Assembly (NCBI RefSeq): GCF_003387615.1
Contig: NZ_QUNS01000002.1
Coordinates: 62,001 to 126,000, forward strand
Source of the DNA: Tenacibaculum gallaicum
Lineage (GTDB): Bacteria; Bacteroidota; Bacteroidia; Flavobacteriales; Flavobacteriaceae
DNA length: 64,000 nucleotides
Direction of reading: 5' to 3'
Below the pieces are notes generated by a model. It ran no database searches and had not been told where the DNA came from. It saw only the letters and a list, made by a program, of their open reading frames with translations. Shown here in pieces: positions 1-64,000 of this stretch (positions within the stretch are counted from its first letter, which is position 1; each line of letters begins with the position of its first letter). Both the position numbers and the translations under genes were made by a program.

Positions 1-1
1 T

Positions 2-370
2 ACATCATTAACGAAAGAAAATATTCAGATATCTTCTGTAAGCTTTTTAAGAGAGATATTTAATGTTACAAAACAGCAAATATTGATGTATAAAGTTATT
101 GATAGCGATACTAATGATGATAAAAAACTCGGTTATGAGGATGATATAAGTTTGTACTTAAGTAAAATTGATGGTACGAATTTTATCAAAATTTCACCTC
201 AAAAACAAAAAGTAATAAATGTTAAGGAGTTAGCTGAAAATAAAAGACTGTATTTTAAAACAACAGAAAGTATAAAGTCAGAAGAAGATAAACTACAAAT
301 ACATTATTTTTATGTTGATTTAACTAATAAAAATTTTAATGCTATTGAATATTATCCTATAAATGATTAA
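2..370 (+). CDS. hypothetical protein, 5' end missing (C-terminal part)
   Basis: The reading frame is open from base 2 with no stop, so the gene very likely begins before the window and the internal ATG at 83 is not its start. The visible part has an EF-hand-like acidic loop (DTNDDKKLGYED) followed by LYLSKIDGTNFIKISP, a pattern I associate with flavobacterial hypothetical proteins of unknown role that may be exported. Its stop overlaps the start of the next gene by 8 bp (ATGATTAA), so it is probably co-transcribed with the histidine kinase. I do not recognise a function. Confidence 0.75.
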   Translation, partial: TSLTKENIQISSVSFLREIFNVTKQQILMYKVIDSDTNDDKKLGYEDDISLYLSKIDGTNFIKISPQKQKVINVKELAENKRLYFKTTESIKSEEDKLQIHYFYVDLTNKNFNAIEYYPIND

Positions 371-2552
371 AAAAATATACATAGTATTTCTTTTCCTTTC
401 ATTCGCTGTTTTTTCTCAAACAGAGGTAAACACATCTAAAGAATTTTTAGTAAAAGTTCAAGTAGTGAGTAAAGAAACGCGACGAGCTATTAAAGATGCG
501 AGCGTAGAAGTAAATGGAAGAACTTTTCGGTTTTCTGAAATAACAGGAAGTTATACTGTAAAAGCTACAGCAGGAAGTCAATTAGAAGTATCACATCCTA
601 ATTTTAATCGTGTTTTTTATACGATTAAAGATGATGAAGATATAAAGGTAGAGGTTGAAGGGTTTACACCTAAAAGAAAATCAAAACTAAGTTCTTATAG
701 TACAAGAAAGCAAACAGGTTTATATTTACAATATTTAGATTCTGTTCAGTTTTATAAAAAGAAAGATATCGATAAAAGTTTGTCTTTTATTGAAAAAACA
801 TTGTTAACAAGCCCCAGTAAAAATCAAAGAGCTACTGTATTTAAAGAATTAGCAGATGTATATTTTTATTGGAAACAATACGACTTAGCAATTGAGAATT
901 ATCAAATTTCTTTACAAGAAGTAAATTCGCCTAGAGTTCGTTTAAAATTGGCAAAAACAGCATTTTTATCGGAAGATTATAATAGTAGTGAACAAAACTA
1001 TTTACAAAGCTTACAAAGCGGAGTATTAAATAACTATTTGAGTCTAACTGCATATCAAGGATTGGGAGATGTGTATCTAGCGCAAAAGAACTACAATCAG
1101 GCAAAAGTTAATTATGAAAAAGCATTGGAGATTGCGAAAAAGAACTTAATTACTCCTAAAATAACAGATTTAAACTCTAAACTGGCAGAAGTTTTTGCAG
1201 CACAAGGGAACACTCAAAAAGCAGATGGGTATTATAAAAACTCATTAAAGCTAGCATCTGAAGAAAATAAAAAACGTTCCTTAAAAGAACAACAAAAAGT
1301 AGCCGATTTTTATAACAAATCTCAACGATACGATGAAGAAATTCAGTTGCGAAAAGAGAGCTTAAAAGAAGCAGATGATATAGTTGTTGAGGCAAAAAAT
1401 AAAGAGTCTTTGGTTGACTCTATAACCTCGCAAAAAATCAACTATAAAATAGGAAATGCCTACATGCAAAAATCTGAATATGAAGAAGCAATTCCGTATT
1501 TAAAAAAGAGTATTGCAGACGCTGATAAAAATAAAGACTTAATCATTCAAAAAGATGCTACTAAGCGTTTGTCGGAAGTATATGCTACGGTTGGAGACTA
1601 TACGGAAGCCTTAAAAACGTATCAAGATTATGTAGAATTGGTGGATACTTTGTATTCACGTAAAGAACAAGAAATTCAACAAGTAAAACGTTTTAGTAAA
1701 CGTATTTCAGATAACCAAAATAGAATAGTAAGTTTAGAAAAAGATAAAGAATTAACAGATAGTAAAATAAGTTTAGCATACAAAGACCAGCAATTAGTAG
1801 AGGAAAGTAACAGACGTCAAAAATGGATTATTTATTCATTAATCGGAGGTTTTTTATTAATGATTTTGTTGGTGTATTTTATGTTTAGAACGAATAAACA
1901 ACAAAAGTTAGCAAATAACTTATTAGCATTGAAATCGATGCGATCACAAATGAATCCGCACTTTATTTTCAATGCATTAAACTCTGTGAATAGTTTTATT
2001 GCAGTAAATGATGAACGAAGCGCAAATAGATATTTATCAGAGTTCTCAGCATTAATGCGTTCGGTGTTAGAAAATTCAGATGAAGATTTTATACCGTTAA
2101 CCAAAGAAATAGAGTTGTTAGAACTGTATCTGAAGTTAGAGCACAACCGATTTAAAGATAAGTTTGATTATAATATCAATATAGATAAAAGTATACCTTT
2201 AGATGAATATTCGATTCCGCCAATGTTATTGCAACCATATATAGAAAATGCCATTTGGCATGGGCTTCGATATAAAAAAGAAAAAGGAAAACTTCAAATT
2301 TCAATGCTTCCTAAAAACAATGATTCTATTACCATTTTAATTGAAGACGATGGAATTGGAAGGGAAAAGTCAATAGAAATGAAAACGAAGAACCAACTCA
2401 AACAGAAATCGAAAGGAATGAGTACGATTAAAAATAGAATTGCCATTCTAAATGATATGTATCAGGATAAAATATCTGTGGTGGTTTTAGATGCCTTTGA
2501 AGATAGAAGCGGAACTAAGGTAGAATTGACACTAAAAAAAGACGAAAATTAG
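363..2552 (+). CDS. TPR-containing LytS-type sensor histidine kinase
   Basis: A 729-residue sensor. The signal peptide (MIKKIYIVFLFLSFAVFS) is followed by a beta-rich domain to about residue 100, then tetratricopeptide repeats (about 110-420) and a coiled coil. A single membrane helix lies near 490-507 (WIIYSLIGGFLLMILLVYF). The cytoplasmic kinase has the LytS/His_kinase H-box MNPHFIFNALNS (His about 533) and an HATPase segment with LLQPYIENAIWHG and EDDGIGR. The extracytoplasmic TPRs probably sense a protein or envelope signal. It is followed directly by its LytTR response regulator, so the two almost certainly form a two-component pair. The signal and targets cannot be read from the sequence. 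Confidence 0.92.
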   Translation: MIKKIYIVFLFLSFAVFSQTEVNTSKEFLVKVQVVSKETRRAIKDASVEVNGRTFRFSEITGSYTVKATAGSQLEVSHPNFNRVFYTIKDDEDIKVEVEGFTPKRKSKLSSYSTRKQTGLYLQYLDSVQFYKKKDIDKSLSFIEKTLLTSPSKNQRATVFKELADVYFYWKQYDLAIENYQISLQEVNSPRVRLKLAKTAFLSEDYNSSEQNYLQSLQSGVLNNYLSLTAYQGLGDVYLAQKNYNQAKVNYEKALEIAKKNLITPKITDLNSKLAEVFAAQGNTQKADGYYKNSLKLASEENKKRSLKEQQKVADFYNKSQRYDEEIQLRKESLKEADDIVVEAKNKESLVDSITSQKINYKIGNAYMQKSEYEEAIPYLKKSIADADKNKDLIIQKDATKRLSEVYATVGDYTEALKTYQDYVELVDTLYSRKEQEIQQVKRFSKRISDNQNRIVSLEKDKELTDSKISLAYKDQQLVEESNRRQKWIIYSLIGGFLLMILLVYFMFRTNKQQKLANNLLALKSMRSQMNPHFIFNALNSVNSFIAVNDERSANRYLSEFSALMRSVLENSDEDFIPLTKEIELLELYLKLEHNRFKDKFDYNINIDKSIPLDEYSIPPMLLQPYIENAIWHGLRYKKEKGKLQISMLPKNNDSITILIEDDGIGREKSIEMKTKNQLKQKSKGMSTIKNRIAILNDMYQDKISVVVLDAFEDRSGTKVELTLKKDEN

Positions 2553-2554
2553 TG

Positions 2555-3289
2555 ATGAAGATAAAAGCAATTATAGTTGAAGATGAGCAAATAAGTAGAG
2601 ATGTTCTACGAAATTATATTACTAAATATTGCCCAAATGTTGAGTTGTTAGGTGAAGCAAGTAATATTGAAGAGGGGTATAAGTTGATTCAGCAGCATGA
2701 ATTAGATTTAGTGTTTTTAGATGTAGAAATGCCTTTTGGAAATGCTTTTGACTTATTAGAAAAAGTAGAAAACCAAACTTTTGAAACAGTTTTTGTAACT
2801 GCTTACGATCATTACGCCATTGAGGCATTAAATAATCAAGCAACTTATTATTTGTTAAAACCTATTTCGATAGATGAGTTGATTAAAGCAGTGAGTATTG
2901 TAACTGAAATTAAAGAAAAAGAAAATGAGTTAGAAACTACTGTGTTAACTCCAAAAACAACGCACCAAGTAAATGGAAAGGTTACGATTCCGCAACAAGA
3001 TGGGTTTGAAGTAGTAGCTGTTGAAGAAATTTTATTTTGTAAAGCAGATGATAATTATACCGAAATCTATCTTGAAAACTCTAAAAAGGTGGTAAGTAAA
3101 ACGCTTAAATATTTTGAAGATATTTTAAAAGACAGCTCTTTTGTTAGAGTGCACAAATCGTTTTTAGTCAACGTTAATGAAATAGTAAAGTATAAAAAAG
3201 GAAAAGGGGGTAGTGTTATGCTGTCAAATGGAAAAGAGATTATGGTTTCAGCATCCAAGAAAGCAAACTTATTATCATATTTTAAATAA
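2555..3289 (+). CDS. LytTR-family DNA-binding response regulator
   Basis: 244 residues from the ATG at 2555; a GTG at 2552 overlaps the kinase stop and is the less likely start. The N-terminal receiver domain has VEDE near residue 8-11, the phospho-acceptor in FLDVEMP (Asp56) and the conserved switch Thr and Lys further on (FVTAYDHYAIEA, YYLLKPIS). From about residue 145 a LytTR DNA-binding domain follows, with ILFCKADDNYTEIYLENSKK and VRVHKSFLVNV. LytTR domains bind DNA through beta strands rather than a helix-turn-helix. It is translationally coupled to the upstream kinase. The gamma carbonic anhydrase-like gene starts 6 bp after its stop and may be in the same transcript. Confidence 0.93.
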   Translation: MKIKAIIVEDEQISRDVLRNYITKYCPNVELLGEASNIEEGYKLIQQHELDLVFLDVEMPFGNAFDLLEKVENQTFETVFVTAYDHYAIEALNNQATYYLLKPISIDELIKAVSIVTEIKEKENELETTVLTPKTTHQVNGKVTIPQQDGFEVVAVEEILFCKADDNYTEIYLENSKKVVSKTLKYFEDILKDSSFVRVHKSFLVNVNEIVKYKKGKGGSVMLSNGKEIMVSASKKANLLSYFK

Positions 3290-3295
3290 AAATTT

Positions 3296-3811
3296 ATGCC
3301 AATTATAAAACCAGTAAGAGGGAAGCACCCTCAAATTCCAAATGATTGCTACATTGCTGAAAATGCAACTATTGTAGGTGATGTACAAATGGGAGAAGCG
3401 TGCAGTGTATGGTTTAATGCGGTTATTCGCGGAGATGTACACTATATAAAAATGGGAGATAAAGTAAATGTACAAGATGGAGCAGTAATACATGCAACGT
3501 ATCAAAAATCACCAACTACTATAGGAAACAATGTATCGATAGGTCATAATGCATTAGTGCATGGATGTACTATTCATGATAATGTACTGGTAGGTATGGG
3601 AAGTATAATTATGGATGATTGTGTAGTAGAATCTAACTCCATCATTGCAGCAGGAGCAGTTGTAACAAAAAACACACATATTGAAAGCGGGAGTATTTAT
3701 GCTGGAGTGCCAGCAAAAAAAGTAAAAGATATTTCTAAAGAACTTATTTCAGGTGAAATTGACAGAATCGCTAATAATTACGTAAAGTATTCAAGTTGGT
3801 TTAAAGAATAA
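3296..3811 (+). CDS. gamma carbonic anhydrase family protein (hexapeptide-repeat)
   Basis: 171 residues, the usual size for the YrdA/PaaY/CaiE-like gamma carbonic anhydrase family. It is built almost wholly of left-handed beta-helix hexapeptide repeats (e.g. VNVQDGAVIHA, TIGNNVSIGHNALVHGC, VLVGMGSIIMD). The metal-ligand histidines expected for the family are present: His in AVIHA, in SIGHNALVHG and nearby. The C-terminal tail (ISKELISGEIDRIANNYVKYSSWF) is the typical amphipathic helix. Whether it hydrates CO2 or only binds zinc cannot be decided here. The gene lies 6 bp after the response regulator and ends in a strong hairpin. Confidence 0.9.
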   Translation: MPIIKPVRGKHPQIPNDCYIAENATIVGDVQMGEACSVWFNAVIRGDVHYIKMGDKVNVQDGAVIHATYQKSPTTIGNNVSIGHNALVHGCTIHDNVLVGMGSIIMDDCVVESNSIIAAGAVVTKNTHIESGSIYAGVPAKKVKDISKELISGEIDRIANNYVKYSSWFKE

Positions 3812-3822
3812 ATAAAGAAAGT

Positions 3823-3860
3823 AAAAAAGCCCGGTTCTGTTTCCAAAACCGAGCTTTTTT
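3823..3860. terminator. bidirectional rho-independent terminator
   Basis: A GC-rich stem (GCCCGGTT / AACCGAGC, one mismatch) is flanked by A6 on the left and T6 on the right. It sits between the convergent carbonic anhydrase and Spy-like genes, so it can stop transcription from both sides. Confidence 0.85.
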
Positions 3861-3891
3861 CAATCAAAAACTAATCTACTATAAATCGATA

Positions 3892-4356
3892 TTACTTATC
3901 GCTTTGATTTTCTTTACGATGCTTTCTTTTTTTATGTGTTTTGCGGTCACCTTTCTTGCTATGCCTTTTCATTTTTCTTGCAGTCATTTTTTCATAACGT
4001 TCATATTGTTGTTCGTTTAAGATACGTTTCATTTTAGTTTTGTAAGCAATTTGCTTGTCAAGCATTTTACTTTTCATGGCATATTTCTGATCAGCAGTAA
4101 GTTTATTACCGCTTTTTTTCATAGCTTTTCTTTTAGCCCACATTTCCTGTCTTTTGGCAACTTGTTCGGCTATTAAAGGCTTTACCTGTCTTTGTTGAGC
4201 TTCCGTTAAATCAAGCTGTAAGGTCATTTTTTTTACAGCTAATTCTGTTTTTTGTTCTACAGTTAATTTTTCATGTTTAGCTTTATCTCTCTTTTGAGCT
4301 TGAGTAGTAACAGTAAACCCAACTGCTAAAATCAAGATTGTTAGTAATCTCTTCAT
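3892..4356 (-). CDS. Spy/CpxP-like periplasmic protein with basic tail
   Basis: 154 residues with a cleavable signal peptide (MKRLLTILILAVGFTVTTQAQ). The mature part is mostly helical and carries two LTxxQ-like motifs (LTVEQKTELAVKKM and LTEAQQRQVKPLI) as in Spy/CpxP-related periplasmic proteins; the flavobacterial versions are short and highly charged. The C-terminus is a run of Lys, Arg and His (about residues 130-150). A chaperone-like or envelope-stress role is inference from the LTxxQ motif only. It is monocistronic. Confidence 0.75.
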   Translation of the reverse strand: MKRLLTILILAVGFTVTTQAQKRDKAKHEKLTVEQKTELAVKKMTLQLDLTEAQQRQVKPLIAEQVAKRQEMWAKRKAMKKSGNKLTADQKYAMKSKMLDKQIAYKTKMKRILNEQQYERYEKMTARKMKRHSKKGDRKTHKKRKHRKENQSDK

Positions 4357-4458
4357 GTTATTAAATTTTAAGGTTTGTAATTATTTTACATCTCTAAGAC
4401 CGTGCGAAATTAAAAAAGTTTAAATTTGAAAGCGTTTTTAACATTTTTTTAATTTTAT

Positions 4459-5436
4459 ATGAAGTCAAATTTTAGATTTTTTTTAAGGTTTTTATTACTA
4501 GTTGTGGGTGTGTTTGCACTATTTTTTTTCTGGGCATCCTCTCCAACAATGGATGAGGAAGAATACGCTAAAATTATTACGCACAATTACAATACTATAA
4601 CTGATAACGATTCAATCTATAGTATAGTAACTTATAATATTGGTTATTTAAGTGGAATGACAAATAACCGAGCAATTGCTAAGCCTAAAGAATTATTTGA
4701 TTCAAATTTAAAAAAGGTACTTACAGAGGTTAAAAAAGTGAATCCAGATATTATAGCACTTCAAGAAGTGGATTATAATGCAGCAAGGTCTTATGAAATA
4801 AACCAGGAAGAAAAATTAGCAGAATTAGGTTATAATTATGTGGCAAGAGGTATAAATTGGGATGAACATTATGTGCCGTTTCCATATTGGCCGCCAAGCA
4901 TACATTTTGGTAAAATAGTTTCAGGTCAATCAATTTTAAGTAAATATAATTTAAAGGATTATGAACGTATTGTTTTGGAGAGAGTAGCTGATAACCCTTT
5001 TTATAGAGATGCGTTGTATTTAGATAGGTTAGTACAGGTGACAAAAATTACTTTAGAAGGAAAAGAAGTTGTGGTAATAAATTTACATTTAGAAGCGTTT
5101 GATAAAACAACAAGAGTAAGACAGTTTGAGTATGTGTTGAACCTTTTTAATAAGTATAAAAAAGAGTATCCAACAATCTTACTAGGAGACTTTAATTCAA
5201 AAGCAAGGGATAAAGAAGCTATTATTCAAAAAATGTTTGCAATGGATGGAGTAGGAAATGCGGCCTTTTTTGTTGAGAACCCTGAAAATACATTTGACAC
5301 AAAAAATCCAGTAGAACGTATTGATTATGTTTTTTATACAGAAGATTCTATAGAGTATGTGGAGGGAAAAGTACTAACTCAATTTGGTCAAGCATCCGAT
5401 CATTTACCTATTGAAATGAAGTTTAAGTTAAAATAG
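4459..5436 (+). CDS. endonuclease/exonuclease/phosphatase family protein
   Basis: 325 residues with an N-terminal membrane anchor or uncleaved signal (FLRFLLLVVGVFALFFFWA). The body is the EEP fold: IVTYNIGY, DIIALQEVDY (catalytic Glu), VVINLHLEAF, ILLGDFNS (Asp/Asn metal site) and ASDHLPIEM (catalytic His). The family contains nucleases, phosphoinositide and sphingomyelin phosphodiesterases. With the active site outside the inner membrane, a secreted phosphodiesterase or nuclease is likely, but the substrate is unknown. It is monocistronic, with a strong terminator downstream. Confidence 0.85.
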   Translation: MKSNFRFFLRFLLLVVGVFALFFFWASSPTMDEEEYAKIITHNYNTITDNDSIYSIVTYNIGYLSGMTNNRAIAKPKELFDSNLKKVLTEVKKVNPDIIALQEVDYNAARSYEINQEEKLAELGYNYVARGINWDEHYVPFPYWPPSIHFGKIVSGQSILSKYNLKDYERIVLERVADNPFYRDALYLDRLVQVTKITLEGKEVVVINLHLEAFDKTTRVRQFEYVLNLFNKYKKEYPTILLGDFNSKARDKEAIIQKMFAMDGVGNAAFFVENPENTFDTKNPVERIDYVFYTEDSIEYVEGKVLTQFGQASDHLPIEMKFKLK

Positions 5437-5482
5437 TAAAAAAAAGACTCAATAGCTTGTTGAATCCTATAATTTTAAAAAC

Positions 5483-5515
5483 TAAAAAACCCGAACAAAT
5501 TTGTTCGGGTTTTTA
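5483..5515. terminator. rho-independent terminator
   Basis: A near-perfect palindrome, CCCGAACAAATTTGTTCGGG, flanked by A5 and T5. It ends the EEP gene on the plus strand and the tRNA-Phe transcript on the minus strand. Confidence 0.88.
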
Positions 5516-5518
5516 TCG

Positions 5519-5591
5519 TGGTGCCTCCAGGAATCGAACCAGGGACACAAGGATTTTCAGTCCTTTGCTCTACCAACTGAGCTAAGGCACC
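5519..5591 (-). tRNA. tRNA-Phe (GAA), copy 2
   Basis: Read on the minus strand, the 73-nt cloverleaf has acceptor arms GGTGCCT / AGGCACC, discriminator A, anticodon loop CTGAAAA (anticodon GAA) and a T arm containing GGTTCGATTCC. The CCA end is not encoded; the three bases after the discriminator are CGA. It is identical in sequence to the copy 63 bp upstream and is probably transcribed with it. Confidence 0.97.
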
Positions 5592-5626
5592 AGTCATTGC
5601 TTAAAAGTAATATCTTTAAAATAAAA

Positions 5627-5646
5627 CTCGTAACAGGCGCTACGAG
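5627..5646 (-). other. short hairpin between the two tRNA-Phe genes
   Basis: Six-base inverted repeat CTCGTA / TACGAG with an 8-base loop, followed on the minus strand by a T-rich stretch. It could act as a weak terminator or a processing signal between the two tRNAs. Low confidence. Confidence 0.35.
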
Positions 5647-5654
5647 CTTTATTG

Positions 5655-5727
5655 TGGTGCCTCCAGGAATCGAACCAGGGACACAAGGATTTTCAGTCCT
5701 TTGCTCTACCAACTGAGCTAAGGCACC
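5655..5727 (-). tRNA. tRNA-Phe (GAA), copy 1
   Basis: Same 73-nt cloverleaf as the downstream copy, with anticodon GAA in loop CTGAAAA and no encoded CCA. It is the promoter-proximal copy of the pair; a clear -7 element lies about 26 bp upstream. Confidence 0.97.
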
Positions 5728-5752
5728 AGTTGCTACTTTCGTTAAGCGGATG

Positions 5753-5783
5753 CAAATATACAATCGTTTTTTAATTATACAAA
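5753..5783 (-). promoter_or_regulatory. Bacteroidota-type promoter for the tRNA-Phe pair
   Basis: On the minus strand TTTG, 19 bases, then TATATTTG, which matches the Bacteroidota consensus (TTTG or TTG, about 19 bases, TAnnTTTG) without a mismatch. The expected start lies just upstream of the first tRNA. Confidence 0.8.
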
Positions 5784-5836
5784 GTAAAAACTTTAAAAAA
5801 ATGTGCCGTAAATTTACAAGTTCTAAGAAATGAAAT

Positions 5837-6568
5837 ATGCGCCTAATTATTGATGTTGGAAATACAAGAGTTAAAGTAGCTGTTTTTGAAATAGATACTA
5901 TTAGGGAAGTATTTGTTTTTGAGAAAGCAAATATAATTTCAGAGCTAAAAAAAATTATTTCAAGATTTTCAATTTCCAATAGTATTATATCTTCTGTAGC
6001 TAATTTTACAGAAAAAGAAAAGCAAAAAATTGTAGAACTCTTAAATCCAGTTTTTTTGAATTCAAGGACTAAGATTCCTTTTAAAAATTTATATAAAACG
6101 CCAAGAACACTAGGAGTTGATAGAATAGCATTAGCATCAGCAGCGATAAATAAGTTTCCAAATAAGAATGTATTGGTACTAGATGCAGGTACATGCATAA
6201 CCTACGATTTTATTACTAATGAAGGGAAATACTTAGGAGGTGCAATTTCACCAGGAGTAGCTATGAGGTATAAGGCATTACACACTTTTACCTCCAAATT
6301 ACCGTTACTAGAAATGGAGGAAGTAGAAAACTTTATAGGGGTTGATACAAAAAGTTCAATCCATTCAGGGGTTATCAATGGAGTTTCTAATGAAATAGAT
6401 GGAATTATAGCACAATATCAAAAAAAATATCCAGATTTAACAGTAGTTTTAACAGGAGGGGATACATATTTTTTGTCAAAACAATTAAAAAGTGTCATAT
6501 TTGCCCATCCAAATTTTGTTTTGGAGGGGTTACATACTATTTTGATACACAATTTAGCGAATGATTAA
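5837..6568 (+). CDS. coaX: type III pantothenate kinase
   Basis: Phosphorylates pantothenate with ATP in the first step of CoA synthesis. 243 residues, the normal size. The ASKHA-fold motifs are present: phosphate loop DVGNTRVKVAVFE at the N-terminus, GVDRIALASAA, LDAGTCITYDFI (catalytic Asp), GGAISPGVAMRYKALHTFTSKLP, and TGGD near the end. Type III enzymes need a monovalent cation such as K+ and are not feedback-inhibited by CoA. The start is the ATG giving MRLIIDVGNT. Its end overlaps the next gene by 8 bp (ATGATTAA), so it heads the envelope-biogenesis operon. Confidence 0.96.
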   Translation: MRLIIDVGNTRVKVAVFEIDTIREVFVFEKANIISELKKIISRFSISNSIISSVANFTEKEKQKIVELLNPVFLNSRTKIPFKNLYKTPRTLGVDRIALASAAINKFPNKNVLVLDAGTCITYDFITNEGKYLGGAISPGVAMRYKALHTFTSKLPLLEMEEVENFIGVDTKSSIHSGVINGVSNEIDGIIAQYQKKYPDLTVVLTGGDTYFLSKQLKSVIFAHPNFVLEGLHTILIHNLAND

Positions 6569-7829
6569 GAGATTTATATTAGGAGTTTTTGTACTAACTA
6601 CGTCAACAATATTAGCACAAAGAAATAGTGCTTCACCATATTCTTATTTTGGTATAGGTGAAAATTTTGAGGCAGTAACAGTAGAACAAGCTTCTATGGG
6701 AGGTATTGGTGTTGCAATGAAAGATTATCATCACCTAAATTTTACAAACCCAGCGTCGAATGCTGATTTAAGGGCTGCAACCTATGCTATAGGAGGTAGC
6801 TTAACTTTTTTAACTGTTAAAGAACAAGATGCTTCTCAAACAGGAAATTCAACAAGTTTAAGGTACATTTCATTAGGTTTTCCAGTTGGAAAAAAAGCAG
6901 GTTTATCTGTTGGTTTACAACCTTTTTCATCTGTAGGGTACTCATTGTTAGATGATAATGATGCTGATAATGTTACTTTATTTACAGGAGAAGGAGGGGC
7001 GAATAAAATATACGCTAGTTTTGGTATGTATGTCTATAAAGGTTTGTCTATTGGTGCAGAAGCTGGTTTTATTTTTGGGAATATAGATAATAGCGTTTTA
7101 AATCAAAGAGCAGATGTCGCATTAGCAACTAAACATGAAGAATCTTTTAATGTTAGAGGCGGACAGTTTAAGCTGGGGTTACAATACAAAACAGAACTAA
7201 AAAATAAATTGCAATTATCTACAGGAGCATCATTTACCATGTCTACAGATTTATCTGCAAAAGGGTCGGAGAAAATGTACTCATTATCATTTAGTGGGTC
7301 TGGGCAAGAAGTTCCAAGAGATGAACTATTCAATAGAACTTTAAATGGAAACATAAATGCACCTTTGAAAAGTGTTTATGGTTTCGGTCTAGGAAAAGAA
7401 AATAAGTGGTATGTAGGAATCAACCAAGAATTCCAAAGCGCTTTAGGAAGTAACAGTGTTTTTATAGCTGATGGATCATCTCATAAGTATGATGATTCAA
7501 GTAAGTTTGCAATAGGAGGGTACTACATTCCAAAAATAAATTCAATCTCAAGTTATTGGGATAGAGTGACCTATAGAGCAGGTTTGCGTTTTGAAGACAC
7601 AGGGTTGTTAGTAAAAACTACCAATAATTTTACTGCAGTAAAAGACTTTGGCATAAATGTTGGACTAGGATTGCCATTACCAAGACAATTATCAAACGTA
7701 AATGTTGGATTTGAGTACGGGCAAAGAGGAACGACTAACAATAACTTAATAAAAGAAAACTACTTTAACGTAAGGTTAAGTTTATCTTTAAATAGTCTTA
7801 AGTGGTTTCATAAGAATAAAATAGATTAA
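6561..7829 (+). CDS. outer-membrane beta-barrel protein (OmpP1/FadL-like)
   Basis: 422 residues with signal peptide MIKRFILGVFVLTTSTILAQ. The mature protein begins RNSASPYSYFGIGENFE and shows alternating strands and glycine-rich turns typical of a beta-barrel; ASMGGIGVAMKDYHHLNFTNPAS resembles the N-terminal region of OmpP1/FadL-type channels and PorV-like proteins. The C-terminal strand NYFNVRLSLSLNSLKWFHKNK lacks a terminal Phe. It is coupled to coaX by an 8-bp overlap and followed 15 bp later by a TPR protein. This order is conserved in Flavobacteriia. The cargo is unknown. Confidence 0.8.
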   Translation: MIKRFILGVFVLTTSTILAQRNSASPYSYFGIGENFEAVTVEQASMGGIGVAMKDYHHLNFTNPASNADLRAATYAIGGSLTFLTVKEQDASQTGNSTSLRYISLGFPVGKKAGLSVGLQPFSSVGYSLLDDNDADNVTLFTGEGGANKIYASFGMYVYKGLSIGAEAGFIFGNIDNSVLNQRADVALATKHEESFNVRGGQFKLGLQYKTELKNKLQLSTGASFTMSTDLSAKGSEKMYSLSFSGSGQEVPRDELFNRTLNGNINAPLKSVYGFGLGKENKWYVGINQEFQSALGSNSVFIADGSSHKYDDSSKFAIGGYYIPKINSISSYWDRVTYRAGLRFEDTGLLVKTTNNFTAVKDFGINVGLGLPLPRQLSNVNVGFEYGQRGTTNNNLIKENYFNVRLSLSLNSLKWFHKNKID

Positions 7830-7844
7830 CAAAAACTGAGAACG

Positions 7845-9155
7845 ATGAAAAAAATTACGTATTTACTAACAGGATTATTTTTGTTTGTAGCCGTAAATGG
7901 AGCGAAAGCGCAAGCAAGCCAAGAGTGTCATATCAAGTATAATCTTTTTAAAGGAGATGCTACAACTAAGAAATATACTCAAGCAAAACCAAATTTAGAG
8001 TACTTATTAGATAACTGTGCTACATTATCTATTAACATTTATAAATATGGAGCTAAGGTTGCTGAAAACTTAAAAGATCCAGTTTTAGCTAAGAAAGTAT
8101 ATGAGACAAGATTAGCTAATTTTCCAAACAAAGCAGCGGCAAAAGCACATAGTGATTATGCTGAGTTCCTAATAGAGAATAAATTGGCGTCAGATGAAGA
8201 GGTTTTTGAAATCTTAAAGAAAGCTTATAATATCTCTCCAAAAGATATGGGAGTTAAAAATATCTTTAGATATTTCCAAATGATAGCAGATAAGCACCAA
8301 GATACAAATCCACAAAAAGTATTCGATACATACGATGATGTAATGGAGTCTGTTGATGAAAAATTAGAAGATTATAGTAAGAAAATAGCTAAATTACAGG
8401 AGAAAGATTCTGTAGGGACTATTACCTCTAGAGAAAAGAGTCTTTTAAGAGCATATACTATCAATTCATCATCATTAGGTCAAGTAGAGGGTGGTTTAGA
8501 TGCAAAAATTTCTAAAATAGCAACTTGTGAAAGATTAATACCTATCTACTCTAGAGATTTTGAGCAGAACAAAACAGATGGTGTTTGGTTAAAAAGAGCA
8601 GTGTCAAGAATGTATAATAAAGAGTGTCAAACAGATCCTTTGTTTGAAAAATTAGCAAATGAATATGCTAAGGTTACACAATCTGCTGATGCATATAACT
8701 TCTTAGCTGGTGTGTTAGCTAAAAACGGAGACAATGGTGGAGCTGCTGAAATGAGAAAGAAGGCATTCGACTTAGAAACAGATCCATTTAAAAAGGCTAA
8801 GTATAAGCTAAGAGAAGCACAAAATGCTGGTGGAAGTAGAGCTAGAGCTTTAGCTTACGAAGCATTAAAGTACAATCCTAATATGGGGAAAGCATATTTA
8901 TTCATTGCAAGTTTATACCAAAGAAGTGCAAATTCATGTGGTAGTGATGAGTTCGAAAAAAGAATGGTATATGTAGCAGCTTTAAATAAAGCTTTAAAAG
9001 CTAAAAAAGTTGATCCAGGATGTGGAGCTAACAGATACATATCTAGTTATAGAAAAAACGTACCATCAAAAAAGTTAATATTCCAAAAAGGAATGTCTTC
9101 AGGTGCTAGTTATAGAGTAGGGTGTTGGATTGGAGAAACTGTTCGTGTACCTTAA
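7845..9155 (+). CDS. exported tetratricopeptide-repeat protein
   Basis: 436 residues with signal peptide ending AKAQA (about residue 24). The mature part is helical with TPR-like pairs (PVLAKKVYETRLANFPNKAAAKAHSDYAEFL; NGDNGGAAEMRKKAFDLE; NPNMGKAYLFIASLYQRS). Several cysteines (C28, C58 and others) could form disulfides in the periplasm. The gene lies between an outer-membrane barrel and lptC, so a scaffold or assembly role at the envelope is plausible inference. I do not know a characterised homologue. Confidence 0.8.
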   Translation: MKKITYLLTGLFLFVAVNGAKAQASQECHIKYNLFKGDATTKKYTQAKPNLEYLLDNCATLSINIYKYGAKVAENLKDPVLAKKVYETRLANFPNKAAAKAHSDYAEFLIENKLASDEEVFEILKKAYNISPKDMGVKNIFRYFQMIADKHQDTNPQKVFDTYDDVMESVDEKLEDYSKKIAKLQEKDSVGTITSREKSLLRAYTINSSSLGQVEGGLDAKISKIATCERLIPIYSRDFEQNKTDGVWLKRAVSRMYNKECQTDPLFEKLANEYAKVTQSADAYNFLAGVLAKNGDNGGAAEMRKKAFDLETDPFKKAKYKLREAQNAGGSRARALAYEALKYNPNMGKAYLFIASLYQRSANSCGSDEFEKRMVYVAALNKALKAKKVDPGCGANRYISSYRKNVPSKKLIFQKGMSSGASYRVGCWIGETVRVP

Positions 9156-9164
9156 TAGAGTTTA

Positions 9165-9737
9165 ATGCTTAAAAAAGCAACACATATATACAATAGCATT
9201 GCTACCATTTGTTTGGTGGCAATGTTTTTTTCTTGTACCAACTCTAAAAAGGAGGTACGGGATTTTTTAGCAGATAAAAATTTACCAGTAGGTTCGGCAG
9301 TAAATATTTATCATGTACACAAAGATTCAGGGAGAATAAGTTCAAAAACAAAGGCAGCTGTTTTTTATGATTATTCAAATAGGAAAGAACATCCTTATAG
9401 TGAGTTTCCTAAAGGAATTGAAATTGTTACAATAGACAAGACAGGGACAGACTCAACAACAATCTCAGGTAATTATGCATTAACCTATAATAAAACAAAA
9501 ATATCAGAGATTAGAGGAAATGTGGTGATTACCAACCATACAAACCAAACAAAGTTAGAAACCAATCAACTATTTTGGGATCAAAAAGAACATTACTTCT
9601 TTACAGAAGATGGTTTCCGGTTTACAACTCCAGAATCTGTAATTAATGGTTTTGGATTTGAGTCGAGTGAAGACTTAACTAAATGGATAGCTAAAGATAT
9701 TACAGGAGATATAGAAACAACACAAAAAGATATATAA
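9165..9737 (+). CDS. lptC: LPS export protein LptC, lipoprotein form
   Basis: 190 residues. The N-terminus (SIATICLVAMFFSCTNSKK) has a lipobox with Cys24, so the protein is anchored by lipid rather than by a membrane helix as in E. coli. The rest is the LptC/OstA beta-jellyroll: repeated short strands such as SSKTKAAVFYDYS, YPFSEFPKGIEIVTID-like segments, IRGNVVITN and KLETNQLFWDQKEHYFFTED. It would accept lipopolysaccharide from LptBFG and pass it to LptA. It is in the middle of the coaX operon, overlapping the next gene at one base. Confidence 0.85.
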   Translation: MLKKATHIYNSIATICLVAMFFSCTNSKKEVRDFLADKNLPVGSAVNIYHVHKDSGRISSKTKAAVFYDYSNRKEHPYSEFPKGIEIVTIDKTGTDSTTISGNYALTYNKTKISEIRGNVVITNHTNQTKLETNQLFWDQKEHYFFTEDGFRFTTPESVINGFGFESSEDLTKWIAKDITGDIETTQKDI

Positions 9738-9934
9738 TGAATGCACTTTGGAAATATTTACAATATGGATACTTAGTTATAGGAGTAGTCTTTTTTGTTG
9801 AGGGAATCTTAAAATGGAATTCTGATAGACAAGAAGCGTTTATTATGTTTGGATTTGCTATCTTTATCATATTAATTTTCTTCTTTAAACGACATTTTAG
9901 AAGAAAAGTAGAAAAAAGAAACAAAGAACGTTAA
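9737..9934 (+). CDS. small two-helix membrane protein
   Basis: 65 residues with two predicted membrane helices (YGYLVIGVVFFVEGIL and AFIMFGFAIFIILIFFF) and a strongly basic C-terminus (KRHFRRKVEKRNKER). It overlaps lptC by one base and the CorC-like gene by one base, so it is translated as part of the operon. The position between lptC and the CorC-like gene is a recurring arrangement in Flavobacteriia as far as I know. Function unknown. Confidence 0.8.
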   Translation: MNALWKYLQYGYLVIGVVFFVEGILKWNSDRQEAFIMFGFAIFIILIFFFKRHFRRKVEKRNKER

Positions 9935-11226
9935 TGCAACCCGAACTCTTAATTATTCTTACTTCTATTTTATTTTCAGCCTTTTTTTCTGGGATGGAAA
10001 TAGCCTTTATCTCAGCCAATAAACTTCATATAGAACTAGAGAAAAAAGGAGATGGAATACTTTCTAAAATCTTAACGAAGTTAACGGGAAAATCTTCAAA
10101 ATTTATTACTACTATGTTGGTCGGTAATAATGTAGCTTTGGTGATTTATAGTTACTTTATGGGGGAGCTGTTAATGAAATGGTTTCAATCTTTCTTACCT
10201 TCCGATTATATAGTTGTAAACTATGTGTTGTCTGATATAAGTTTACTAACGCAAACGCTTATCTCAACCGTCATTATTTTGGTAACAGCTGAGTTTTTAC
10301 CAAAAGCTATTTTTAGAATTTATGCAAATGAGATGCTTAAATTTTTTGCTATACCAGCCTATATTTTCTATGTTATTTTTTACGGATTTACATGGGTAAT
10401 TACTAAAATTTCAGATTTTTGCTTGCATGTTTTTTTTCGAACAAAAGAAGATGAAATTCAAACAGAATTTAGTAAAGAAGAGCTTGGTAATTATATTTCT
10501 GAACAATTAGATGCAGGAAGCGATGAAGAAGAAGTAGATTCTGAAATTCAAATTTTTCAAAATGCTTTAGAGTTTCATAAAGTGAAATCTCGTGAAATTA
10601 TGGTGCCAAGAACAGAGGTTGTTGCAGTAGATTTACATGAGACAGTAAGCAGTCTTAAGAAAATATTTATTACAACTGGATTGTCAAAAATCTTGGTTTA
10701 TAAAAACTCGTTAGATGATATTTTAGGGTATGTAAATGCCTTTGAGTTGTTTAAAAAACCACGCACCATCAAGTCAATTTTATTACCTGTAGAGTTTGTG
10801 CCTGAGTCTATGATTATTAACGATGTACTTAATAATTTAATAAAGAAACGAAAAAGCATTGCGGTTGTTGTTGATGAATACGGAGGGACTTCAGGTATTA
10901 TTACAGTTGAAGACATTGTTGAAGAATTATTTGGAGAGATTGAAGACGAACATGATACTCAGCAATTATTAGAAGAAAAAATTAGTGAAAATGAATTTAA
11001 ATTTTCGGCTCGTTTAGAGGTTGACTACCTAAATGAAGAATATAGTTTAGGAATTCCTAAAGAAGAGGCGTACGAAACAATCGGAGGCTTTATCTTAAAC
11101 CATACAGAAACAATACCATTACAAGATGAAGTTTTACAGATAGAAAACTTTCAAATTAAAATCTTGCAAGTAAGTGCAACTAAAATTAATGATATTTATT
11201 TTAAAGTAATTCATAAAGAAGATTAA
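9934..11226 (+). CDS. CNNM/CorC-type (HlyC/CorC family) membrane protein
   Basis: 430 residues. An N-terminal DUF21/CNNM transmembrane domain (about 1-190; FFSGMEIAFISANKLHIE is the family signature) is followed by two CBS domains (about 205-330; SREIMVPRTEVVAVD, RKSIAVVVDEYGGTSGIITVEDIVEELFGEIEDE) and a C-terminal CorC_HlyC domain (about 345-425). Relatives export Mg2+ or Co2+; the older name haemolysin is misleading. The gliding protein GldE belongs to the same family, but here the lptC/PpiD context argues for the housekeeping paralogue. Confidence 0.9.
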   Translation: MQPELLIILTSILFSAFFSGMEIAFISANKLHIELEKKGDGILSKILTKLTGKSSKFITTMLVGNNVALVIYSYFMGELLMKWFQSFLPSDYIVVNYVLSDISLLTQTLISTVIILVTAEFLPKAIFRIYANEMLKFFAIPAYIFYVIFYGFTWVITKISDFCLHVFFRTKEDEIQTEFSKEELGNYISEQLDAGSDEEEVDSEIQIFQNALEFHKVKSREIMVPRTEVVAVDLHETVSSLKKIFITTGLSKILVYKNSLDDILGYVNAFELFKKPRTIKSILLPVEFVPESMIINDVLNNLIKKRKSIAVVVDEYGGTSGIITVEDIVEELFGEIEDEHDTQQLLEEKISENEFKFSARLEVDYLNEEYSLGIPKEEAYETIGGFILNHTETIPLQDEVLQIENFQIKILQVSATKINDIYFKVIHKED

Positions 11227-11276
11227 CTTTCCTCCTTTTATAGAGAGAACTCCCTCAAAAACAGCATAAAAAAACA

Positions 11277-11307
11277 TTGCATTATTTAATGTGAAATTGT
11301 ATTTTCG
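11277..11307 (+). promoter_or_regulatory. probable promoter of the PpiD-like gene
   Basis: TTG, 20 bases, TATTTTCG: one mismatch to TAnnTTTG, correctly spaced and about 27 bp before the start codon in the only sizeable gap after the CorC-like gene. Confidence 0.45.
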
Positions 11308-11333
11308 CACACTGTTAATAAAATAAATGACGT

Positions 11334-13451
11334 ATGGCAATTTTATCGAAGATTAGAGAACGTTCAATGTTCTTAATTCTTGTAATTGGTTTAGCACTTT
11401 TTGCTTTTGTATTAGACCCTTCTACAATATCAGACTTTTTTAGTGCAAGTAAAGTAAATGAAATAGGTGAAGTTAACGGCGAAGCTATATCTCGTCAAGA
11501 GTTCGCTGAAGCTCTAGAAGCTTACAAAGCACAAACAGGAAATAGCATGTCTGAAATGCAAGCTGCAAAAGCAGTATGGAATAACTTAATCCGTCAAAAA
11601 ATATACAAAAAGCAACTAGAAGAAGCAGGAATTACAGTTGGTGATGCTGATATTTTAAACGCCTTATATGAAACTCCAGTAGTTCAAAATGATGCTAGAT
11701 TCCAAACTTCAGGTATTTTCGATAAAAACAAGTTAAAAGAACACTTAGCTACTATAAAAGAAGAAAATGGACAAGAGTGGGCTGCTTGGCAAAAATATAT
11801 GGCTTCTATTAAAAGCAATATAGAAAAAACAACATACGACAACTTAGTTGCTGCTGGTTTAGGTGCTTCATTAAAAGAAGGAGAGTCTAGATATTTATCA
11901 GAAAACACTAAAGTGTCTGGTAAATATGTATATGTACCTTATACTACAATTGCAGATAGTTTAGTTACCTTAAAGAAAAGTGATGTTCAAAATTATATAA
12001 ATAAGCATCAAGAAGCTTTTCAAGTTGAAGCTTCAAGAGATATTAATTTTGTAAAATTCAACATTGAACCTACAACAGAAGATGAAGAAGTTATTAAGGC
12101 TAATATAGCTAAGTTAATAGAAGACTCAGTAGTGAACAATACACCAGTTAAAGGATTAAAGAATACTACAGATTATAGTGAGTTTTTAGAAGAAAATGAT
12201 TCTGATGTAAGATTAGATGATAGTTATAAGTTTAAAATTCAAGTTCCTCAAGTAATTGCAGAAGAAGTTTTCAACGGTAAAGAAGGAGATGTTTTTGGAC
12301 CGTATAAAGATGCAGGGTTCTTTAAATTATCTAAAATTACAGAAGTAAAACAGTTACCTGATTCTGCGAAAGCAAGTCATATTTTAATCCCTTTTGTAGG
12401 CTCTGCTAGTGCTGACGCAACAGTTGTTCAGACTGAAGAAGAAGCTAAGAAAACTGCAGATAGCTTATTAGCAGTTGTAAAAGCGGATAAATCTAAATTT
12501 GCTGATTTAGCCAAAGAGATGTCATCAGATCAAGGTTCTGCAGAAAAAGGAGGATTCTATGATTGGTTTGCATATAATAGAATGGTGCCGTCATTTAGAG
12601 ACTTTGTTTTTGAAGGAAAAGAAGGTAACATGGGAGTTGTAAAAACTCAATTTGGGTTACATGTAATTAAAATTGATGGACAAAAGAACTTCCAACCAGT
12701 AGTGAAGTTAGCTACTTTTGGACGTAAGATTGAGGCTTCAGAAGAAACAGAAAATACAGTATTTCAAAATGCAGAAACATTTGCTTTAGAGTTAGCAAAT
12801 GGAAAAGCTTTTGAAGAAGCTGTAAAAGAAAAGAACTTAAGTTCTTTGCCTGCTGTTGGATTAAAAGCATTAGATGAAAGTGTACCAGGTTTAGGGAATG
12901 AAAGACAAGTCATTACTTGGGCGTTTGACAAAGAAGTAAACGAAGGAGACTTCAAACGTTTTGATATTGAAGGAGGGTATGTAGTAGCTGTATTGACTTC
13001 AAAAACGGCAAAAGGATTAATGCCTGTTGATAAGGCAACTGCTAGTGTACGCCCTATCTTAACAAATGAGCGTAAAGCAAAAATGATTGAAGATAAAATT
13101 AGTGGTTCAACATTAGATGAAATTGCTAAATCTGTAAATCAAACAGTAAGAGTTGCTACCGATGTAAACTTACAATCACCAACGATTTCTGGCGTAGGTT
13201 TTGAGCCAAAAGTAGTAGGAGCAATGATTAATGCAAAAGAAAATGAAGTAGTTAAAAATGTAGTAGGAGATAAAGGAGTATTTACCTTTGTTATTGAAAA
13301 GAAAGGATTACCAACAGCTTTACCTAACTACGATACATATAGAAAGCGTATTGTAGCTGAAAGACAGAATAAAACGTTCCAAATGTATGAGGCGGTTAAA
13401 AAAGCGTCTGATATTGAAGATAACATGAGTTCTTTTTACGGAATTCAATAA
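11334..13451 (+). CDS. PpiD/SurA-like membrane-anchored peptidyl-prolyl isomerase
   Basis: 705 residues. An N-terminal helix (RSMFLILVIGLALFAFVLDP) anchors it in the inner membrane with the body in the periplasm. A SurA_N-type chaperone region covers about 40-200 (VNGEAISRQEFAEALEAYK is the usual start). A parvulin (rotamase) domain lies about 340-455 (KASHILIPF, FADLAKEMSSDQGSAEKGGFYDWF, GVVKTQFGLHVIKI). It would help fold exported and outer-membrane proteins, which fits the envelope genes upstream. The overall plan is like E. coli PpiD. It ends in a strong terminator. Confidence 0.92.
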   Translation: MAILSKIRERSMFLILVIGLALFAFVLDPSTISDFFSASKVNEIGEVNGEAISRQEFAEALEAYKAQTGNSMSEMQAAKAVWNNLIRQKIYKKQLEEAGITVGDADILNALYETPVVQNDARFQTSGIFDKNKLKEHLATIKEENGQEWAAWQKYMASIKSNIEKTTYDNLVAAGLGASLKEGESRYLSENTKVSGKYVYVPYTTIADSLVTLKKSDVQNYINKHQEAFQVEASRDINFVKFNIEPTTEDEEVIKANIAKLIEDSVVNNTPVKGLKNTTDYSEFLEENDSDVRLDDSYKFKIQVPQVIAEEVFNGKEGDVFGPYKDAGFFKLSKITEVKQLPDSAKASHILIPFVGSASADATVVQTEEEAKKTADSLLAVVKADKSKFADLAKEMSSDQGSAEKGGFYDWFAYNRMVPSFRDFVFEGKEGNMGVVKTQFGLHVIKIDGQKNFQPVVKLATFGRKIEASEETENTVFQNAETFALELANGKAFEEAVKEKNLSSLPAVGLKALDESVPGLGNERQVITWAFDKEVNEGDFKRFDIEGGYVVAVLTSKTAKGLMPVDKATASVRPILTNERKAKMIEDKISGSTLDEIAKSVNQTVRVATDVNLQSPTISGVGFEPKVVGAMINAKENEVVKNVVGDKGVFTFVIEKKGLPTALPNYDTYRKRIVAERQNKTFQMYEAVKKASDIEDNMSSFYGIQ

Positions 13452-13466
13452 GAAATAACGTCATAC

Positions 13467-13502
13467 AAAAAAATCCCGAACTATTTAGTTCGGGATTTTT
13501 TT
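13467..13502. terminator. rho-independent terminator (bidirectional)
   Basis: Perfect stem ATCCCGAACTA / TAGTTCGGGAT with a tiny loop, flanked by A6 and T7. It lies between the convergent PpiD-like and esterase genes and can serve both. Confidence 0.92.
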
Positions 13503-13506
13503 GTAT

Positions 13507-15180
13507 TTATATTGTTAGTTTAATAGAGTTTGCCCAAATACGTTTACGATCTAAGTTCCTTTTAAAGTTTTGTAACATAAACTCTTTATCGTATTTTATT
13601 TTCTTTTTAAAGTAGCGTTTTCCATTAATATAAATGATTATTTTCTTTTTAAGATTAATCATTTCTGGAGAAATTTTAATTTGAAAAGATTTAATCCGAG
13701 AGGTTTGAACCTTAAAGGTGTTATTATGATAGGTTGCAATTATTTTTCCTGATTTTCTTGGAAATCCAAAGGCTTTCTTATCTACGTCTTTTACTATTAG
13801 ACTATCATTTTTACCATTCTCCAGCCATTTTTTTATATCAAAATTTAAATTCTTATGCCATTGAGATTTTTTCTGTATGGTATCGAGTTTTATATTGGTT
13901 AGCCAATCAATATTTCCATAATCGTTATCATCAAACTCCCAAGTTATTTTTTTGGGAAGAGGGTTTCTTTTTCTTTTAATTAGATCTGAAAAAAGAATTT
14001 TATAGGCAGGTTCAGAAGCATCGAATTGAGGAAACCAATGAGGGTAACCATTATACCGATAATCTTTATAATCTGCGTTTATACTTTTCATTAATTTAAC
14101 TAAATTATCATTAGCGTTTGGGGGATAATAGTAATCTTGGTCGGTAGAAAAATTAATAAATGAACGGTTGAGTGTGTTTTCAATAAAAGTTCCACCTGTA
14201 TATACTTTTGGTTCAGTATTAAAACCATAAAATCCAGCAAATAAATTAGGTTGTTTCATCAAATAGGAAAATGCTCCAGTAGCTCCATTAGAATGGCCAG
14301 AAATAAAAATTTTATTATCGTTTATATTAATAGCTTTTTTTAATTGTTTTACAATTGAAGGCACTATAAAAAAACCAGCATCAGAGGTCATCCAATTATA
14401 ATGTTTGTTTCCTTTAGGGAAAATTAAAATAACATTATTTTCATCCGCATACTTTGTATAATACCTGTTCCAATACTTTAAGTTACTTTTTGTTTCAAAA
14501 TCAGAAAACTTATTGTGTCTTACAGCTCCATGTAAAAAAATAAGAACAGGATATTCTTTTTTAGCAGTGTATTTTTGGGGTAAATGAACGTAATAAGATG
14601 TTTTTAAAGAGTCGTTTATTTTAAATGTTATTGAATAATTTTGTTGTTGCTTTGGGATATAAGGTTTAAATTCTTTTAAAAACTTAAAAAGCGCTTCGTT
14701 CTTTAAGGTTTTAGGGAAATCTATTTTTAAAGTGTTGAAAAACTCTTCCTCCGATTTTTTGAGATTACTGAAGAATTTAGTTTTTCTTTTTAAAGCCTTA
14801 GTTTTTAATTTTTCCCATCTTTTATCGTTTTGAATATTTTTATAGTCTTCATCTGCATATTCACCAACAACATAGTCCCAACCAGGATACCCCTCTTCAT
14901 CTTCTATTAACTCTGAAAGTGGAATTAAGTATTTAAAGGCTTTGTCGTTTTCTTTTAAATCAGCTGCAATAATAGAGGAATAATATAGCTCAGTATCGGT
15001 AATGCTGTCAGGAAACTTATCAAAAGCTTTTTCAAATATGCTTAACGCTTTTTTATAAGTAGTAGTGTCTTTTGAAGTGTTCATTGTTTTCATAGCTTCT
15101 TGTACCAATTCTGAATATGTGGTTTGAGCATTGGCAGATAAAAAAGCTAAAAAGAAGATGATGTAAAATAGTGATTTCAT
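13507..15180 (-). CDS. secreted alpha/beta-hydrolase (esterase) with TPR-like N-terminus
   Basis: 557 residues with signal peptide MKSLFYIIFFLAFLSANAQ. Residues about 20-150 are TPR-like helices (YKKALSIFEKAFDKFPDS). An alpha/beta-hydrolase domain follows: oxyanion region VLIFLHGAVRHNKF, nucleophile elbow GHSNGATGA (Ser about 296), Asp candidate in NFSTDQDYYYP and His in NGYPHWFP (about 380). This resembles PHB-depolymerase or feruloyl-esterase-like proteins. A C-terminal beta-rich region (about 420-557) could be a carbohydrate- or surface-binding module. The substrate is unknown. The AraC-type gene directly upstream may regulate it. Confidence 0.78.
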   Translation of the reverse strand: MKSLFYIIFFLAFLSANAQTTYSELVQEAMKTMNTSKDTTTYKKALSIFEKAFDKFPDSITDTELYYSSIIAADLKENDKAFKYLIPLSELIEDEEGYPGWDYVVGEYADEDYKNIQNDKRWEKLKTKALKRKTKFFSNLKKSEEEFFNTLKIDFPKTLKNEALFKFLKEFKPYIPKQQQNYSITFKINDSLKTSYYVHLPQKYTAKKEYPVLIFLHGAVRHNKFSDFETKSNLKYWNRYYTKYADENNVILIFPKGNKHYNWMTSDAGFFIVPSIVKQLKKAININDNKIFISGHSNGATGAFSYLMKQPNLFAGFYGFNTEPKVYTGGTFIENTLNRSFINFSTDQDYYYPPNANDNLVKLMKSINADYKDYRYNGYPHWFPQFDASEPAYKILFSDLIKRKRNPLPKKITWEFDDNDYGNIDWLTNIKLDTIQKKSQWHKNLNFDIKKWLENGKNDSLIVKDVDKKAFGFPRKSGKIIATYHNNTFKVQTSRIKSFQIKISPEMINLKKKIIIYINGKRYFKKKIKYDKEFMLQNFKRNLDRKRIWANSIKLTI

Positions 15181-15243
15181 TATTGTCTTTTTTACAAATG
15201 TAATTGCAAAAAAGAAATGAAACTTGTAAAAATGGGACGGTAG

Positions 15244-16053
15244 CTATTTTAAATGCCAAAAAGTATCTTCATTACCAAGTTGTGTTCCTTTTTTTAATAG
15301 ATTTTTAGGAGAACTTAAAGTAAGGTTTTTGAATAGGTTGGTAAGGTGTGATTGATCGAAATAATTGAACTCATGCGCCAAAGAAGTAAAACTTTGCTCA
15401 GAATTGATAAAGAGTTTCTTTTCTAAAGTTTTTCTAAAAAGTACAATTTTGTTGAACTTTTTCACTGAAATACCAAAATGAGAATTAAAAAGTCTATTTA
15501 AGTGCCTTCTACTCACGTTTAACTCAAATGCCAAATTATTAATAGTTATCGTGTCAAAATTATTTAAAATTAGCTTGATGGCATTGTTTAAAGTTGTATT
15601 ACTATATGTAATATACCTACTAATTAAAAATTGGTCTAATAGCTTTGTAATTTCATTAGTGTTTTGTGAACTAAACAAAGCACTAAGTTCAAGTTCAGAA
15701 AAGAAATTGAATTCTGTTATAAAGTCTGTAAAAGTTAACCCTCTATAAAATTGATGAATACCTAGAGGATTGAAAATTATTACAATTCTATGCACTTTAC
15801 CAATTTGTGTGACATTAAAAATATTTTCTCTTAAAGGAGTGAAAATTTGAAGAGGATTATTGTCATCTTTGAAAACTATTTTTCCAATTTTAGGACTAAA
15901 ATGTGAGCTATAAAGTGATATGGAATTATTGAAATGAGGATAGCAATCAAACCCTATTTTTTTATTTTGTGGTTTTACATCCAAATAATAATAATGGACA
16001 TGTTGTGCTATTATGGGATTTTTTGGTCTGAAAGTTTCAAAGACATTATTCAT
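15244..16053 (-). CDS. AraC-family transcriptional regulator
   Basis: 269 residues. The C-terminal third carries two helix-turn-helix units of the AraC type: ITINNLAFELNVSRRHLNRLFNSHFGISVKKF and FTSLAHEFNYFDQSHLTNLFKNLTLSSPKNLL. The N-terminal domain (about 1-150) is the effector domain seen in Bacteroidota AraC proteins, starting FRPKNPIIAQHVHYYYLDV. Ligand unknown. Located 63 bp upstream of the esterase gene on the same strand, which suggests but does not prove local control. Confidence 0.88.
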   Translation of the reverse strand: MNNVFETFRPKNPIIAQHVHYYYLDVKPQNKKIGFDCYPHFNNSISLYSSHFSPKIGKIVFKDDNNPLQIFTPLRENIFNVTQIGKVHRIVIIFNPLGIHQFYRGLTFTDFITEFNFFSELELSALFSSQNTNEITKLLDQFLISRYITYSNTTLNNAIKLILNNFDTITINNLAFELNVSRRHLNRLFNSHFGISVKKFNKIVLFRKTLEKKLFINSEQSFTSLAHEFNYFDQSHLTNLFKNLTLSSPKNLLKKGTQLGNEDTFWHLK

Positions 16054-16159
16054 TAACTACAAGTTAAGTGTTTTTTGTTTTCATTTTTAAATGTAAACAA
16101 AATTAATAAACCTAAGAAAGGTTAACTAATTCAAGTAAAACAAAAAAACAACCTCTTGG

Positions 16160-16186
16160 TTACTGAGCGTAGCCGAAGTAGATTGC
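16160..16186. repeat. REP-like fragment (degenerate)
   Basis: Contains CTGAGCGTAGCCGAAG, related to the dispersed flavobacterial palindrome CTCGAGCGTAGTCGAGA seen at 29998-30014 in this window. It lies in the gap between lpd and the AraC gene. I see nothing else in that 161-bp gap. Confidence 0.45.
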
Positions 16187-16214
16187 TTTTTTAAGTATAT
16201 TTTAAAGAATTTTA

Positions 16215-17615
16215 TTAAGCGTTTAATGGTTTACCATCCCAAGCTGCTTTCGCTGCTTCTTTTACAGCTTCAGAGTAGGTTGGATGTCCATGACAAATAC
16301 GAGCTAAATCTTCCGCAGAAGCTCTATATTCCATTGCTACGGCTGCTTCCATAATTAAATCAGCAACACGAGCACCTACCATATGAACTCCTAATATTTC
16401 ATCTGTATTTTTATCAGCTAATACTTTTACAAATCCATCAGTATCTCCACTTGCACGAGAACGTCCTAATGCACGCATAGAGAATTTTCCAGATTTGTAA
16501 TCAACACCAGCATCTTTCAATTCTTGTTCAGTTTTACCAACAGCCGCTACTTCTGGCCATGTATAAACAATTCCTGGAATTAAGTTATAGTCAATATGAG
16601 GCTTCTGTCCTGCTAAATATTCAGCAACCACAACACCTTCTTCTTCTGCTTTATGTGCTAACATAGCTCCACGAACTACATCACCAATTGCATAAATGTT
16701 AGAAACGTTGGTTTGTAAATGATCATTTATATCAATCATTCCTCTTTCAGTAACTTTAACACCCGCTTTTTCTAAAGCTAATCCTTCAGTGTACGGGCGA
16801 CGACCTACTGAAACTAAACAGTAATCACCAGTAAAAGTAACCTCTTCACCTTTTTTATTGGTAGCTTTTACCACAACTTCGTCACCATTTCTTTCAACAG
16901 AAGTAACTCCGTGGCTAGCATTAATTTTCATTCCTTGTTTCTTTAAAACTTTAGTCAGCTCTTTAGAAACATCTTTATCCATTGTTGGAGTAATTGTTGG
17001 AGCGTATTCGATAACAGTTACATCAGCACCTAAACGCTTGTAAACAGAACCTAGTTCTAACCCAATAACACCACCACCAATTACTAATAAGTGCTTAGGA
17101 ACTTCAGGAAGTTTTAAAGCTTCAGTAGAAGTAATTACGCGCTCTTTATCAATAGTAATAAAAGGTAAAGATGATGGTTTAGAACCAGTAGCTATAATAA
17201 TGTTAGTACCTTCAATAATTTCTTCAGCACCATCATTTTTTGTGATTTTCACGTGCGTAGCATCTTCAAAAGAACCTAAACCTTCGTAAACTTCAATATT
17301 GTTTTTATCCATTAAATATTTGATACCTCCAGTAGTAGTTTCTACTACATTTGCTTTACGAGCTACCATTTTTCCGAAGTCAAAAGAAGGTTTCTCAACA
17401 GAGATACCGTGCTCTTCGAAATGATTTACTGCATCATAGTAATGGTGCGAAGAATCTAATAAAGCTTTTGAAGGAATACATCCAACATTTAAACAAGTTC
17501 CACCTAAAGTTGAGTATTTTTCGATAATAGCAACTTTAGAACCTAATTGAGCGGCTCTGATAGCAGCAATGTACCCTCCTGGACCAGAACCAATAACGAT
17601 TAAATCGTATTTCAT
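16215..17615 (-). CDS. lpdA: dihydrolipoyl dehydrogenase (E3)
   Basis: 466 residues, standard length. FAD-binding GSGPGGYIAAIRAAQLG at the N-terminus; redox-active disulfide in GGTCLNVGCIPSK (Cys41 and Cys46); NAD-binding VIGGGVIGLELGSVYKRLGA about 175; second FAD motif IYAIGDVVRGAMLAHKAEEEG; and the catalytic His-Glu pair in CHGHPTYSEAVKEAA near the C-terminus. It reoxidises the lipoyl group of the pyruvate and 2-oxoglutarate dehydrogenase complexes and the glycine cleavage system. It is alone here, not next to E1/E2 genes, as is common in Flavobacteriaceae. Confidence 0.97.
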   Translation of the reverse strand: MKYDLIVIGSGPGGYIAAIRAAQLGSKVAIIEKYSTLGGTCLNVGCIPSKALLDSSHHYYDAVNHFEEHGISVEKPSFDFGKMVARKANVVETTTGGIKYLMDKNNIEVYEGLGSFEDATHVKITKNDGAEEIIEGTNIIIATGSKPSSLPFITIDKERVITSTEALKLPEVPKHLLVIGGGVIGLELGSVYKRLGADVTVIEYAPTITPTMDKDVSKELTKVLKKQGMKINASHGVTSVERNGDEVVVKATNKKGEEVTFTGDYCLVSVGRRPYTEGLALEKAGVKVTERGMIDINDHLQTNVSNIYAIGDVVRGAMLAHKAEEEGVVVAEYLAGQKPHIDYNLIPGIVYTWPEVAAVGKTEQELKDAGVDYKSGKFSMRALGRSRASGDTDGFVKVLADKNTDEILGVHMVGARVADLIMEAAVAMEYRASAEDLARICHGHPTYSEAVKEAAKAAWDGKPLNA

Positions 17616-17650
17616 GAGTTGTGTTTTATTTTTTCATAAATAATGAAGCA

Positions 17651-17658
17651 CAAAAATA
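17651..17658 (-). promoter_or_regulatory. -7 promoter element for lpdA
   Basis: TATTTTTG on the minus strand matches TAnnTTTG exactly, 35 bp before the lpdA start codon. No convincing TTG at the -33 position. Confidence 0.5.
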
Positions 17659-17712
17659 CAATTATTTGTCGATAAAATTAGTTTTCATATCTTTAAAACT
17701 TAAATTCGTCGC

Positions 17713-18183
17713 ATGAAAATTTTCAAAAAAATTATAGGTTTCTTACTACTATTATTAGTAATCGCGCAGTTTTTCCAACCAGAAAAAAATCAAGGAGAAA
17801 TAACTACTGTTGACCCTTTTATTACAGAAACCAAACCGAACGATGTAGTACACAAAATACTAAAAACAGCTTGTTTTGATTGTCATAGTAATTCAACTCG
17901 ATATCCTTGGTATAGTAATATTATGCCAGTGAATTATTGGTTAGCTGATCATATAAATCATGGAAAAGAAGAATTGAATTTTTCTGAATGGGCTACCTAT
18001 TCTTTAAAAAGAAAAGAGCATAAGATGGAAGAAGTTTGGGAAGAAGTAGAAAAAGGAAAAATGCCGTTAGATTCATATACGTGGACACATGCAGACGCTC
18101 GTTTAACTAAAGAAGAAGTTGAACAAGTAATTAATTGGGCAAAAAGCGTACAAAACGACTATAAAACACAGTTAGGGAACTAA
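17713..18183 (+). CDS. haem-binding-domain (cytochrome-like) membrane protein
   Basis: 156 residues. An N-terminal helix (IIGFLLLLLVIAQFF) is followed by a domain with one c-type haem motif CFDCH (Cys54, Cys57, His58) in the setting KTACFDCHSNSTRYPWYSNIMPVNYWL, the signature of the Haem_bd family. The remote Met or His ligand could be in KMPLDSY. It is probably anchored in the inner membrane facing the periplasm. The glycosyltransferase gene starts 4 bp after its stop, so they are likely co-transcribed, without an obvious functional link. Confidence 0.85.
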   Translation: MKIFKKIIGFLLLLLVIAQFFQPEKNQGEITTVDPFITETKPNDVVHKILKTACFDCHSNSTRYPWYSNIMPVNYWLADHINHGKEELNFSEWATYSLKRKEHKMEEVWEEVEKGKMPLDSYTWTHADARLTKEEVEQVINWAKSVQNDYKTQLGN

Positions 18184-18187
18184 ATTA

Positions 18188-19420
18188 ATGCAACAACTTT
18201 TAATTATTGGGTATGTTTGGATAGAAAAAACGACTGGAGCTGGTAACCGAATCTTACAGTTGCTTAATGTTTTTAAAAACCAAAACTATACTATCACTTT
18301 TGCAACTCCTGCCTTAAAAACAGAAAACTCTTTAAACTTAGCTGAATTAGGAATAGAGGAGAAATCTATTGAGTTGAATTCAAGTTCTTTTGATGATTTT
18401 GTTAAAGAACTACAACCAGATGTTGTGTTGTTCGATAGGTTTATGATGGAAGAACAATTTGGTTGGCGTGTTGCAGAACATTGTCCGAAAGCTCTAAGAA
18501 TTTTAGATACTGAAGATTTACACTTTTTACGCAAAACACGTCATCAACAATTAAAAAAGAAGGAACAATTTTCTACAGAGGCTTTGCTAAAATCAGATGA
18601 AGCAAAGAGAGAAATAGCATCAATTTTACGCTGTGATATGAGTTTGGTTATTTCAGCTTATGAAATCCAGCTTTTAAAAGAAGTTTTTAAGATTGATGAA
18701 GCTTTATTATATCATTTGCCTTTTTTGTTGGATAGAATAGATGCTGAAGCTATTCAGAATTGGAAGTCTTTTGAAGAACGAGCGCATTTTGTGTTTGTAG
18801 GTAATTTTTTCCACGCTCCGAATGTCGATGCTGTTTTACAATTGAAATCAATTTGGAAAACAATAAGAAAGCAATTACCTGAAGTAGAATTACATATTTA
18901 CGGAGCGTATGTTACACAACAAATTCAGCAATTGCACAAGCCAAAAGATGGCTTTATCATAAAAGGTTTTGCAAAAGATGTACTAGAAGTAGTTAAAAAT
19001 GCAAGGGTAGTACTGGCTCCCATTCGTTTTGGAGCAGGAATTAAAGGGAAGTTAACTGAAGCAATGGAATGTGGAACTCCAAGTGTTACCACTTCTATAG
19101 GTGCAGAAGGAATGCACGCCAACTTACCTTGGAACGGATTTATAGAGGATGATTTTGAGAAGTTTGCTAACAAAGCTATAGAGCTATATACTTATGATAT
19201 CCTTTGGAAAAAGTCTCAACAAAAAGGTATAGAAATAATCAATTTGCTGTATGATAAAGAAAAATTAGTAGAATCCTTTAGAAATAGAATAAAAGAAATC
19301 GAGGAAAACCTTGAAACACATCGTACACAAAATTTTCTTGGAAGCTTATTACAACATCAAACCTTACAGGCTACAAAATTTATGAGCAAGTGGATTGAAG
19401 AAAAAAATAGAAAGACCTAA
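18188..19420 (+). CDS. glycosyltransferase family 4-like protein
   Basis: 410 residues. A GT-B fold with an N-terminal acceptor domain (about 1-190, LLIIGYVWIEKTTGAGNRILQLL) and a C-terminal donor-binding domain: FVFVGNFFHAPNVDAV, VELHIYGAY, GFIIKGFAKDVLEVVKNARVVLAPIRFGAGIKGKLTEAMECGTPSVTT. The latter is the usual sugar-nucleotide site of GT1/GT4 proteins. The C-terminal 60 residues are a charged helix. Sugar and acceptor are unknown. The stop codon lies inside the stem of its own terminator. Confidence 0.85.
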   Translation: MQQLLIIGYVWIEKTTGAGNRILQLLNVFKNQNYTITFATPALKTENSLNLAELGIEEKSIELNSSSFDDFVKELQPDVVLFDRFMMEEQFGWRVAEHCPKALRILDTEDLHFLRKTRHQQLKKKEQFSTEALLKSDEAKREIASILRCDMSLVISAYEIQLLKEVFKIDEALLYHLPFLLDRIDAEAIQNWKSFEERAHFVFVGNFFHAPNVDAVLQLKSIWKTIRKQLPEVELHIYGAYVTQQIQQLHKPKDGFIIKGFAKDVLEVVKNARVVLAPIRFGAGIKGKLTEAMECGTPSVTTSIGAEGMHANLPWNGFIEDDFEKFANKAIELYTYDILWKKSQQKGIEIINLLYDKEKLVESFRNRIKEIEENLETHRTQNFLGSLLQHQTLQATKFMSKWIEEKNRKT

Positions 19421-19443
19421 CGATAAAACATTAGGTCTTTTTT
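19411..19443. terminator. terminator overlapping the glycosyltransferase stop codon
   Basis: Stem AAAGACCTAA / TTAGGTCTTT with a T6 tail. The TAA stop (19418-19420) is the end of the left arm. The facing permease gene ends at 19445, so the hairpin serves two convergent genes in a very short space. Confidence 0.85.
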
Positions 19444-19444
19444 G

Positions 19445-20872
19445 TTAATTGATAATAGTCCCTTTTTTACTTTTATTGTAAAAAAGTATTCGAGTAATTA
19501 GTAATAAGATTACTGACATAACTAATACTATACTTATCTTAAAAAACAATGACGTATAGCTTGGGTTTTTGTACTCAAAGGTTGGTAATTGCTTGTATAA
19601 CTTTGTGTTAATTTTTTCATTATTATAAAGAAGAGGAACAAAAAAGTCTCTCCACTTTGTAGAAAATTCAGCCACTTGACTTCTATACTGTTGGTAATGT
19701 GTTGTAGAAGTTCCAGCTATATCGTTAAAACTTTGCTGTAAAATTATAGCAGGAGAACTATATTGCCACAACTTAACCCATTTTTGCTGTTTTAGTAGCT
19801 GTGTTTCGTATGATTCTACTAGTGGTTTAACCTCGTCTTCAACCAAATCTTGTGAAGCTAAATACTTATGCCAAAAAGAATAGTTTTGATTATTATTAGA
19901 AGCATATTCAGGATGATCTCTTAAAAAATTATCAAGTATTTTATCTTGTTTTTTAGAAACTTCATCTTTTAATGCTCTTACTTCAGTAATCATTTTTGTT
20001 CGAGATGGTATTGGATAAAAAGTATTTGCAGCTTGTGCTATAATAGCAGGAATAATTAGAATTATAAAAACCCAGATAGCTAATAAACTTACTGCATTTT
20101 TAGCAGAATTATTTACTTTTATATTGATAAATAAAACAACAGTAAACCAAAATAACATGTAAGTTAACGTAAGTAGTAAAAAGTATAGGTACTCAGTTAG
20201 GTTTTCTGCAAAATTATAATTGTTAATTATAAAAGTAATTGTTAAAACCAAGATAACTATAACAGATAGTACAAAGAATCTAAGCATTGTTTTCTGTAGT
20301 ATCCATTTGTAAATAGAAATAGGTTGAGAAGCCATTAATTTTAACGAACCATTTTCTTTTTCTAGAGAAAAAATATGATAACTAAAAGCTATTATAATTA
20401 AGGGTAAAATGTATATAATTACAAATGCTAAATCAAAACTACCAAAAAGAAGTTGAATAGGGTTTGAAAGTTCAGTATGATTAAAAAAGAAACTATCACC
20501 GTACGCTTTTGGTTGCACATAATGTGTAAATAAATCACTTTGTCCTGTAGCAATAAAAGCAGTTTCTTGAGGGTACATTGCCGCAACACGAGGATGTGAA
20601 TATCCAATATTCATGGGGTTGGTAGGTAAGCTCCTCGAGTTTTGATTAACGTCAAGTCCTTTTTCAATAGAATCAAGAGTTTTTAGTACTGCTATGTCTT
20701 GTTCTTTAACAGTATTATTCGCTTTTTCAATGTCAGAAACGCGCTTATTTACTTTTTCCTTACCATTATACCCTGCAAAAAGAACAAGGGTTAATAAAAT
20801 TATAGTTAATAAAACAAGCCATTTACTCCGTAAAAGAGACTTTAATTCGTATTTAAAATTATATGAAAACAT
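19445..20872 (-). CDS. ABC transporter permease (ABC-2 type, DUF3526-like)
   Basis: 475 residues. First helix after KYELKSLLRSKWLVLLTIILLTLVLFAGY, a long extracytoplasmic loop (about 35-150), then a group of helices around 155-285 (LAFVIIYILPLIIIAFSYHIFSLEKENGSLKLMASQP) and a last helix (ISIVLVMSVILLLIT). Another large exported loop (about 290-440) is typical of the NosY-like/DUF3526 permeases. It starts 1 bp after the stop of the second permease, so the two probably form a heterodimer with the ATPase upstream. The cargo is not evident; see the metal-acquisition finding. Confidence 0.85.
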   Translation of the reverse strand: MFSYNFKYELKSLLRSKWLVLLTIILLTLVLFAGYNGKEKVNKRVSDIEKANNTVKEQDIAVLKTLDSIEKGLDVNQNSRSLPTNPMNIGYSHPRVAAMYPQETAFIATGQSDLFTHYVQPKAYGDSFFFNHTELSNPIQLLFGSFDLAFVIIYILPLIIIAFSYHIFSLEKENGSLKLMASQPISIYKWILQKTMLRFFVLSVIVILVLTITFIINNYNFAENLTEYLYFLLLTLTYMLFWFTVVLFINIKVNNSAKNAVSLLAIWVFIILIIPAIIAQAANTFYPIPSRTKMITEVRALKDEVSKKQDKILDNFLRDHPEYASNNNQNYSFWHKYLASQDLVEDEVKPLVESYETQLLKQQKWVKLWQYSSPAIILQQSFNDIAGTSTTHYQQYRSQVAEFSTKWRDFFVPLLYNNEKINTKLYKQLPTFEYKNPSYTSLFFKISIVLVMSVILLLITRILFYNKSKKGTIIN

Positions 20873-20873
20873 A

Positions 20874-22277
20874 TTAATGATTTTTATTAATAAAGAACAC
20901 TAGTACTCCTGTAATTGTAAACCACATGATAAGAATTAACATCATAGATGTATTATGACTTAATATTTGATAGAGAGGAGCATTTGTATATTCGAACTTA
21001 GGAAGTTTTTCCCATGCGTTTGCAGAAGCAATATAGCGTTCCCCGTATTTAGAGTTTTTTTCAGTAAGTCCATTTAAAAACTCTTGTGTTTTTACTCTAT
21101 AAGTTTCTGCTGTTTCAGAAAAATCACGATGTGATTGATAATCGGTTCTAGAAATAGCCATAGATAAAAAACGAGTGGGAAGAAAAGGAGAAATTATCGA
21201 AATAGATTTGTAAACCTTTTCTTGTTTTTGAGCTTGCTGATCTAACCAATTATAATGTTTAGCATATACTTTAGCTTGATATTCTTCTCCTTTTTGCATT
21301 CTGTAGGCATTGTAATTAAAGGGAAGTTTATGCACACTATCAACATTGTATTTCCTTAGAGCTTCTTCTTCAAGTTTTTTAGCTTCCTCACTCCAAGGGT
21401 TATGTCCGTCAAGCCCTTTTTTACGATCTTCTGCTATTCTTTTAGAAAACTCTTGGTTGGTTGGGTATGGGTATTTAGAATCAGCTAGGTTACTAGCTAT
21501 TTTAGGAGCAATAAAACAAGCAAGCACCCAAAAAACTAAACTAGAAACCAAAGCAACTCCTGATTTTTTTGCAACTAATGATATGAATAAAATAACGTTA
21601 TTGAAAATCAAATAGTAGAGTAAGTACACTATGTATAACACTGCTAACGTACTCCAACTAAATACTCCAACATCATTTGTGTTAGAAAGAATTAAACCTG
21701 CTATTAAAAATAGAAGAGTTGTAATTGTTATTATAGGTATTAATACTGCAAACCATTTTCCAAAAAGTAGTTTTGTGTTACTAATTCCTTGACTTTTAAG
21801 TATCGCAAAAGTTCCTTTTTCTAATTCTTTAGTATAGGAATCGTAACCGATTAGAATTAAGATTAAAGGGAGTATATATAATAAAATAAAACTAAGGCTT
21901 AGTTCTCCAAAACGAGACAATGATGTTTGGTCTGAAGCATTACTAAATTGAGCTTCGTTTCTATTATGAGCCTCTAAAAAAATAGAAATTCCTGTATATT
22001 TTTCAATGCCTTGATCTATCAGTGATAAAGGAGATTTTGGTTTGAAAACATAATTCCCGTAATGTGCTGCCGAATGCGGATTTTTTTCTCCTTGTTTTTC
22101 CCAAAGAGACCGTTCATTTTTTTGAGCTTCAGTATGTTGTGTATTGCTATGTTGATATTGATTAAAAGTTAATACTAATGCAACTATTAATAGAATAAAT
22201 ACTATACTTGCTGAGATTTTAAAGCGACCGTCTCTTAAAATTTCTTGAAGCTCTTTTTTAACTACGTGAAAAATCAT
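20874..22277 (-). CDS. ABC transporter permease (ABC-2 type, DUF3526-like)
   Basis: 467 residues, same architecture as its neighbour: a first helix (ISASIVFILLIVALVLTF), a long periplasmic loop, the core LSLSFILLYILPLILILIGYDSYTKELEKGTFAILKSQGIS, a second large loop and a final helix MMLILIMWFTITGVLVFFI. Its start overlaps the ATPase stop by 4 bp (ATGA), so coupling to the ATPase is certain at the level of gene layout. Confidence 0.85.
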   Translation of the reverse strand: MIFHVVKKELQEILRDGRFKISASIVFILLIVALVLTFNQYQHSNTQHTEAQKNERSLWEKQGEKNPHSAAHYGNYVFKPKSPLSLIDQGIEKYTGISIFLEAHNRNEAQFSNASDQTSLSRFGELSLSFILLYILPLILILIGYDSYTKELEKGTFAILKSQGISNTKLLFGKWFAVLIPIITITTLLFLIAGLILSNTNDVGVFSWSTLAVLYIVYLLYYLIFNNVILFISLVAKKSGVALVSSLVFWVLACFIAPKIASNLADSKYPYPTNQEFSKRIAEDRKKGLDGHNPWSEEAKKLEEEALRKYNVDSVHKLPFNYNAYRMQKGEEYQAKVYAKHYNWLDQQAQKQEKVYKSISIISPFLPTRFLSMAISRTDYQSHRDFSETAETYRVKTQEFLNGLTEKNSKYGERYIASANAWEKLPKFEYTNAPLYQILSHNTSMMLILIMWFTITGVLVFFINKNH

Positions 22278-22990
22278 AATACACTTTCTTTTAAGCTCAT
22301 AGTTTCTAGATAAAGGTTTTCAATCTCTTGTAAAGACTTATCACTACAAGGAAAATTATACTTTAACTGCCCTTGTTTCATAATTCCAATATGCGTTCCA
22401 ATTTCTTTAGCTCTAAAAATGTCATGAGTAGCCATTAATATAGCAACTCCATTTTTTCTCATTTTTTGTAACAGTTCCCCAAATTCATTACTAGATTTTG
22501 GATCCAAACCAGAAGTAGGTTCATCAAGTAGTAAAACATTAGCATCTTTTGCTATAGCTAAAGCAATTCCAACTTTTTGTCGCATTCCTTTAGAAAAGAA
22601 TTGAACTCTTTTGTAAAAAGCTTCTGATTGCAAACCAGCTTCGTGTAAGAAAAATTCAAGTTCTTTTTTAGTGAAATTTTTACCACCAATACCTAAAAAA
22701 TAATCAAGATTTTCTATGGCGGTTAAAGTAGGATACAACATCAGGTTTTCTGGAATGTAAGTTAAAAAAGCTTTAGTTTCTCTTGCGCTATCAGTAACAT
22801 TTAAACCGTTTATAAACGCTTTTCCAGAAGAAGGAGCAATAAAATTTAAAAGTAAATTTATAGTCGTTGACTTTCCTGCTCCGTTAGCCCCAAGTAAGCA
22901 AAAAATTTCTCCTTCGTTTACTTTTAAATTTAACTTATTAAGGGCGGTGAAGTCACCATACTTTTTTGTTAAGTCTCTTGTTATTATCAT
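22274..22990 (-). CDS. ABC transporter ATP-binding protein
   Basis: 238 residues. Walker A GANGAGKSTT (about 34-43), Q-loop region YIPENLMLYPTLTAIENL, a signature motif of unusual form (FFSKGMRQKVGIALAIAKDANV), Walker B VLLLDEPTSGLDP and H-loop MATHDIFRAKEIG. It matches the CcmA/NosF-like ATPases that work with ABC-2 permeases. Immediately downstream are the two permeases, and 18 bp upstream is a His-rich lipoprotein gene. Confidence 0.93.
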   Translation of the reverse strand: MIITRDLTKKYGDFTALNKLNLKVNEGEIFCLLGANGAGKSTTINLLLNFIAPSSGKAFINGLNVTDSARETKAFLTYIPENLMLYPTLTAIENLDYFLGIGGKNFTKKELEFFLHEAGLQSEAFYKRVQFFSKGMRQKVGIALAIAKDANVLLLDEPTSGLDPKSSNEFGELLQKMRKNGVAILMATHDIFRAKEIGTHIGIMKQGQLKYNFPCSDKSLQEIENLYLETMSLKESVL

Positions 22991-23008
22991 TATTGTAGCG
23001 TTAAATAG

Positions 23009-23482
23009 TTATTCAATTTTAATATCTACGGAAGTTCTACTTTGCCATCCAGTAACATCAATGACAGAGATTTGACAATGGTAGTCGCCAGAATCAATAT
23101 CTGTTGGAATTGTAATACTTTGAGTTATTTCAAATTCTTTAGGATTATTATCAATAGTGTAATTCTCCATAAAAATTAAAGGAGAAACAGGATCTTTTAT
23201 GGGTGATAGTTCACAACTAGAACCTTGATCATCGTGTGTGTGATGATCAAAATTATGATGGATATCAATGGCATAAGTAGCTAAAGCTATGTTGTCAGAT
23301 ACTTTTACACGTATTGTATACTCTTTCCCTTTCTCTAATACAGAGCAAGATTTAGGAAAACCTTCGTTGTAATTTACGGTAATGGTTGGCTTTTCAGTAT
23401 CTGGCTCTTCTGAATCACTGCTACAGCTTATGTTTAATAAGGTTAGGAGTAGTAATGCACTCGCTATTTTTAATAATTTCAT
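23009..23482 (-). CDS. His-rich DUF4625-like lipoprotein
   Basis: 157 residues with lipobox LLNISCSSDSEEPDTEKP. The mature part looks like a single Ig-like domain of the DUF4625 type (KPTITVNYNEGFPKSCSVLEKGKEYTIRVKVSDN). A metal-ligand-like stretch DIHHNFDHHTHDDQ lies near residue 85-98, next to a Cys. It is probably an exported metal-binding partner of the ABC transporter encoded 18 bp downstream. Substrate is inference from histidines only. Confidence 0.78.
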   Translation of the reverse strand: MKLLKIASALLLLTLLNISCSSDSEEPDTEKPTITVNYNEGFPKSCSVLEKGKEYTIRVKVSDNIALATYAIDIHHNFDHHTHDDQGSSCELSPIKDPVSPLIFMENYTIDNNPKEFEITQSITIPTDIDSGDYHCQISVIDVTGWQSRTSVDIKIE

Positions 23483-23499
23483 AATAGTTTGTTATTTAT

Positions 23500-23532
23500 A
23501 AAAGACTACTTGATTTTCTCAAGTAGTCTTTT
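23500..23532 (-). terminator. intra-operon hairpin, probable attenuator
   Basis: A 14-bp perfect stem (AAAAGACTACTTGA / TCAAGTAGTCTTTT) with a short loop, followed on the minus strand by a T run of four. It lies between the two lipoprotein genes of one locus, so it may lower expression of the ABC genes relative to the receptor, or end the first transcript. Confidence 0.7.
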
Positions 23533-23541
23533 GTGTTATAA

Positions 23542-24366
23542 TTATTTTATTTCAAGAGGAATAGACAGCTTTACAGTTTCGCTTTCGCCGCTTTCTTTAG
23601 CGTAAATATTCAACCAGTAACTTCCTACTGGAGCACCAGGAATTAAATCGTAATGATAGTGTATATGAGGGTTTTTAACTCCTTCATACAACTCTTTAGG
23701 TAAAACGGTAATTACTTTGTCCCACTCTCCAACTTCAACATTTTGTCCCTCTCTCCATTCTTCGAACCAAAATTCATATTTAATTTCGGTAACAGTATTA
23801 TTACCAGATACATATTCAAATTCGGTATGTAACTCATCTTTACCAAAGGCAATAGAGTTGTTATCACCAACCTCTAAGTCTTTAAACTTTTGAATAATGT
23901 GTAACTTTTTAGTAATGGTACTTTTAGTTCCGTCTTCATGCTCAACCGTAATTTTAAATTTATAAACTCCTTCGGCAGGAGTAAATGAAGGATCGTATTT
24001 GTTATCTTCATCAAAATATACATGGTAGTGTATGTGAGGATTTAATTGACCTTCATAACGATCAACAGGCACTAAGTGGTTTTTTAATTCCCAAATTAAC
24101 TCACCTGTCTTAACTTTTGGAACATCGTAAGCTTCTACGTCAAAATAAATTTTAGAAACTTTGCTAGTTCCTTCGTAGTCAAATTGAATATGAACATCTA
24201 CGTTTGATTGTGGTAAAACAAAATCAGAGTTGCCTAACTCTAAGCCTTTAAAGTTTTCTGTATTAATGTTTTCATCAAAAGTATCTGGGATGTTGTCTTC
24301 ATCACTACAAGAAATAATTAAAAGACTTACGAAAAATAAGATTGCTGATTTAAATGTGTTTTTCAT
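23542..24366 (-). CDS. two-domain His-rich DUF4625-like lipoprotein
   Basis: 274 residues with lipobox LLIISCSDEDN. Two copies of a DUF4625-like Ig domain: about 45-155 and 165-274. Each copy carries the same motif, NPHIHYH (in QLNPHIHYHVYFD and VKNPHIHYHYDLIPG), so both domains have a three-residue histidine cluster. It is the gene directly after the TonB receptor (21 bp). An outer-membrane lipoprotein that binds the metal and hands it to the receptor is the simplest reading, by analogy with other receptor/lipoprotein pairs. Confidence 0.8.
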   Translation of the reverse strand: MKNTFKSAILFFVSLLIISCSDEDNIPDTFDENINTENFKGLELGNSDFVLPQSNVDVHIQFDYEGTSKVSKIYFDVEAYDVPKVKTGELIWELKNHLVPVDRYEGQLNPHIHYHVYFDEDNKYDPSFTPAEGVYKFKITVEHEDGTKSTITKKLHIIQKFKDLEVGDNNSIAFGKDELHTEFEYVSGNNTVTEIKYEFWFEEWREGQNVEVGEWDKVITVLPKELYEGVKNPHIHYHYDLIPGAPVGSYWLNIYAKESGESETVKLSIPLEIK

Positions 24367-24387
24367 GATTAAAAAAAAATTAAATAA

Positions 24388-26745
24388 TTAAAATGTTTGT
24401 ATAATTGTTATAGAAAAGTTTCTTCCAGGTTCTGGAACCTCTATCAGTCTGTAGAAACTCGTGTGGTCGAAAACTTTGTTGTTTAAAATATTATTGAGTC
24501 TCCCTTGAATTTTAAGAGGCCGTTTTTTTGAGAAAAGATCTAAACTAGTATGTAAACCGATGTTTAGTAAAGAATACCCTTCTGTAGTTTTTTCAGGTGG
24601 AACAATATTGTTTTGATTTGAAACCAATCGTACACTTGAGAATAATTTAGTGTCTCCGAAAGTCAACCAAGGGTTCAACGTATATTCAAGAGAAACGACT
24701 CCTGTTAAAGGAGGAGAAAAAGGAAGCGTGAAGTTTTTCTTTTCTCCACTTAATTGTCGTGCTTTTACATACTCTAAAGAACCTGTAATAGATAATTTGT
24801 CGATTGGTTTATACTGAGCCATAACTTCACCACCATATCTAAAAACTCGACTTTGACTGTATTGATACTTTTGAAGCGTTTCGTAATACTCTGACGTTGG
24901 ACTTAAATAAATATAATTATCAAAATAATTGACAAAAGGCGTGATTTGAATAGAGCCTCTATTAAAGTTAGCTTTAAACTCTCCATCTATTTGATAAGAA
25001 CTTTCAGGTTCTAAGTCAAGACTTCCTTCTTCATATCGATACATGTGATAGTTTACTCCGTCTGAAGCTAACTCATTTGCCAATGGAATTCTAAAACTCT
25101 TACCTACATTTATTTTATACGATGTGTTTTTTCGCCCATAACTTAATCCAGCTGAAGCACTAAAGCTCCCAAAAGTTAAATTCTTTCTTTCTGAACGCTG
25201 TAGTTGTTGCTGAGTTGTATTTCCGTTTTTGTCGGTAACTGGAGATAAAAACCACTCGTAATAGGGTTGTGTTTTTATTACCCCATAATCGTAACGTACA
25301 CCACCATCTAAATATAAATTGTCGTTGAGTTTAATTTGATCATATACAAAAGCTCCAACTGTAAAACGAGTATATTCAGGAATAAGAAATCCCCAACCAT
25401 CAATAGAATTATCTTGATACTCTAAGTTTATACCTGTGGTAAGCTTATGATTTTCAAAACTGTGGAATTTATTTTTTACATTAAGACTATAGGTATTCTT
25501 TTTAAACAATCGTTCCATTGTAGATGGTGGCTTGGGCATATAACCATGCGGAACAGGTTCTGAATGTTCTTCGCGATGATTTTTTTGAAGCCCAAGCTCA
25601 ACATCTAACGTATAATTGGGGAATAGAAAACTGGTATTATTCGTTATTTTAAAATGATTGACCTTATGATGAGGTAAATCAATATCTCTATTGTCAGCAT
25701 CGTAATCTATTTTAGAAGTTCTCACTTCCAGTCCATGAGCATTAGCGAAAAAACCGTTTTTAGAATTAACATTACTAAAAGAAGTTATAGAGCTACTATT
25801 ATCTGATACATAACCTATAGAAACTCCAACATTATGATTGTAGCCTGCTGTGTTACGTAGGTAGTTTTTATGTAAATCGAAAATGTAATTATCGTACGTG
25901 ATTTTTTTAGTAGGGACTTTATAATCACCGTAATCTTCATGAGTTATTCTGGCCTTGTAATACCAATGATTATAACGTTGTTTAACCCCTAAAGAAACTC
26001 CATAGAAATCGTTATTACTCCTATTAGTTAAGTTTACTTCTCCTGAAAAAGAATTAACATCTGGTAGTAAGTTGTTTTTCAAACTAATTACCCCAGAGAT
26101 TGCATCAGAACCATAGAGTAGAGAAGCGGCTCCTTTAGTAACCTCAATATTATCTATATTATATTGATCTATTTCTAAACCATGGTCGGCTCCCCATTGT
26201 TGTGCTTCGTGTTTTATACCATTTTCAACAACAACAACTCTATTAAACCCTAAACCTCTAATAGTGGGTTTAGATTGCCCCGAACCGATGGTAATTGTGC
26301 TAACTCCAGGAATATCTTTAAGAGTTTGCATTAAACTATTATCTCTGTTTTTTTCTAAGAAATCAACATCAATCCTTTGTGTATTACTAGAGAACTTTGT
26401 TAGTATTTTTTTAGGGTTTTGTGCAATAACCACTTCATTCAATACTGAATTGTCTTGTATTAGAGGAATAACTATTGTAGAAGTAGTAGAAATGTTCTCT
26501 TGATAAGTAACATATCCAACATGAGTAACAGTTAAGAGATACTCTTTGTTTAAAAGTTTGTAAAAAATACTACTTCCTTGAGTGTTTGTGTACGCGTGCT
26601 TTGAACCAATACTTACGTGAGCATTGGGTAACTCTTTTTGTGTCGTTCCGTCAATTACCTTAATAGTAACAGAATTGGTATTCTGACTAAAAAGAATTGC
26701 GTGAAACAATACACAAAATAAAGCGCCTAAGCTTTGTTTTGTCAT
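24388..26745 (-). CDS. TonB-dependent receptor, probable metal or metal-chelate uptake
   Basis: 785 residues. Signal peptide, then a carboxypeptidase-regulatory-like domain (about 22-105, VTIKVIDGTTQKELPNAHVSIG), a plug domain (about 115-230, LMQTLKDIPGVSTITIGSG, NIEVTKGAASLLYGSDAISGVI) and a 22-strand barrel ending in the aromatic NFSITIIQTF. A His-rich loop, HREEHSEPVPHGYMP, lies near residue 390-405 and resembles the histidine loops of zinc receptors of the ZnuD kind. The plug segment KHEAQQWGADHGLEID is shared with zinc or copper receptors as I remember them; this is not tested here. Confidence 0.9.
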   Translation of the reverse strand: MTKQSLGALFCVLFHAILFSQNTNSVTIKVIDGTTQKELPNAHVSIGSKHAYTNTQGSSIFYKLLNKEYLLTVTHVGYVTYQENISTTSTIVIPLIQDNSVLNEVVIAQNPKKILTKFSSNTQRIDVDFLEKNRDNSLMQTLKDIPGVSTITIGSGQSKPTIRGLGFNRVVVVENGIKHEAQQWGADHGLEIDQYNIDNIEVTKGAASLLYGSDAISGVISLKNNLLPDVNSFSGEVNLTNRSNNDFYGVSLGVKQRYNHWYYKARITHEDYGDYKVPTKKITYDNYIFDLHKNYLRNTAGYNHNVGVSIGYVSDNSSSITSFSNVNSKNGFFANAHGLEVRTSKIDYDADNRDIDLPHHKVNHFKITNNTSFLFPNYTLDVELGLQKNHREEHSEPVPHGYMPKPPSTMERLFKKNTYSLNVKNKFHSFENHKLTTGINLEYQDNSIDGWGFLIPEYTRFTVGAFVYDQIKLNDNLYLDGGVRYDYGVIKTQPYYEWFLSPVTDKNGNTTQQQLQRSERKNLTFGSFSASAGLSYGRKNTSYKINVGKSFRIPLANELASDGVNYHMYRYEEGSLDLEPESSYQIDGEFKANFNRGSIQITPFVNYFDNYIYLSPTSEYYETLQKYQYSQSRVFRYGGEVMAQYKPIDKLSITGSLEYVKARQLSGEKKNFTLPFSPPLTGVVSLEYTLNPWLTFGDTKLFSSVRLVSNQNNIVPPEKTTEGYSLLNIGLHTSLDLFSKKRPLKIQGRLNNILNNKVFDHTSFYRLIEVPEPGRNFSITIIQTF

Positions 26746-26910
26746 TGTAAACAGAATTAAAAACGAATTGTAGTAGTTGAATTGTAAGATTCAGCTATTA
26801 ATTAAATAATATAGAACAAGCGTGTTAACTGATTGTAATGCACCGCAAACCTAGCTTTAGGGTTACATAAGTCACACTCCGATAAAGTACAAGTGTTCTA
26901 AACTAAGATG

Positions 26911-27249
26911 TTACAAGTTTGTAGGAGGTCCTCTAAGTTTTCTATTCAGAGAGTTGTAAGAAGGTAAAATAATCGATTTGTAATTATCTACTATCGTCTT
27001 ACTAGGAAGAATAGCTAAAACTTGTGAGAAGTTTGGTGCAGGTATATTAAAAGAAGCAAAAGAAAAATAACAAATATCACAATGGTCGTTTACCGATTCG
27101 TGTAAGTGAGTAGATTTTTCTTTACAGTTATGATGGTGTGCTTCGTTTTCATGATGGTGAGTAGCTTTTATAAGAATAGGAAGCATAAGAAGAACCACCA
27201 ATGATAAAGAGGTGATTTTACTAAATATGCTATTTTTATTCAAGCTCAT
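26911..27249 (-). CDS. small His/Cys-rich exported protein heading the metal locus
   Basis: 112 residues with an N-terminal hydrophobic helix (SLSLVVLLMLPILI). After it comes a dense ligand region: THHHENEAHHHNCKEKSTHL and HCDICYFSF, i.e. His clusters with a CxxC-type pair. The C-terminus is LNRKLRGPPTNL, an ending I associate with small proteins encoded next to TonB receptors in Bacteroidota. It is transcribed ahead of the receptor (165-bp gap). A metal sensor or periplasmic metal buffer is plausible. Confidence 0.7.
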   Translation of the reverse strand: MSLNKNSIFSKITSLSLVVLLMLPILIKATHHHENEAHHHNCKEKSTHLHESVNDHCDICYFSFASFNIPAPNFSQVLAILPSKTIVDNYKSIILPSYNSLNRKLRGPPTNL

Positions 27250-27269
27250 TTCTTATAACTGTAAGGAGA

Positions 27270-27277
27270 CAAAAATA
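27270..27277 (-). promoter_or_regulatory. -7 element for the His/Cys-rich gene
   Basis: TATTTTTG on the minus strand (TAnnTTTG), 20 bp before the start codon. No matching -33 element was found, which would fit an activator- or repressor-controlled promoter. Confidence 0.5.
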
Positions 27278-27327
27278 AGTGCTTAGCAAACTTTATATAT
27301 GTTAAAATCTGTTAATTTTTTTCTAAA

Positions 27328-27366
27328 AAAAATAGTTCCTCTTCACATGAAAAGGAACTATTTAAA
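27328..27366 (-). terminator. rho-independent terminator of the M3 peptidase gene
   Basis: Stem AAATAGTTCCT / AGGAACTATTT followed on the minus strand by a run of about eight T. It is 20 bp after the M3 peptidase stop. Confidence 0.85.
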
Positions 27367-27385
27367 ACATTAAAATTATGAGGTG

Positions 27386-29419
27386 TTAATTCTTGTCAAT
27401 CAATCCAGCACGTCTTAATAAAGCATCTGGTTTCGGCTCTCTTCCTCTAAAACGTTTGTATAATTCCATAGGTTCTTCTGTTCCACCTTTAGATAATACG
27501 TTGTTTTTAAATTTATTGGCAACCTCTTTATTAAAAACACCTTCTTCTTTAAAATATTCAAAAGCATCGGCATCTAATACTTCAGCCCATTTGTAAGAAT
27601 AATATCCAGCAGAGTATCCGCCTTGAAAAATATGAGAAAAAGAAGTGCTCATACAGTTTTCTGCTACATCAGGATATAATTTAGTTTCTGCAAAAGCATT
27701 TGCTTCAAACTCTTTTACATCAGCAATGGTTTCAGGAGAATCTCCAGAATGCCAAGACATATCTAATAATCCAAAACTTAATTGACGCAAGGTTTGCATT
27801 CCTTCATGAAAACTCGCAGATTCTTTAATTTTATCAACATACTCCATAGGAATAACTTCTCCAGTTTCGTAATGTTTTGCAAACAACTCTAATGCTTCTT
27901 TCTCATAACACCAGTTTTCTAAAACTTGACTCGGTAATTCTACAAAATCCCAAGAAACAGAAGTTCCTGATAAACTTTTATAAGTGGTGTTTGCTAGCAT
28001 TCCGTGTAAAGCATGACCAAACTCGTGGAATAAGGTAGTAACCTCGTTAAAAGTTAATAAAGAAGGTTTAGTTTGCGTTGGTTTAGTAAAGTTACAAACG
28101 ATAGATACTTGAGGTCTTTCGTTAGTATTGTTACTCATGTACTGTGATTTATAAGAAGTCATCCACGCACCGTTACGTTTTCCTGGTCTTGGATGGAAAT
28201 CAGCATAAAAATAAGAAACAAAATTACCTTCAGTATCTGTTACAGTATACGTCTTAACATCTTCATGGTACTTGTCAATAGAGTCAATTTCTTCAAATTG
28301 TAAGTTATATAATTTGTTAGCAACTGTAAATACACCGTTGATTACATTTTCTAACTTAAAATAAGGCTTTAGTAATTCTTGATCTAAGTTAAATAATTCT
28401 TTTTTTAGTTTTTCAGAATAATAAGCACTGTCCCATTTTTGCAACTGGTCTATTCCGTCCAGTTTTTTAGCGTAGGCTTCTAAATTATCAAATTCACGTT
28501 GAGCAGCAGGTTTCGTTTTTTCTAAAAGTTCATTTAAAAACTCCATAACCTTTTCAGGAGTTTCAGCCATACGCTCTTCTAGCACAAAATGAGCATGGGT
28601 TTTATAGCCTAATAGGTTTGCTCGTTTATGACGCAGGGTTACAATGTCTTTTACAACCTGTTCGTTATTAAATTCGTTTTGTTGAAAACCTTTTTTACCA
28701 AAAGCTATTGCTAACTCTTTTCTCAGTTCTCTATTATCAGCATACGTCATAAAAGGAATATAGCTTGGATAATCTAAGGTAATCATCCAGCCCTCTTTAC
28801 CTTTTGAGTTTGCAAGTTCTTTAGCAGCTTCTTTAGCACTTTCAGGTAAGCCTGCTAAATCATCTTCATTGGTAATTAATAATTCAAAAGCATTTGTTTC
28901 AGCCAATACATGCTCTCCAAATTGTAACGATAATTTTGCTAACTCAGCATCAATTTTACGAAGCTCAGTTTTATCAGCTTCCTTCAAATTTGCTCCGTTA
29001 CGTGCAAAACTTTTATACTGCTTATCAAGTAGTGTTTTTTGCTCTTGAGTCAAGTCTAAATCAGACAATTGATCGTACACAGTTTTTACACGTTTAAACA
29101 ATCCCTCATTTAAAATCATATCGTTACTAAACTCACTTAACCAAGGCGAAATATCTTTTGCTATTTTTTGAATTTCTTCATTGGTTTCAGCAGAGTTTAA
29201 GTTAAAAAAGATAGAGGTAGCTCTGTCTAATTTATTACCTGTGTTATCTAAAGCAACTGTAGTGTTTTCAAAAGTTGGAACGTCAGAATTCTTAACAATA
29301 GCATCAATTTCGTCCTTAGCTATTTGTATGGCTTCTTTTATTGCAGGTTTATAATCTTCTTCTTTGATTTGAGAAAAAGGAGGGGTATTAAAATCTTGTA
29401 AAAGTGGATTCTTAGTCAT
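27386..29419 (-). CDS. M3-family zinc metallopeptidase (Dcp/oligopeptidase-like)
   Basis: 677 residues, typical for the M3A family (oligopeptidase A, dipeptidyl carboxypeptidase). Zinc motif HEFGHALHG at about 464-472 with the second Glu further on (FVELPSQVLENWCYE). The N-terminal helical half begins NPLLQDFNTPPFSQIKEEDYKPAIKEAI, as in Dcp-like proteins. No signal peptide, so it is cytoplasmic and probably degrades short peptides. It sits next to the metal locus but has its own transcript. Confidence 0.92.
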   Translation of the reverse strand: MTKNPLLQDFNTPPFSQIKEEDYKPAIKEAIQIAKDEIDAIVKNSDVPTFENTTVALDNTGNKLDRATSIFFNLNSAETNEEIQKIAKDISPWLSEFSNDMILNEGLFKRVKTVYDQLSDLDLTQEQKTLLDKQYKSFARNGANLKEADKTELRKIDAELAKLSLQFGEHVLAETNAFELLITNEDDLAGLPESAKEAAKELANSKGKEGWMITLDYPSYIPFMTYADNRELRKELAIAFGKKGFQQNEFNNEQVVKDIVTLRHKRANLLGYKTHAHFVLEERMAETPEKVMEFLNELLEKTKPAAQREFDNLEAYAKKLDGIDQLQKWDSAYYSEKLKKELFNLDQELLKPYFKLENVINGVFTVANKLYNLQFEEIDSIDKYHEDVKTYTVTDTEGNFVSYFYADFHPRPGKRNGAWMTSYKSQYMSNNTNERPQVSIVCNFTKPTQTKPSLLTFNEVTTLFHEFGHALHGMLANTTYKSLSGTSVSWDFVELPSQVLENWCYEKEALELFAKHYETGEVIPMEYVDKIKESASFHEGMQTLRQLSFGLLDMSWHSGDSPETIADVKEFEANAFAETKLYPDVAENCMSTSFSHIFQGGYSAGYYSYKWAEVLDADAFEYFKEEGVFNKEVANKFKNNVLSKGGTEEPMELYKRFRGREPKPDALLRRAGLIDKN

Positions 29420-29447
29420 AAAAAATTCGTTTTAAAAATTGAAGAAA

Positions 29448-29470
29448 CCTCACAAATAAAATTTATGAGG
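29448..29470 (-). terminator. weak terminator after purE
   Basis: On the minus strand CCTCATAAAT pairs with ATTTGTGAGG (one G-T pair), followed by TTTCTTC. Stem is AT-rich, so this is a low-confidence terminator. Confidence 0.4.
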
Positions 29471-29498
29471 CTCTCAAGTTAATATTGTACTAAAGTAC

Positions 29499-29978
29499 TT
29501 ATTTTTTTACGTTTTCAGAAGCTTTTTCAACCTTCAGTTTTAAACCTTCTTTATAAGCGATTATTTTATCTAACACACATTTGTCAGAAGCACCTATAAT
29601 TTGCGCAGCTAAAATACCTGCATTTTTGGCTCCGTCTAAAGCTACTGTAGCAACAGGAACACCTCCTGGCATTTGAAGAATAGATAAAACAGAATCCCAA
29701 CCATCAATAGAGTTTCTACTTTTAACAGGAACTCCAATTACTGGTAGCGGACTCATACTGGCTACCATTCCAGGTAAATGAGCAGCACCTCCAGCACCAG
29801 CAACAATAACTTGTATACCACGCTTGTGTGCATTGTTAGCGTAATCGAATAATTTTTCAGGAGTTCTGTGTGCAGATACGATATCTACTTCTACTTGAAT
29901 ATCAAAACTCTCTAAAATATCAATTGCTTCTTGCATAATTGGAAGATCTGAATCGCTTCCCATGATAATTCCTACCAT
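29499..29978 (-). CDS. purE: 5-(carboxyamino)imidazole ribonucleotide mutase
   Basis: 159 residues, class I PurE length. It converts N5-CAIR to CAIR in purine synthesis. Motifs: GSDSDLPIMQEA (phosphate binding), VSAHRTPEKLFDYA (catalytic His), AGAGGAAHLPGMVAS and MPGGVPVATVALDGAKNAGILA. It follows purK by 38 bp on the same strand, a purKE operon. Confidence 0.97.
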   Translation of the reverse strand: MVGIIMGSDSDLPIMQEAIDILESFDIQVEVDIVSAHRTPEKLFDYANNAHKRGIQVIVAGAGGAAHLPGMVASMSPLPVIGVPVKSRNSIDGWDSVLSILQMPGGVPVATVALDGAKNAGILAAQIIGASDKCVLDKIIAYKEGLKLKVEKASENVKK

Positions 29979-29991
29979 AATTTTATGTTTT

Positions 29992-30018
29992 TGTCATCTC
30001 GAGCGTAGTCGAGAGGTT
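29992..30018. repeat. REP-like palindrome between purK and purE
   Basis: TGTCATCTCGAGCGTAGTC, with the palindrome TCGAG...TCGAG (TCTCGA / TCGAGA). It sits in the 38-bp gap between purK and purE, inside the operon. Confidence 0.55.
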
Positions 30019-31174
30019 ACTTTGCTATTACCTTAATGGTTTCTTTTACTTGTTGAGCGATTTTTCTCGCTTCGTTTATATCTTTATTTACAATAGTTAC
30101 GTGTCCCATTTTACGGAAAGGTTTGGTTGTTCTTTTTCCGTAAATGTGAGGAGTAACGCCGTCAATTTTTAAAATTTCTTCGATGTTTTCATATACTACA
30201 TCACCAGTATATCCTTCAGCACCTACTAAGTTAACCATAATTCCAGCAACCTTACTTTCGGTACTCCCTAACGGAAGGTTTAAAATACTGCGTAAGTGTT
30301 GTTCGAATTGGTTGGTATAACTTGCTTCTATAGAATAATGCCCGGAATTATGAGTTCTTGGAGCTGCTTCATTTACTATGATTGTATCATCTTCAGTTTG
30401 AAACATTTCTACAGCTAATAATCCAACAAAATCAAAAGCATCCGCAACTTTTAAAGCAACTTCGCGAGCCTTTTTTGCAACAGTATCTTCTATTCTAGCA
30501 GGACAAATTACATACTCTACTTGATTCGCTTCTGGATGAAACTCCATTTCAACTACAGGGTAGGTTTTGGTTTCCCCGCTTGCATTTCTTGCAACGATAA
30601 CTGCCAATTCATTTTTAAAAGGAATTAGTTTTTCAGAAATACATTCACCAGTAGGTAAATTTTCTAAATCGCTGATAGAACGAACTATTTTTACACCATT
30701 ACCATCGTATCCAAATCGAGCAGACTTCCATACAAAAGGAAATGTAACAGCTTCATTACTAATAGTATGTTTTAATTCTTGTAAAGAAGTAAACCTAGAA
30801 AAATCAGCCGTAGGAATTTGGTTGTCGTGATAAAACACCTTTTGATGTGCTTTGTTTTGGATAGTTCTTAAGTTTTTAGGCTTCGGAAAAATAGTTAAGC
30901 CTTCAGCTTCTAAAGCGTCTAAGGCGTCAATATTTACATTTTCAATTTCTATAGTTAATAAATCTACTTGCTTCCCAAAGTTGTAAACAGTGTTATAATC
31001 CAATAAATCTCCTTGATGAAATTCATTACATATTTGAGCACAAGGAGCATCAGAATTTCCGTCTAGAATAACAGTATAAATATCGAATTTTTGAGTTTCG
31101 GTAAGTAACATTCTTCCTAATTGGCCGCCTCCTAGAACACCCAATTTAAAGTCTGAAGAAAAGTAATTTTTCAC
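30017..31174 (-). CDS. purK: 5-(carboxyamino)imidazole ribonucleotide synthase
   Basis: 385 residues. ATP-grasp enzyme that uses ATP and bicarbonate to make N5-CAIR from AIR. N-terminal LGVLGGGQLGRMLLTETQKF, ATP-binding region FPFVWKSARFGYDGNGVKIV, and metal/phosphate part EMFQTEDDTIIVNEAAPRTHNSGHYSIEAS. It is first of two purine genes on this strand. Confidence 0.97.
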   Translation of the reverse strand: MKNYFSSDFKLGVLGGGQLGRMLLTETQKFDIYTVILDGNSDAPCAQICNEFHQGDLLDYNTVYNFGKQVDLLTIEIENVNIDALDALEAEGLTIFPKPKNLRTIQNKAHQKVFYHDNQIPTADFSRFTSLQELKHTISNEAVTFPFVWKSARFGYDGNGVKIVRSISDLENLPTGECISEKLIPFKNELAVIVARNASGETKTYPVVEMEFHPEANQVEYVICPARIEDTVAKKAREVALKVADAFDFVGLLAVEMFQTEDDTIIVNEAAPRTHNSGHYSIEASYTNQFEQHLRSILNLPLGSTESKVAGIMVNLVGAEGYTGDVVYENIEEILKIDGVTPHIYGKRTTKPFRKMGHVTIVNKDINEARKIAQQVKETIKVIAK

Positions 31175-31240
31175 GATAAATGTGTTAATTGTGTTGTTGT
31201 TGCTGCAAAAATAAGAATCTAATTGTTAGTACAAATAGTA

Positions 31241-31651
31241 TTAACGAGATATTCTTAACTGATTGTTACCAATAGGAGTAACAAAATACATTAAAGCATT
31301 ACAGCCTTCACCATCTAAAGGAGTACCTCCTGATAGATAGTTGTATTTTTTATCATCACAAGGGCAGGTAATTTCTACACCATTAAAAGTCATTAAAGAG
31401 CTACAGTTTTGCTCAGGACATTGTCTGTCAAAAGCTCTATAGCCAGAAGTTCCTGTTCTAAAAATAAAAACATTTCTTCCTTGTATTGTATTTTGAGATT
31501 CTCCTCCAGGAACTAACAATCCGCTAAATTCTGGGAGAGACAAATCAATAATAGCATTCATTTTTATTCCAGAAAAACAATTGTTAATAGGGGTGTTATC
31601 ACTACAACTAAAACAAATTAGAACAAGAATTAAATAAAATATTTTTTTCAT
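31241..31651 (-). CDS. lipoprotein with degenerate Rieske-like fold
   Basis: 136 residues. Lipobox LICFSCSDN (Cys16). The segment VFIFRTGTSGYRAFDRQCPEQ, then ITCPCDDKKYNYLSGG, matches the layout of a Rieske [2Fe-2S] domain: first loop Cys78, Cys83; second loop Cys96, Cys98. The two cluster-ligand histidines of CxH and CxxH are missing (CPEQ and CPCDD). So a normal 2Cys-2His cluster cannot form; a four-cysteine site or a disulfide-stabilised domain is possible. Function unknown. Own transcript, divergent from greA. Confidence 0.7.
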   Translation of the reverse strand: MKKIFYLILVLICFSCSDNTPINNCFSGIKMNAIIDLSLPEFSGLLVPGGESQNTIQGRNVFIFRTGTSGYRAFDRQCPEQNCSSLMTFNGVEITCPCDDKKYNYLSGGTPLDGEGCNALMYFVTPIGNNQLRISR

Positions 31652-31701
31652 TTTTTAGTATAGAGTTAGTATTGTAACGCAACGAAGTTACAAATATTTT
31701 G

Positions 31702-31709
31702 TACATTTG
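31702..31709 (+). promoter_or_regulatory. -7 element upstream of greA
   Basis: TACATTTG matches TAnnTTTG exactly. It would give a leader of about 130 nt before the greA start at 31846. Confidence 0.5.
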
Positions 31710-31845
31710 TAAGACTATCTCATTCCTAACGGCATGGGATTTTTAAATTTAACCCACAGGTTTTTAGGAAGAAAAGTTATATGCTTTTTGTAAAACGTTA
31801 AGGAAAACGTATAAAAGTTTGTTGATTTTAAAAAAGACAGAAGAG

Positions 31846-32319
31846 ATGAGTAATGTATCATATTATACGGAAGAAGGATTAAAAAAACTTAAAGAAGAGT
31901 TAGCCCAATTAGAGCAGGTTGAAAGACCGCGTGTTTCTCAAGAAATAGCAGATGCCCGTGATAAAGGAGATTTGAGTGAGAATGCAGAATATCATGCTGC
32001 AAAAGAAGAGCAATCGTTGTTAGAAACAAAAATTGCAAAGCTTAAAAACGTAGTAGCAAATGCTCGTGTTATTGATGAAAGTCAGTTAGATACCACAAAA
32101 ATCTTAATTCACTCAATAGTTAAGATTAAAAATTCAGTTAATGGAATGGAGTTTACGTATACACTAGTTGCAGATAGCGAAAGTGATGTAAGAAACGGAA
32201 AGTTATCTGTAAACTCACCAATTGGTAAAGGTTTGTTAGGAAAAAAAGTAGGAGACGTAGCTGAAATACAAGTGCCCAACGGAATTATGAAGTTTGAAGT
32301 TATGGAGATTTCTCGATAA
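31846..32319 (+). CDS. greA: transcription elongation factor GreA
   Basis: 157 residues from ATG at 31846 (MSNVSYYTEEGLKKLKEEL), the canonical start; an upstream in-frame TTG at 31819 is rejected. The N-terminal coiled coil has the two acidic tip residues in DARDKGDLSENAEYHAAKEEQ, which reach into the RNA polymerase channel to stimulate transcript cleavage. The C-terminal FKBP-like domain ends GIMKFEVMEI. It rescues backtracked polymerase. Followed by its own terminator, then the HIT gene. Confidence 0.97.
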   Translation: MSNVSYYTEEGLKKLKEELAQLEQVERPRVSQEIADARDKGDLSENAEYHAAKEEQSLLETKIAKLKNVVANARVIDESQLDTTKILIHSIVKIKNSVNGMEFTYTLVADSESDVRNGKLSVNSPIGKGLLGKKVGDVAEIQVPNGIMKFEVMEISR

Positions 32320-32352
32320 AAGAAAAACAAATACAAAAGAGTAAAGATTTAT

Positions 32353-32391
32353 TCGGGTTTTAGCTTCGCTAGAACCCGATTTCTTTTTTAC
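32353..32391 (+). terminator. rho-independent terminator after greA
   Basis: Stem TCGGGTT-TAGC / GCTA-AACCCGA with one mismatch and TTC loop, followed by TTTCTTTTTT. It separates greA from the HIT gene. Confidence 0.88.
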
Positions 32392-32418
32392 TTTTACTGT
32401 AAAATTAAATAAAACAAC

Positions 32419-32811
32419 ATGGCAAGTATTTTTACAAAGATTATAAACGGAGAAATTCCATCGTATAAAATAGCAGAAGACGACAACTATTTCGCTTTTT
32501 TAGATATCAATCCAAATGCAAAAGGACATACGTTGGTAATTCCTAAACGTGAAGAAAATAAACTATTCGATTTATCGAAAGAAGAGTACGAGGGATTAAT
32601 GTCTTTCTCTTACAGGGTAGCCAAAGCAATTGAAAAAACAATTCCATGTGAACGTGTAGGAATGAGTGTAATTGGTTTAGAAGTACCTCATGTACATGTA
32701 CATTTAATTCCGTTGCAAACCATGGAGGATATCCGATTTGTAAAGAAAGAAAAATTAACGAATGAAGAGTTTGTAGCTGTTGCTGAAGGTATTGCTAAGA
32801 ATTTTGAGTAA
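32419..32811 (+). CDS. HIT-family nucleotide hydrolase
   Basis: 130 residues. The histidine triad is PHVHVHLIPL near residue 94-103. Other family marks are IFTKIINGEIPSYKIAEDDNYFAFLDINPNAKGHTLVIPKR. Hint-type members hydrolyse AMP-NH2-type and lysyl-AMP substrates. It is single-gene, between greA and a damaged small membrane gene. Confidence 0.95.
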   Translation: MASIFTKIINGEIPSYKIAEDDNYFAFLDINPNAKGHTLVIPKREENKLFDLSKEEYEGLMSFSYRVAKAIEKTIPCERVGMSVIGLEVPHVHVHLIPLQTMEDIRFVKKEKLTNEEFVAVAEGIAKNFE

Positions 32812-32829
32812 TGATAATAAAAAAGAGCT

Positions 32830-33015
32830 ATAAAAAAGTGGGTTAAAGAAGGTTTAAGTTGGGGGTTTATAATGTTTTTGGTTATGGTAATATTTTTTCC
32901 TCTGTATGATGGAGAAGGAATAACTTTAAAAAGAGTACTTGTAGGGGCGCTTATTTGGGGAATTGGAGGGTTGTTTTACGGATTTTTAATGAGTAAACTA
33001 AAGAGAGTCGATTAA
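32830..33015 (+). pseudogene. small membrane protein gene with broken or non-ATG start
   Basis: An open frame of 61 residues is visible after the HIT gene: KKWVKEGLSWGFIMFLV-type start, then two membrane helices (FIMFLVMVIFFPLY and VLVGALIWGIGGLFYGFL) and a basic end. There is no ATG before 32872 in this frame. An ATG at 32811 in another frame would read MIIKKSYKK and join the protein exactly if one A of the A6 run (32832-32837) were removed. So it is a frameshifted gene, a sequencing error, a slippage site, or a rare AUA start. The end overlaps the convergent histidine kinase by 4 bp. Confidence 0.6.
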
Positions 33016-34160
33016 AACTTATTCAATAAGACTTCAAAAGTAGTTCCTTTTCCTAGTTCTGATTTTAGCACGTGTATTCTTCCGTTGTGGTAATCTTTAA
33101 TAATTCGTTTAGAAAGTGATAAGCCAAGACCCCAACCACGTTTTTTTGTAGTAAATCCTGGGTTGAATATTTGTGAAAACTGTGTTTTAGGAATCCCTTT
33201 ACCAGTATCAGAAATTAGAATTTTTACATTCTTAGAACTCGTACTAATACTAACAGATAACTTCCCTTTACCTTGCATAGCATCAATAGCGTTTTTAATT
33301 AAATTTTCTATTACCCAACCATATAACTCGGTGTTTAGGTTAGAGCGAATTTCTTCAGCCTCAGTAGTAAAAGAAAAAGAAATCTGTTTGGAGCTTCTAT
33401 TTTCTAAGTAATCAAAAGCAGTTTTAGTAATAGACACAATGTTGTAAGGTTTCAATTCAGGAAGTGATCCGATTTTAGAAAAACGATTAGCAATGGTGTT
33501 TAAACGTTTCACATCTTTTTCAATTTCATCAACATAATCGGTACTTACATTTTCAGCACGTAAAATAGCTATCCAGCCTAATAATGAAGAAAGTGGCGTT
33601 CCTATTTGATGTGCTGTTTCTTTAGCCATTCCTGTCCATAACTTATTTTGCTCAGCAACCTTATTAGACTTATAAACCATGTAAATAATGGTAAGAAACA
33701 GTCCTAAAATTAGCACTAAAGCAAGTGGATAGTATTTGAGCTTGTATAAAAGGTCAGAATTTCTGTAGTAAATGTGTTCTTTAATACCTAAATATTCTAT
33801 CGCAATTGGCTCATTTTGGTTTTTCATGATGATCAATTGCTGTTGAAGATATTTTGAATCTGTAGACTTTATAGAATCTAAGTTATGAAACTGTTTTATC
33901 TCTCCATCTTTACCAACCAAAATAGAAGGAATATTCTCTATAGTTTCATAAACTTTGTTTACTAAATTAAAATTACCATCAGAGTCAGGGTTAGATGCTA
34001 CTTCTTTAATTGCTGTGGCATAAATCTCCATCTTAGCACGTTCATCCTTTTTAAATTTTTGAAAAAACACATAGGTATTCCATAAAATAAATAAAACGAT
34101 AAGTAAGGAAATACTAATCGCTATTCGCTTAATCCAATAAGTATTTGTAAAAAAAGCCAT
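33012..34160 (-). CDS. sensor histidine kinase (two-TM)
   Basis: 382 residues from the ATG at 34160 (a TTG one codon earlier is less likely). Membrane helices about 11-31 (IAISISLLIVLFILWNTYVF) and about 145-165 (LALVLILGLFLTIIYMVY) enclose a periplasmic sensor part. H-box MAKETAHQIGTPLSSLLGWI, N-box VIENLIKNAIDAMQGKG, G boxes ISDTGKGIP and GWGLGLSLSKRIIKDYHNGRI. No response regulator lies next to it, so it is an orphan. Such kinases in Flavobacteriaceae usually lack a HAMP domain, as here. Confidence 0.92.
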   Translation of the reverse strand: MAFFTNTYWIKRIAISISLLIVLFILWNTYVFFQKFKKDERAKMEIYATAIKEVASNPDSDGNFNLVNKVYETIENIPSILVGKDGEIKQFHNLDSIKSTDSKYLQQQLIIMKNQNEPIAIEYLGIKEHIYYRNSDLLYKLKYYPLALVLILGLFLTIIYMVYKSNKVAEQNKLWTGMAKETAHQIGTPLSSLLGWIAILRAENVSTDYVDEIEKDVKRLNTIANRFSKIGSLPELKPYNIVSITKTAFDYLENRSSKQISFSFTTEAEEIRSNLNTELYGWVIENLIKNAIDAMQGKGKLSVSISTSSKNVKILISDTGKGIPKTQFSQIFNPGFTTKKRGWGLGLSLSKRIIKDYHNGRIHVLKSELGKGTTFEVLLNKF

Positions 34161-34234
34161 CAATCAAATATAAACTATTCTCTAGAATAACTTGATAATT
34201 GAAATTTTAGTTCAATTAAAACAAAACTATATAG

Positions 34235-34465
34235 TTAATTTGGTCTCGGAAGTGGTTTAAACTGTAAAGGCTCATATGGCCATCCAATGATACAGGTGTT
34301 TACTTTATTTGGTGCTGCGTAATTATAATCTAACACATCAATTAATTCTGCTAAAGGAATAAAAGCAAAAATCAGAATAAAAAGAATACATGTATATTTA
34401 ATAAAAGGAGAAGCACTTTTTGTTTCTACATATTCAATATTAAGTTGATCATATCTGTTTTTCAT
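34235..34465 (-). CDS. hypothetical small membrane protein
   Basis: 76 residues with one membrane helix (FIKYTCILFILIFAFIPLAELI) between a polar N-terminus and a proline-rich C-terminus (WPYEPLQFKPLPRPN). I do not recognise it. It sits between a histidine kinase and the divergent flavin reductase gene with a 65-bp upstream gap, so it is a plausible gene rather than a shadow frame. Confidence 0.55.
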   Translation of the reverse strand: MKNRYDQLNIEYVETKSASPFIKYTCILFILIFAFIPLAELIDVLDYNYAAPNKVNTCIIGWPYEPLQFKPLPRPN

Positions 34466-34530
34466 AAGGTAAAAATAGTAAAAATAGAATTAAGTAAAAC
34501 TGTAGTATATTTACATTAAAATTATATAGA

Positions 34531-35391
34531 ATGTTATCAATTAATCCTAAAGATATACCAACCTCTAAATTGCATGGGTATTTATTAGGAGCTGTAGCTC
34601 CAAGACCTATTGCTTTCGCAAGTACTGTTGATGCAGATGGAAACCCAAATTTATCACCGTTTAGTTTTTTTAATGTATTTGGAGCAAACCCTCCAATTAT
34701 GATTTTTTCTCCAGCACGTAGTGTAAGGGGGAATAAAACTAAACATACGTTAGACAATGCTGAAGCAATCAGAGAAGTGGTTATTAATATTGTAAATTAC
34801 GATATTGTTCAGCAAATGTCGTTGAGTAGTACGATGTACCCTAAAGGAGTAAATGAGTTTATAAAAGCTGGTTTTACGATGTTGCCTTCGGATGAAATAA
34901 AGCCGTTTAGAGTTGCAGAATCTCCTGTACAATTTGAATGTAAAGTAAAAGACATCATTTATACAGGTGAAGAAGGAGGAGCAGGAAACTTAATTATATG
35001 TGAGGTAGTAAAACTGCATGTAAACAAAGATGTATTAGCAGAAGATGGTAGTATAGACCAACATAAAATTGATTTAGTTGCTAGAGCAGGAGGGAGTTAT
35101 TATTCTCGTGCTCGTGATGGGTTTTTTGAAATACCAAAACCACTAACTACCTTAGGAATAGGAGTAGACCAAATACCTGCAGAAATAAGAAACAGTACTG
35201 TGTTAACAGGAAACAATTTAGGAATGTTAGGTAATGTAGAACAGCTACCTACAGAAGAAGCTGTTAATAACTTTGCAAAAGAACATTCACAATTTGTTGG
35301 GGTTTCAACTGAAAAAAAACATACTTTTGCACAAGAGTATTTAAAGAATAATGATGTAGAAAGCGCTTGGAAGGTGCTTTTAATTAAATAG
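34531..35391 (+). CDS. flavin reductase-like FMN-binding domain protein
   Basis: 286 residues. The split-barrel FMN-binding domain spans about 20-200: GYLLGAVAPRPIAFASTVDADGNPNLSPFSFFNVFGANPPIM is the family signature. Relatives reduce FMN with NAD(P)H or act as flavoprotein oxygenase partners. The gene after it starts 8 bp downstream and is probably co-transcribed. Substrate unknown. Confidence 0.92.
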   Translation: MLSINPKDIPTSKLHGYLLGAVAPRPIAFASTVDADGNPNLSPFSFFNVFGANPPIMIFSPARSVRGNKTKHTLDNAEAIREVVINIVNYDIVQQMSLSSTMYPKGVNEFIKAGFTMLPSDEIKPFRVAESPVQFECKVKDIIYTGEEGGAGNLIICEVVKLHVNKDVLAEDGSIDQHKIDLVARAGGSYYSRARDGFFEIPKPLTTLGIGVDQIPAEIRNSTVLTGNNLGMLGNVEQLPTEEAVNNFAKEHSQFVGVSTEKKHTFAQEYLKNNDVESAWKVLLIK

Positions 35392-35399
35392 ATTTAGAA

Positions 35400-35765
35400 A
35401 TGGAAGTAATAGGGAAAATCAAATTAATTAACGAAACGCAAACATTCGGATCTAACGGATTTAGAAAGCGTGAAATGGTTGTAACTACTGATGAGCAGTA
35501 CCCGCAAATGATAATGATTGAGTTTATTCAAGATAAATGTGATTTATTAAACAGTTATCAAGTTGGGCAAGATGTAAAGGTTTCTATTAATTTAAGAGGT
35601 AGAGAGTGGATTAACCCACAAGGAGAGGCAAAGTATTTTAACTCTGTTCAAGGATGGAGAATTGAAAACTTAGCACAAGCAGCTCCTCAAAACATTCCAC
35701 CAGCTGACCAATTTGAGCCAGCTCCAGATTTATCTGCAAACGAACCAGATGATTTACCTTTCTAA
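35400..35765 (+). CDS. DUF3127 (single-stranded-DNA-binding-like) protein
   Basis: 121 residues. An OB-fold-like sequence (MEVIGKIKLINETQTFGSNGFRKREMVVTTDEQYPQMIMIEF, then YFNSVQGWRIE) with an acidic tail ending ANEPDDLPF, which looks like the C-terminal tip of SSB proteins that recruits partner proteins. The family is DUF3127. It is placed after flavin reductase, and a strong terminator follows. A role in DNA metabolism is inference from the tail. Confidence 0.85.
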   Translation: MEVIGKIKLINETQTFGSNGFRKREMVVTTDEQYPQMIMIEFIQDKCDLLNSYQVGQDVKVSINLRGREWINPQGEAKYFNSVQGWRIENLAQAAPQNIPPADQFEPAPDLSANEPDDLPF

Positions 35766-35797
35766 GAAAAGTTAAGTTAGAAAATAAGAATACAAAT

Positions 35798-35826
35798 AAA
35801 AAGAGCGCAAATTTTGCGCTCTTTTT
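35798..35826 (+). terminator. rho-independent terminator after the DUF3127 gene
   Basis: Stem AAAAAGAGCGCAAA / TTTGCGCTCTTTTT; strong GC core and U tail. Confidence 0.92.
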
Positions 35827-35867
35827 CTGTTTTGCGGAAAACTACATATTTACTTACGGATATCCCC

Positions 35868-35898
35868 TTTAATGAATTAACAACCAGCTATATATTTG
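35868..35898 (+). promoter_or_regulatory. orphan promoter for a candidate small RNA
   Basis: TTTA, 19 bases, TATATTTG: the -7 element is perfect and the spacing exact, with one mismatch at -33. No coding gene follows for more than 2.5 kb on this strand; a terminator lies about 50 bp downstream. Confidence 0.55.
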
Positions 35899-35903
35899 TA
35901 CCA

Positions 35904-35982
35904 TAATCATTCAATAAATAATTATTGATTGAGAATTTAAGGGGAAATAAAAACCTTCTGATTTAGTTCAGAAGGTTTTTTA
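35904..35982 (+). ncRNA. candidate small RNA (about 80 nt)
   Basis: Between a strong promoter (-7 at 35891-35898) and a terminator hairpin (35949-35980) lies about 80 bp with no start codon and no ORF. It has an AU-rich part with the palindrome AATAATTATT, then a purine stretch AAGGGGAAA that resembles an anti-Shine-Dalgarno target. It is inference from promoter plus terminator geometry only; not a recognised family. Confidence 0.4.
35949..35980 (+). terminator. terminator of the candidate small RNA
   Basis: Stem AAAACCTTCTGA / TCAGAAGGTTTT with a 7-base loop, followed by T-rich sequence. It could also serve the DUF1456 gene on the minus strand (stop at 36007). Confidence 0.82.
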
Positions 35983-36006
35983 ATTATATAAGTGTTAGTG
36001 GTGTGG

Positions 36007-36255
36007 TTATTTTTTTGTTGGCTTTTTCTCAGGCATCGGACCTCTTAAATGAATAATTAATCCGTTTAAAAAATTACGTAAAAACTGATCACCGCATTCC
36101 ATATACTTAGGGTGATCTTCCTTTCTGAAAATAGCATTAAGCTCTGATTTAGAAACTTTAAAATCTACCAAGGCGCAGATGTCAATAATATCAGTATCTC
36201 TTAATTTGTGCGCTACTCGTAGCTTTTTAAAAATATCGTTGTTAGTTAGTCCCAT
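36007..36255 (-). CDS. DUF1456 (YehS-like) single-repeat protein
   Basis: 82 residues. It matches the second of the two repeats in E. coli YehS (about 156 residues): NNDIFKKLRVAHKLRDTDII, FRKEDHPKYMECGDQFLRNFLNGLI. The usual family protein has two such repeats, so this is a one-repeat form, possibly acting as a dimer. The Pro/Lys tail PEKKPTKK is typical. It follows the DedA-like gene by 12 bp and is probably co-transcribed. Function unknown. Confidence 0.82.
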   Translation of the reverse strand: MGLTNNDIFKKLRVAHKLRDTDIIDICALVDFKVSKSELNAIFRKEDHPKYMECGDQFLRNFLNGLIIHLRGPMPEKKPTKK

Positions 36256-36267
36256 AATTGTTTTAAG

Positions 36268-36903
36268 TTAATTTACTACTGAAAAAATAGCCCAAGCATA
36301 AATAGCAAAACGAGCAAAACGAAATAGCCCTACAAAAACTACATTTTTAAAAGGATATTTAATCATACCCGCAGTTAAACAGCTAATAGCAAAAGGTAGT
36401 GGTAATAATGCACCTACCAAAATTAAAAAACCTCCCCATTTACTGGTATTTTTTAGGTTCTTAGCCATTTTAACCTCTAAGTAATTTTTTACAGAATCAA
36501 TTTTTAAAGAAGCTCTACCTATAAAATAAGCACACAAACCACCTAAGTAAGATAGCGTTGCTAGTAAAGAAATGTTTAGAATAGGATCTTCTGTTTTCTT
36601 AGACCATGCGATGAAAATTTCTGGCGGAATTAATCCTAAAATCGTTTCAGAAATAAAAAAAGTAATTAAAATCCCTGTTCTAGAAAAAGTTTCGGTCATG
36701 GTTTGTAAACCATCGTTAATGTTATAAACATACTTGTTAAACAACACTAAACCAACAACTACCCCTACAATTGGCCAAAAAGCTTTCTTTAAGCTTACCC
36801 AAATAAACATGTAAAAACCAGTGCGATTATAGTAGTTGTGTAAACGTTTATAATGCGGCTTGTCTATTTTCTTTTTATTCTTTTTTTTATTCTTTTTACT
36901 CAT
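36268..36903 (-). CDS. VTT-domain (YqaA/DedA-like) membrane protein
   Basis: 211 residues. Basic N-terminus (MSKKNKKKNKKKIDKPHYK), then helices about 38-58 (FWPIVGVVVGLVLF), about 75-90 and a core region ETILGLIPPEIFIAWSK plus LATLSYLGGLCAYFIGRASLK and GGFLILVGALLPLPFAISCLTAGMIKYPF, which is the VTT/SNARE-associated signature. DedA-type proteins act in membrane lipid or proton-motive-force homeostasis; some flip undecaprenyl phosphate. Which applies here is not visible. Confidence 0.88.
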   Translation of the reverse strand: MSKKNKKKNKKKIDKPHYKRLHNYYNRTGFYMFIWVSLKKAFWPIVGVVVGLVLFNKYVYNINDGLQTMTETFSRTGILITFFISETILGLIPPEIFIAWSKKTEDPILNISLLATLSYLGGLCAYFIGRASLKIDSVKNYLEVKMAKNLKNTSKWGGFLILVGALLPLPFAISCLTAGMIKYPFKNVVFVGLFRFARFAIYAWAIFSVVN

Positions 36904-36982
36904 CGCTAAAAAAGCCTCTAATTTTTAGGAATAGCAAAAGTACGAGGTAATTAGAAATTACACCACAAATATCTGTTAATTA

Positions 36983-38539
36983 TTATAGGTTTGCTACGGC
37001 TGCCTCAGCACAACGTTCACCATCCATAGCGGCAGAGATAATCCCTCCAGCATAACCACCACCTTCACCACAAGGAAAAAGCCCTTCAATTTGTGGATGT
37101 TCTAGGCTTTCTTTTCGTGGAATATTTACAGGCGATGAGGTTCTAGATTCCACCCCAATAATGTTTGCTTCCGCAGTATAATACCCGTGCATTTTTTGTC
37201 CGAAAGCCGCAAAACCCTTGCGTAATCTGCTACCAATCAATTTAGGAAGTAACGAATGTAATGGAGAAGAATTCAATCCTGGTTGATACGAACAATCATT
37301 TAAAGAAGAAGACAATCTACCTTCCACAAAATCAGTTAAGCGTTGTGCAGGGGCAACTTGACTTTTTCCACCTGCGTTAAATGCTAACTTTTCTAAATCT
37401 TTTTGATATTGCAAGCCTTTTAAAGCCCCGTACTTCTCGTACTTCGGTAAGTCTTTATCAACATTAATTTCAACGACAATACCCGAGTTGGCAAACTTGT
37501 TATTACGACGCGAAGGCGACATCCCGTTTACCACTACTTCACCATTGGCAGTTGCCGCAGGAACGATGAATCCACCGGGGCACATACAGAATGAGTACAC
37601 TCCACGATTTCCAACTTGGTGCACTAAACTATATGCAGCAGCAGGCAATAACTCATCACGTTCACCAGAACAACTATATTGAATTTGATCAATAATTTCT
37701 TGCGGATGTTCTACACGAACTCCCATAGCAAACGACTTCGCTTGTAGTAAAATATCTTTTTTATGCAATAGCTCGTATATATCTCTTGCCGAATGCCCTG
37801 TAGCCAAGACAACAGCATTCACAGCCATTTCAGTCCCGTTTTGTAATTGTATGGCTTGTAGTTTATTGTTTTTAACGATAAAATCGGTCACACGGGTTTC
37901 AAAATGAACTTCACCACCGTGTTTTAAAATCGTTTCTCGAATGTTTTGAATAATCTTCGGAAGTTTGTTCGTTCCTATATGCGGATGCGCATCCACCAAA
38001 ATTTGGTCAGTAGCACCATGATATACTAAGTTCTCAAATATTTTACGAACATCACCACGCTTTAAACTTCTTGTATACAACTTTCCGTCCGAATACGTTC
38101 CAGCACCACCTTCACCAAAACAATAGTTAGAGTCTGGATTTACCTCATGAAATTGATTAATAGCACGTAAATCTCTACGACGATCTTGTACATTTTTACC
38201 ACGCTCTAACACAATAGGTTTATAACCCAATTCAATACAACGAAGCGCTGCATACATTCCTGCAGGACCAAAACCTACAATATGAATTTCTTTTGCATTC
38301 GATACGTCTTGATATTCAAAAATATAATCAGGAGTATCAGGTTGCGGTTCATTGATGTATACCGCTACCTTATAGTTAAAAATAACTTCTTTTTTACGTG
38401 CATCAATCGATTTACGTAACACCTTTACGCTAGTAATATCAGCAATAGGAATACCTAGCTTTTTAGAAGCTTTTAGCTGTAATATATTGTCTTTGCGTTC
38501 TTCTACTAAATTAACACGTAATTGAAGTTCTTTAACCAT
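36983..38539 (-). CDS. FAD-dependent dehydrogenase (COG2509-like)
   Basis: 518 residues. An N-terminal ferredoxin-like region (about 1-90) precedes the FAD site HIVGFGPAGMYAALRCIELG. Further marks are FGEGGAGTYSDGKLYTR, VLATGHSARDIYELLHKK and the C-terminal GLFPCGEGGGYAGGIISAAMDGERCAEA. It belongs to the large uncharacterised FAD oxidoreductase family found in most Bacteroidota. Redox partner and substrate unknown. Confidence 0.88.
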   Translation of the reverse strand: MVKELQLRVNLVEERKDNILQLKASKKLGIPIADITSVKVLRKSIDARKKEVIFNYKVAVYINEPQPDTPDYIFEYQDVSNAKEIHIVGFGPAGMYAALRCIELGYKPIVLERGKNVQDRRRDLRAINQFHEVNPDSNYCFGEGGAGTYSDGKLYTRSLKRGDVRKIFENLVYHGATDQILVDAHPHIGTNKLPKIIQNIRETILKHGGEVHFETRVTDFIVKNNKLQAIQLQNGTEMAVNAVVLATGHSARDIYELLHKKDILLQAKSFAMGVRVEHPQEIIDQIQYSCSGERDELLPAAAYSLVHQVGNRGVYSFCMCPGGFIVPAATANGEVVVNGMSPSRRNNKFANSGIVVEINVDKDLPKYEKYGALKGLQYQKDLEKLAFNAGGKSQVAPAQRLTDFVEGRLSSSLNDCSYQPGLNSSPLHSLLPKLIGSRLRKGFAAFGQKMHGYYTAEANIIGVESRTSSPVNIPRKESLEHPQIEGLFPCGEGGGYAGGIISAAMDGERCAEAAVANL

Positions 38540-38592
38540 ACTGCAAAACTAGTTAAAAAAACAATCTGCTCATATCAATTTTAAGTAATCCG

Positions 38593-38621
38593 TTGGTTGA
38601 AATTAGTATTTTCTATTTTTG
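38593..38621 (+). promoter_or_regulatory. promoter reading into the heptad repeat
   Basis: TTG, 18 bases, TATTTTTG. The last G of the -7 element is the first base of the 7-bp tandem repeat, so transcription would begin inside the repeat. Confidence 0.6.
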
Positions 38622-38694
38622 TCTAAAGTCTAAAGTCTAAAGTCTAAAGTCTAAAGTCTAAAGTCTAAAGTCTAAAGTCTAAAGTCTAAAGTCT
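38621..38694. repeat. 7-bp tandem repeat (GTCTAAA), 10.6 copies
   Basis: Ten perfect copies of GTCTAAA plus GTCT, no mismatch. Situated between the FAD dehydrogenase (minus) and the short-chain fatty acid transporter (plus), 40 bp before the latter's start codon, and downstream of a good promoter. Confidence 0.98.
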
Positions 38695-38734
38695 ATTGGT
38701 ATTTGATTATTTTTAGCAAATCAAACCCTACACT

Positions 38735-40114
38735 ATGAAAATTACGCAGGTTATAGAAAATGTTTTTAAAAAATATTTACCCTCACCTTTTACCATCGCT
38801 ATATTATTAACATTGCTAACTCTTTTATTAGCACTGTTTTTTACAAAACCAGCAGAAAGCTCAGTAGTAAACTATTCTTTAGAGGTGTTACAATTTTGGG
38901 AAAACGGAATTTGGTCTAACGGATTACTCGTTTTTGCCTATCAAATGATGTTGATTTTGGTATTAGGGCATGTATTAGTGTTGAGTAAGCCTGTGAGTAA
39001 TTTAATTTTAAAAGTAACAAAATTCTGTACCAACACAGCAAATAGTGCAGCCATTGTAAGTTGTACTACTATGTTGGTAGCTTTCTTTAATTGGGGATTA
39101 GGACTCATCTTTGGTGCTTTGTTGGCACGTAAAGTAGCAGAACATGCACAACAACACAATATCAAACTAAATTATCCAATTATTGGAGCGGCGGGTTATA
39201 TGGGGTTGATGGTGTGGCATGGTGGAATTTCTGGGTCGGCACCGATAAAAATTAACGAAAGTGGACATATAAAAAGTATTATGCAGTCGGTTTCTTCGGA
39301 TGAGGTTTTAGTTCAAATACCTGATGTGATTGATTATTCTCAAACGATTTTTAGTTGGTGGAATTTGCTAATTTTTTTCGTGGTAGTAGCGGCGGTATCG
39401 GCAACCTTTTATTTTTTAGGGAAGAAAGCAGCTCCAACGGCGATTAATTTACCAGAATATAAAATGCATACCGATGAAAAGGTTAGTACACAAGCAGAAA
39501 GATTGGATAGTTCTCAATGGTTAGCCATTACTTTTGGTGTGTTGATTTTAGTGGCGTTTGGTTATCGTTATTGGGCAGACATTCAGCAGTTAAAAATTAC
39601 GCCTAACCTAATTAATTTTTTTATGTTAGGATTAGGAATTATACTACACGGAAGTTTTAAAAAGTTTACCAACGCTGTAGGGGAATCAATTAGTGATGTC
39701 TCTGGAATTTTAATTCAGTTTCCGTTGTATTTTGGTATTATGGGCGTGATGAAAAGTACGGGAATGGTTACTTTAATTTCTGACTTCTTTGTGTCGATAG
39801 CAACGGCAACGACCTTACCCATATTTACCTTTTTTAGTGCAGGTTTGGTCAATATTTTTGTGCCAAGCGGGGGAGGACAGTGGGTTGTACAAGGACCTAT
39901 TGTGGTAGAAAGTGCGTTAAAATTAGGGGTTCCGTTACCTAAGGCAATTATGGCACTAGCATATGGCGACCAAATAACCAACATGTTACAACCTTTTTGG
40001 GCGTTACCCTTATTAGGAATTACAAAACTAAAAGCAAAAGAAATTTTACCCTATACTTTAATAGCAATGGTGGTAGGTAGCGCAATTTATTTGTTAGGAC
40101 TTACCTTGTTTTAG
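38735..40114 (+). CDS. short-chain fatty acid transporter (AtoE-like)
   Basis: 459 residues with about 12 membrane helices. Signature segments: YLPSPFTIAILLTLLTLLLALFF, FFNWGLGLIFGALLARKVAEHA, GYMGLMVWHGGISGSAPIKI, FVPSGGGQWVVQGPIVVESA and YGDQITNMLQPFWALPLLGI. These match the TIGR00366/AtoE family. The 5' leader holds the heptad repeat, and a hairpin array follows the stop. Confidence 0.92.
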   Translation: MKITQVIENVFKKYLPSPFTIAILLTLLTLLLALFFTKPAESSVVNYSLEVLQFWENGIWSNGLLVFAYQMMLILVLGHVLVLSKPVSNLILKVTKFCTNTANSAAIVSCTTMLVAFFNWGLGLIFGALLARKVAEHAQQHNIKLNYPIIGAAGYMGLMVWHGGISGSAPIKINESGHIKSIMQSVSSDEVLVQIPDVIDYSQTIFSWWNLLIFFVVVAAVSATFYFLGKKAAPTAINLPEYKMHTDEKVSTQAERLDSSQWLAITFGVLILVAFGYRYWADIQQLKITPNLINFFMLGLGIILHGSFKKFTNAVGESISDVSGILIQFPLYFGIMGVMKSTGMVTLISDFFVSIATATTLPIFTFFSAGLVNIFVPSGGGQWVVQGPIVVESALKLGVPLPKAIMALAYGDQITNMLQPFWALPLLGITKLKAKEILPYTLIAMVVGSAIYLLGLTLF

Positions 40115-40121
40115 GAATGAA

Positions 40122-40317
40122 TTGAGGAAACGCCAGCGCGTCACGCTGATGGCTCCGTTATGTTGAGGAAACGTCAGCGAGCTTCGCTGATGGCTCCGTT
40201 ATGTTGAGGAAACGTCAGCGAGCTTCGCTGATGGCTCCGTTATGTTGAGGAAACGCCAGCGAGCTTCGCTGATGGCTCCGTTGTGTTGAGGAAATGCCAA
40301 CGAACTTCGCTGATGGT
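40122..40317. repeat. 41-bp tandem hairpin array, 4.8 copies
   Basis: Units start at 40122, 40163, 40204, 40245 and 40286. Each holds a stem-loop CAGCGA-gct-TCGCTG followed by GATGGCTCCGTT. Unit 1 has stem CAGCG/CGCTG with a different loop; unit 5 has decayed arms. The array is in the 298-bp gap between the transporter and aat; the rest of the gap holds the aat promoter. Confidence 0.95.
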
Positions 40318-40362
40318 GACTATACTTTGTTTTATTGAATAGTCTCTTTTATTGATAAAACG

Positions 40363-40394
40363 TTGATGTTGAATTGGCGGATATAGTATTTTTG
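40363..40394 (+). promoter_or_regulatory. promoter of aat
   Basis: TTG, 21 bases, TATTTTTG (perfect TAnnTTTG), 18 bp before the aat start codon. Confidence 0.6.
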
Positions 40395-40412
40395 TAAAAA
40401 AGAATATAACGA

Positions 40413-41036
40413 ATGATTTGGCTTTCTGAAAAAATAGAGTTTCCTCCGTATGAGTTGGCTACTGATGATGGTTTACTGGCTTTGGGCGGTGATTTATCGG
40501 CTGAACGATTGGTGTATGCCTACCAACATGGAATTTTCCCGTGGTTTAATGAAGGGGAGCCGATTGTTTGGTATTCTCCATGGGAGCGTATGGTGTTATT
40601 TCCTAAGGAAGTGAAGATTTCCAAATCGATGAAACAGGTATTACGAAAAGGCGGTTTTACGATAACGGAAAACAAAGCTTTTGACGATGTTATTTTTAAT
40701 TGCCGGCACATAAATCGTTTTGATCAATTAGGTACTTGGATTACCGATGAAATGGAGGATGCTTATATAAACCTACACGATAAAGGCTATGCAAAATCTA
40801 TTGAGGTATGGATGGACGGTAAATTAGTTGCAGGTTTGTACGGAGTAGATTTAGGAAACGGGGTGTTTTGTGGTGAGAGTATGTTTAGCAAAGTAAGTAA
40901 TATGAGCAAAGTTGCATTTATCCATTTAGCACAAAAGGGAGGCTACAAACTCATCGATTGCCAAGTATATAACGACCATTTAGCAAGTTTAGGCGCGAGA
41001 GAAATTCCTAGAGAGGAGTTTTTGAAGTGGTTGTGA
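40413..41036 (+). CDS. aat: leucyl/phenylalanyl-tRNA-protein transferase
   Basis: 207 residues. It adds Leu or Phe from tRNA to N-terminal Arg/Lys of proteins for ClpAP/ClpS (N-degron) turnover. Motifs: GLLALGGDLSAERLVYAYQHGIFPWFNEGEPIVWYSPWERMVLFP, GTWITDEMEDAYINLHDKGYAKSIEVW and GVFCGESMFS. The N-terminal stretch is slightly shorter than in E. coli, which is common in Bacteroidota. It ends at the first cassette-like junction. Confidence 0.96.
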   Translation: MIWLSEKIEFPPYELATDDGLLALGGDLSAERLVYAYQHGIFPWFNEGEPIVWYSPWERMVLFPKEVKISKSMKQVLRKGGFTITENKAFDDVIFNCRHINRFDQLGTWITDEMEDAYINLHDKGYAKSIEVWMDGKLVAGLYGVDLGNGVFCGESMFSKVSNMSKVAFIHLAQKGGYKLIDCQVYNDHLASLGAREIPREEFLKWL

Positions 41037-41077
41037 ACGTGTTTGAAGTAACTAATTTAGTAAATACAAACCGAATA

Positions 41078-41097
41078 GAAAATCCGTTAGGATTTTC
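41078..41097. repeat. hairpin in the junction after aat
   Basis: GAAAATCC gtta GGATTTTC, perfect 8-bp stem. It sits inside the junction 41037-41141 next to GCTAGAACTAGC (second small palindrome). Confidence 0.75.
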
Positions 41098-41123
41098 GTA
41101 AGTAGGCTAGAACTAGCAATGAA

Positions 41124-41144
41124 TTATACACGTTGTTGTGCTTA
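41124..41144. repeat. left inverted-repeat arm bordering the 41142 gene
   Basis: Pattern TTATACA CGTTGTTGTGC TTA. The last TTA is the complement of the stop codon of the minus-strand gene. A matching inverted arm is at 42234-42255. Confidence 0.6.
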
Positions 41145-42221
41145 GTGTTCTTCAATTTTGTTTATTAATTTTTCTAATTCAACTAACTGTTCTTTGTATT
41201 GTTTAATAATACTTTTTAAGTTTTTGGACATATATTGTTTTTCCAATTCGATACCTTTTACAGCATTTATACCTTTTGTCATTGAAGAAGCAAGACCTTT
41301 TGTTCTTGGGTCAAGTCTCATATGAGCTAAAACTTCTACCAAGGGCTGAAAGAATTCCCTTTTTAAAACGAAAGGATTGAAATTTCCATCTCTTAAATAT
41401 GGCATTATTTGAGATGAATAAAGTTCGGCAATAGGTTTATATCTTGGGTCATTCATAGGGTCAGAATTCAGTTCCTTTTCAAGTTCCACTCCGTAATCTC
41501 TAAATTCGCTACTGAAATTTTGAAGGCTTAAACTCAAAGATGTTGTATGTTCCGAAATTCCGGATAAATATCTATTAAATTTTTCTCGTAAGGTCTCATA
41601 AAGATGTACTAGAATACTAACATATCCATTAGTATTATTTGATATTTTTACTATTTCCTTAAAATCCGTTTTCTTATTATTTAGTTGAATATATTTTATT
41701 AATTCATTTTTATCTAGTGACTTAAAAACCTCTCCGTTTAATGAGGAATAAACTTGTAAATTTTGAATTTCAAAAACCTCTTTTTCGTGTTCAACTAGAT
41801 ATTCTTCTAAAGTTTGAATTTGCTTTTTAAGAGGTTCTTCAATGCTTCTGAGTTCAGCAATCCAACGTTCTCCAGATTTTTTAATTTTCTTTTTACTCGA
41901 ACGTTTTTCAATCAGTTCCTTTACCCAAATACCTAAGAATAATGTAAATATTGGTAATAAGTATTTTAGCCAGTCAACTTTAGTTTTTTCCTTAACCATA
42001 ACAACTTTGGTTAGGTTGTCAGTTGAAAAGGGAATGATTAATTCTTTATTATTGAAATCAAGAATTGTTGTGTCAACTTTTTGAGAAGTTTGTTTTAATA
42101 AACTATCTGACGAAATAGGTGGATTTTCTTTTTTTAAAGAATCAATTTGTATTTCAATCGAGTCTTGACTAAAAGCATTGACTGTAAAGAAGATCAGAAG
42201 GATTATTAAAGTTCTATTCAT
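41142..42221 (-). CDS. hypothetical membrane-anchored coiled-coil protein
   Basis: 359 residues from the ATG at 42221 (MNRTLIILLIFFTVNAFSQD), a signal peptide; an ATG 21 bp upstream gives no better start. A second helix about 85-103 (WLKYLLPIFTLFLGIWVKE) separates an exported part from a cytoplasmic helical domain with many Glu/Lys and heptads (RWIAELRSIEEPLKKQIQTLEEYLVE; KNLKSIIKQYKEQLVELEKLINKIEEH). I do not recognise the family. The gene is enclosed by inverted repeats and seems accessory. Confidence 0.7.
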   Translation of the reverse strand: MNRTLIILLIFFTVNAFSQDSIEIQIDSLKKENPPISSDSLLKQTSQKVDTTILDFNNKELIIPFSTDNLTKVVMVKEKTKVDWLKYLLPIFTLFLGIWVKELIEKRSSKKKIKKSGERWIAELRSIEEPLKKQIQTLEEYLVEHEKEVFEIQNLQVYSSLNGEVFKSLDKNELIKYIQLNNKKTDFKEIVKISNNTNGYVSILVHLYETLREKFNRYLSGISEHTTSLSLSLQNFSSEFRDYGVELEKELNSDPMNDPRYKPIAELYSSQIMPYLRDGNFNPFVLKREFFQPLVEVLAHMRLDPRTKGLASSMTKGINAVKGIELEKQYMSKNLKSIIKQYKEQLVELEKLINKIEEH

Positions 42222-42233
42222 TTTTTTCAGCAT

Positions 42234-42255
42234 TAAGCACAACGTATTTGTATAA
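42234..42255. repeat. right inverted-repeat arm bordering the 41142 gene
   Basis: TAAGCACAACG tatttg TATAA; reverse complement of the left arm at 41124-41144, with small insertions (TTATACA nnn CGTTG TGCTTA). Confidence 0.6.
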
Positions 42256-42308
42256 CTGTTGTTACGGGATTAAAGTTACATATTTTGTTTAAAAACTAAC
42301 GTTAGCAA

Positions 42309-42338
42309 ATCCAAATGGATTCGGACGCAGTCGAATCC
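42309..42338. repeat. hairpins in the inner junction
   Basis: Two overlapping stem options: AATCC aaat GGATT (42309-42321) and GGATTCG ... CGAATCC (42317-42338). Both lie between the two repeat-bordered genes. Confidence 0.7.
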
Positions 42339-42351
42339 GCCGTAATTGTGG

Positions 42352-42370
42352 TTATACATTGTTGTCATTA
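42352..42370. repeat. left inverted-repeat arm bordering the 42372 gene
   Basis: TTATACATTGTTGTCATTA, directly adjoining the stop codon of the minus-strand gene. Related to the arm at 41124-41144. Confidence 0.6.
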
Positions 42371-42371
42371 G

Positions 42372-42986
42372 TTATTTCATTCCAATTTCGATTATTATTT
42401 TTCCTAAATCAGATAGTGTAGTTTCACTATGTCCTTTTGTCCCAATAACAATAAGTCCACTATCAAAGAGTCCATCTCCGAACGTTGTGTAAATATCTCC
42501 TTTCTCGTGCCCATTTTTCAATGTTACCAAATCGTAATAGAAAAAATTCTTTACTATATGCGCACATTTTAAATAGTCTCTATAATTTATTTTTTCCTCA
42601 ATTACAGCTGCAAACATTTTGCCTAAAATCTCTGGTTTTCCATCACTTTCGATTCTTTCAAGTAATTCAAATATCATTTCTCCGACACTACTTTGATATT
42701 TTTTAGAATTGTTTATCTCATCAATCTTTTTAATCCTCTGTTCAAGAGGAATAGTATGCAGTTCAAATAGAAATTTATAGATTTTTTTTGCCGATAGATA
42801 TTTGTTAATTGAATTTCCAAATTTCACCGCTCCAACTATTCCACCAACAAGTGGTAAATCACGTAATACTCCATCATCTATTATTCCATCAACTGCTACT
42901 TCGGCAAAATCTTTGGAAAGTGAAGGTAAGTCTGAATCTTTGATTACTAATTCAAGTTTTTTATTTGGATTTTCAGGTTTTTCCAT
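42372..42986 (-). CDS. hypothetical protein (accessory, repeat-bordered)
   Basis: 204 residues from ATG at 42986 (MEKPENPNKKLELVIKDSDLP). The upstream TTG at 43070 lies in a promoter element and is rejected as start. A glycine-rich part (DLPLVGGIVGAVKFGNSINKYLSAKK) is followed by a helical region with FELHTIPLEQRIKKIDEINNSKKYQSSVGEMIFELLERIES. I do not recognise the family; no signal peptide. It resembles short proteins found as accessory genes in Bacteroidota. Confidence 0.7.
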   Translation of the reverse strand: MEKPENPNKKLELVIKDSDLPSLSKDFAEVAVDGIIDDGVLRDLPLVGGIVGAVKFGNSINKYLSAKKIYKFLFELHTIPLEQRIKKIDEINNSKKYQSSVGEMIFELLERIESDGKPEILGKMFAAVIEEKINYRDYLKCAHIVKNFFYYDLVTLKNGHEKGDIYTTFGDGLFDSGLIVIGTKGHSETTLSDLGKIIIEIGMK

Positions 42987-42989
42987 AAT

Positions 42990-43011
42990 TAATGGCAACT
43001 TGTTTATATAA
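42990..43011. repeat. right inverted-repeat arm bordering the 42372 gene
   Basis: TAATGGCAACTTG then TTTATATAA; its reverse complement aligns with the left arm (TTATA-TA nnn TTGTTG-CATTA) with gaps. It starts 3 bp before the start codon of the gene. Confidence 0.55.
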
Positions 43012-43067
43012 GTACTTTTAGTGTTTTTACCCGAATGATATGGGAGGTATAATAGCACTTTTTTATC

Positions 43068-43075
43068 CAAATATA
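43068..43075 (-). promoter_or_regulatory. -7 element for the 42372 gene
   Basis: TATATTTG on the minus strand (perfect TAnnTTTG), giving a leader of about 75 nt that includes the right inverted-repeat arm. Confidence 0.5.
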
Positions 43076-43120
43076 AAAAAATAAAAAGAGTACTAAGAGT
43101 TTAGTTCAATAGGGTCAGTT

Positions 43121-43153
43121 AAATAAGCGTCCTTAAAACAGACGCTTATTTGT
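43121..43153 (-). terminator. rho-independent terminator of the beta-propeller gene
   Basis: Stem AAATAAGCGTC / GACGCTTATTT with a 9-base loop, 12 bp after the stop. Confidence 0.8.
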
Positions 43154-43164
43154 TATTATGGATT

Positions 43165-45183
43165 TTAAACCCCACTAACTGGACCTGTAAGCGGAGTTTG
43201 AGCAGGTTTGGCTATTCCGTAAACCACTACGACACCAGAGCCACCACCCCAAGTAGAATAAGCAGGGTCAGGTTTTGCTTCCATCACCGTTTGAGGTAAG
43301 TTCCAGTTGTTGGCGCACCAAAGGTTTCCTGCTTGGTCAACAACTACATCGGTTAGCATTTGTATACTGCCCGAATGAATGGTGTGAATCACCTCTCCTG
43401 TAGCAAAATCTTCTGTACGTCCAGTTGGTGAAGCGCCTGCCATAAACGATACGCCTCTTCCCATAAAATTGGCAACCCAAACATCATCATTCCCGTCAAT
43501 AGATACTCCCCAAGGTGCGTTTAGCTCACCATCTCCGTAAGGTGTTAAATTAGATTTATGGGTAATTTTATCAATGGTGTCTATAGGTGTAGCATCCGCA
43601 GGAATCATAAAAACGGAACCTGTTTTATGTTTACGCCCTACTGTTTGTTGTAGGTGCGGATACCCAAGCGCAAATCCTTCAATAATAGAAACGCCGTCTG
43701 TAGTAGTGGTATGAGGGAAGTCTGGACTCGTATTACAGGCTACCCAACAATTTCCTTTTGAATCTAAAGCAACACCGCGTCCGCCACCTGCAAGAATAAA
43801 ACGTTCTACAGGTCTGTTTTTTTCAGAAGGAGCATAACGCACCAGCGATACGCCATTGGTATTACTAATCCATATACGATTGTTAGCATCTATCGAAGCA
43901 GCAAACGGAGCAGAAAGAGATTCATTAAGTTTTTCATTTATAACAACTCTACCTCTAGTAAGATCTCCCTCAGGAAAATGAAGCATGATGTTAGATGAGG
44001 TTCCAACAATCCAAATATCACCATTCGGAGCTACTCCAATACCTTGTAAACCTCCAATTTCATTTAAAGCTTCCGCTATATGTTCTGGAACTTTTTCAAC
44101 CACTGGTGAACCGTCTTCTAATTTATACACTCCAATAGAACCATTAAAACTCGTTACCCAGCAAGTACCGTCTTTGGTTACAGCTGTACCCCAACCAGCA
44201 CCATCAACGCCCATTCCAGTATAGCCTGTAACTGGTGGAGATACTAATTTACCAGTAGAGTCCAACTTTACAAGTCCACCACCAATACCTTGATATACGC
44301 CATTTTGTGCTCCTGGCATCCAGTTTAACCCCGTCCATAAGTTTCCTTCTTTGTCAAGAGATAGTTTTCCAGGAGCGCAAATTCCTCCTTGACCGAAAGC
44401 TAAAATCATAGCGAAATCTTCTGGAGCAAAACTTAGATAAGGTACAAAAGGAGCATTACGTCGACTCGTAGGAACTTTGCTGTTAGGTTTAGCAGGGAAA
44501 CCATCTTCTGGTGATGGATAGGCTTTATCAAAAAGATGAAATAAATTCGTTGGATATAACCAAGGAGATTGGGCGACACCAATTATAGCTTCGGCAGTAT
44601 TTTGTGGTTTTTTACCACCTAACGGTGTTGTGTACTTCATGAAATTTTCCTTCCAGTTGTACCCTTCAATCTCTACCGTTCCGTAGGCTGTGATTAATGC
44701 GGCTAATGTATTTAATCGCGCGAGTGTTTCGTTTTGTGTAATGTTGAAAGGATCCGTTAAGACTTCTCCATAACTGCCTGTTACAGGATTGATGAGGTTA
44801 GGAGTGTTTTTAGCGGCAATTCTTATTCCGTGTAGATTCCCCGTTAACTGAAGTCCGTTAAAAAACTGAGCACAGGTAAAGGCAGAGGCTACTGTAGTTA
44901 ATTCATTTACAACAGCACCTTTTTTTGTAATGTCTTCTTCAAAATTAGGTGACAGTACAGAGAGTAGCATTACTTTAGAGCTTTGTAGTTCAGCAGTAAT
45001 ATAGAGAACAGTATCTTTTGATTTAGGGGTTGCTTTTATGGTGAACCTTCCTTTTGCTTCAGGTGAAATGATGTGTTCACCAATTGCTGCTTTATTATTT
45101 GCCTCCCACAATTTTACAATTGCAGTGACATTATTAGATTGGTTAAACGATACATCTCCTTTAATAGTGGTTTGATTAGACAT
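43165..45183 (-). CDS. NHL/virginiamycin-B-lyase-like beta-propeller protein
   Basis: 672 residues from the internal ATG at 45183 (MSNQTTIKGDVSFNQSN); the upstream extension (to 45282) is AT-rich and not protein-like. An N-terminal beta domain (about 1-95) is followed by a helical insert and a long propeller part with repeating GNLWTGLNWMPG, GDIWIVGTSSN, NRIWISNTNG, GNCWVACNT, DDVWVANFMG and GNLWCANNW, i.e. about six or seven blades with W/A-N tips. No signal peptide is seen, so location is uncertain. It could bind sugars or act as lyase/lactonase; no catalytic site is evident. Confidence 0.75.
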   Translation of the reverse strand: MSNQTTIKGDVSFNQSNNVTAIVKLWEANNKAAIGEHIISPEAKGRFTIKATPKSKDTVLYITAELQSSKVMLLSVLSPNFEEDITKKGAVVNELTTVASAFTCAQFFNGLQLTGNLHGIRIAAKNTPNLINPVTGSYGEVLTDPFNITQNETLARLNTLAALITAYGTVEIEGYNWKENFMKYTTPLGGKKPQNTAEAIIGVAQSPWLYPTNLFHLFDKAYPSPEDGFPAKPNSKVPTSRRNAPFVPYLSFAPEDFAMILAFGQGGICAPGKLSLDKEGNLWTGLNWMPGAQNGVYQGIGGGLVKLDSTGKLVSPPVTGYTGMGVDGAGWGTAVTKDGTCWVTSFNGSIGVYKLEDGSPVVEKVPEHIAEALNEIGGLQGIGVAPNGDIWIVGTSSNIMLHFPEGDLTRGRVVINEKLNESLSAPFAASIDANNRIWISNTNGVSLVRYAPSEKNRPVERFILAGGGRGVALDSKGNCWVACNTSPDFPHTTTTDGVSIIEGFALGYPHLQQTVGRKHKTGSVFMIPADATPIDTIDKITHKSNLTPYGDGELNAPWGVSIDGNDDVWVANFMGRGVSFMAGASPTGRTEDFATGEVIHTIHSGSIQMLTDVVVDQAGNLWCANNWNLPQTVMEAKPDPAYSTWGGGSGVVVVYGIAKPAQTPLTGPVSGV

Positions 45184-45432
45184 AGTTTTAGTTAGTTTTA
45201 AAGTTGAAAAAGAATTTGTTTTAGCAATTAAATAGTCAGTGAATTTATAATACGTGAATTTAATAGCGAAAACATTCTCCAAGTTACTAATAACTAGTTT
45301 ACATATATACTCTTGATGTTCTTACATCTTAATATAAAGGAATAAAAGTGCTTTTTTTAAGTATAAAATGAGAGGAGCAGTAGGTTTGCTAATAATGCTT
45401 TTAATAAGCTTTTAGAGTGAAGTCAAAGCTAT

Positions 45433-46092
45433 TTATGTTGTTGTTTTTAGAATAACATCGGTACCCGAATTGTTAAGTTTAATAGTTGCCGTACTAGCTT
45501 TAGATGGGGTTTCTGTTGGGTACCAATTTCGGTTGGTTTTGACGATGATTAATAAGCCGTTGTCATCACCAAGGGCGGTGAATGTTTCACTGTTATGATT
45601 TTTTTCAAATAAACGGAGTCCGTAAGTGTCAATCAAATACTTTCCGTATATATCAGGGCGATCCTTTACAATTCCAAACTCGCTTATGTTTAAAATTTGA
45701 CTACTATTGAATTGCTCTGTAGCGGTATTATCTAAATCGTGTCGAGCAATAAATTCTAATATGTTTCCGTCAATATCGTAAAAATATACCGAATTGGCAT
45801 TCCAGTTCTCGAAGTTAGTAATCAGTACCTCTTTCTCTTTTTTTACAAATCTAACTTTATTTATTGACCAGTTAATTGCTTCTTGCAGTTTGTTTTTGGG
45901 GATGTTAAAAGCTAAATGATAGGCGGGTGGAGGGTTTTCAGAATCTTCTATAAAATTTAAATAGGAAGCACCAATTTTAATACGAATTGATTTATTGTCA
46001 CTCTGCGTAGTTGGAAGCTCCAAGACATTTGCATAAAAATCCTTGATTGGTTTTATATCAATCGTTTTTAATTCAATTTCGTTTAGTGTCAT
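45433..46092 (-). CDS. VOC (glyoxalase/dioxygenase-fold) family protein
   Basis: 219 residues, two beta-alpha-beta-beta-beta modules. The first holds LNEIELKTIDIKPIKDFYANVLELP and AYHLAFNIPKNKL and ends DIDGNILEFIARHDLDN (usual metal Glu). The second, beginning ISEFGIVKDRPDIYGKYLIDTYGLR, is shorter and lacks a clear metal site. Resembles CatE-like members. Substrate unknown. Own transcript. Confidence 0.85.
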   Translation of the reverse strand: MTLNEIELKTIDIKPIKDFYANVLELPTTQSDNKSIRIKIGASYLNFIEDSENPPPAYHLAFNIPKNKLQEAINWSINKVRFVKKEKEVLITNFENWNANSVYFYDIDGNILEFIARHDLDNTATEQFNSSQILNISEFGIVKDRPDIYGKYLIDTYGLRLFEKNHNSETFTALGDDNGLLIIVKTNRNWYPTETPSKASTATIKLNNSGTDVILKTTT

Positions 46093-46172
46093 CTTGGTAG
46101 TTTTTAATGAATGTATCTATTTTCATATACCTAAACCAATGTAAAAATACATTAATAATGACGATTAGCTAA

Positions 46173-46853
46173 TTATGTTAAAGCAAAATCTATAATACTC
46201 TCAACATGAATTTTAGTAGTATCAAATACAGGGAAGTCAAAATCATTTTGTCCAATTAGCATGGGGATTTCAGTACATCCTAAAATAATTCCTTCGGCTC
46301 CTTGTTCTACTAATTCGTTTGCGTATTGCATAAATTTAAGCTTAGATTCTTTACTTACAATTCCTTTCCCAAGTTCATTTTTTACAATATGTTGTATTTC
46401 TTCAATGTCTTTTTTATCAGAGGGAATAATGGTTGCAATATTATTTTCTTTTAGCTTGTGTTTATAGAAGTCCATTTCCATTGTGAACTTTGTTCCTAAT
46501 AAACCTACTGTATGAAGTTTTTCTTTTTTTATCTCTTTGGCTGTTGCTTCTGCAATATGGATAATTGGAATATTAATTTTTGATTGAATTTCATCAGCAA
46601 ATAAATGAGCTGTGTTAGCGCCTAAAACTATAGCATCAACATTACTAGATGCTAAGTTTGAACAGGCATTATAAATTAGATCAAAAGAGTTTGTCCAACC
46701 TTTGTTTTGAACATCAGAAAAGTTTAGTGAGTAAATTAAACATTCAGCAGAGTTTAAACCACCTAACCTTTGGTTGATTCCTTCATTAATGTATTTGTAA
46801 TAATCTAAAGTAGAGGTCCAGCTAATGCCACCTACCAATCCTATTTTTTTCAT
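46173..46853 (-). CDS. aspartate/glutamate racemase family protein
   Basis: 226 residues. N-terminal KIGLVGGISWTSTLDYYKYINEG, first catalytic region VLGANTAHLF (here Asn-Thr-Ala where the usual Cys is replaced) and second AEGIILGCTEIPMLIG with catalytic Cys. So one of the two catalytic cysteines appears to be missing, as in YgeA-type members with altered specificity. It may therefore act as a racemase of different substrate or as an epimerase/decarboxylase. Confidence 0.85.
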   Translation of the reverse strand: MKKIGLVGGISWTSTLDYYKYINEGINQRLGGLNSAECLIYSLNFSDVQNKGWTNSFDLIYNACSNLASSNVDAIVLGANTAHLFADEIQSKINIPIIHIAEATAKEIKKEKLHTVGLLGTKFTMEMDFYKHKLKENNIATIIPSDKKDIEEIQHIVKNELGKGIVSKESKLKFMQYANELVEQGAEGIILGCTEIPMLIGQNDFDFPVFDTTKIHVESIIDFALT

Positions 46854-46870
46854 TTTTTTTAAGTTTAGTT

Positions 46871-47674
46871 CTAGTCAACTTTTTTAAATACCAATAAGGT
46901 TTTATCTGGGTTTAAAAGTGTTAATCGGTTATTAGCAATGGTGTAAGATATAGTGCTTTCCAGTGCTTTTGTAAACTCTTGTTCTTTGTCATTGCCTTTA
47001 GCACATAACATTTCCGTTGAGGCGATATTTATAAATCGGATTCTTTCTCTTTCAGAAAAAAGGTTACCCGTAACTCTGTTACATCCAGAAGTTCCCATAA
47101 AACTATTTTCAGCAGCATTTATTTCTATATACGGCAATTCTTTACCAAAATCATCTTTATTAACTTTTACACCGTTCAATTCTTCTAAAGCCCAAATATC
47201 ATGTAGGCGATAATTGGTAATGTATTGTCCGCATCCTTCTAGGGTTGTAAACTCCGTTTCTTTTCCTTTTTTGTATTTTAAAGTTACCGAATATGGGAAT
47301 GATTTACCCGACATTTTATTAATACATTCCATTTGAATGATTTCTATTTTAAGAGCTGCCAATTCGGTGTGTAAAGTATATAGTTTTACGTTACTGTCTT
47401 GCGCGTAAATGGGTTCTGTGTGCGGTGTTAGAATAGAATCGTTAAGCATTTTAAACTTAATCATCTTATCAGAAATAGTCAAATTCCAAAAAGGTTCAAC
47501 TCCATGAGCTTTGAAATAAGCATCTGTTATAGTGTTTTTAGTATCTGTAGGCGTTTTTGAAACAGAATTGGTAGTAGTAAGGGTTTTTTCTTCAGAAGTT
47601 TTCTTTTCTTTTTTATTTGAGCATGCTGAAATTACTAGGCAAGCACTTAGTAATAATGGTATAAGGTTTTTCAT
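46871..47674 (-). CDS. META-domain (HslJ-like) lipoprotein
   Basis: 267 residues. Lipobox LLSACLVISACSNKKEKK. The middle part (about 55-155) is a COG3650-like domain (YFKAHGVEPFWNLTISDKMIKFK, VTLKYKKGKETEFTTLEGCGQYI). The C-terminal META domain (about 160-265) has WALEELNGVKVN, MGTSGCNRVTGNLF and STEMLCAKGND. HslJ relatives are linked with outer-membrane stress. Located 17 bp upstream of the racemase gene on the same strand, perhaps co-transcribed. Confidence 0.88.
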   Translation of the reverse strand: MKNLIPLLLSACLVISACSNKKEKKTSEEKTLTTTNSVSKTPTDTKNTITDAYFKAHGVEPFWNLTISDKMIKFKMLNDSILTPHTEPIYAQDSNVKLYTLHTELAALKIEIIQMECINKMSGKSFPYSVTLKYKKGKETEFTTLEGCGQYITNYRLHDIWALEELNGVKVNKDDFGKELPYIEINAAENSFMGTSGCNRVTGNLFSERERIRFINIASTEMLCAKGNDKEQEFTKALESTISYTIANNRLTLLNPDKTLLVFKKVD

Positions 47675-47786
47675 GAGTATGCTTTTTATGGTAGGTTAAA
47701 TATAGGATATTATCTTATTAACCTATAAGCAAAAGAATATTGTGTGGGTATTCTTTATTTTGTAAATCAATTGTTTATTTTTTTGT

Positions 47787-48584
47787 TTAATGGGGAGAGA
47801 AATCCATCTGATAATTAGTGTTGTTATCTTGTGGGTTTTTAAACACAAAAACCATTTTATGTTCGTTCAGTTCTAATAAGGTTACTTCTCTTATGTAATC
47901 GCCTTCAATTACCAGTTGCATGTCATCTAAGTTAAGGTGCCAAGTTCCTTGTTCGTGTAAAGTACCGTTACCAGAAGTTATGATAAATGAACTATCGTTG
48001 TGAAAACTTACTTTTGCATTTTCATAAAAATCGTTAGAAACAGAACCGTTTCTAACATACTTATATCCATCCATACTAAATAAGCGAGCCCAAACGAAAT
48101 CGTATTTCCAGTCTTTGGCTATTAAGTCGCTTCGGTGTATGGCTTCATTATGTTCTTTACTAAAATTATACACTACTTTATGACCCGAGAAAGGTTCTAT
48201 AGAAAAGGATAAGCTATCTTTTGAAAGATATTCTATTAAATAACGTCGTTCATTAGCTAAACCTTTAGCTATGGTGATAGAGTCGGCTGCTGGATTTAGC
48301 TCCCAAGTAAACAAATTAATACTACCGTCGCTATTAGATAAGCGAACTGTTTTATCTTCTTTATATAATCTGCGTTCGTAATGTGTGTCATTTTCTAATC
48401 CAGTATGGATATTTCTATCGTATGTCACCTGATTGTTTAGAAGTGTTTGTACTGGCATCCACCTGCCTACTATTTGTTCTTCTATGTTATTTGAGTCTGG
48501 TATATCATCAATAACTTTATGATTGTCTTTGGAGCAAGAGAAAAAAGCTCCGATGGTTATTGAAAGTAGTAGTTGCTTTATCAT
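47787..48584 (-). CDS. hypothetical lipoprotein
   Basis: 265 residues from the ATG at 48584, which gives MIKQLLLSITIGAFFSCSKDN with a lipobox at Cys17; longer upstream frames add an unlikely N-terminus. The mature part has two lipocalin-like repeats: IVGRWMPVQTLLNN and DLIAKDWKYDFVWARLF with later FIITSGNGTLHEQGTWHLNLDDMQLVIEGD. It resembles the Bacteroidota lipocalin-like families. Function unknown. Confidence 0.68.
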   Translation of the reverse strand: MIKQLLLSITIGAFFSCSKDNHKVIDDIPDSNNIEEQIVGRWMPVQTLLNNQVTYDRNIHTGLENDTHYERRLYKEDKTVRLSNSDGSINLFTWELNPAADSITIAKGLANERRYLIEYLSKDSLSFSIEPFSGHKVVYNFSKEHNEAIHRSDLIAKDWKYDFVWARLFSMDGYKYVRNGSVSNDFYENAKVSFHNDSSFIITSGNGTLHEQGTWHLNLDDMQLVIEGDYIREVTLLELNEHKMVFVFKNPQDNNTNYQMDFSPH

Positions 48585-48682
48585 ATTACTTATTAAGAGT
48601 TTATACATTTTAAAATAGATGCTTAAAGTGTAAAAAGGTTGCGTAGATAATCTAGTAATATATAAGCTGTTTTTTTGATAAA

Positions 48683-48716
48683 AAAAACTCACAACATTTA
48701 AATGTTGTGAGTTTTT
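48683..48716 (-). terminator. rho-independent terminator of the CocE-like gene
   Basis: Perfect palindrome AACTCACAACATT / AATGTTGTGAGTT flanked by A and T runs. It lies 20 bp after the stop. Confidence 0.9.
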
Positions 48717-48736
48717 AAACAGAAAAAAGTTTGCTA

Positions 48737-50659
48737 TTATTTTAAGACTGTAAACTCTATACTAGAGTCTGTAAATACAGAATGTGTTTGTGTTTTAAAG
48801 TCTTTTTCGTCTGCTTTGTAAATATTGTCTACATAGGTTTGTGGGTTCAAATCGATTAAAGGAAACCAAGTGCTTTGCACTTGTATTTGCACTTTATGTC
48901 CTTTTTTAAACGTATGGAAAACATCTTGTAGTTTAATATTTACTGCTGTTTTCTTATTTGGAGTAAATGGTTCTGGGTTAGAAAAACTATTTCTAAAACG
49001 TCCACGCATTACTTCGCTACGTACCATTAAATGATAGTTGCTTAGTTTTAAATGTGGTTGCATTTCTTTGTTATCATTTTTTAAATCAGCAGGATGCACA
49101 TCAACAACCTTCACAATCCAATCAGCAGCAGAACCTGTCGTAGCTACTTGTAGCTTTGCTAAAATATCACCAGAAAGTGTAAAGTCTTCGGTTAATACTT
49201 CTGTTTCAAATACCAATACATCAGGTCTTCGAGCAGCAAAACGCTGATCGTCTGTCATATATTTACGCGGAGTAAACACTGTTTTAATATCTTCTGAATA
49301 AGGAACAGGACGTTTAACATTACTAATAAAATTAATCTTATCGTTTCCTTTTTGAGTTGCTGTTAATTCTTGGTTTTCTGAAAGGAAAAATGTTTGTTTT
49401 TGTGCATTTTTTGGTGGCCATACATCGTATGATTTCCACGCTTTTTTACCTGTATCAAAAACATAGGCTTCTGGTAATCCTGAGTTTTTAGTACCATCAC
49501 CTTTTAAGAAGTGATTGAAGAATTTGGTTTCTACTTCTTTTTGGAATTTTAAAGAGATGGAATCTCCAAAGTAGTAATTTCCCACTTTGTTAGCTACTTT
49601 ATTTCTTGACCATCCGCCGTGATCCCAAGGTCCGAAAACAACAGTGTTGTAGTTGTTAGGTTGATTTTTTTCTATGTTTTTATAGGTTTCTAAAGGTCCG
49701 TATAAGTCCTCTGCATCAAACCAGCCTCCAACAATCATCGTTGCTACAGTAGAAGGAACTTTATCTAAATGTTGGATAATTCCTTTGCTTTGCCATACTG
49801 AGTCGTAGTTTGGGTGTTCTACAATTTCTTTCCAAAAGAAGTCATCAATACGCTCTTTATTATCGGCAACTTTGGTGTCTAATTTGTCGTATTGAAAATA
49901 TTCGGTTAGGTTTTTTAATGGCCCTTTGTCTAAGAAAAACTGATATTGATCTTGAGTTTTCATGTCAGGAAACGAGTACCAAGCAGAATCGGTAGGTTGA
50001 TCTTTGTAAGTTCCGAATAAAGAAATGGCTTTAAAATAGCTTAATAAGAAAGCTCCGTTATGGTGGAAATCGTCAAAAAAGAAATCTCCAATACAGGCTT
50101 GTGGTGAAGCAGCTTTTAAAGCAGGGTGCGCATCAATGGTTGAAACAGTAGCATAGTGACCAGGGTATGAAATTCCCCATGTACCTACCTTACCATTATT
50201 GTTTGCTACATTGTTAACTAACCAATCAATAGTGTCATAGGTATCGGTAGTTTCATCGGCTTGTTTTGCTGTTTTATTAGGAATGTAAGCACGCATGTTG
50301 TCGTATACTCCTTCACTCATCCAACGTCCGCGAACATCTTGGTAAACAATAATGTTTCCTTCTTTCATTAAAACTGGATTTGGGCCAATTTTCCTCCTGA
50401 ACTTATCTTCTCCATAAGGTTGGCAACTATACGGAGTACGTTGTAGTAAAATAGGATAGGTTTTACTGGTGTCTTTTGGTGAATAGATAGTGGCATGCAG
50501 TTTTACACCATCTCTCATTGTAATTTTTACCTCTTTTTTAGTGTAATGTTCTTTAACGTAGGTGTTTTCTGTCTTCTCAGCTTTCTTTGCTGTTGTTTTT
50601 TTTGTGCAGCTAGCAAACGAGATTGCTAATATAAATAATAGAAGTAAGTTTTTTTTCAT
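48737..50659 (-). CDS. CocE/NonD-family serine hydrolase, lipoprotein
   Basis: 640 residues from the ATG at 50659 (MKKNLLLLFILAISFASCTKK); the lipobox supports this start over the one 45 bp upstream. X-Pro dipeptidyl-peptidase fold: YVKEHYTKKEVKITMRDGVKLHATIYSP, YQDVRGRWMSEGVYDNMRAYIPNK, nucleophile elbow GTWGISYPG, Asp region VGGWFDAEDLYGPL and His in FGPWDHGGWSRN. C-terminal jelly-roll (about 430-640). Relatives include glutaryl-7-ACA acylase and cocaine esterase. Likely a surface or periplasmic acyl/peptide hydrolase. Confidence 0.9.
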   Translation of the reverse strand: MKKNLLLLFILAISFASCTKKTTAKKAEKTENTYVKEHYTKKEVKITMRDGVKLHATIYSPKDTSKTYPILLQRTPYSCQPYGEDKFRRKIGPNPVLMKEGNIIVYQDVRGRWMSEGVYDNMRAYIPNKTAKQADETTDTYDTIDWLVNNVANNNGKVGTWGISYPGHYATVSTIDAHPALKAASPQACIGDFFFDDFHHNGAFLLSYFKAISLFGTYKDQPTDSAWYSFPDMKTQDQYQFFLDKGPLKNLTEYFQYDKLDTKVADNKERIDDFFWKEIVEHPNYDSVWQSKGIIQHLDKVPSTVATMIVGGWFDAEDLYGPLETYKNIEKNQPNNYNTVVFGPWDHGGWSRNKVANKVGNYYFGDSISLKFQKEVETKFFNHFLKGDGTKNSGLPEAYVFDTGKKAWKSYDVWPPKNAQKQTFFLSENQELTATQKGNDKINFISNVKRPVPYSEDIKTVFTPRKYMTDDQRFAARRPDVLVFETEVLTEDFTLSGDILAKLQVATTGSAADWIVKVVDVHPADLKNDNKEMQPHLKLSNYHLMVRSEVMRGRFRNSFSNPEPFTPNKKTAVNIKLQDVFHTFKKGHKVQIQVQSTWFPLIDLNPQTYVDNIYKADEKDFKTQTHSVFTDSSIEFTVLK

Positions 50660-50694
50660 TTGGTTTTTTTTGATGTGTGATAAAAATATAAAAA

Positions 50695-50724
50695 ATAACA
50701 GCAATCTAAATAGATTGCTGTTAT
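50695..50724 (-). terminator. rho-independent terminator of the zinc protease gene
   Basis: Stem ATAACAGCAATCT / AGATTGCTGTTAT, then T-rich on the minus strand. It lies 10 bp after the stop and upstream of the CocE-like gene. Confidence 0.88.
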
Positions 50725-50734
50725 GTAAGAAAAA

Positions 50735-53233
50735 CTAGTTATTTGGGTTTAGAATAGTGTCTATTCTATCTGCTGCATCTTGTAAGTGGTAACGAGTTAT
50801 TGTGTTACGAACTGAAGGAATACTACGCTTAATATCTTTTTGTAAACGTTTTAACTCTCCTCTTACTACTGGTTTAATATCTGATTGATTAATAGTAACG
50901 GCTGTTTGCTTGAAGTAACCTCTGTCGCTTTTAGCAGCTTTTTGATCTTTTGCTTTATTAAGTAAAAAGTCTAATCTGTCTAAATGCGCACGTTGTAAGT
51001 TTCTACGATACGGATCTATAGTTTTGTTAGCATATACTTCGTTCCAAATACCTTTGCGTAAATCCCCCATCATTTCAATAAGAGAATATGCTTTAGTTCC
51101 GTTTAAGGTTTCATTTTCAATCATACGTGTTAATCTTCCTGTTTTTAAAACCCTGTTTAACGTTCGTACTTGTAAACCTCTGATGCGCTCAATAATTCCA
51201 GAATGTTGTGTTTTGCTAATAATATTTTCGTCAATTAACCAATTTGGAGTTTTAAACAATTCGTCGTTTACAAATTGTAAAGCTCTTTTTTGATGTTCTT
51301 TTGGTACATGAATATATACAGCTCCGTCTTGGTCGGCAGTTTTAAAATACTCGTACACACCACCAATGTTTGAACTCACATGCCCCATGTATCTATTAAA
51401 TTGTCCAACTACTTGTCCGTACATAGTTTTTAGCTCCTCGTAGGTTTCACCATCTTCGGTAGTCCATTCTTCCAAACGAGGCAAAATACGTTGTAAGTTT
51501 TTAATACCATAAGCACTCGCTTTCATAGCATCGTCTCCTAAATCTTCTGTTTGAGAGCTAGGGTCAATAACATTACGAACTTGTTGGTGTCCGAATCTAT
51601 ACACAGGATTTCCAGCTTTTTCTTTAATCCATTGATGTAAGATAGATTTTTCTTCTTTTGCAGATTTTCCAAGGATAGGTCTGTATCCCCAATTAATAGC
51701 ATATTTGTCATATGGCCCAATATTTGGCATTAACGCTACACCTTTGTCTTCTGGTTGTGCTACATAGTTAAAACGAGCATAATCCATAATAGAAGGAGCA
51801 GTACCGTATTTTTGAGTAAATTTAGCAGAGCGTAAAGAATCTACAGGATAGGCAACTGAGCTTCCCATGTTATGAGGTAATCCAAGAGTGTGTCCAACTT
51901 CGTGAGAAGAAACAAAACGGATTAAGCGTCCCATAATTTCATCTTTAAACTCATTTGTTCTTGCTTCTGGATTGATAGCTGCTGTTTGTACAAAATACCA
52001 GTTGTGTAATAAGGTCATTACATTATGGTACCAGTTAATATCTGATTCTAAAATTTCTCCAGAACGTGGATCACTAACGTGAGGTCCATTTGCATTTGGA
52101 ATTGGAGAAGCTAAATAACGGACTACAGAATAACGTACATCCTCAGGACTCCAATCTGGTTTTTCTTCTTTAGTAGGTGCATCTTTAGCTATAATTGCAT
52201 TTTTAAATCCAGCAGCCTCAAAAGCAACTTGCCAATCTTCAATACCTTGTTTAATGTATTTACGCCACTTTTTTGGCGTAGCTCTATCAATGTAGTATAC
52301 AATTTGTTTCTTAGGTTCTACTAATTCACCTCTTTTAAACTTTTCAAGGTCTTCATTTTTTACTTCTAAACGCCATCTGTCTAAGTAGGTAACTGATTTA
52401 CTTTTCTGAGCATCTAAACCATAATCTGTTTGAGAACTCGTAAACCAACCTACACGCTCGTCAAAATAACGTCTTTTCATAGGTGTTTTAGGAAGTAAAA
52501 TCATAGAGTTACTCAATTCCATAGTTACTGAACCTACACTTGAATTTGATGGAGGGTTTCCAGCAATGTAAGTTTTTACATTTCTAACTTCGATGTTTTG
52601 TGGATAACTGTTAATTCGGTCAATATAAGATCTTGTTTTATCCATTTTAGAAATCTTATAACGCTTTCTATTTCTTTGAGGAAAAGCAATTGCTTTTACA
52701 TCACCTTCAAAAAGAGGGCCAGCATCAATTACCGTAGCTGTTGAGTCTTTGTTGAATGCTTTGATAGGAAAAGCATATAAAATAGGTTCAAAATTAGAGT
52801 TTACTACAGCCTCATGTACAGGTAAAATAGTGTCTGCTACAACATTGTGAGAAACTACTTTTAGTAAAATTTGTTTCTTGTTTTTTACCCAGCGTAACAC
52901 TTGTGTATTTTGTTTTCCACCACCAAAACCAATTCCGCTAGCCGTTTTAGCGATTCTAGTAACCATCAACATTTCACGGTTTAGAAGTGAATCTGGAATT
53001 TCAAATAAATAGTTAGCGTCTTTTGAGTGTACTTTAAACAACCCTTCGTCTGTTTTGTGTTTTTTGGTAACAACTTTTTCGTAAGGTTGTATACCGCCCT
53101 TTTTAGGTTTGTCTTTTTTAGTGGTAGTCTCTTTTTTTGCGTTTTTTTTCTTCTTTCGTTGTGCTTCTGCATTCAAAGAAACTCCTAAAGCAAGAAATAC
53201 CACTAAAATAGTTGAAAGTATTTTTTTAGTCAT
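50735..53233 (-). CDS. large zinc-dependent metalloprotease (DUF5117/DUF4953-like)
   Basis: 832 residues with signal peptide MTKKILSTILVVFLALGVSLNAEAQ, then a Lys-rich linker. The zinc site is SSHEVGHTLGLPHNMGSS (about 441-458), a metzincin-like HExxHxxxxxH. N-terminal domain (about 55-330; YEKVVTKKHKTDEGLFKVHSKDANYLFEI) and C-terminal helical domain (about 560-832) match the DUF5117/DUF4953 multi-domain family of Bacteroidota. Exported; substrate unknown. Monocistronic. Confidence 0.93.
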   Translation of the reverse strand: MTKKILSTILVVFLALGVSLNAEAQRKKKKNAKKETTTKKDKPKKGGIQPYEKVVTKKHKTDEGLFKVHSKDANYLFEIPDSLLNREMLMVTRIAKTASGIGFGGGKQNTQVLRWVKNKKQILLKVVSHNVVADTILPVHEAVVNSNFEPILYAFPIKAFNKDSTATVIDAGPLFEGDVKAIAFPQRNRKRYKISKMDKTRSYIDRINSYPQNIEVRNVKTYIAGNPPSNSSVGSVTMELSNSMILLPKTPMKRRYFDERVGWFTSSQTDYGLDAQKSKSVTYLDRWRLEVKNEDLEKFKRGELVEPKKQIVYYIDRATPKKWRKYIKQGIEDWQVAFEAAGFKNAIIAKDAPTKEEKPDWSPEDVRYSVVRYLASPIPNANGPHVSDPRSGEILESDINWYHNVMTLLHNWYFVQTAAINPEARTNEFKDEIMGRLIRFVSSHEVGHTLGLPHNMGSSVAYPVDSLRSAKFTQKYGTAPSIMDYARFNYVAQPEDKGVALMPNIGPYDKYAINWGYRPILGKSAKEEKSILHQWIKEKAGNPVYRFGHQQVRNVIDPSSQTEDLGDDAMKASAYGIKNLQRILPRLEEWTTEDGETYEELKTMYGQVVGQFNRYMGHVSSNIGGVYEYFKTADQDGAVYIHVPKEHQKRALQFVNDELFKTPNWLIDENIISKTQHSGIIERIRGLQVRTLNRVLKTGRLTRMIENETLNGTKAYSLIEMMGDLRKGIWNEVYANKTIDPYRRNLQRAHLDRLDFLLNKAKDQKAAKSDRGYFKQTAVTINQSDIKPVVRGELKRLQKDIKRSIPSVRNTITRYHLQDAADRIDTILNPNN

Positions 53234-53368
53234 TGTAAAAATTAATTGAATAAATAAGGGTGGAATTTAGTAAAACTACTTCCAGAAGTATCTTAATTAA
53301 TTGTTAAAGAGGTATTTTTACGTATAGCATTCTCTTTATTTATGGCTAGTTTTCAGTTTATTACTGTA

Positions 53369-53398
53369 TTGTAGTGTAAATAAAACCCCGTACCTTTG
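53369..53398 (+). promoter_or_regulatory. promoter of the YgiQ gene
   Basis: TTG, 19 bases, TACCTTTG: full match to the Bacteroidota consensus. The -7 G is only 7 bp before the start codon, so the transcript would be leaderless or nearly so. Confidence 0.8.
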
Positions 53399-53405
53399 CA
53401 GCGGC

Positions 53406-55358
53406 ATGAGAATAAGACGAGTTTCAGATTGGTTACCGACTACAAATAAGGAGGTGAAGTTAAGAGGATGGGATGAATTAGACGTAATCCTGTTTAGTGG
53501 AGATGCATATGTAGATCATCCATCATTTGGTCCTGCAGTAATTGGACGTATTTTAGAGAGTTATGGCTTGCGTGTGGCAATTGTTCCGCAACCGAGTGTA
53601 CATGATAATTTGCAAGATTTTGAGAAGTTAGGAACTCCTAGGTTATTTTTTGCGATTACAGGTGGATGTATGGATCCGATGGTAAGTAATTACACGGCTA
53701 GTAAACGCCGTCGTGATAAAGATGCTTATACTCCTAATGGAGATAAAGGGTTTAGACCTGATTATGCAACTTCGGTATATTCTAAAATTTTAAAGGAAAA
53801 GTTTCCAGATGTTCCAGTGTTAATTGGTGGAATTGAAGCTTCATTACGTCGTGTTACACATTACGATTATTGGTCTGATAAACTACTACCAACGATTTTA
53901 GAAACTTCTAAAGCCGATATGTTGGTATACGGAATGGGAGAGCAGCCACTAAGAGAAATTGTTGAGTTGTTGCAAAAAGGTGTACCGTTTTCGAGTTTAA
54001 AAACTATTAAGCAAACAGCTGTTTTATTAGAAGGAGCAGAAAAAACTCCGAAAAATAAAAACTGGGATGATATAGAAATTAATTCGCATGAAAATTGTTT
54101 GAAAGATAAGAAGGCGTATGCTTCTAATTTTAAAGTAATAGAGCAGGAGTCGAACAAATTATACGCACGTCGTATTTTTCAAAAAGTTGGAAATAAAAAG
54201 CTGATGATTAATCCGCCGTTTCCAACAATGACGGAGGAAGAAATTGATGCTTCATTCGATTTACCTTTTACACGATTACCACACCCTAAGTATAACAAAC
54301 GTGGGCCTATTCCTGCGTTTGAAATGATTAAGTTTTCTATTAATATTCACCGTGGATGTTTTGGAGGATGTAGTTTTTGTACTATTTCAGCGCACCAAGG
54401 AAAGTTTATAGCGAGTAGGAGTCAAGAATCTGTTTTAAAAGAAGTGGATCAGGTTGCTCAGATGGATGATTTTAAAGGCTACTTATCTGATATTGGTGGC
54501 CCATCTGCGAATATGTATAAAATGAAGGGTAAAGTACAATCGATTTGTGACAAATGTGTTGCTCCGTCGTGTATTTCACCTGTAATTTGTAGTAATTTAG
54601 ATACCTCGCACAAACCATTGACAAAATTGTATCAGGCGGTTGACGCACACCCAAAAGTGAAAAAATCATTTATTGGTAGTGGTATTCGACATGATATGTT
54701 AGTGCCTGAGTTTAATAAAAATGCAGATCCTAAAGAGTTAGATGCCTACACAGAAGAGGTGATGACAAAGCACGTTTCTGGACGTTTAAAAGTAGCACCA
54801 GAACATACATCAGATCCAGTATTAAAGTTAATGCGTAAACCTTCGTTTAAATATTTTCATTTATTCAAAGATAGGTTTGATCGTATTAATGTTAAAAAGA
54901 AATTAAAACTTCAATTAATACCATATTTTATTTCAAGTCATCCAGCTTGTGAAGAGGAAGATATGGCAAACTTAGCTGCTGAGACCAAAGATATGGGCTT
55001 TCAGTTAGAACAGGTGCAAGGATTTACGCCAACACCAATGACAGTTGCTACGGTAATTTATTACAGTGGGTATCATCCTTATACATTAAAAGAAGTAAAA
55101 ACTCCGAAGACTAAAAAAGAGAAGGAAGATCAGCACAAATTTTTCTTTTGGTATAAAAAGGAAAATAAAAAATGGATAAAGGATACGTTGACTAAGGTTG
55201 GACGTAATGATTTACTGAAAAAATTATTACCTGAAGATACTTCGTGGCGTAAAAACAAAGCAGGAAAAGCTAAAAATACATTTGATGATACTGTGACGTA
55301 TAAATCATCAAAACCCTCTAGAAGAAAGAACAAAGGTTTTAAAAAGAAGAGACGATAA
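53406..55358 (+). CDS. YgiQ-family radical-SAM protein
   Basis: 650 residues. N-terminal region VILFSGDAYVDHPSFGPAVIGRILESYG is the B12-binding-like YgiQ domain. The radical-SAM CxxxCxxC is in INIHRGCFGGCSFCTIS (Cys about 318-325). Further cysteines are in ICDKCVAPSCISPVICSN. C-terminal DUF3362 and a basic tail (SRRKNKGFKKKRR). The start agrees with the family (RVSDWLPTTNKEVKLRGWDELD). Function not established; the fold suggests Fe-S-dependent modification. Confidence 0.93.
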   Translation: MRIRRVSDWLPTTNKEVKLRGWDELDVILFSGDAYVDHPSFGPAVIGRILESYGLRVAIVPQPSVHDNLQDFEKLGTPRLFFAITGGCMDPMVSNYTASKRRRDKDAYTPNGDKGFRPDYATSVYSKILKEKFPDVPVLIGGIEASLRRVTHYDYWSDKLLPTILETSKADMLVYGMGEQPLREIVELLQKGVPFSSLKTIKQTAVLLEGAEKTPKNKNWDDIEINSHENCLKDKKAYASNFKVIEQESNKLYARRIFQKVGNKKLMINPPFPTMTEEEIDASFDLPFTRLPHPKYNKRGPIPAFEMIKFSINIHRGCFGGCSFCTISAHQGKFIASRSQESVLKEVDQVAQMDDFKGYLSDIGGPSANMYKMKGKVQSICDKCVAPSCISPVICSNLDTSHKPLTKLYQAVDAHPKVKKSFIGSGIRHDMLVPEFNKNADPKELDAYTEEVMTKHVSGRLKVAPEHTSDPVLKLMRKPSFKYFHLFKDRFDRINVKKKLKLQLIPYFISSHPACEEEDMANLAAETKDMGFQLEQVQGFTPTPMTVATVIYYSGYHPYTLKEVKTPKTKKEKEDQHKFFFWYKKENKKWIKDTLTKVGRNDLLKKLLPEDTSWRKNKAGKAKNTFDDTVTYKSSKPSRRKNKGFKKKRR

Positions 55359-55362
55359 AAAT

Positions 55363-55390
55363 AAAAAATCCGCTGTTAGGCGGATTTTTT
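55363..55390. terminator. rho-independent terminator between convergent genes
   Basis: ATCCGC tgttag GCGGAT, flanked by A5 and T6. Confidence 0.9.
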
Positions 55391-55392
55391 AT

Positions 55393-55647
55393 TTATGCTT
55401 CGTTTTCTAAACGATTTCGTTTCATTTCAAAAGCTTCGGTAGCTTGCTTTATGATTTTTAAGGTATCAGAAGCTCTTACCATTACATTTTCCAACTCTTT
55501 GTCTAGGTCTTTTGATTGAATATCGAATAATTGAACTTCCACAACTCCAATTTTTTCAACTAAACTTTTCTGCGTGTTTTTAATATCCTCCATTTTTACT
55601 AAAACGGAGTTCATTGTATCGAGTCTTTTTTGTTCTTGATCTGTCAT
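55393..55647 (-). CDS. hypothetical coiled-coil protein
   Basis: 84 residues, nearly all helical with heptad pattern (TDQEQKRLDTMNSVLVKMEDIK, VEKIGVVEVQLFDIQ). No signal peptide or known domain seen. It is conserved-looking in codon use with its neighbours and ends next to the bidirectional terminator. Function unknown. Confidence 0.65.
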   Translation of the reverse strand: MTDQEQKRLDTMNSVLVKMEDIKNTQKSLVEKIGVVEVQLFDIQSKDLDKELENVMVRASDTLKIIKQATEAFEMKRNRLENEA

Positions 55648-55751
55648 AAGTTTCTTTTTAATTTCAAATAAGATATGAAAAAATCAAGAGTTAAGCAAAT
55701 TGAGTGGTTTTTAATGTGTTGATATATAGTGTTTTTAGTAGGGGATTGAAT

Positions 55752-55781
55752 AAAAAAAAGCAGGAGTTAAATTCCTGCTTT
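55752..55781 (-). terminator. rho-independent terminator of the NAMPT gene
   Basis: Stem AAAGCAGGA / TCCTGCTTT, followed on the minus strand by T8. It lies 7 bp after the stop and ends the NAD cluster. Confidence 0.88.
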
Positions 55782-55787
55782 CTTATA

Positions 55788-57260
55788 CTATTCTGTAAGT
55801 TCTAACACACGGTTTCTAGTACGAAGTCTTATTTCACTAAGTTTTTCATCGACTAACAATTTTCCGTTTCTAAAAACTTCTCGTAATTCGCCTTCTTGTT
55901 CTTCTTCCCAACTTACTTGATCGTGTAATTTGTACTCTCCATCTTTTAGCGTTATTTTTAATAGCCCTTTAGCAGATTTTTTTGTTCCATCATCTGTAAT
56001 TGGATCTTTAAAAATTGCTCTTCCTTCTCCATCTACTTCTCCGTAAGTTGCTTTCATGGCAAAACCAAAAGTATCTCTGGTATTGTATTGATAGGTAAAA
56101 GAACCAATTCCTAGCACTACATTAGTAGAAGCAAATCCTTTTTGTTTTAAGCGTTCACAAATTTGTGTTGCTCTTTCAAGGGTAATACTATCGCCATAAA
56201 TAGCTCCGATATGACTATCTAGTTCTTTGTATCCTTTTGCATTGGTTGCTCCTCCAAAAACTTCCCAAAGCAGTTGTATAACTCCTTTTTGTGCTGCTTC
56301 TGTCTTACCGTTTGGATTTCCGCAAATAATATCTACAGGATCACCACTATCTGGTCTTATGACTACTTTTCCATCTCTAGCCATCACTTCTTCTTTTAGG
56401 CTTGGTAAGTATTCGGTAAGAACCTTCCATAAATCCCAAGTATCAGAAACAATAGAAACAATACCGTTTGGGTATACTTCCGTAATTAATCTTTTAAAAG
56501 TTTCTTCTTCACGGCTGTTAGTTCCCATACACATTACAGAGTGTTCAGTTGCCGCAACAGAACCTCCAATTAATTCGTTGTCAGAATCTGCATTGTAGTA
56601 CTTTTCTAAAAAATCTACAGCAGGAATTGTATCTGTACCAGTAAAACTTAATAAGTGACCAGCAGCACTCATTTCTGCAGCTTCTAAACCAGCCATTCCT
56701 CTCATAGAAAAGTCGTGTCCTTGCCAATCTACCATTTCAGGGACAGATGAGGTTTCTTGTGCGTATTTGTCTAATATTTTTCTGTATTGTTTTGCGATGG
56801 TTGCAGAATTACATGGTAACCAAACTGTGGTAGATAATAAGGTTTCAAAATAGTTGGTTAGCCAAAAGAATTCTGGTAATGTATTATACATGGTAAACAT
56901 TGGTACTCTGATAGGAACTTCTACACCTTCAGGTAATGCTTTAAAAGTCATAGGAATGTACCCTAAATCGTGTAACGCAGCAATATGCTCAATACCTACT
57001 GAATTTTCACCTAAATAATTATTGATTCTTCTACTGTATTGTTTGCAAATTTCTTCTTTTGGTTTGTTAAAGAAGTTGGTTTTAAATTCTTCAATGATGT
57101 ATTTTTTGATGAAGTATTGCAGTCCAAAAAAAACAACCTTCTCAACACCTTGAATTCTACTTTTTCTTGGGGTCCAGTTTGAATATACTAACGTGGTATT
57201 GTTAGGGTATTGTCTTCTGTGGTCTACTTTATAACCGTCTGTATATAATAATGGGTTCAT
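55788..57260 (-). CDS. nadV: nicotinamide phosphoribosyltransferase (NAMPT-type)
   Basis: 490 residues, the length of eukaryote-like NAMPT and longer than nicotinate enzymes. It condenses nicotinamide with PRPP to NMN in one step. Motifs: MNPLLYTDGYKVDHRRQYPN, a middle region SFTGTDTIPAVDFLEKYY, and IRPDSGDPVDI (PRPP/phosphate site, about 305-315), FGFAMKATY. PRPP would come from the Prs encoded in the same cluster. The start codon is 15 bp from a 21-bp operator shared with prs and the Nudix regulator. Last gene of the island. Confidence 0.93.
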   Translation of the reverse strand: MNPLLYTDGYKVDHRRQYPNNTTLVYSNWTPRKSRIQGVEKVVFFGLQYFIKKYIIEEFKTNFFNKPKEEICKQYSRRINNYLGENSVGIEHIAALHDLGYIPMTFKALPEGVEVPIRVPMFTMYNTLPEFFWLTNYFETLLSTTVWLPCNSATIAKQYRKILDKYAQETSSVPEMVDWQGHDFSMRGMAGLEAAEMSAAGHLLSFTGTDTIPAVDFLEKYYNADSDNELIGGSVAATEHSVMCMGTNSREEETFKRLITEVYPNGIVSIVSDTWDLWKVLTEYLPSLKEEVMARDGKVVIRPDSGDPVDIICGNPNGKTEAAQKGVIQLLWEVFGGATNAKGYKELDSHIGAIYGDSITLERATQICERLKQKGFASTNVVLGIGSFTYQYNTRDTFGFAMKATYGEVDGEGRAIFKDPITDDGTKKSAKGLLKITLKDGEYKLHDQVSWEEEQEGELREVFRNGKLLVDEKLSEIRLRTRNRVLELTE

Positions 57261-57274
57261 AGTTTGTTGTTTTA

Positions 57275-57295
57275 TTTGTGTTAAATTTACGCAAA
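57275..57295 (-). promoter_or_regulatory. predicted NrtR operator upstream of nadV
   Basis: On the minus strand TTTGCGTAAA-TTTAACACAAA. It matches the other two sites (61609-61629 and 62363-62383) at most positions: TTTG(T/C)GTAAA...AC(A/G)CAAA. The -7-like TTAATTTG overlaps its first TTTG. Location 14 bp before the start codon fits repression. Confidence 0.7.
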
Positions 57296-57328
57296 TTAAA
57301 ATTAACTGACAATTAAATCTTTGAAATT

Positions 57329-58339
57329 TTAGTTTACCCCCTCTAAATATTGATTAAAAAGAGAAGATATTTCTTCTATATATTGTTTCCCTTCAACATT
57401 CTCAATCATAAAATCAGGAAGGCTTTCAACTCCATACAATCCTGAGTTAATTCCTGTTGTTATAGATGCTACAGAGTCAACATCACCTCCAAGAAAAATA
57501 GATTTCTTAAGAGCATCAAAAGCACTTGTACTATTTTTTAAGATATATAGAACACAGCCTGTGGTGTATTTTGAATCTGATGGCATACCGTTAATCCCAT
57601 CTAAAAAATATGGTTTTCTTATGGGTTGATGTCCGCATAATGTTTCGTAATTACTCTTAGTTAATATCTCATTTGATTTTATCTTATTAACAGAGGTAAG
57701 GTAATTTTTATATTCACCATTTAGATTTACTTTTTCTATACAGTATTTTATGAGGTTTTCTTTATTTCCTTTTTTTATAAGTAAGTACTCAGTAGCTCTT
57801 GCAATGCATTGACTACTAAGTATGGCATTTATATTAGGATGTGTTGCATTAGCATTGATCTCTGCATATTTATTAATGAGATTTGAAGGAATAAAGCCTA
57901 GTGGGACTGATCTCATAGCTGGAGCATTTCCGGGAGTTGATCTATTTCTTTGAAAGTTTTTAATTTCTCTAATTGTCATTTCTCCAGAAAAAAACCACCT
58001 CATTGATCCATGACCATTTCTGCCGTAGCCTTTTTCATGTTTACCTTTGTTGTATTCATCTTCCCATTTCTCTATTAGTAAATTTTCATTAAACTCTTTT
58101 TTTGAATAAAGAGCTTTTATAAGTCCAATTGTCATTTCTGTATCGTCTGTGTACTGCCAATCGTAATAATTTTCTGTAAAAGCACTTAACTTATCAGCTG
58201 AGACTTTAATTAAGTGGCGTACGTTGATGAATTTGGTAAAATCTACATTTTTTTGAATCCAATTTCTATCTTGAAACTCTAAGCCAGCACCAAAAGCGTC
58301 TCCTATAGCTATACCCAGTAAAACATTGTATAAATTCAC
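57329..58339 (-). CDS. ADP-ribosylglycohydrolase family protein
   Basis: 336 residues with GTG start. Family motifs for the two-Mg2+ site: LGIAIGDAFGAGLEF near the N-terminus, YTDDTEMTIGLIKA (about 63-74) and LGGDVDSVASITTGINSGLYG (about 287-307). These enzymes remove ADP-ribose from Arg, Ser or small molecules. Here the Mg motif reads GGDVDS instead of GGDTDT. It lies in the NAD/ADP-ribose operon, between the NADAR and nadV genes, so it likely frees ADP-ribose from a conjugate made in the cell. Confidence 0.88.
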   Translation of the reverse strand: MNLYNVLLGIAIGDAFGAGLEFQDRNWIQKNVDFTKFINVRHLIKVSADKLSAFTENYYDWQYTDDTEMTIGLIKALYSKKEFNENLLIEKWEDEYNKGKHEKGYGRNGHGSMRWFFSGEMTIREIKNFQRNRSTPGNAPAMRSVPLGFIPSNLINKYAEINANATHPNINAILSSQCIARATEYLLIKKGNKENLIKYCIEKVNLNGEYKNYLTSVNKIKSNEILTKSNYETLCGHQPIRKPYFLDGINGMPSDSKYTTGCVLYILKNSTSAFDALKKSIFLGGDVDSVASITTGINSGLYGVESLPDFMIENVEGKQYIEEISSLFNQYLEGVN

Positions 58340-58381
58340 AATATCATATTTAATTATATCTAAACTTTTGTAGTCAAATGT

Positions 58382-58936
58382 TTATGATTTTTTGTTTAAT
58401 AAGTCTCTAACTTCCATTAAGACATAGCCTAATAAATTGTGCCCTTTCCATAACTCTGGATTAGTAACATTAGGATTGTCAGCAGACATTCCAATTCCCC
58501 ATATAGAATCAACAGGGCTTGCTTCTACTATAATTCTATCTTTTGTGTTTAATAAAAATTCTTTTAAGTCTTTATTTTGAGAAAATTTAGCATGGTTGGC
58601 TTTTACGACGATTTCGAATTTGTGTTGATCCCATACTTCTGGAGAAAAGTTTTTAACCTTCCTCCCTAGTTTTTTTACTTGATGAGGTGTACTAGCAGAA
58701 AGGATTTCTTGTAAAGTTTCTTCACCATTAAACACTTTCGCTTTACCAGCCATCATATAATGCTCAGCAGTAGGGTAGGTAATACCATCGATTTCAAAAG
58801 AAGCTTTCCACCACTGGCTGAAACAGCTTTTACCGACGCTTCCATCCTTGTTGGGTTGATGCCCCCAAAAAAATAAGAATTTTAAGTTTTCATTATTGTT
58901 GTAACGTGCTATTATTGTTTCGTTATTATATTTCAT
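58382..58936 (-). CDS. NADAR (YbiA-like) family protein
   Basis: 184 residues. Recognised by FLFFWGHQ, CFSQWWKASFEIDGITYPTAEHYMMAGKAKVF, ILSASTPHQVKKLGRKVKNF, SPVDSIWGIGMSADN and NLLGYVLMEVRDLL. Known NADAR proteins remove ADP-ribose from guanine bases in DNA/RNA (or act on riboflavin intermediates in the RibX fusion). With a KptA and a macro domain in the same operon, the nucleic-acid de-ADP-ribosylation role is the better guess. Confidence 0.92.
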   Translation of the reverse strand: MKYNNETIIARYNNNENLKFLFFWGHQPNKDGSVGKSCFSQWWKASFEIDGITYPTAEHYMMAGKAKVFNGEETLQEILSASTPHQVKKLGRKVKNFSPEVWDQHKFEIVVKANHAKFSQNKDLKEFLLNTKDRIIVEASPVDSIWGIGMSADNPNVTNPELWKGHNLLGYVLMEVRDLLNKKS

Positions 58937-58958
58937 AGTATTATTATTTAGATGAATT

Positions 58959-59684
58959 TTAATTCCTTCCTTTTTCGTTTTTATACAAAGTTTTTACTTG
59001 GTCGCTTTGCCAAAATTCTTTGCTGTCGATATCTATAATAGTTAAATATCCTGTAAATGCAGCTCCTGTATCAATGTTCCATAGGTTTAAAGCGTTTATA
59101 GGTTTTGATGAATTGTAGCGTATAGTTGGGGTGTGACCAATGTATATTTCTGAATAATGTGTAAATCTTTCAGGGTATAATTCTGACTCTTTAGGTAAAT
59201 CTTTATCAGTAGCTAAAGCAGTTTCCCATAAGGTTCTATCAAAATGATAATTTAATTTGAAAGTCTCTTTTTCAACTCCATGCATAGAAGTGAATCCAGC
59301 ATGTATAAACAAACGATTTTTACTATCGATATGGTAAGGTTTCATTTGTTGAAAAAAAGCTAAATGTTTTTGTCTTTCTTTTTCTGAATAAGATTCGTAG
59401 CTTTTTTTGGTTTCTTCACCACCATGTGCTAACCAAATGGTTTCACCTTTACCAGTTCTCAACCAATCTTCACACCACAAATCATGATTCCCTTTAATAA
59501 AAACGCATTGATGCTTTTTATTTAGCTCTATTAAATAATCAATGACTTGTGCAGACTCACTCCAACCGTCCACATAATCACCAAGAAAAATTAAGGTAGC
59601 TTCTAAGGTAACTTTGGCTTTTTTTAAAACTTGGGGTAAGGCTTTTAAGCCTCCATGAATATCACCAATGACAAATGTTTTCAT
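58959..59684 (-). CDS. PPP-type metallophosphoesterase
   Basis: 241 residues. Metal sites: GDIHGG (7-12), GDYVDGWSES (35-44), GNHDLW (65-70), then IHAGFTSMHG and IGHTPTIRY. This is the protein-phosphatase-like (ApaH/PrpE-like) PPP family. Start 4 bp after the kptA stop, so translation is coupled. In this operon it might hydrolyse a phosphate on ADP-ribose, e.g. ADP-ribose 1''-phosphate, or a nucleoside polyphosphate; inference only. Confidence 0.85.
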   Translation of the reverse strand: MKTFVIGDIHGGLKALPQVLKKAKVTLEATLIFLGDYVDGWSESAQVIDYLIELNKKHQCVFIKGNHDLWCEDWLRTGKGETIWLAHGGEETKKSYESYSEKERQKHLAFFQQMKPYHIDSKNRLFIHAGFTSMHGVEKETFKLNYHFDRTLWETALATDKDLPKESELYPERFTHYSEIYIGHTPTIRYNSSKPINALNLWNIDTGAAFTGYLTIIDIDSKEFWQSDQVKTLYKNEKGRN

Positions 59685-59688
59685 ACTA

Positions 59689-60243
59689 TTATAAATCTAA
59701 AAATTCAATAAATTCAGCCGGGACAAGATTCGTTAACCAAACTCCATTTTCAGATAAAAAGAACTCATATCCTTTTTTATACATAGCCCCTGACTGAACA
59801 GTTAAAATTATAGGTTTACCTCTTCTACTACCTACTTTTTTAGCAGTTTCTAAGTCAGAACTCAAATGAACATGTTGCCTACTCATTTTTTGTAATCCAT
59901 TTTCTTTTATTGAGGGAATAAATTCAGCTACAGTTCCATGATATAAAAATTGAGGAGGAGTCTTTGTTTCAGTTGCTATTATTACATTCTTCAATGAATG
60001 TCCTTGATTTGCTCTTATTTTAGTTTGATTTTCATTTAATGAAAATCGTTGTTTGTCGTTATTTTTTACGATAAATTTCAGTTCTTCTTTTGTAAAAGTA
60101 ACTCCGTTGTTACTTGATTTGTTCAAAAGTTCTTCTACTGAAGCCCATCCGCTGATATCTAATTTTAGACCAATTTTTTCAGGCTGATGCCTTAATATTA
60201 GGCTTAAAAACTTACTTATTCTTTTTGTGTTTTTTTCATTCAT
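59689..60243 (-). CDS. kptA: RNA 2'-phosphotransferase (Tpt1/KptA)
   Basis: 184 residues, same length as E. coli KptA. It moves an internal RNA 2'-phosphate to NAD+, giving ADP-ribose 1'',2''-cyclic phosphate and nicotinamide. Conserved residues: SLILRHQPEKIGL (Arg18-His19), IRANQGHS (Arg77), FLYHGT (101-104), and RQHVHLS (Arg122, His124, His126). The nicotinamide released is the substrate of NadV in the same cluster, and the cyclic ADP-ribose phosphate is a substrate of Poa1-like macro enzymes. A normal bacterial tRNA-splicing substrate does not exist, so the RNA target is open. Confidence 0.95.
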   Translation of the reverse strand: MNEKNTKRISKFLSLILRHQPEKIGLKLDISGWASVEELLNKSSNNGVTFTKEELKFIVKNNDKQRFSLNENQTKIRANQGHSLKNVIIATETKTPPQFLYHGTVAEFIPSIKENGLQKMSRQHVHLSSDLETAKKVGSRRGKPIILTVQSGAMYKKGYEFFLSENGVWLTNLVPAEFIEFLDL

Positions 60244-60254
60244 AATTTAGATTT

Positions 60255-60731
60255 TTAGTCAAAATCATATACTGTGGTGGAAATGGATTTTTTTATAAGC
60301 TCTTTTATAATTAAGGGCTCTATTTTACCCCAAGTTCCACCAGCTAATCCACAGCCAATTCTTGGCATATGAACGGATGCATTTAACTCTTTAGCTTTAT
60401 TATGTACTTTTTGTAATCCTTGTTGAATAGCTTCATAACGAATTGGAGGATTACCATTTTCATCTTTTCTAATTTTGTGTTGCCCTATAAGATTTGCAAT
60501 CCACAGATCGTCTTTAACTTGTATAAATTGAACTTCTCCTAAATTAAAATTTTCTTTAGTTTTATACCAGTTACGATACGCTTTTTCTGGAGTTTTCCAT
60601 CTTTTGGAAATCGCCATAACAAAACCTTTTCCCCAGCCACCAATATCATTACAAACATGAACAATAATTTTATTACCTTCTTGTTTTGGTAGGCTTGCGT
60701 CTCCTTTTATGTACTTAACATCATTCATCAT
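60255..60731 (-). CDS. Poa1-like macro-domain protein
   Basis: 158 residues. Macro fold with ADP-ribose loops: KIIVHVCNDIGGWGKGFVMAIS (22-42) and HMPRIGCGLAGGTWGKIEPLI (121-141). GGWGKGF is as in the yeast ADP-ribose-1''-phosphatase Poa1 and ALC1/TARG-like members. The gene starts 40 bp after prs stops and 11 bp before kptA begins; it probably turns over the ADP-ribose phosphate that KptA makes. Confidence 0.93.
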   Translation of the reverse strand: MMNDVKYIKGDASLPKQEGNKIIVHVCNDIGGWGKGFVMAISKRWKTPEKAYRNWYKTKENFNLGEVQFIQVKDDLWIANLIGQHKIRKDENGNPPIRYEAIQQGLQKVHNKAKELNASVHMPRIGCGLAGGTWGKIEPLIIKELIKKSISTTVYDFD

Positions 60732-60771
60732 TTAGTAGTTGTTGTTTTTCATAATAATTTTTGTCTAGTCT

Positions 60772-61608
60772 TTATAGCAATTTTCCCAATTCAATCTGTA
60801 TACAATTATCGTTTTCTATAGTTTTAAAACTATCCGTTGTAAAAATTTTGGTGAAGTGTTTTTGAAGCTCATCAAAACCTTTACTAAATATTCCGTGACT
60901 TATCGCTAAGTATAAGTTTCCTGCGTTCTTTGCTTTTAGTTCTTTAGCTAGCCCTAAAAAAGTTCCACCACCATCGCAAATATCATCGACTAGTAAACAA
61001 TTTTTTCCTTGTAGGTCATCAGCATATACTTTGAAACCTGTTAGCTGACCAGTCTTTACATTTCGGCTTTTTGAACATTCTACTACTTCATAATTTTGAA
61101 GGTAGGCAGCAACTTTATATATTTTTTTTAAAGCACCTCCGTCTGGTGAAATTAGAAGTAAGTTGTCTGATAATTGTTGAGTAACGTGCTCTATGAATTT
61201 GTGGTTATCTATAATTCTACAGTTATTCAATAGGGCAGGAGTTACCTCAGAATGTGGGTCGAAAATAGTTACTGACTCAAAGTTTTGTGTATTTATAATG
61301 TCTGCATATACTTTTACCGATAAAGGTTCACCAGATACCATTAATCTATCTTGACGCGCAGCGGGAAAATAAGGAAGTACAACATGTAGTTTTTTTATTC
61401 CCATATTTTTTAGTGCATTGGTAGCCAATAATAGAATACCTATGTCATTAAAAGATAGAATACGATGTGTAATCGTTACTTCAGTTACATTTTCAAGTTT
61501 AGAAATGATTTTAATATGCGGTTCCCCTCCTGAAAAAGTAAAGAAATTATAGTCTATATTGTTTTCGGTTCCGTAAGGAGTAAAGTGTTTGTCTAAGTTT
61601 AAAATCAT
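60772..61608 (-). CDS. prs: ribose-phosphate pyrophosphokinase (PRPP synthase), short form
   Basis: 278 residues, shorter than the usual 310-320. It makes PRPP from ribose-5-phosphate and ATP. Signature: LHVVLPYFPAARQDRLMVSGEPLS, catalytic region SVTIFDPHSE, LLISPDGGALKKIYKVA and the PRPP loop CLLVDDICDGGGTFLGLA. It is like the Prs proteins found next to nadV in phages and some bacteria. The start codon adjoins a 21-bp operator. ADP-ribose breakdown would also yield ribose-5-phosphate, closing a cycle. Confidence 0.93.
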   Translation of the reverse strand: MILNLDKHFTPYGTENNIDYNFFTFSGGEPHIKIISKLENVTEVTITHRILSFNDIGILLLATNALKNMGIKKLHVVLPYFPAARQDRLMVSGEPLSVKVYADIINTQNFESVTIFDPHSEVTPALLNNCRIIDNHKFIEHVTQQLSDNLLLISPDGGALKKIYKVAAYLQNYEVVECSKSRNVKTGQLTGFKVYADDLQGKNCLLVDDICDGGGTFLGLAKELKAKNAGNLYLAISHGIFSKGFDELQKHFTKIFTTDSFKTIENDNCIQIELGKLL

Positions 61609-61629
61609 ATTGCGTAATTTTTACACAAA
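61609..61629 (-). promoter_or_regulatory. predicted NrtR operator upstream of prs
   Basis: On the minus strand TTTGTGTAAAAATTACGCAA plus T. Arms TTTGTGTAA / TTACGCAA are an inverted repeat with one mismatch. It directly adjoins the prs start codon. Confidence 0.75.
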
Positions 61630-61633
61630 TATA
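61626..61633 (-). promoter_or_regulatory. -7 element of the prs operon, overlapping the operator
   Basis: TATATTTG (perfect TAnnTTTG). Its TTTG is the first four bases of the operator, so a bound repressor would cover the -7 element. A TTG at -33 is not seen. Confidence 0.65.
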
Positions 61634-61672
61634 ACGTGGTTTTTTAAAATAAAAAATGTTTTAGTGTTTTTT

Positions 61673-62362
61673 TTACGCAAACTTAATTTCGAAGTGAAAC
61701 CCTTTCTTTTCTAGTTCTTTATATTTTTTAGCATTAAACTTAAAAAGTTTCGCAGGCCTACCACTAGATGGTTGGTGTATTTTGTCTGTTTCAGTAAGTA
61801 TTTCGAAGCTCATGATTTTTTTTCTGAAATTACGTCGGTCAATTTTTTGGTCAAGAATAGTTTGATAGAGGTTTTCTAAATCAGAAAAAGGGAATTCTTT
61901 TTTTAATAGTTCAAAACCAATAGGTTGGTAGTTTATTTTGTTTTGAAGTCTTTGTGAAGCTGTGGTTAAGATAAGGTTGTGGTCAAAAGCTAATTGTGGT
62001 AATTCATGGATAGGAAACCATTGTACTTCAGCAGCATCTGTACTTGCACTGATTTTAAAATGATTTGGACTTACCAAACCAAAATAGGTAACAGAAATTA
62101 CTCTGTTTCTGGGATCTCTTTTTGGAGCACCGAATGTGTATAATTGTTCAAGATAATCAATCGTTACTCCTGTTTCTTCCAATAATTCTCTTTCAACAGC
62201 ATGTTCCAGTGATTCATTTTCTAAAACTAATCCACCAGGCAATGCCCAAGTTCCTTTAAAAGGTTCAATGCCTCTTTTTATTAATAAGACAGAAAGTTCT
62301 TTTTGTTGGTAGCCAAAAACAACAGCATCTACAGCAACTTTTATATTTTGTGATATCTTCAT
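61673..62362 (-). CDS. NrtR-like Nudix-fold transcriptional regulator
   Basis: 229 residues. The N-terminal Nudix domain (about 8-140) has an intact Nudix box (44-66): GGLVLENESLEHAVERELLE then ETGV, so it may still hydrolyse an ADP-ribose-type ligand. The C-terminal domain (about 145-229) contains KIDRRNFRKKIMSFEIL and GRPAKLFKFNAKK, which match the winged-helix half of NrtR. NrtR proteins repress NAD genes and sense ADP-ribose, NAD+ or related molecules. It lies at the head of the cluster and has the same operator before its own start, so self-regulation is likely. Confidence 0.9.
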   Translation of the reverse strand: MKISQNIKVAVDAVVFGYQQKELSVLLIKRGIEPFKGTWALPGGLVLENESLEHAVERELLEETGVTIDYLEQLYTFGAPKRDPRNRVISVTYFGLVSPNHFKISASTDAAEVQWFPIHELPQLAFDHNLILTTASQRLQNKINYQPIGFELLKKEFPFSDLENLYQTILDQKIDRRNFRKKIMSFEILTETDKIHQPSSGRPAKLFKFNAKKYKELEKKGFHFEIKFA

Positions 62363-62383
62363 TTAGTGTTGAATTTACACAAA
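62363..62383 (-). promoter_or_regulatory. predicted NrtR operator upstream of the Nudix regulator
   Basis: On the minus strand TTTGTGTAAATTCAACACTA plus A, immediately before the start codon. Matches the prs and nadV sites. Confidence 0.7.
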
Positions 62384-62387
62384 GTTA
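62380..62387 (-). promoter_or_regulatory. -7 element of the regulator gene, overlapping the operator
   Basis: TAACTTTG (perfect TAnnTTTG); its TTTG starts the operator, the same layout as at prs. Confidence 0.65.
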
Positions 62388-62403
62388 CGAAAGTTTTAAA
62401 AAA

Positions 62404-62781
62404 TTATGGATTCTTATTTTTAAACTTAGAAGTTAGTTTATGCAATGGTGTTTTTTGATTATCTTTTTGTAATGTAAATTGAACAATTTTAGCAGTAAAG
62501 GCAACAAAAGTTCCGATAGATAGAAAGGTATAGATGATTGTAAATATTTTACTAATATTATGAGTAGGAACAAAGTCTCCATAACCTACCGTAGCCATTG
62601 TCATTACAGAGAAGTATAAAGAGTCTATAACTTCCCAATGCTCAATTTTGTGATAGAATATAGTAGAGCTAGTTAATAATAGAGACAGAAAAAAGAATAG
62701 ATACCTAAATTCAGTATCTTTTTTGATACCTATAAAAACAAGTTTACAAAAACGATAAAAGTTAATAAAGAAGGATATCAT
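62404..62781 (-). CDS. small two-TM potassium channel protein
   Basis: 125 residues. Outer helix YLFFFLSLLLTSSTIFYH, pore helix SLYFSVMTMATVGYGDFVP with the K+ filter TVGYGD (64-69), and inner helix IFTIIYTFLSIGTFVAFTA. This is the minimal Ion_trans_2 / KcsA-like channel without an RCK domain. It is 41 bp upstream of the regulator gene on the same strand; functional link unclear. Confidence 0.92.
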   Translation of the reverse strand: MISFFINFYRFCKLVFIGIKKDTEFRYLFFFLSLLLTSSTIFYHKIEHWEVIDSLYFSVMTMATVGYGDFVPTHNISKIFTIIYTFLSIGTFVAFTAKIVQFTLQKDNQKTPLHKLTSKFKNKNP

Positions 62782-62819
62782 AATTAAAAGTAAGTTAGAT
62801 GAAAAGTTTAATATATAAT

Positions 62820-63359
62820 TTACTTACAAACCTTGCAATCTTCTTTATCTTGAATTTCTCCAACCAGCTTGCCTTCTTCGTTAAGTGAAAATCCACAACA
62901 ATCCATAAAACCTTGCGCAATTAATTTACGAGCACGTTGAATCTGAGATTTTGTAGTAGGTAAGTTTTGTTTTAAGGTATTAGCAACTTCTTGCTGTTTT
63001 AACCCTTTAATATCTGATAAAAATAGAGGGTCTCTATATTTTTTTGGCAAGCTTTGTAAGATTCCGCGTAAGCAATCTTTTTCAGTATGTTCGTGTTCTT
63101 TTACATCAGTTTGAGCTTCAAAATTTTTTAATTCAACCGTTTGATTAGTGTTTTTGAAGTAATCCATCATTGTGTTACGAGCAATCGTAAAAATCCAAGG
63201 CTTTAGTTTGGTAATGTCTTTTAATGTGTGAAGCTTGGTATGAACTTTTATGAATGTTTCTTGTAAGAGGTCATCAGTTACCGTAGAGTCTTTCACTTTG
63301 CTTAAAATAAAGTGTTTTACATCATCTGCATATTTTTTCCAAACTTGTTGTGTTGTCAT
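62820..63359 (-). CDS. RNA polymerase sigma factor, SigZ type
   Basis: 179 residues. ECF region 2 (about 10-80: VTDDLLQETFIKVHTKLHTL, LKPWIFTIARNTMMDYFKN) and region 4 (about 95-155: LPKKYRDPLFLSDIKGLKQQEVANTL, KSQIQRARKLI). A Cys-rich tail MDCCGFSLNEEG ... KEDCKVCK is typical for SigZ and could sense metals or thiols. No anti-sigma factor gene is next to it. Upstream lie a Cys-rich peptide and a DUF3703 gene on the same strand. Confidence 0.92.
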   Translation of the reverse strand: MTTQQVWKKYADDVKHFILSKVKDSTVTDDLLQETFIKVHTKLHTLKDITKLKPWIFTIARNTMMDYFKNTNQTVELKNFEAQTDVKEHEHTEKDCLRGILQSLPKKYRDPLFLSDIKGLKQQEVANTLKQNLPTTKSQIQRARKLIAQGFMDCCGFSLNEEGKLVGEIQDKEDCKVCK

Positions 63360-63378
63360 AGTATAAATTTACGAAAAA

Positions 63379-63429
63379 TGTCACGCTGAATAAAATGAAT
63401 GTTATGTTTTCATTGTATTCAGAATGACA
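63379..63429. repeat. REP-like long hairpin
   Basis: Nested inverted repeats: TGTCA ... TGACA outer, CTGAATA ... TATTCAG next, AATGAA ... TTCATT inner. It lies between the sigZ gene and the Cys-rich peptide gene; it could stop or attenuate the upstream transcript. Related to other TGTCA-ended repeats of Flavobacteria. Confidence 0.7.
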
Positions 63430-63451
63430 AGAATTTTAAAAGTTGATTTAA

Positions 63452-63556
63452 TTAACAGTTACAGTTATTACACGTACAGTTTTCACAAGTACAATTTGAG
63501 CAGTCTCCTGTTTTACATCCTTCGCAAGTGCAGGTACATTGATTATTATTTTTCAT
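63452..63556 (-). CDS. Cys-rich metallothionein-like peptide (34 residues)
   Basis: Eleven of 34 residues are Cys, at positions 7, 9, 11, 14, 19, 22, 24, 27, 29, 32 and 34, in CxC and CxxC spacings, with Asn, Thr, Glu and Gly between and no aromatic residue. Start MKNNNQCTCTC; stop TAA. The number and spacing are as in metallothioneins and small copper/zinc chelators. It lies between sigZ and a DUF3703 gene on one strand, a likely metal-response locus. It is short and would be missed by usual length limits. Confidence 0.75.
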   Translation of the reverse strand: MKNNNQCTCTCEGCKTGDCSNCTCENCTCNNCNC

Positions 63557-63620
63557 GATATTATATGTTTTGTGTGTTCATATAGTAGACTAGAAAATGA
63601 GCAAAAAGATGCATTTATTT

Positions 63621-63956
63621 TTAAAAATATTTTTGAAGTTCTTTTCTAACAGGAATAGGTTTAATTGCAGATATGTTAGAGCCACCTGTGTTTCCTGTAG
63701 GTGCCCAAATGTTTGTAAAAAATATTGAGGCAATAATTCTAGAGATTTGACCTAATATTTCTTTACTGTTTTTTGTTTTTATTCCGAATATAAGCATATA
63801 GTAATGCGACAAGGTATGACGATACATGTGTTTTTGACCTAAAATATGTGCATTTTCGAAATGATAAAAAGACATCTGAAAGTGTTTACTTTTAAGTGCC
63901 TTTTTAGCTAAAGTTAATTGTCTGTAATATTCTTGTTTTCGTTGTAGCTTGGTCAT
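63621..63956 (-). CDS. DUF3703 domain-containing protein
   Basis: 111 residues. Matches the DUF3703 pattern: FYHFENAHILGQKHMYRHTLSHYYMLIFG, and near the end APTGNTGGSNISAIKPIPVRKELQKYF. Proteins of this family often lie next to heavy-metal resistance or transport genes, and two His-rich patches (AHILGQKHMYRH and SHYYM) could bind metal. It is the first gene of the sigZ group and its promoter is near the window end. Function not established. Confidence 0.85.
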   Translation of the reverse strand: MTKLQRKQEYYRQLTLAKKALKSKHFQMSFYHFENAHILGQKHMYRHTLSHYYMLIFGIKTKNSKEILGQISRIIASIFFTNIWAPTGNTGGSNISAIKPIPVRKELQKYF

Positions 63957-64000
63957 GATTTATTGATTTTATAAATCAGACTACAGAGAAATGAAAAAGA

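Follow-up and report, generated by a model that had tools for sequence, protein, structure and literature searches.

In the stretch of Tenacibaculum gallaicum DNA that was analysed here (the window, 64,000 nucleotides), a gene for a 34-residue peptide with 11 cysteines is conserved side by side with the gene of a SigZ-like ECF sigma factor (sigZ), and a predicted promoter that is near-invariant upstream of the peptide recurs before genes for heavy-metal exporters. We consider it likely, judging from sequence, that this sigma factor senses metal by itself, answers ions of the Zn/Cd class and drives both an operon beginning with the peptide gene and a set of exporters, in a manner resembling that of CorE in mechanism. 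The features concerned are the following:

62820-63359, minus strand: SigZ-like ECF sigma factor, 179 aa, with Pfam domains Sigma70 r2 and r4_2
63452-63556, minus strand: metallothionein-like peptide gene, 34 aa with 11 Cys, first gene of the predicted operon
63586-63613, minus strand: predicted ECF promoter TGCATCTTTTT-N12-GTCTA, 29 nt from the peptide ATG
63621-63956, minus strand: gene for a DUF3703 protein (PF12487) of 111 aa, preceded by a separate copy of the promoter motif
63977-64000, minus strand: promoter motif before the DUF3703 gene, with one mismatch, extending 4 bases beyond the window end

An original prediction, made from the letters of this DNA, had pointed to a 34-residue ORF with 11 cysteines placed between sigZ and a DUF3703 gene; the ORF and its position are both borne out, and the strand, which that prediction did not give, is the minus strand for all three genes. 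The peptide, MKNNNQCTCTCEGCKTGDCSNCTCENCTCNNCNC* in translation, contains no histidine and no aromatic residue, and its cysteines are spaced CxCxCx2Cx4Cx2CxCx2CxCx2CxC; it is small and very rich in cysteine, with the CxC and CxxC spacings and the scarcity of aromatic residues that are general among metallothioneins. No other ORF of at least 25 aa in the 64-kb window reaches 25% Cys, and comparable ORFs occurred in none of 40 random windows of similar dinucleotide statistics. These random windows, together with the conservation described below, led us to drop the reading as a chance ORF: the peptide ORF is a real gene. Neither Pfam nor NCBIfam yielded a family for it at E<=10, nor did plasmid records yield a match at E<=1, which upholds within these collections the earlier statement that it does not belong to a described family. 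When 56 relatives of the peptide were compared with Pfam at E<=1, M20_dimer alone was returned, weakly and for two of the 56, and no metallothionein model; the two PDB matches of the peptide are weak (best E 0.81). Across the same 56 relatives ten of the eleven Cys columns are invariant and the eleventh almost so, one member having 10 Cys.

The distribution of the peptide was followed in several samples, the counts being raw, with phylogenetic kinship not accounted for. By tblastn, 29 of 59 relatives gave a match at E<=10, and the 25 genomes at E<1e-3, all within the genus, were kept; in every one of them the peptide stands 5' of the sigma gene. The remaining matches (long-frame matches L026-L028, L029, L030 and others above E=0.01) were dropped. 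Lack of conservation in relatives had been named beforehand as a possible refutation; a profile of the 56 relatives finds the peptide at E<=0.001 in 41 of 58 genus genomes, with one copy per genome, and a SigZ-like sigma factor at E<=1e-40 is found in 41 of the 58 as well. The two sets consist of the identical 41 genomes, strand and order are constant, and the gap between the peptide and sigZ measures 6-171 nt in 40 genomes; in the remaining one it is 706 nt and accommodates a 201-aa frame, as read at locus L173. A sample of the family yielded the peptide in 43 of its 299 genomes, which represent 33 of the 236 genera covered (E<=1e-3). Outside the genus there are 41 matches, 28 of them with locus sequence, and 26 of these 28 loci show both the downstream sigma gene and the motif (<=3 mismatches, spacer length 11-13); at the other two, L059 and L063, the peptide occurs with neither sigZ nor motif in the sequence examined. 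In a sample of the phylum it was found in 5 of 395 genomes at E<=1e-4, all of them Flavobacteriaceae, to which the peptide is confined among the genomes sampled.

The pairing was also examined from the side of the sigma factor, by comparing a sigma-factor alignment with named genomes and taking the best 80 of 512 relatives (the 80 named loci), some of which appear to overlap the genomes of the genus sample. All 80 have the peptide upstream, a result that speaks for close sigZ orthologs only, since the alignment rows were taken from peptide-bearing loci and only the best 80 of the 512 were considered. The gap is 2-126 nt in 79 of these loci and 702 nt in one, and they belong mostly to Tenacibaculum, Polaribacter and Winogradskyella, with some from Lacinutrix, Lutibacter and unclassified Flavobacteriaceae. 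The sigma factor of the window itself comes nearest to Tenacibaculum, with 97% identity. At one locus (L226) a second, shorter sigZ-like ORF, with about 40% identity over 80 aligned residues, follows the peptide and sigZ; this is perhaps a tandem duplicate. Selection on the peptide was assessed in 77 distinct core DNAs from the 80 named loci, none of the 80 peptides being left out, since all match the Cys pattern. The pN/pS of the Cys core is 0.089 over 133 close, non-independent pairs and 0.20 at the 16 non-Cys codons of the core (10 Cys codons excluded); judged by these codon changes, the peptide is under purifying selection.

The sequence TGCATCTTTTT-N12-GTCTA before the peptide is predicted to be an ECF-type promoter. 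Aligning 75 distinct rows that match the core with <=1 mismatch lengthens the pattern to GTCTAtTAtATGAAc; since the core motif served to select these rows, the added positions alone count as independent evidence. Among the best 80 sigZ loci the motif is present at <=1 mismatch in 78 and with two mismatches in one; at L189 the peptide is present and no motif was found within 146 nt 5' of it. In genome G078 the spacer is 13 nt. The DUF3703 protein encoded next to the peptide (Pfam score 120.8 bits vs a gathering cut-off of 22.3) has a motif copy of its own, at C2:125977-126004 in the numbering of its own genome. Among the 25 tblastn loci there are 11 DUF3703 genes that adjoin the peptide; the motif stands before 7 of them at <=1 mismatch and before 10 at <=3 mismatches, and it is absent from one; no paper on DUF3703 was found in the open-licence literature.

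Elsewhere in the T. gallaicum genome the exact motif has one further site: the ORF of a Cd/Zn-type heavy-metal P1B ATPase begins 18 nt behind it. This ATPase scores above the cut-offs of TIGR01525 and TIGR01512, and its gene follows that of a CzcB-like adaptor. One-mismatch copies precede DUF3703 and a zinc-type dehydrogenase/quinone-oxidoreductase-like gene, and at <=2 mismatches there are 9 matches vs 11 of a reversed control; there being no excess, the two-mismatch matches in this genome were not used as evidence. The copy before the dehydrogenase-like gene lies just behind a second SigZ-like sigma gene (C2:409451-409998; L034, L117), and cross-talk between the paralogous sigma factors is possible.

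In the 58 genus genomes, 94 motif matches at <=1 mismatch were obtained in 42 genomes, vs 11 of the reversed pattern; 40 precede the peptide, 16 are in the DUF3703 position (assigned by position, part of them confirmed by sequence), 14 precede a CDF exporter and 24 are elsewhere. The CDF family behind the 14 scores above the TIGR01297 cut-off, its best equivalog being ZitB, below the cut-off of that model. The 24 other matches comprise one before the P1B ATPase described above, one before a CusA/CzcA-like pump (TIGR00914 score 666.5 vs a cut-off of 701.45, for a partial sequence), four before TonB receptors, two before genes of the fatty-acid-hydroxylase family, one before the dehydrogenase/quinone-oxidoreductase-like gene and 15 inside long frames. 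The last were rejected: on one strand a frame of at least 96 codons runs through the motif, and no exporter starts behind it. One of these 15 is exact (G001), and their number is about that predicted by the reversed control. The fatty-acid-hydroxylase family genes (PF04116; L097, L107) begin 17 and 37 nt behind the motif. The TonB-dependent receptors (L075, L077, L086, L100), with a CDF exporter near the motif in two cases, are an unexpected sight, as outer-membrane receptors within a metal-export regulon.

The CDF protein is found at E<=1e-70 in 19 of the 58 genomes, 18 of which have sigZ; in these 18 the motif precedes it at <=1 mismatch in 14 and with two mismatches in 2, and in the other 2 no motif was found before it at <=4 mismatches. 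In the single CDF genome without sigZ there is no motif before the CDF gene. Of the 17 genus genomes that lack sigZ, two have a motif match, one in a long frame and one, with one mismatch, before a TonB receptor (L100), in a genome that is 84% complete. Family-wide, the exact motif gave 24 matches in 23 of the 299 genomes, and the reversed exact motif gave none among the matches listed. The peptide follows in 21 of the 24: in 20 its position agrees with the coordinates from the family sample, and in G159 the motif revealed a peptide that had earlier fallen short of the E<=0.001 cut-off and that has sigZ behind it. The remaining matches are before a CDF that belongs to another genus and is clearly distinct from the one above, before the P1B ATPase of the T. 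gallaicum genome and in a long frame (G242). The best evidence that the motif sites form one regulon is that the motif led to this unlisted peptide and that it recurs before unrelated exporters, and the motif is probably recognised by the SigZ-like sigma factor. The types of exporter in the regulon suggest a signal of Zn/Cd/Co rather than Cu. The original reading of the peptide as metallothionein-like, which had been based on cysteine spacing and the absence of aromatic residues, is supported by its size, its Cys pattern and the motif that it has in common with Zn/Cd-type exporters. A metal-trapping peptide made under metal stress is most likely, because it is conserved beside the sigma gene and has this motif in common with the exporters; in other words, it is most likely a metallothionein-like chelator.

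The sigma factor itself is identified as an ECF sigma factor by Sigma70 r2 and r4_2 domains that are both above cut-off, and its predicted fold has SigH, SigW and CnrH among its neighbours. The best NCBIfam models are those of SigZ; its scores lie below both curated cut-offs (NF007215, 172.3 vs 212 bits; TIGR02959, 160.7 vs 168.65 bits) and for this reason it is named SigZ-like only. Its linker has the conserved residues H91 and C96; C154, C155, C175 and C178 are conserved in the tail, where they form the pattern CC-x19-CxxC. The linker has this single conserved Cys and no CXC. The full pattern of H91, C96, CC and CxxC occurs in 77 of the 80 named sigma factors; of the other three, two keep the tail and one sequence is truncated. 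The predicted structure of the tail is of moderate confidence (block means 73 and 62), so that a folded metal site or its metal geometry cannot be judged from it. By analogy with known metal-sensing sigma factors, direct sensing of divalent metal by this protein is likely.

Among the ORFs of at least 70 aa within about 2.5 kb of the 80 named loci, sigZ alone is common to all, the next most common being present at 37 and DUF3703 at 29; no anti-sigma-like neighbour was seen in this comparison of shared ORFs. In the window, a small ion-channel protein (PF07885; 62404-62781, minus strand) lies directly behind sigZ, and among the 25 peptide loci of the tblastn set it is present in the genome of the window (L002) and in L003 only. 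There also lies in the window a run of genes (55788-62362, minus strand) that we take, from sequence features, to resemble NAD/ADP-ribose metabolism, presumably encoding a nicotinamide phosphoribosyltransferase, an ADP-ribosylglycohydrolase, a NADAR-like protein, a phosphatase, an RNA 2'-phosphotransferase, a macro domain, a PRPP synthetase and a Nudix-type regulator.

A close known parallel is with CorE and CorE2 of Myxococcus xanthus (ECF238, former ECF44), which are likewise ECF sigma factors with C-terminal cysteines, in their case metal-sensing. CorE2 is reported to answer Cd and Zn (PMC8999054), and the linker of CorE is described as bearing a CXC motif, with control of the protein falling to a Cys-rich C-terminal extension instead of an anti-sigma factor (PMC8999054, PMC10141476), a search for such a factor having failed according to PMC3107203. 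The CorE targets named in PMC10141476 include cuoB and copB, with no metallothionein among those named there. The four tail cysteines (CC-x19-CxxC) of the window protein make up a Cys-rich C-terminal extension, whether they suffice for a Cys-rich domain being a matter of definition, whereas the CXC of the linker is replaced by one conserved Cys and the sequence is of the SigZ type; because of this different linker motif we do not class the protein as CorE-like. SigZ of Priestia (NF007215, TIGR02959) has a linker Cys and a tail CC, two Vibrio SigZ proteins have both of these and also a CxxC in the tail, and the tail cysteines of V. cortegadensis SigZ are the same as those of the window protein; the cysteines are therefore partly an old SigZ trait and are not unique to the peptide operon. 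Among the annotated genes of the Priestia and V. cortegadensis records, no Cys-rich peptide stands beside sigZ. OrbS of Burkholderia cenocepacia, also described as carrying its metal sensor on board, differs in being an iron starvation sigma factor.

In the circuit that we propose, excess divalent metal would bind the sigma-factor cysteines (linker C96 and tail CC-x19-CxxC) and thereby activate it, as in CorE/CorE2, and the active sigma factor would read TGCATC-N17-GTCTA promoters. Its targets would be the peptide-sigZ operon, which would thus be autoregulated, DUF3703 and the exporters (CDF, P1B ATPase, CzcA-like). The cytosolic peptide would buffer ions of the Zn/Cd class while the pumps expel them and, as free metal drops, the sigma factor would turn off and the circuit would be shut.

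It is possible, if doubtful, that the peptide is chiefly a regulator which takes metal from the sigma-factor cysteines or gives metal to them, acting as a functional anti-sigma factor with bulk chelation secondary. The one-to-one pairing with sigZ, the single copy per genus genome and the limitation of every other ORF of at least 70 aa to at most 37 of the 80 named loci agree with this, but sequence alone cannot separate regulation from plain buffering, contact between the two partners is conjecture, and the 201-aa frame parts them in one genome. A rather doubtful proposition, to which we give limited credence, is that the peptide and the self-sensing sigma factor make up a closed two-gene metal switch, in which metal would turn the sigma factor on, the first-made peptide would strip the metal back off and the metallothionein would be the functional anti-sigma factor. 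A regulon that responds to electrophile or thiol-oxidative stress and not to metal, with the exporters as passengers, seems improbable: cysteine sensors are able to respond to oxidation and the dehydrogenase/quinone-oxidoreductase-like gene would suit such a role, but this oxidoreductase target was observed once, whereas Zn/Cd/Co-type exporters, from three unrelated families, make up the targets that recur or that vary from genus to genus. A short ORF rich in Cys codons upstream of a regulator could also be a translated leader, an attenuator at which stalling at Cys codons reads the supply of cysteine or thiols and controls sigZ. We set this very unlikely reading aside, since the spacing of the cysteines, beyond their mere number, is fixed, the distance to sigZ can be a few nt or as much as about 700 nt, a search of 62300-64000 revealed no terminator-like site, and both Cys codons occur at each of the 10 Cys columns. 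Small and Cys-rich as it is, the peptide could also give rise to a modified, secreted product or a bacteriocin; this reading is hardly credible and was also set aside, as there is no obvious leader, no gene besides sigZ is common to all 80 named loci (ORFs of at least 70 aa) and the peptide is near-invariant across many genera.

As a metallothionein-like chelator, the peptide resembles SmtA, NmtA and the Pseudomonas metallothioneins in being small and Cys-rich, here in a predicted Zn/Cd context, and differs from bacterial metallothioneins in having no Pfam match, no histidine and no aromatic residue; those of Pseudomonas are described as His-rich (PMC7387436). SmtA and NmtA are reported to be controlled by SmtB/ArsR-type repressors (PMC8790569), and the Pseudomonas metallothionein operon is described as being without metal-responsive regulators. 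MymT of Mycobacterium tuberculosis is also a small bacterial metallothionein inside a metal regulon, in its case that of RicR (PMC10141476), with copper in place of the Zn/Cd class predicted here. A tie between a sigma factor and a metallothionein has a precedent in SigC and mymT, though an indirect one: when sigC was force-expressed in M. tuberculosis, mymT had gone up 5.5-fold after 48 h, a late rise that the authors read as fitting copper accumulation (PMC7924339).

Metallothioneins of bacteria are already known, and so are sigma factors that sense metal. In the open-licence literature, judged by titles and the beginnings of abstracts, we found nothing on this peptide and no metallothionein transcribed from an ECF promoter beside its own sigma gene. 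The characterised bacterial metallothioneins are reported to be mostly repressor-controlled (PMC8790569, PMC10141476), and the introduction of PMC8790569 gives their expression in prokaryotes as proposed to be negatively regulated; direct positive control of a metallothionein by a sigma factor, if true, would follow a different logic. The peptide represents, in flavobacteria, an additional metallothionein-like family that is strictly conserved, a SigZ-type sigma factor gains a concrete predicted regulon, signal and promoter, and DUF3703 becomes linked, through the predicted promoter motif, to metal stress. What had been a metallothionein-like interpretation of a single ORF thereby becomes a testable regulon.
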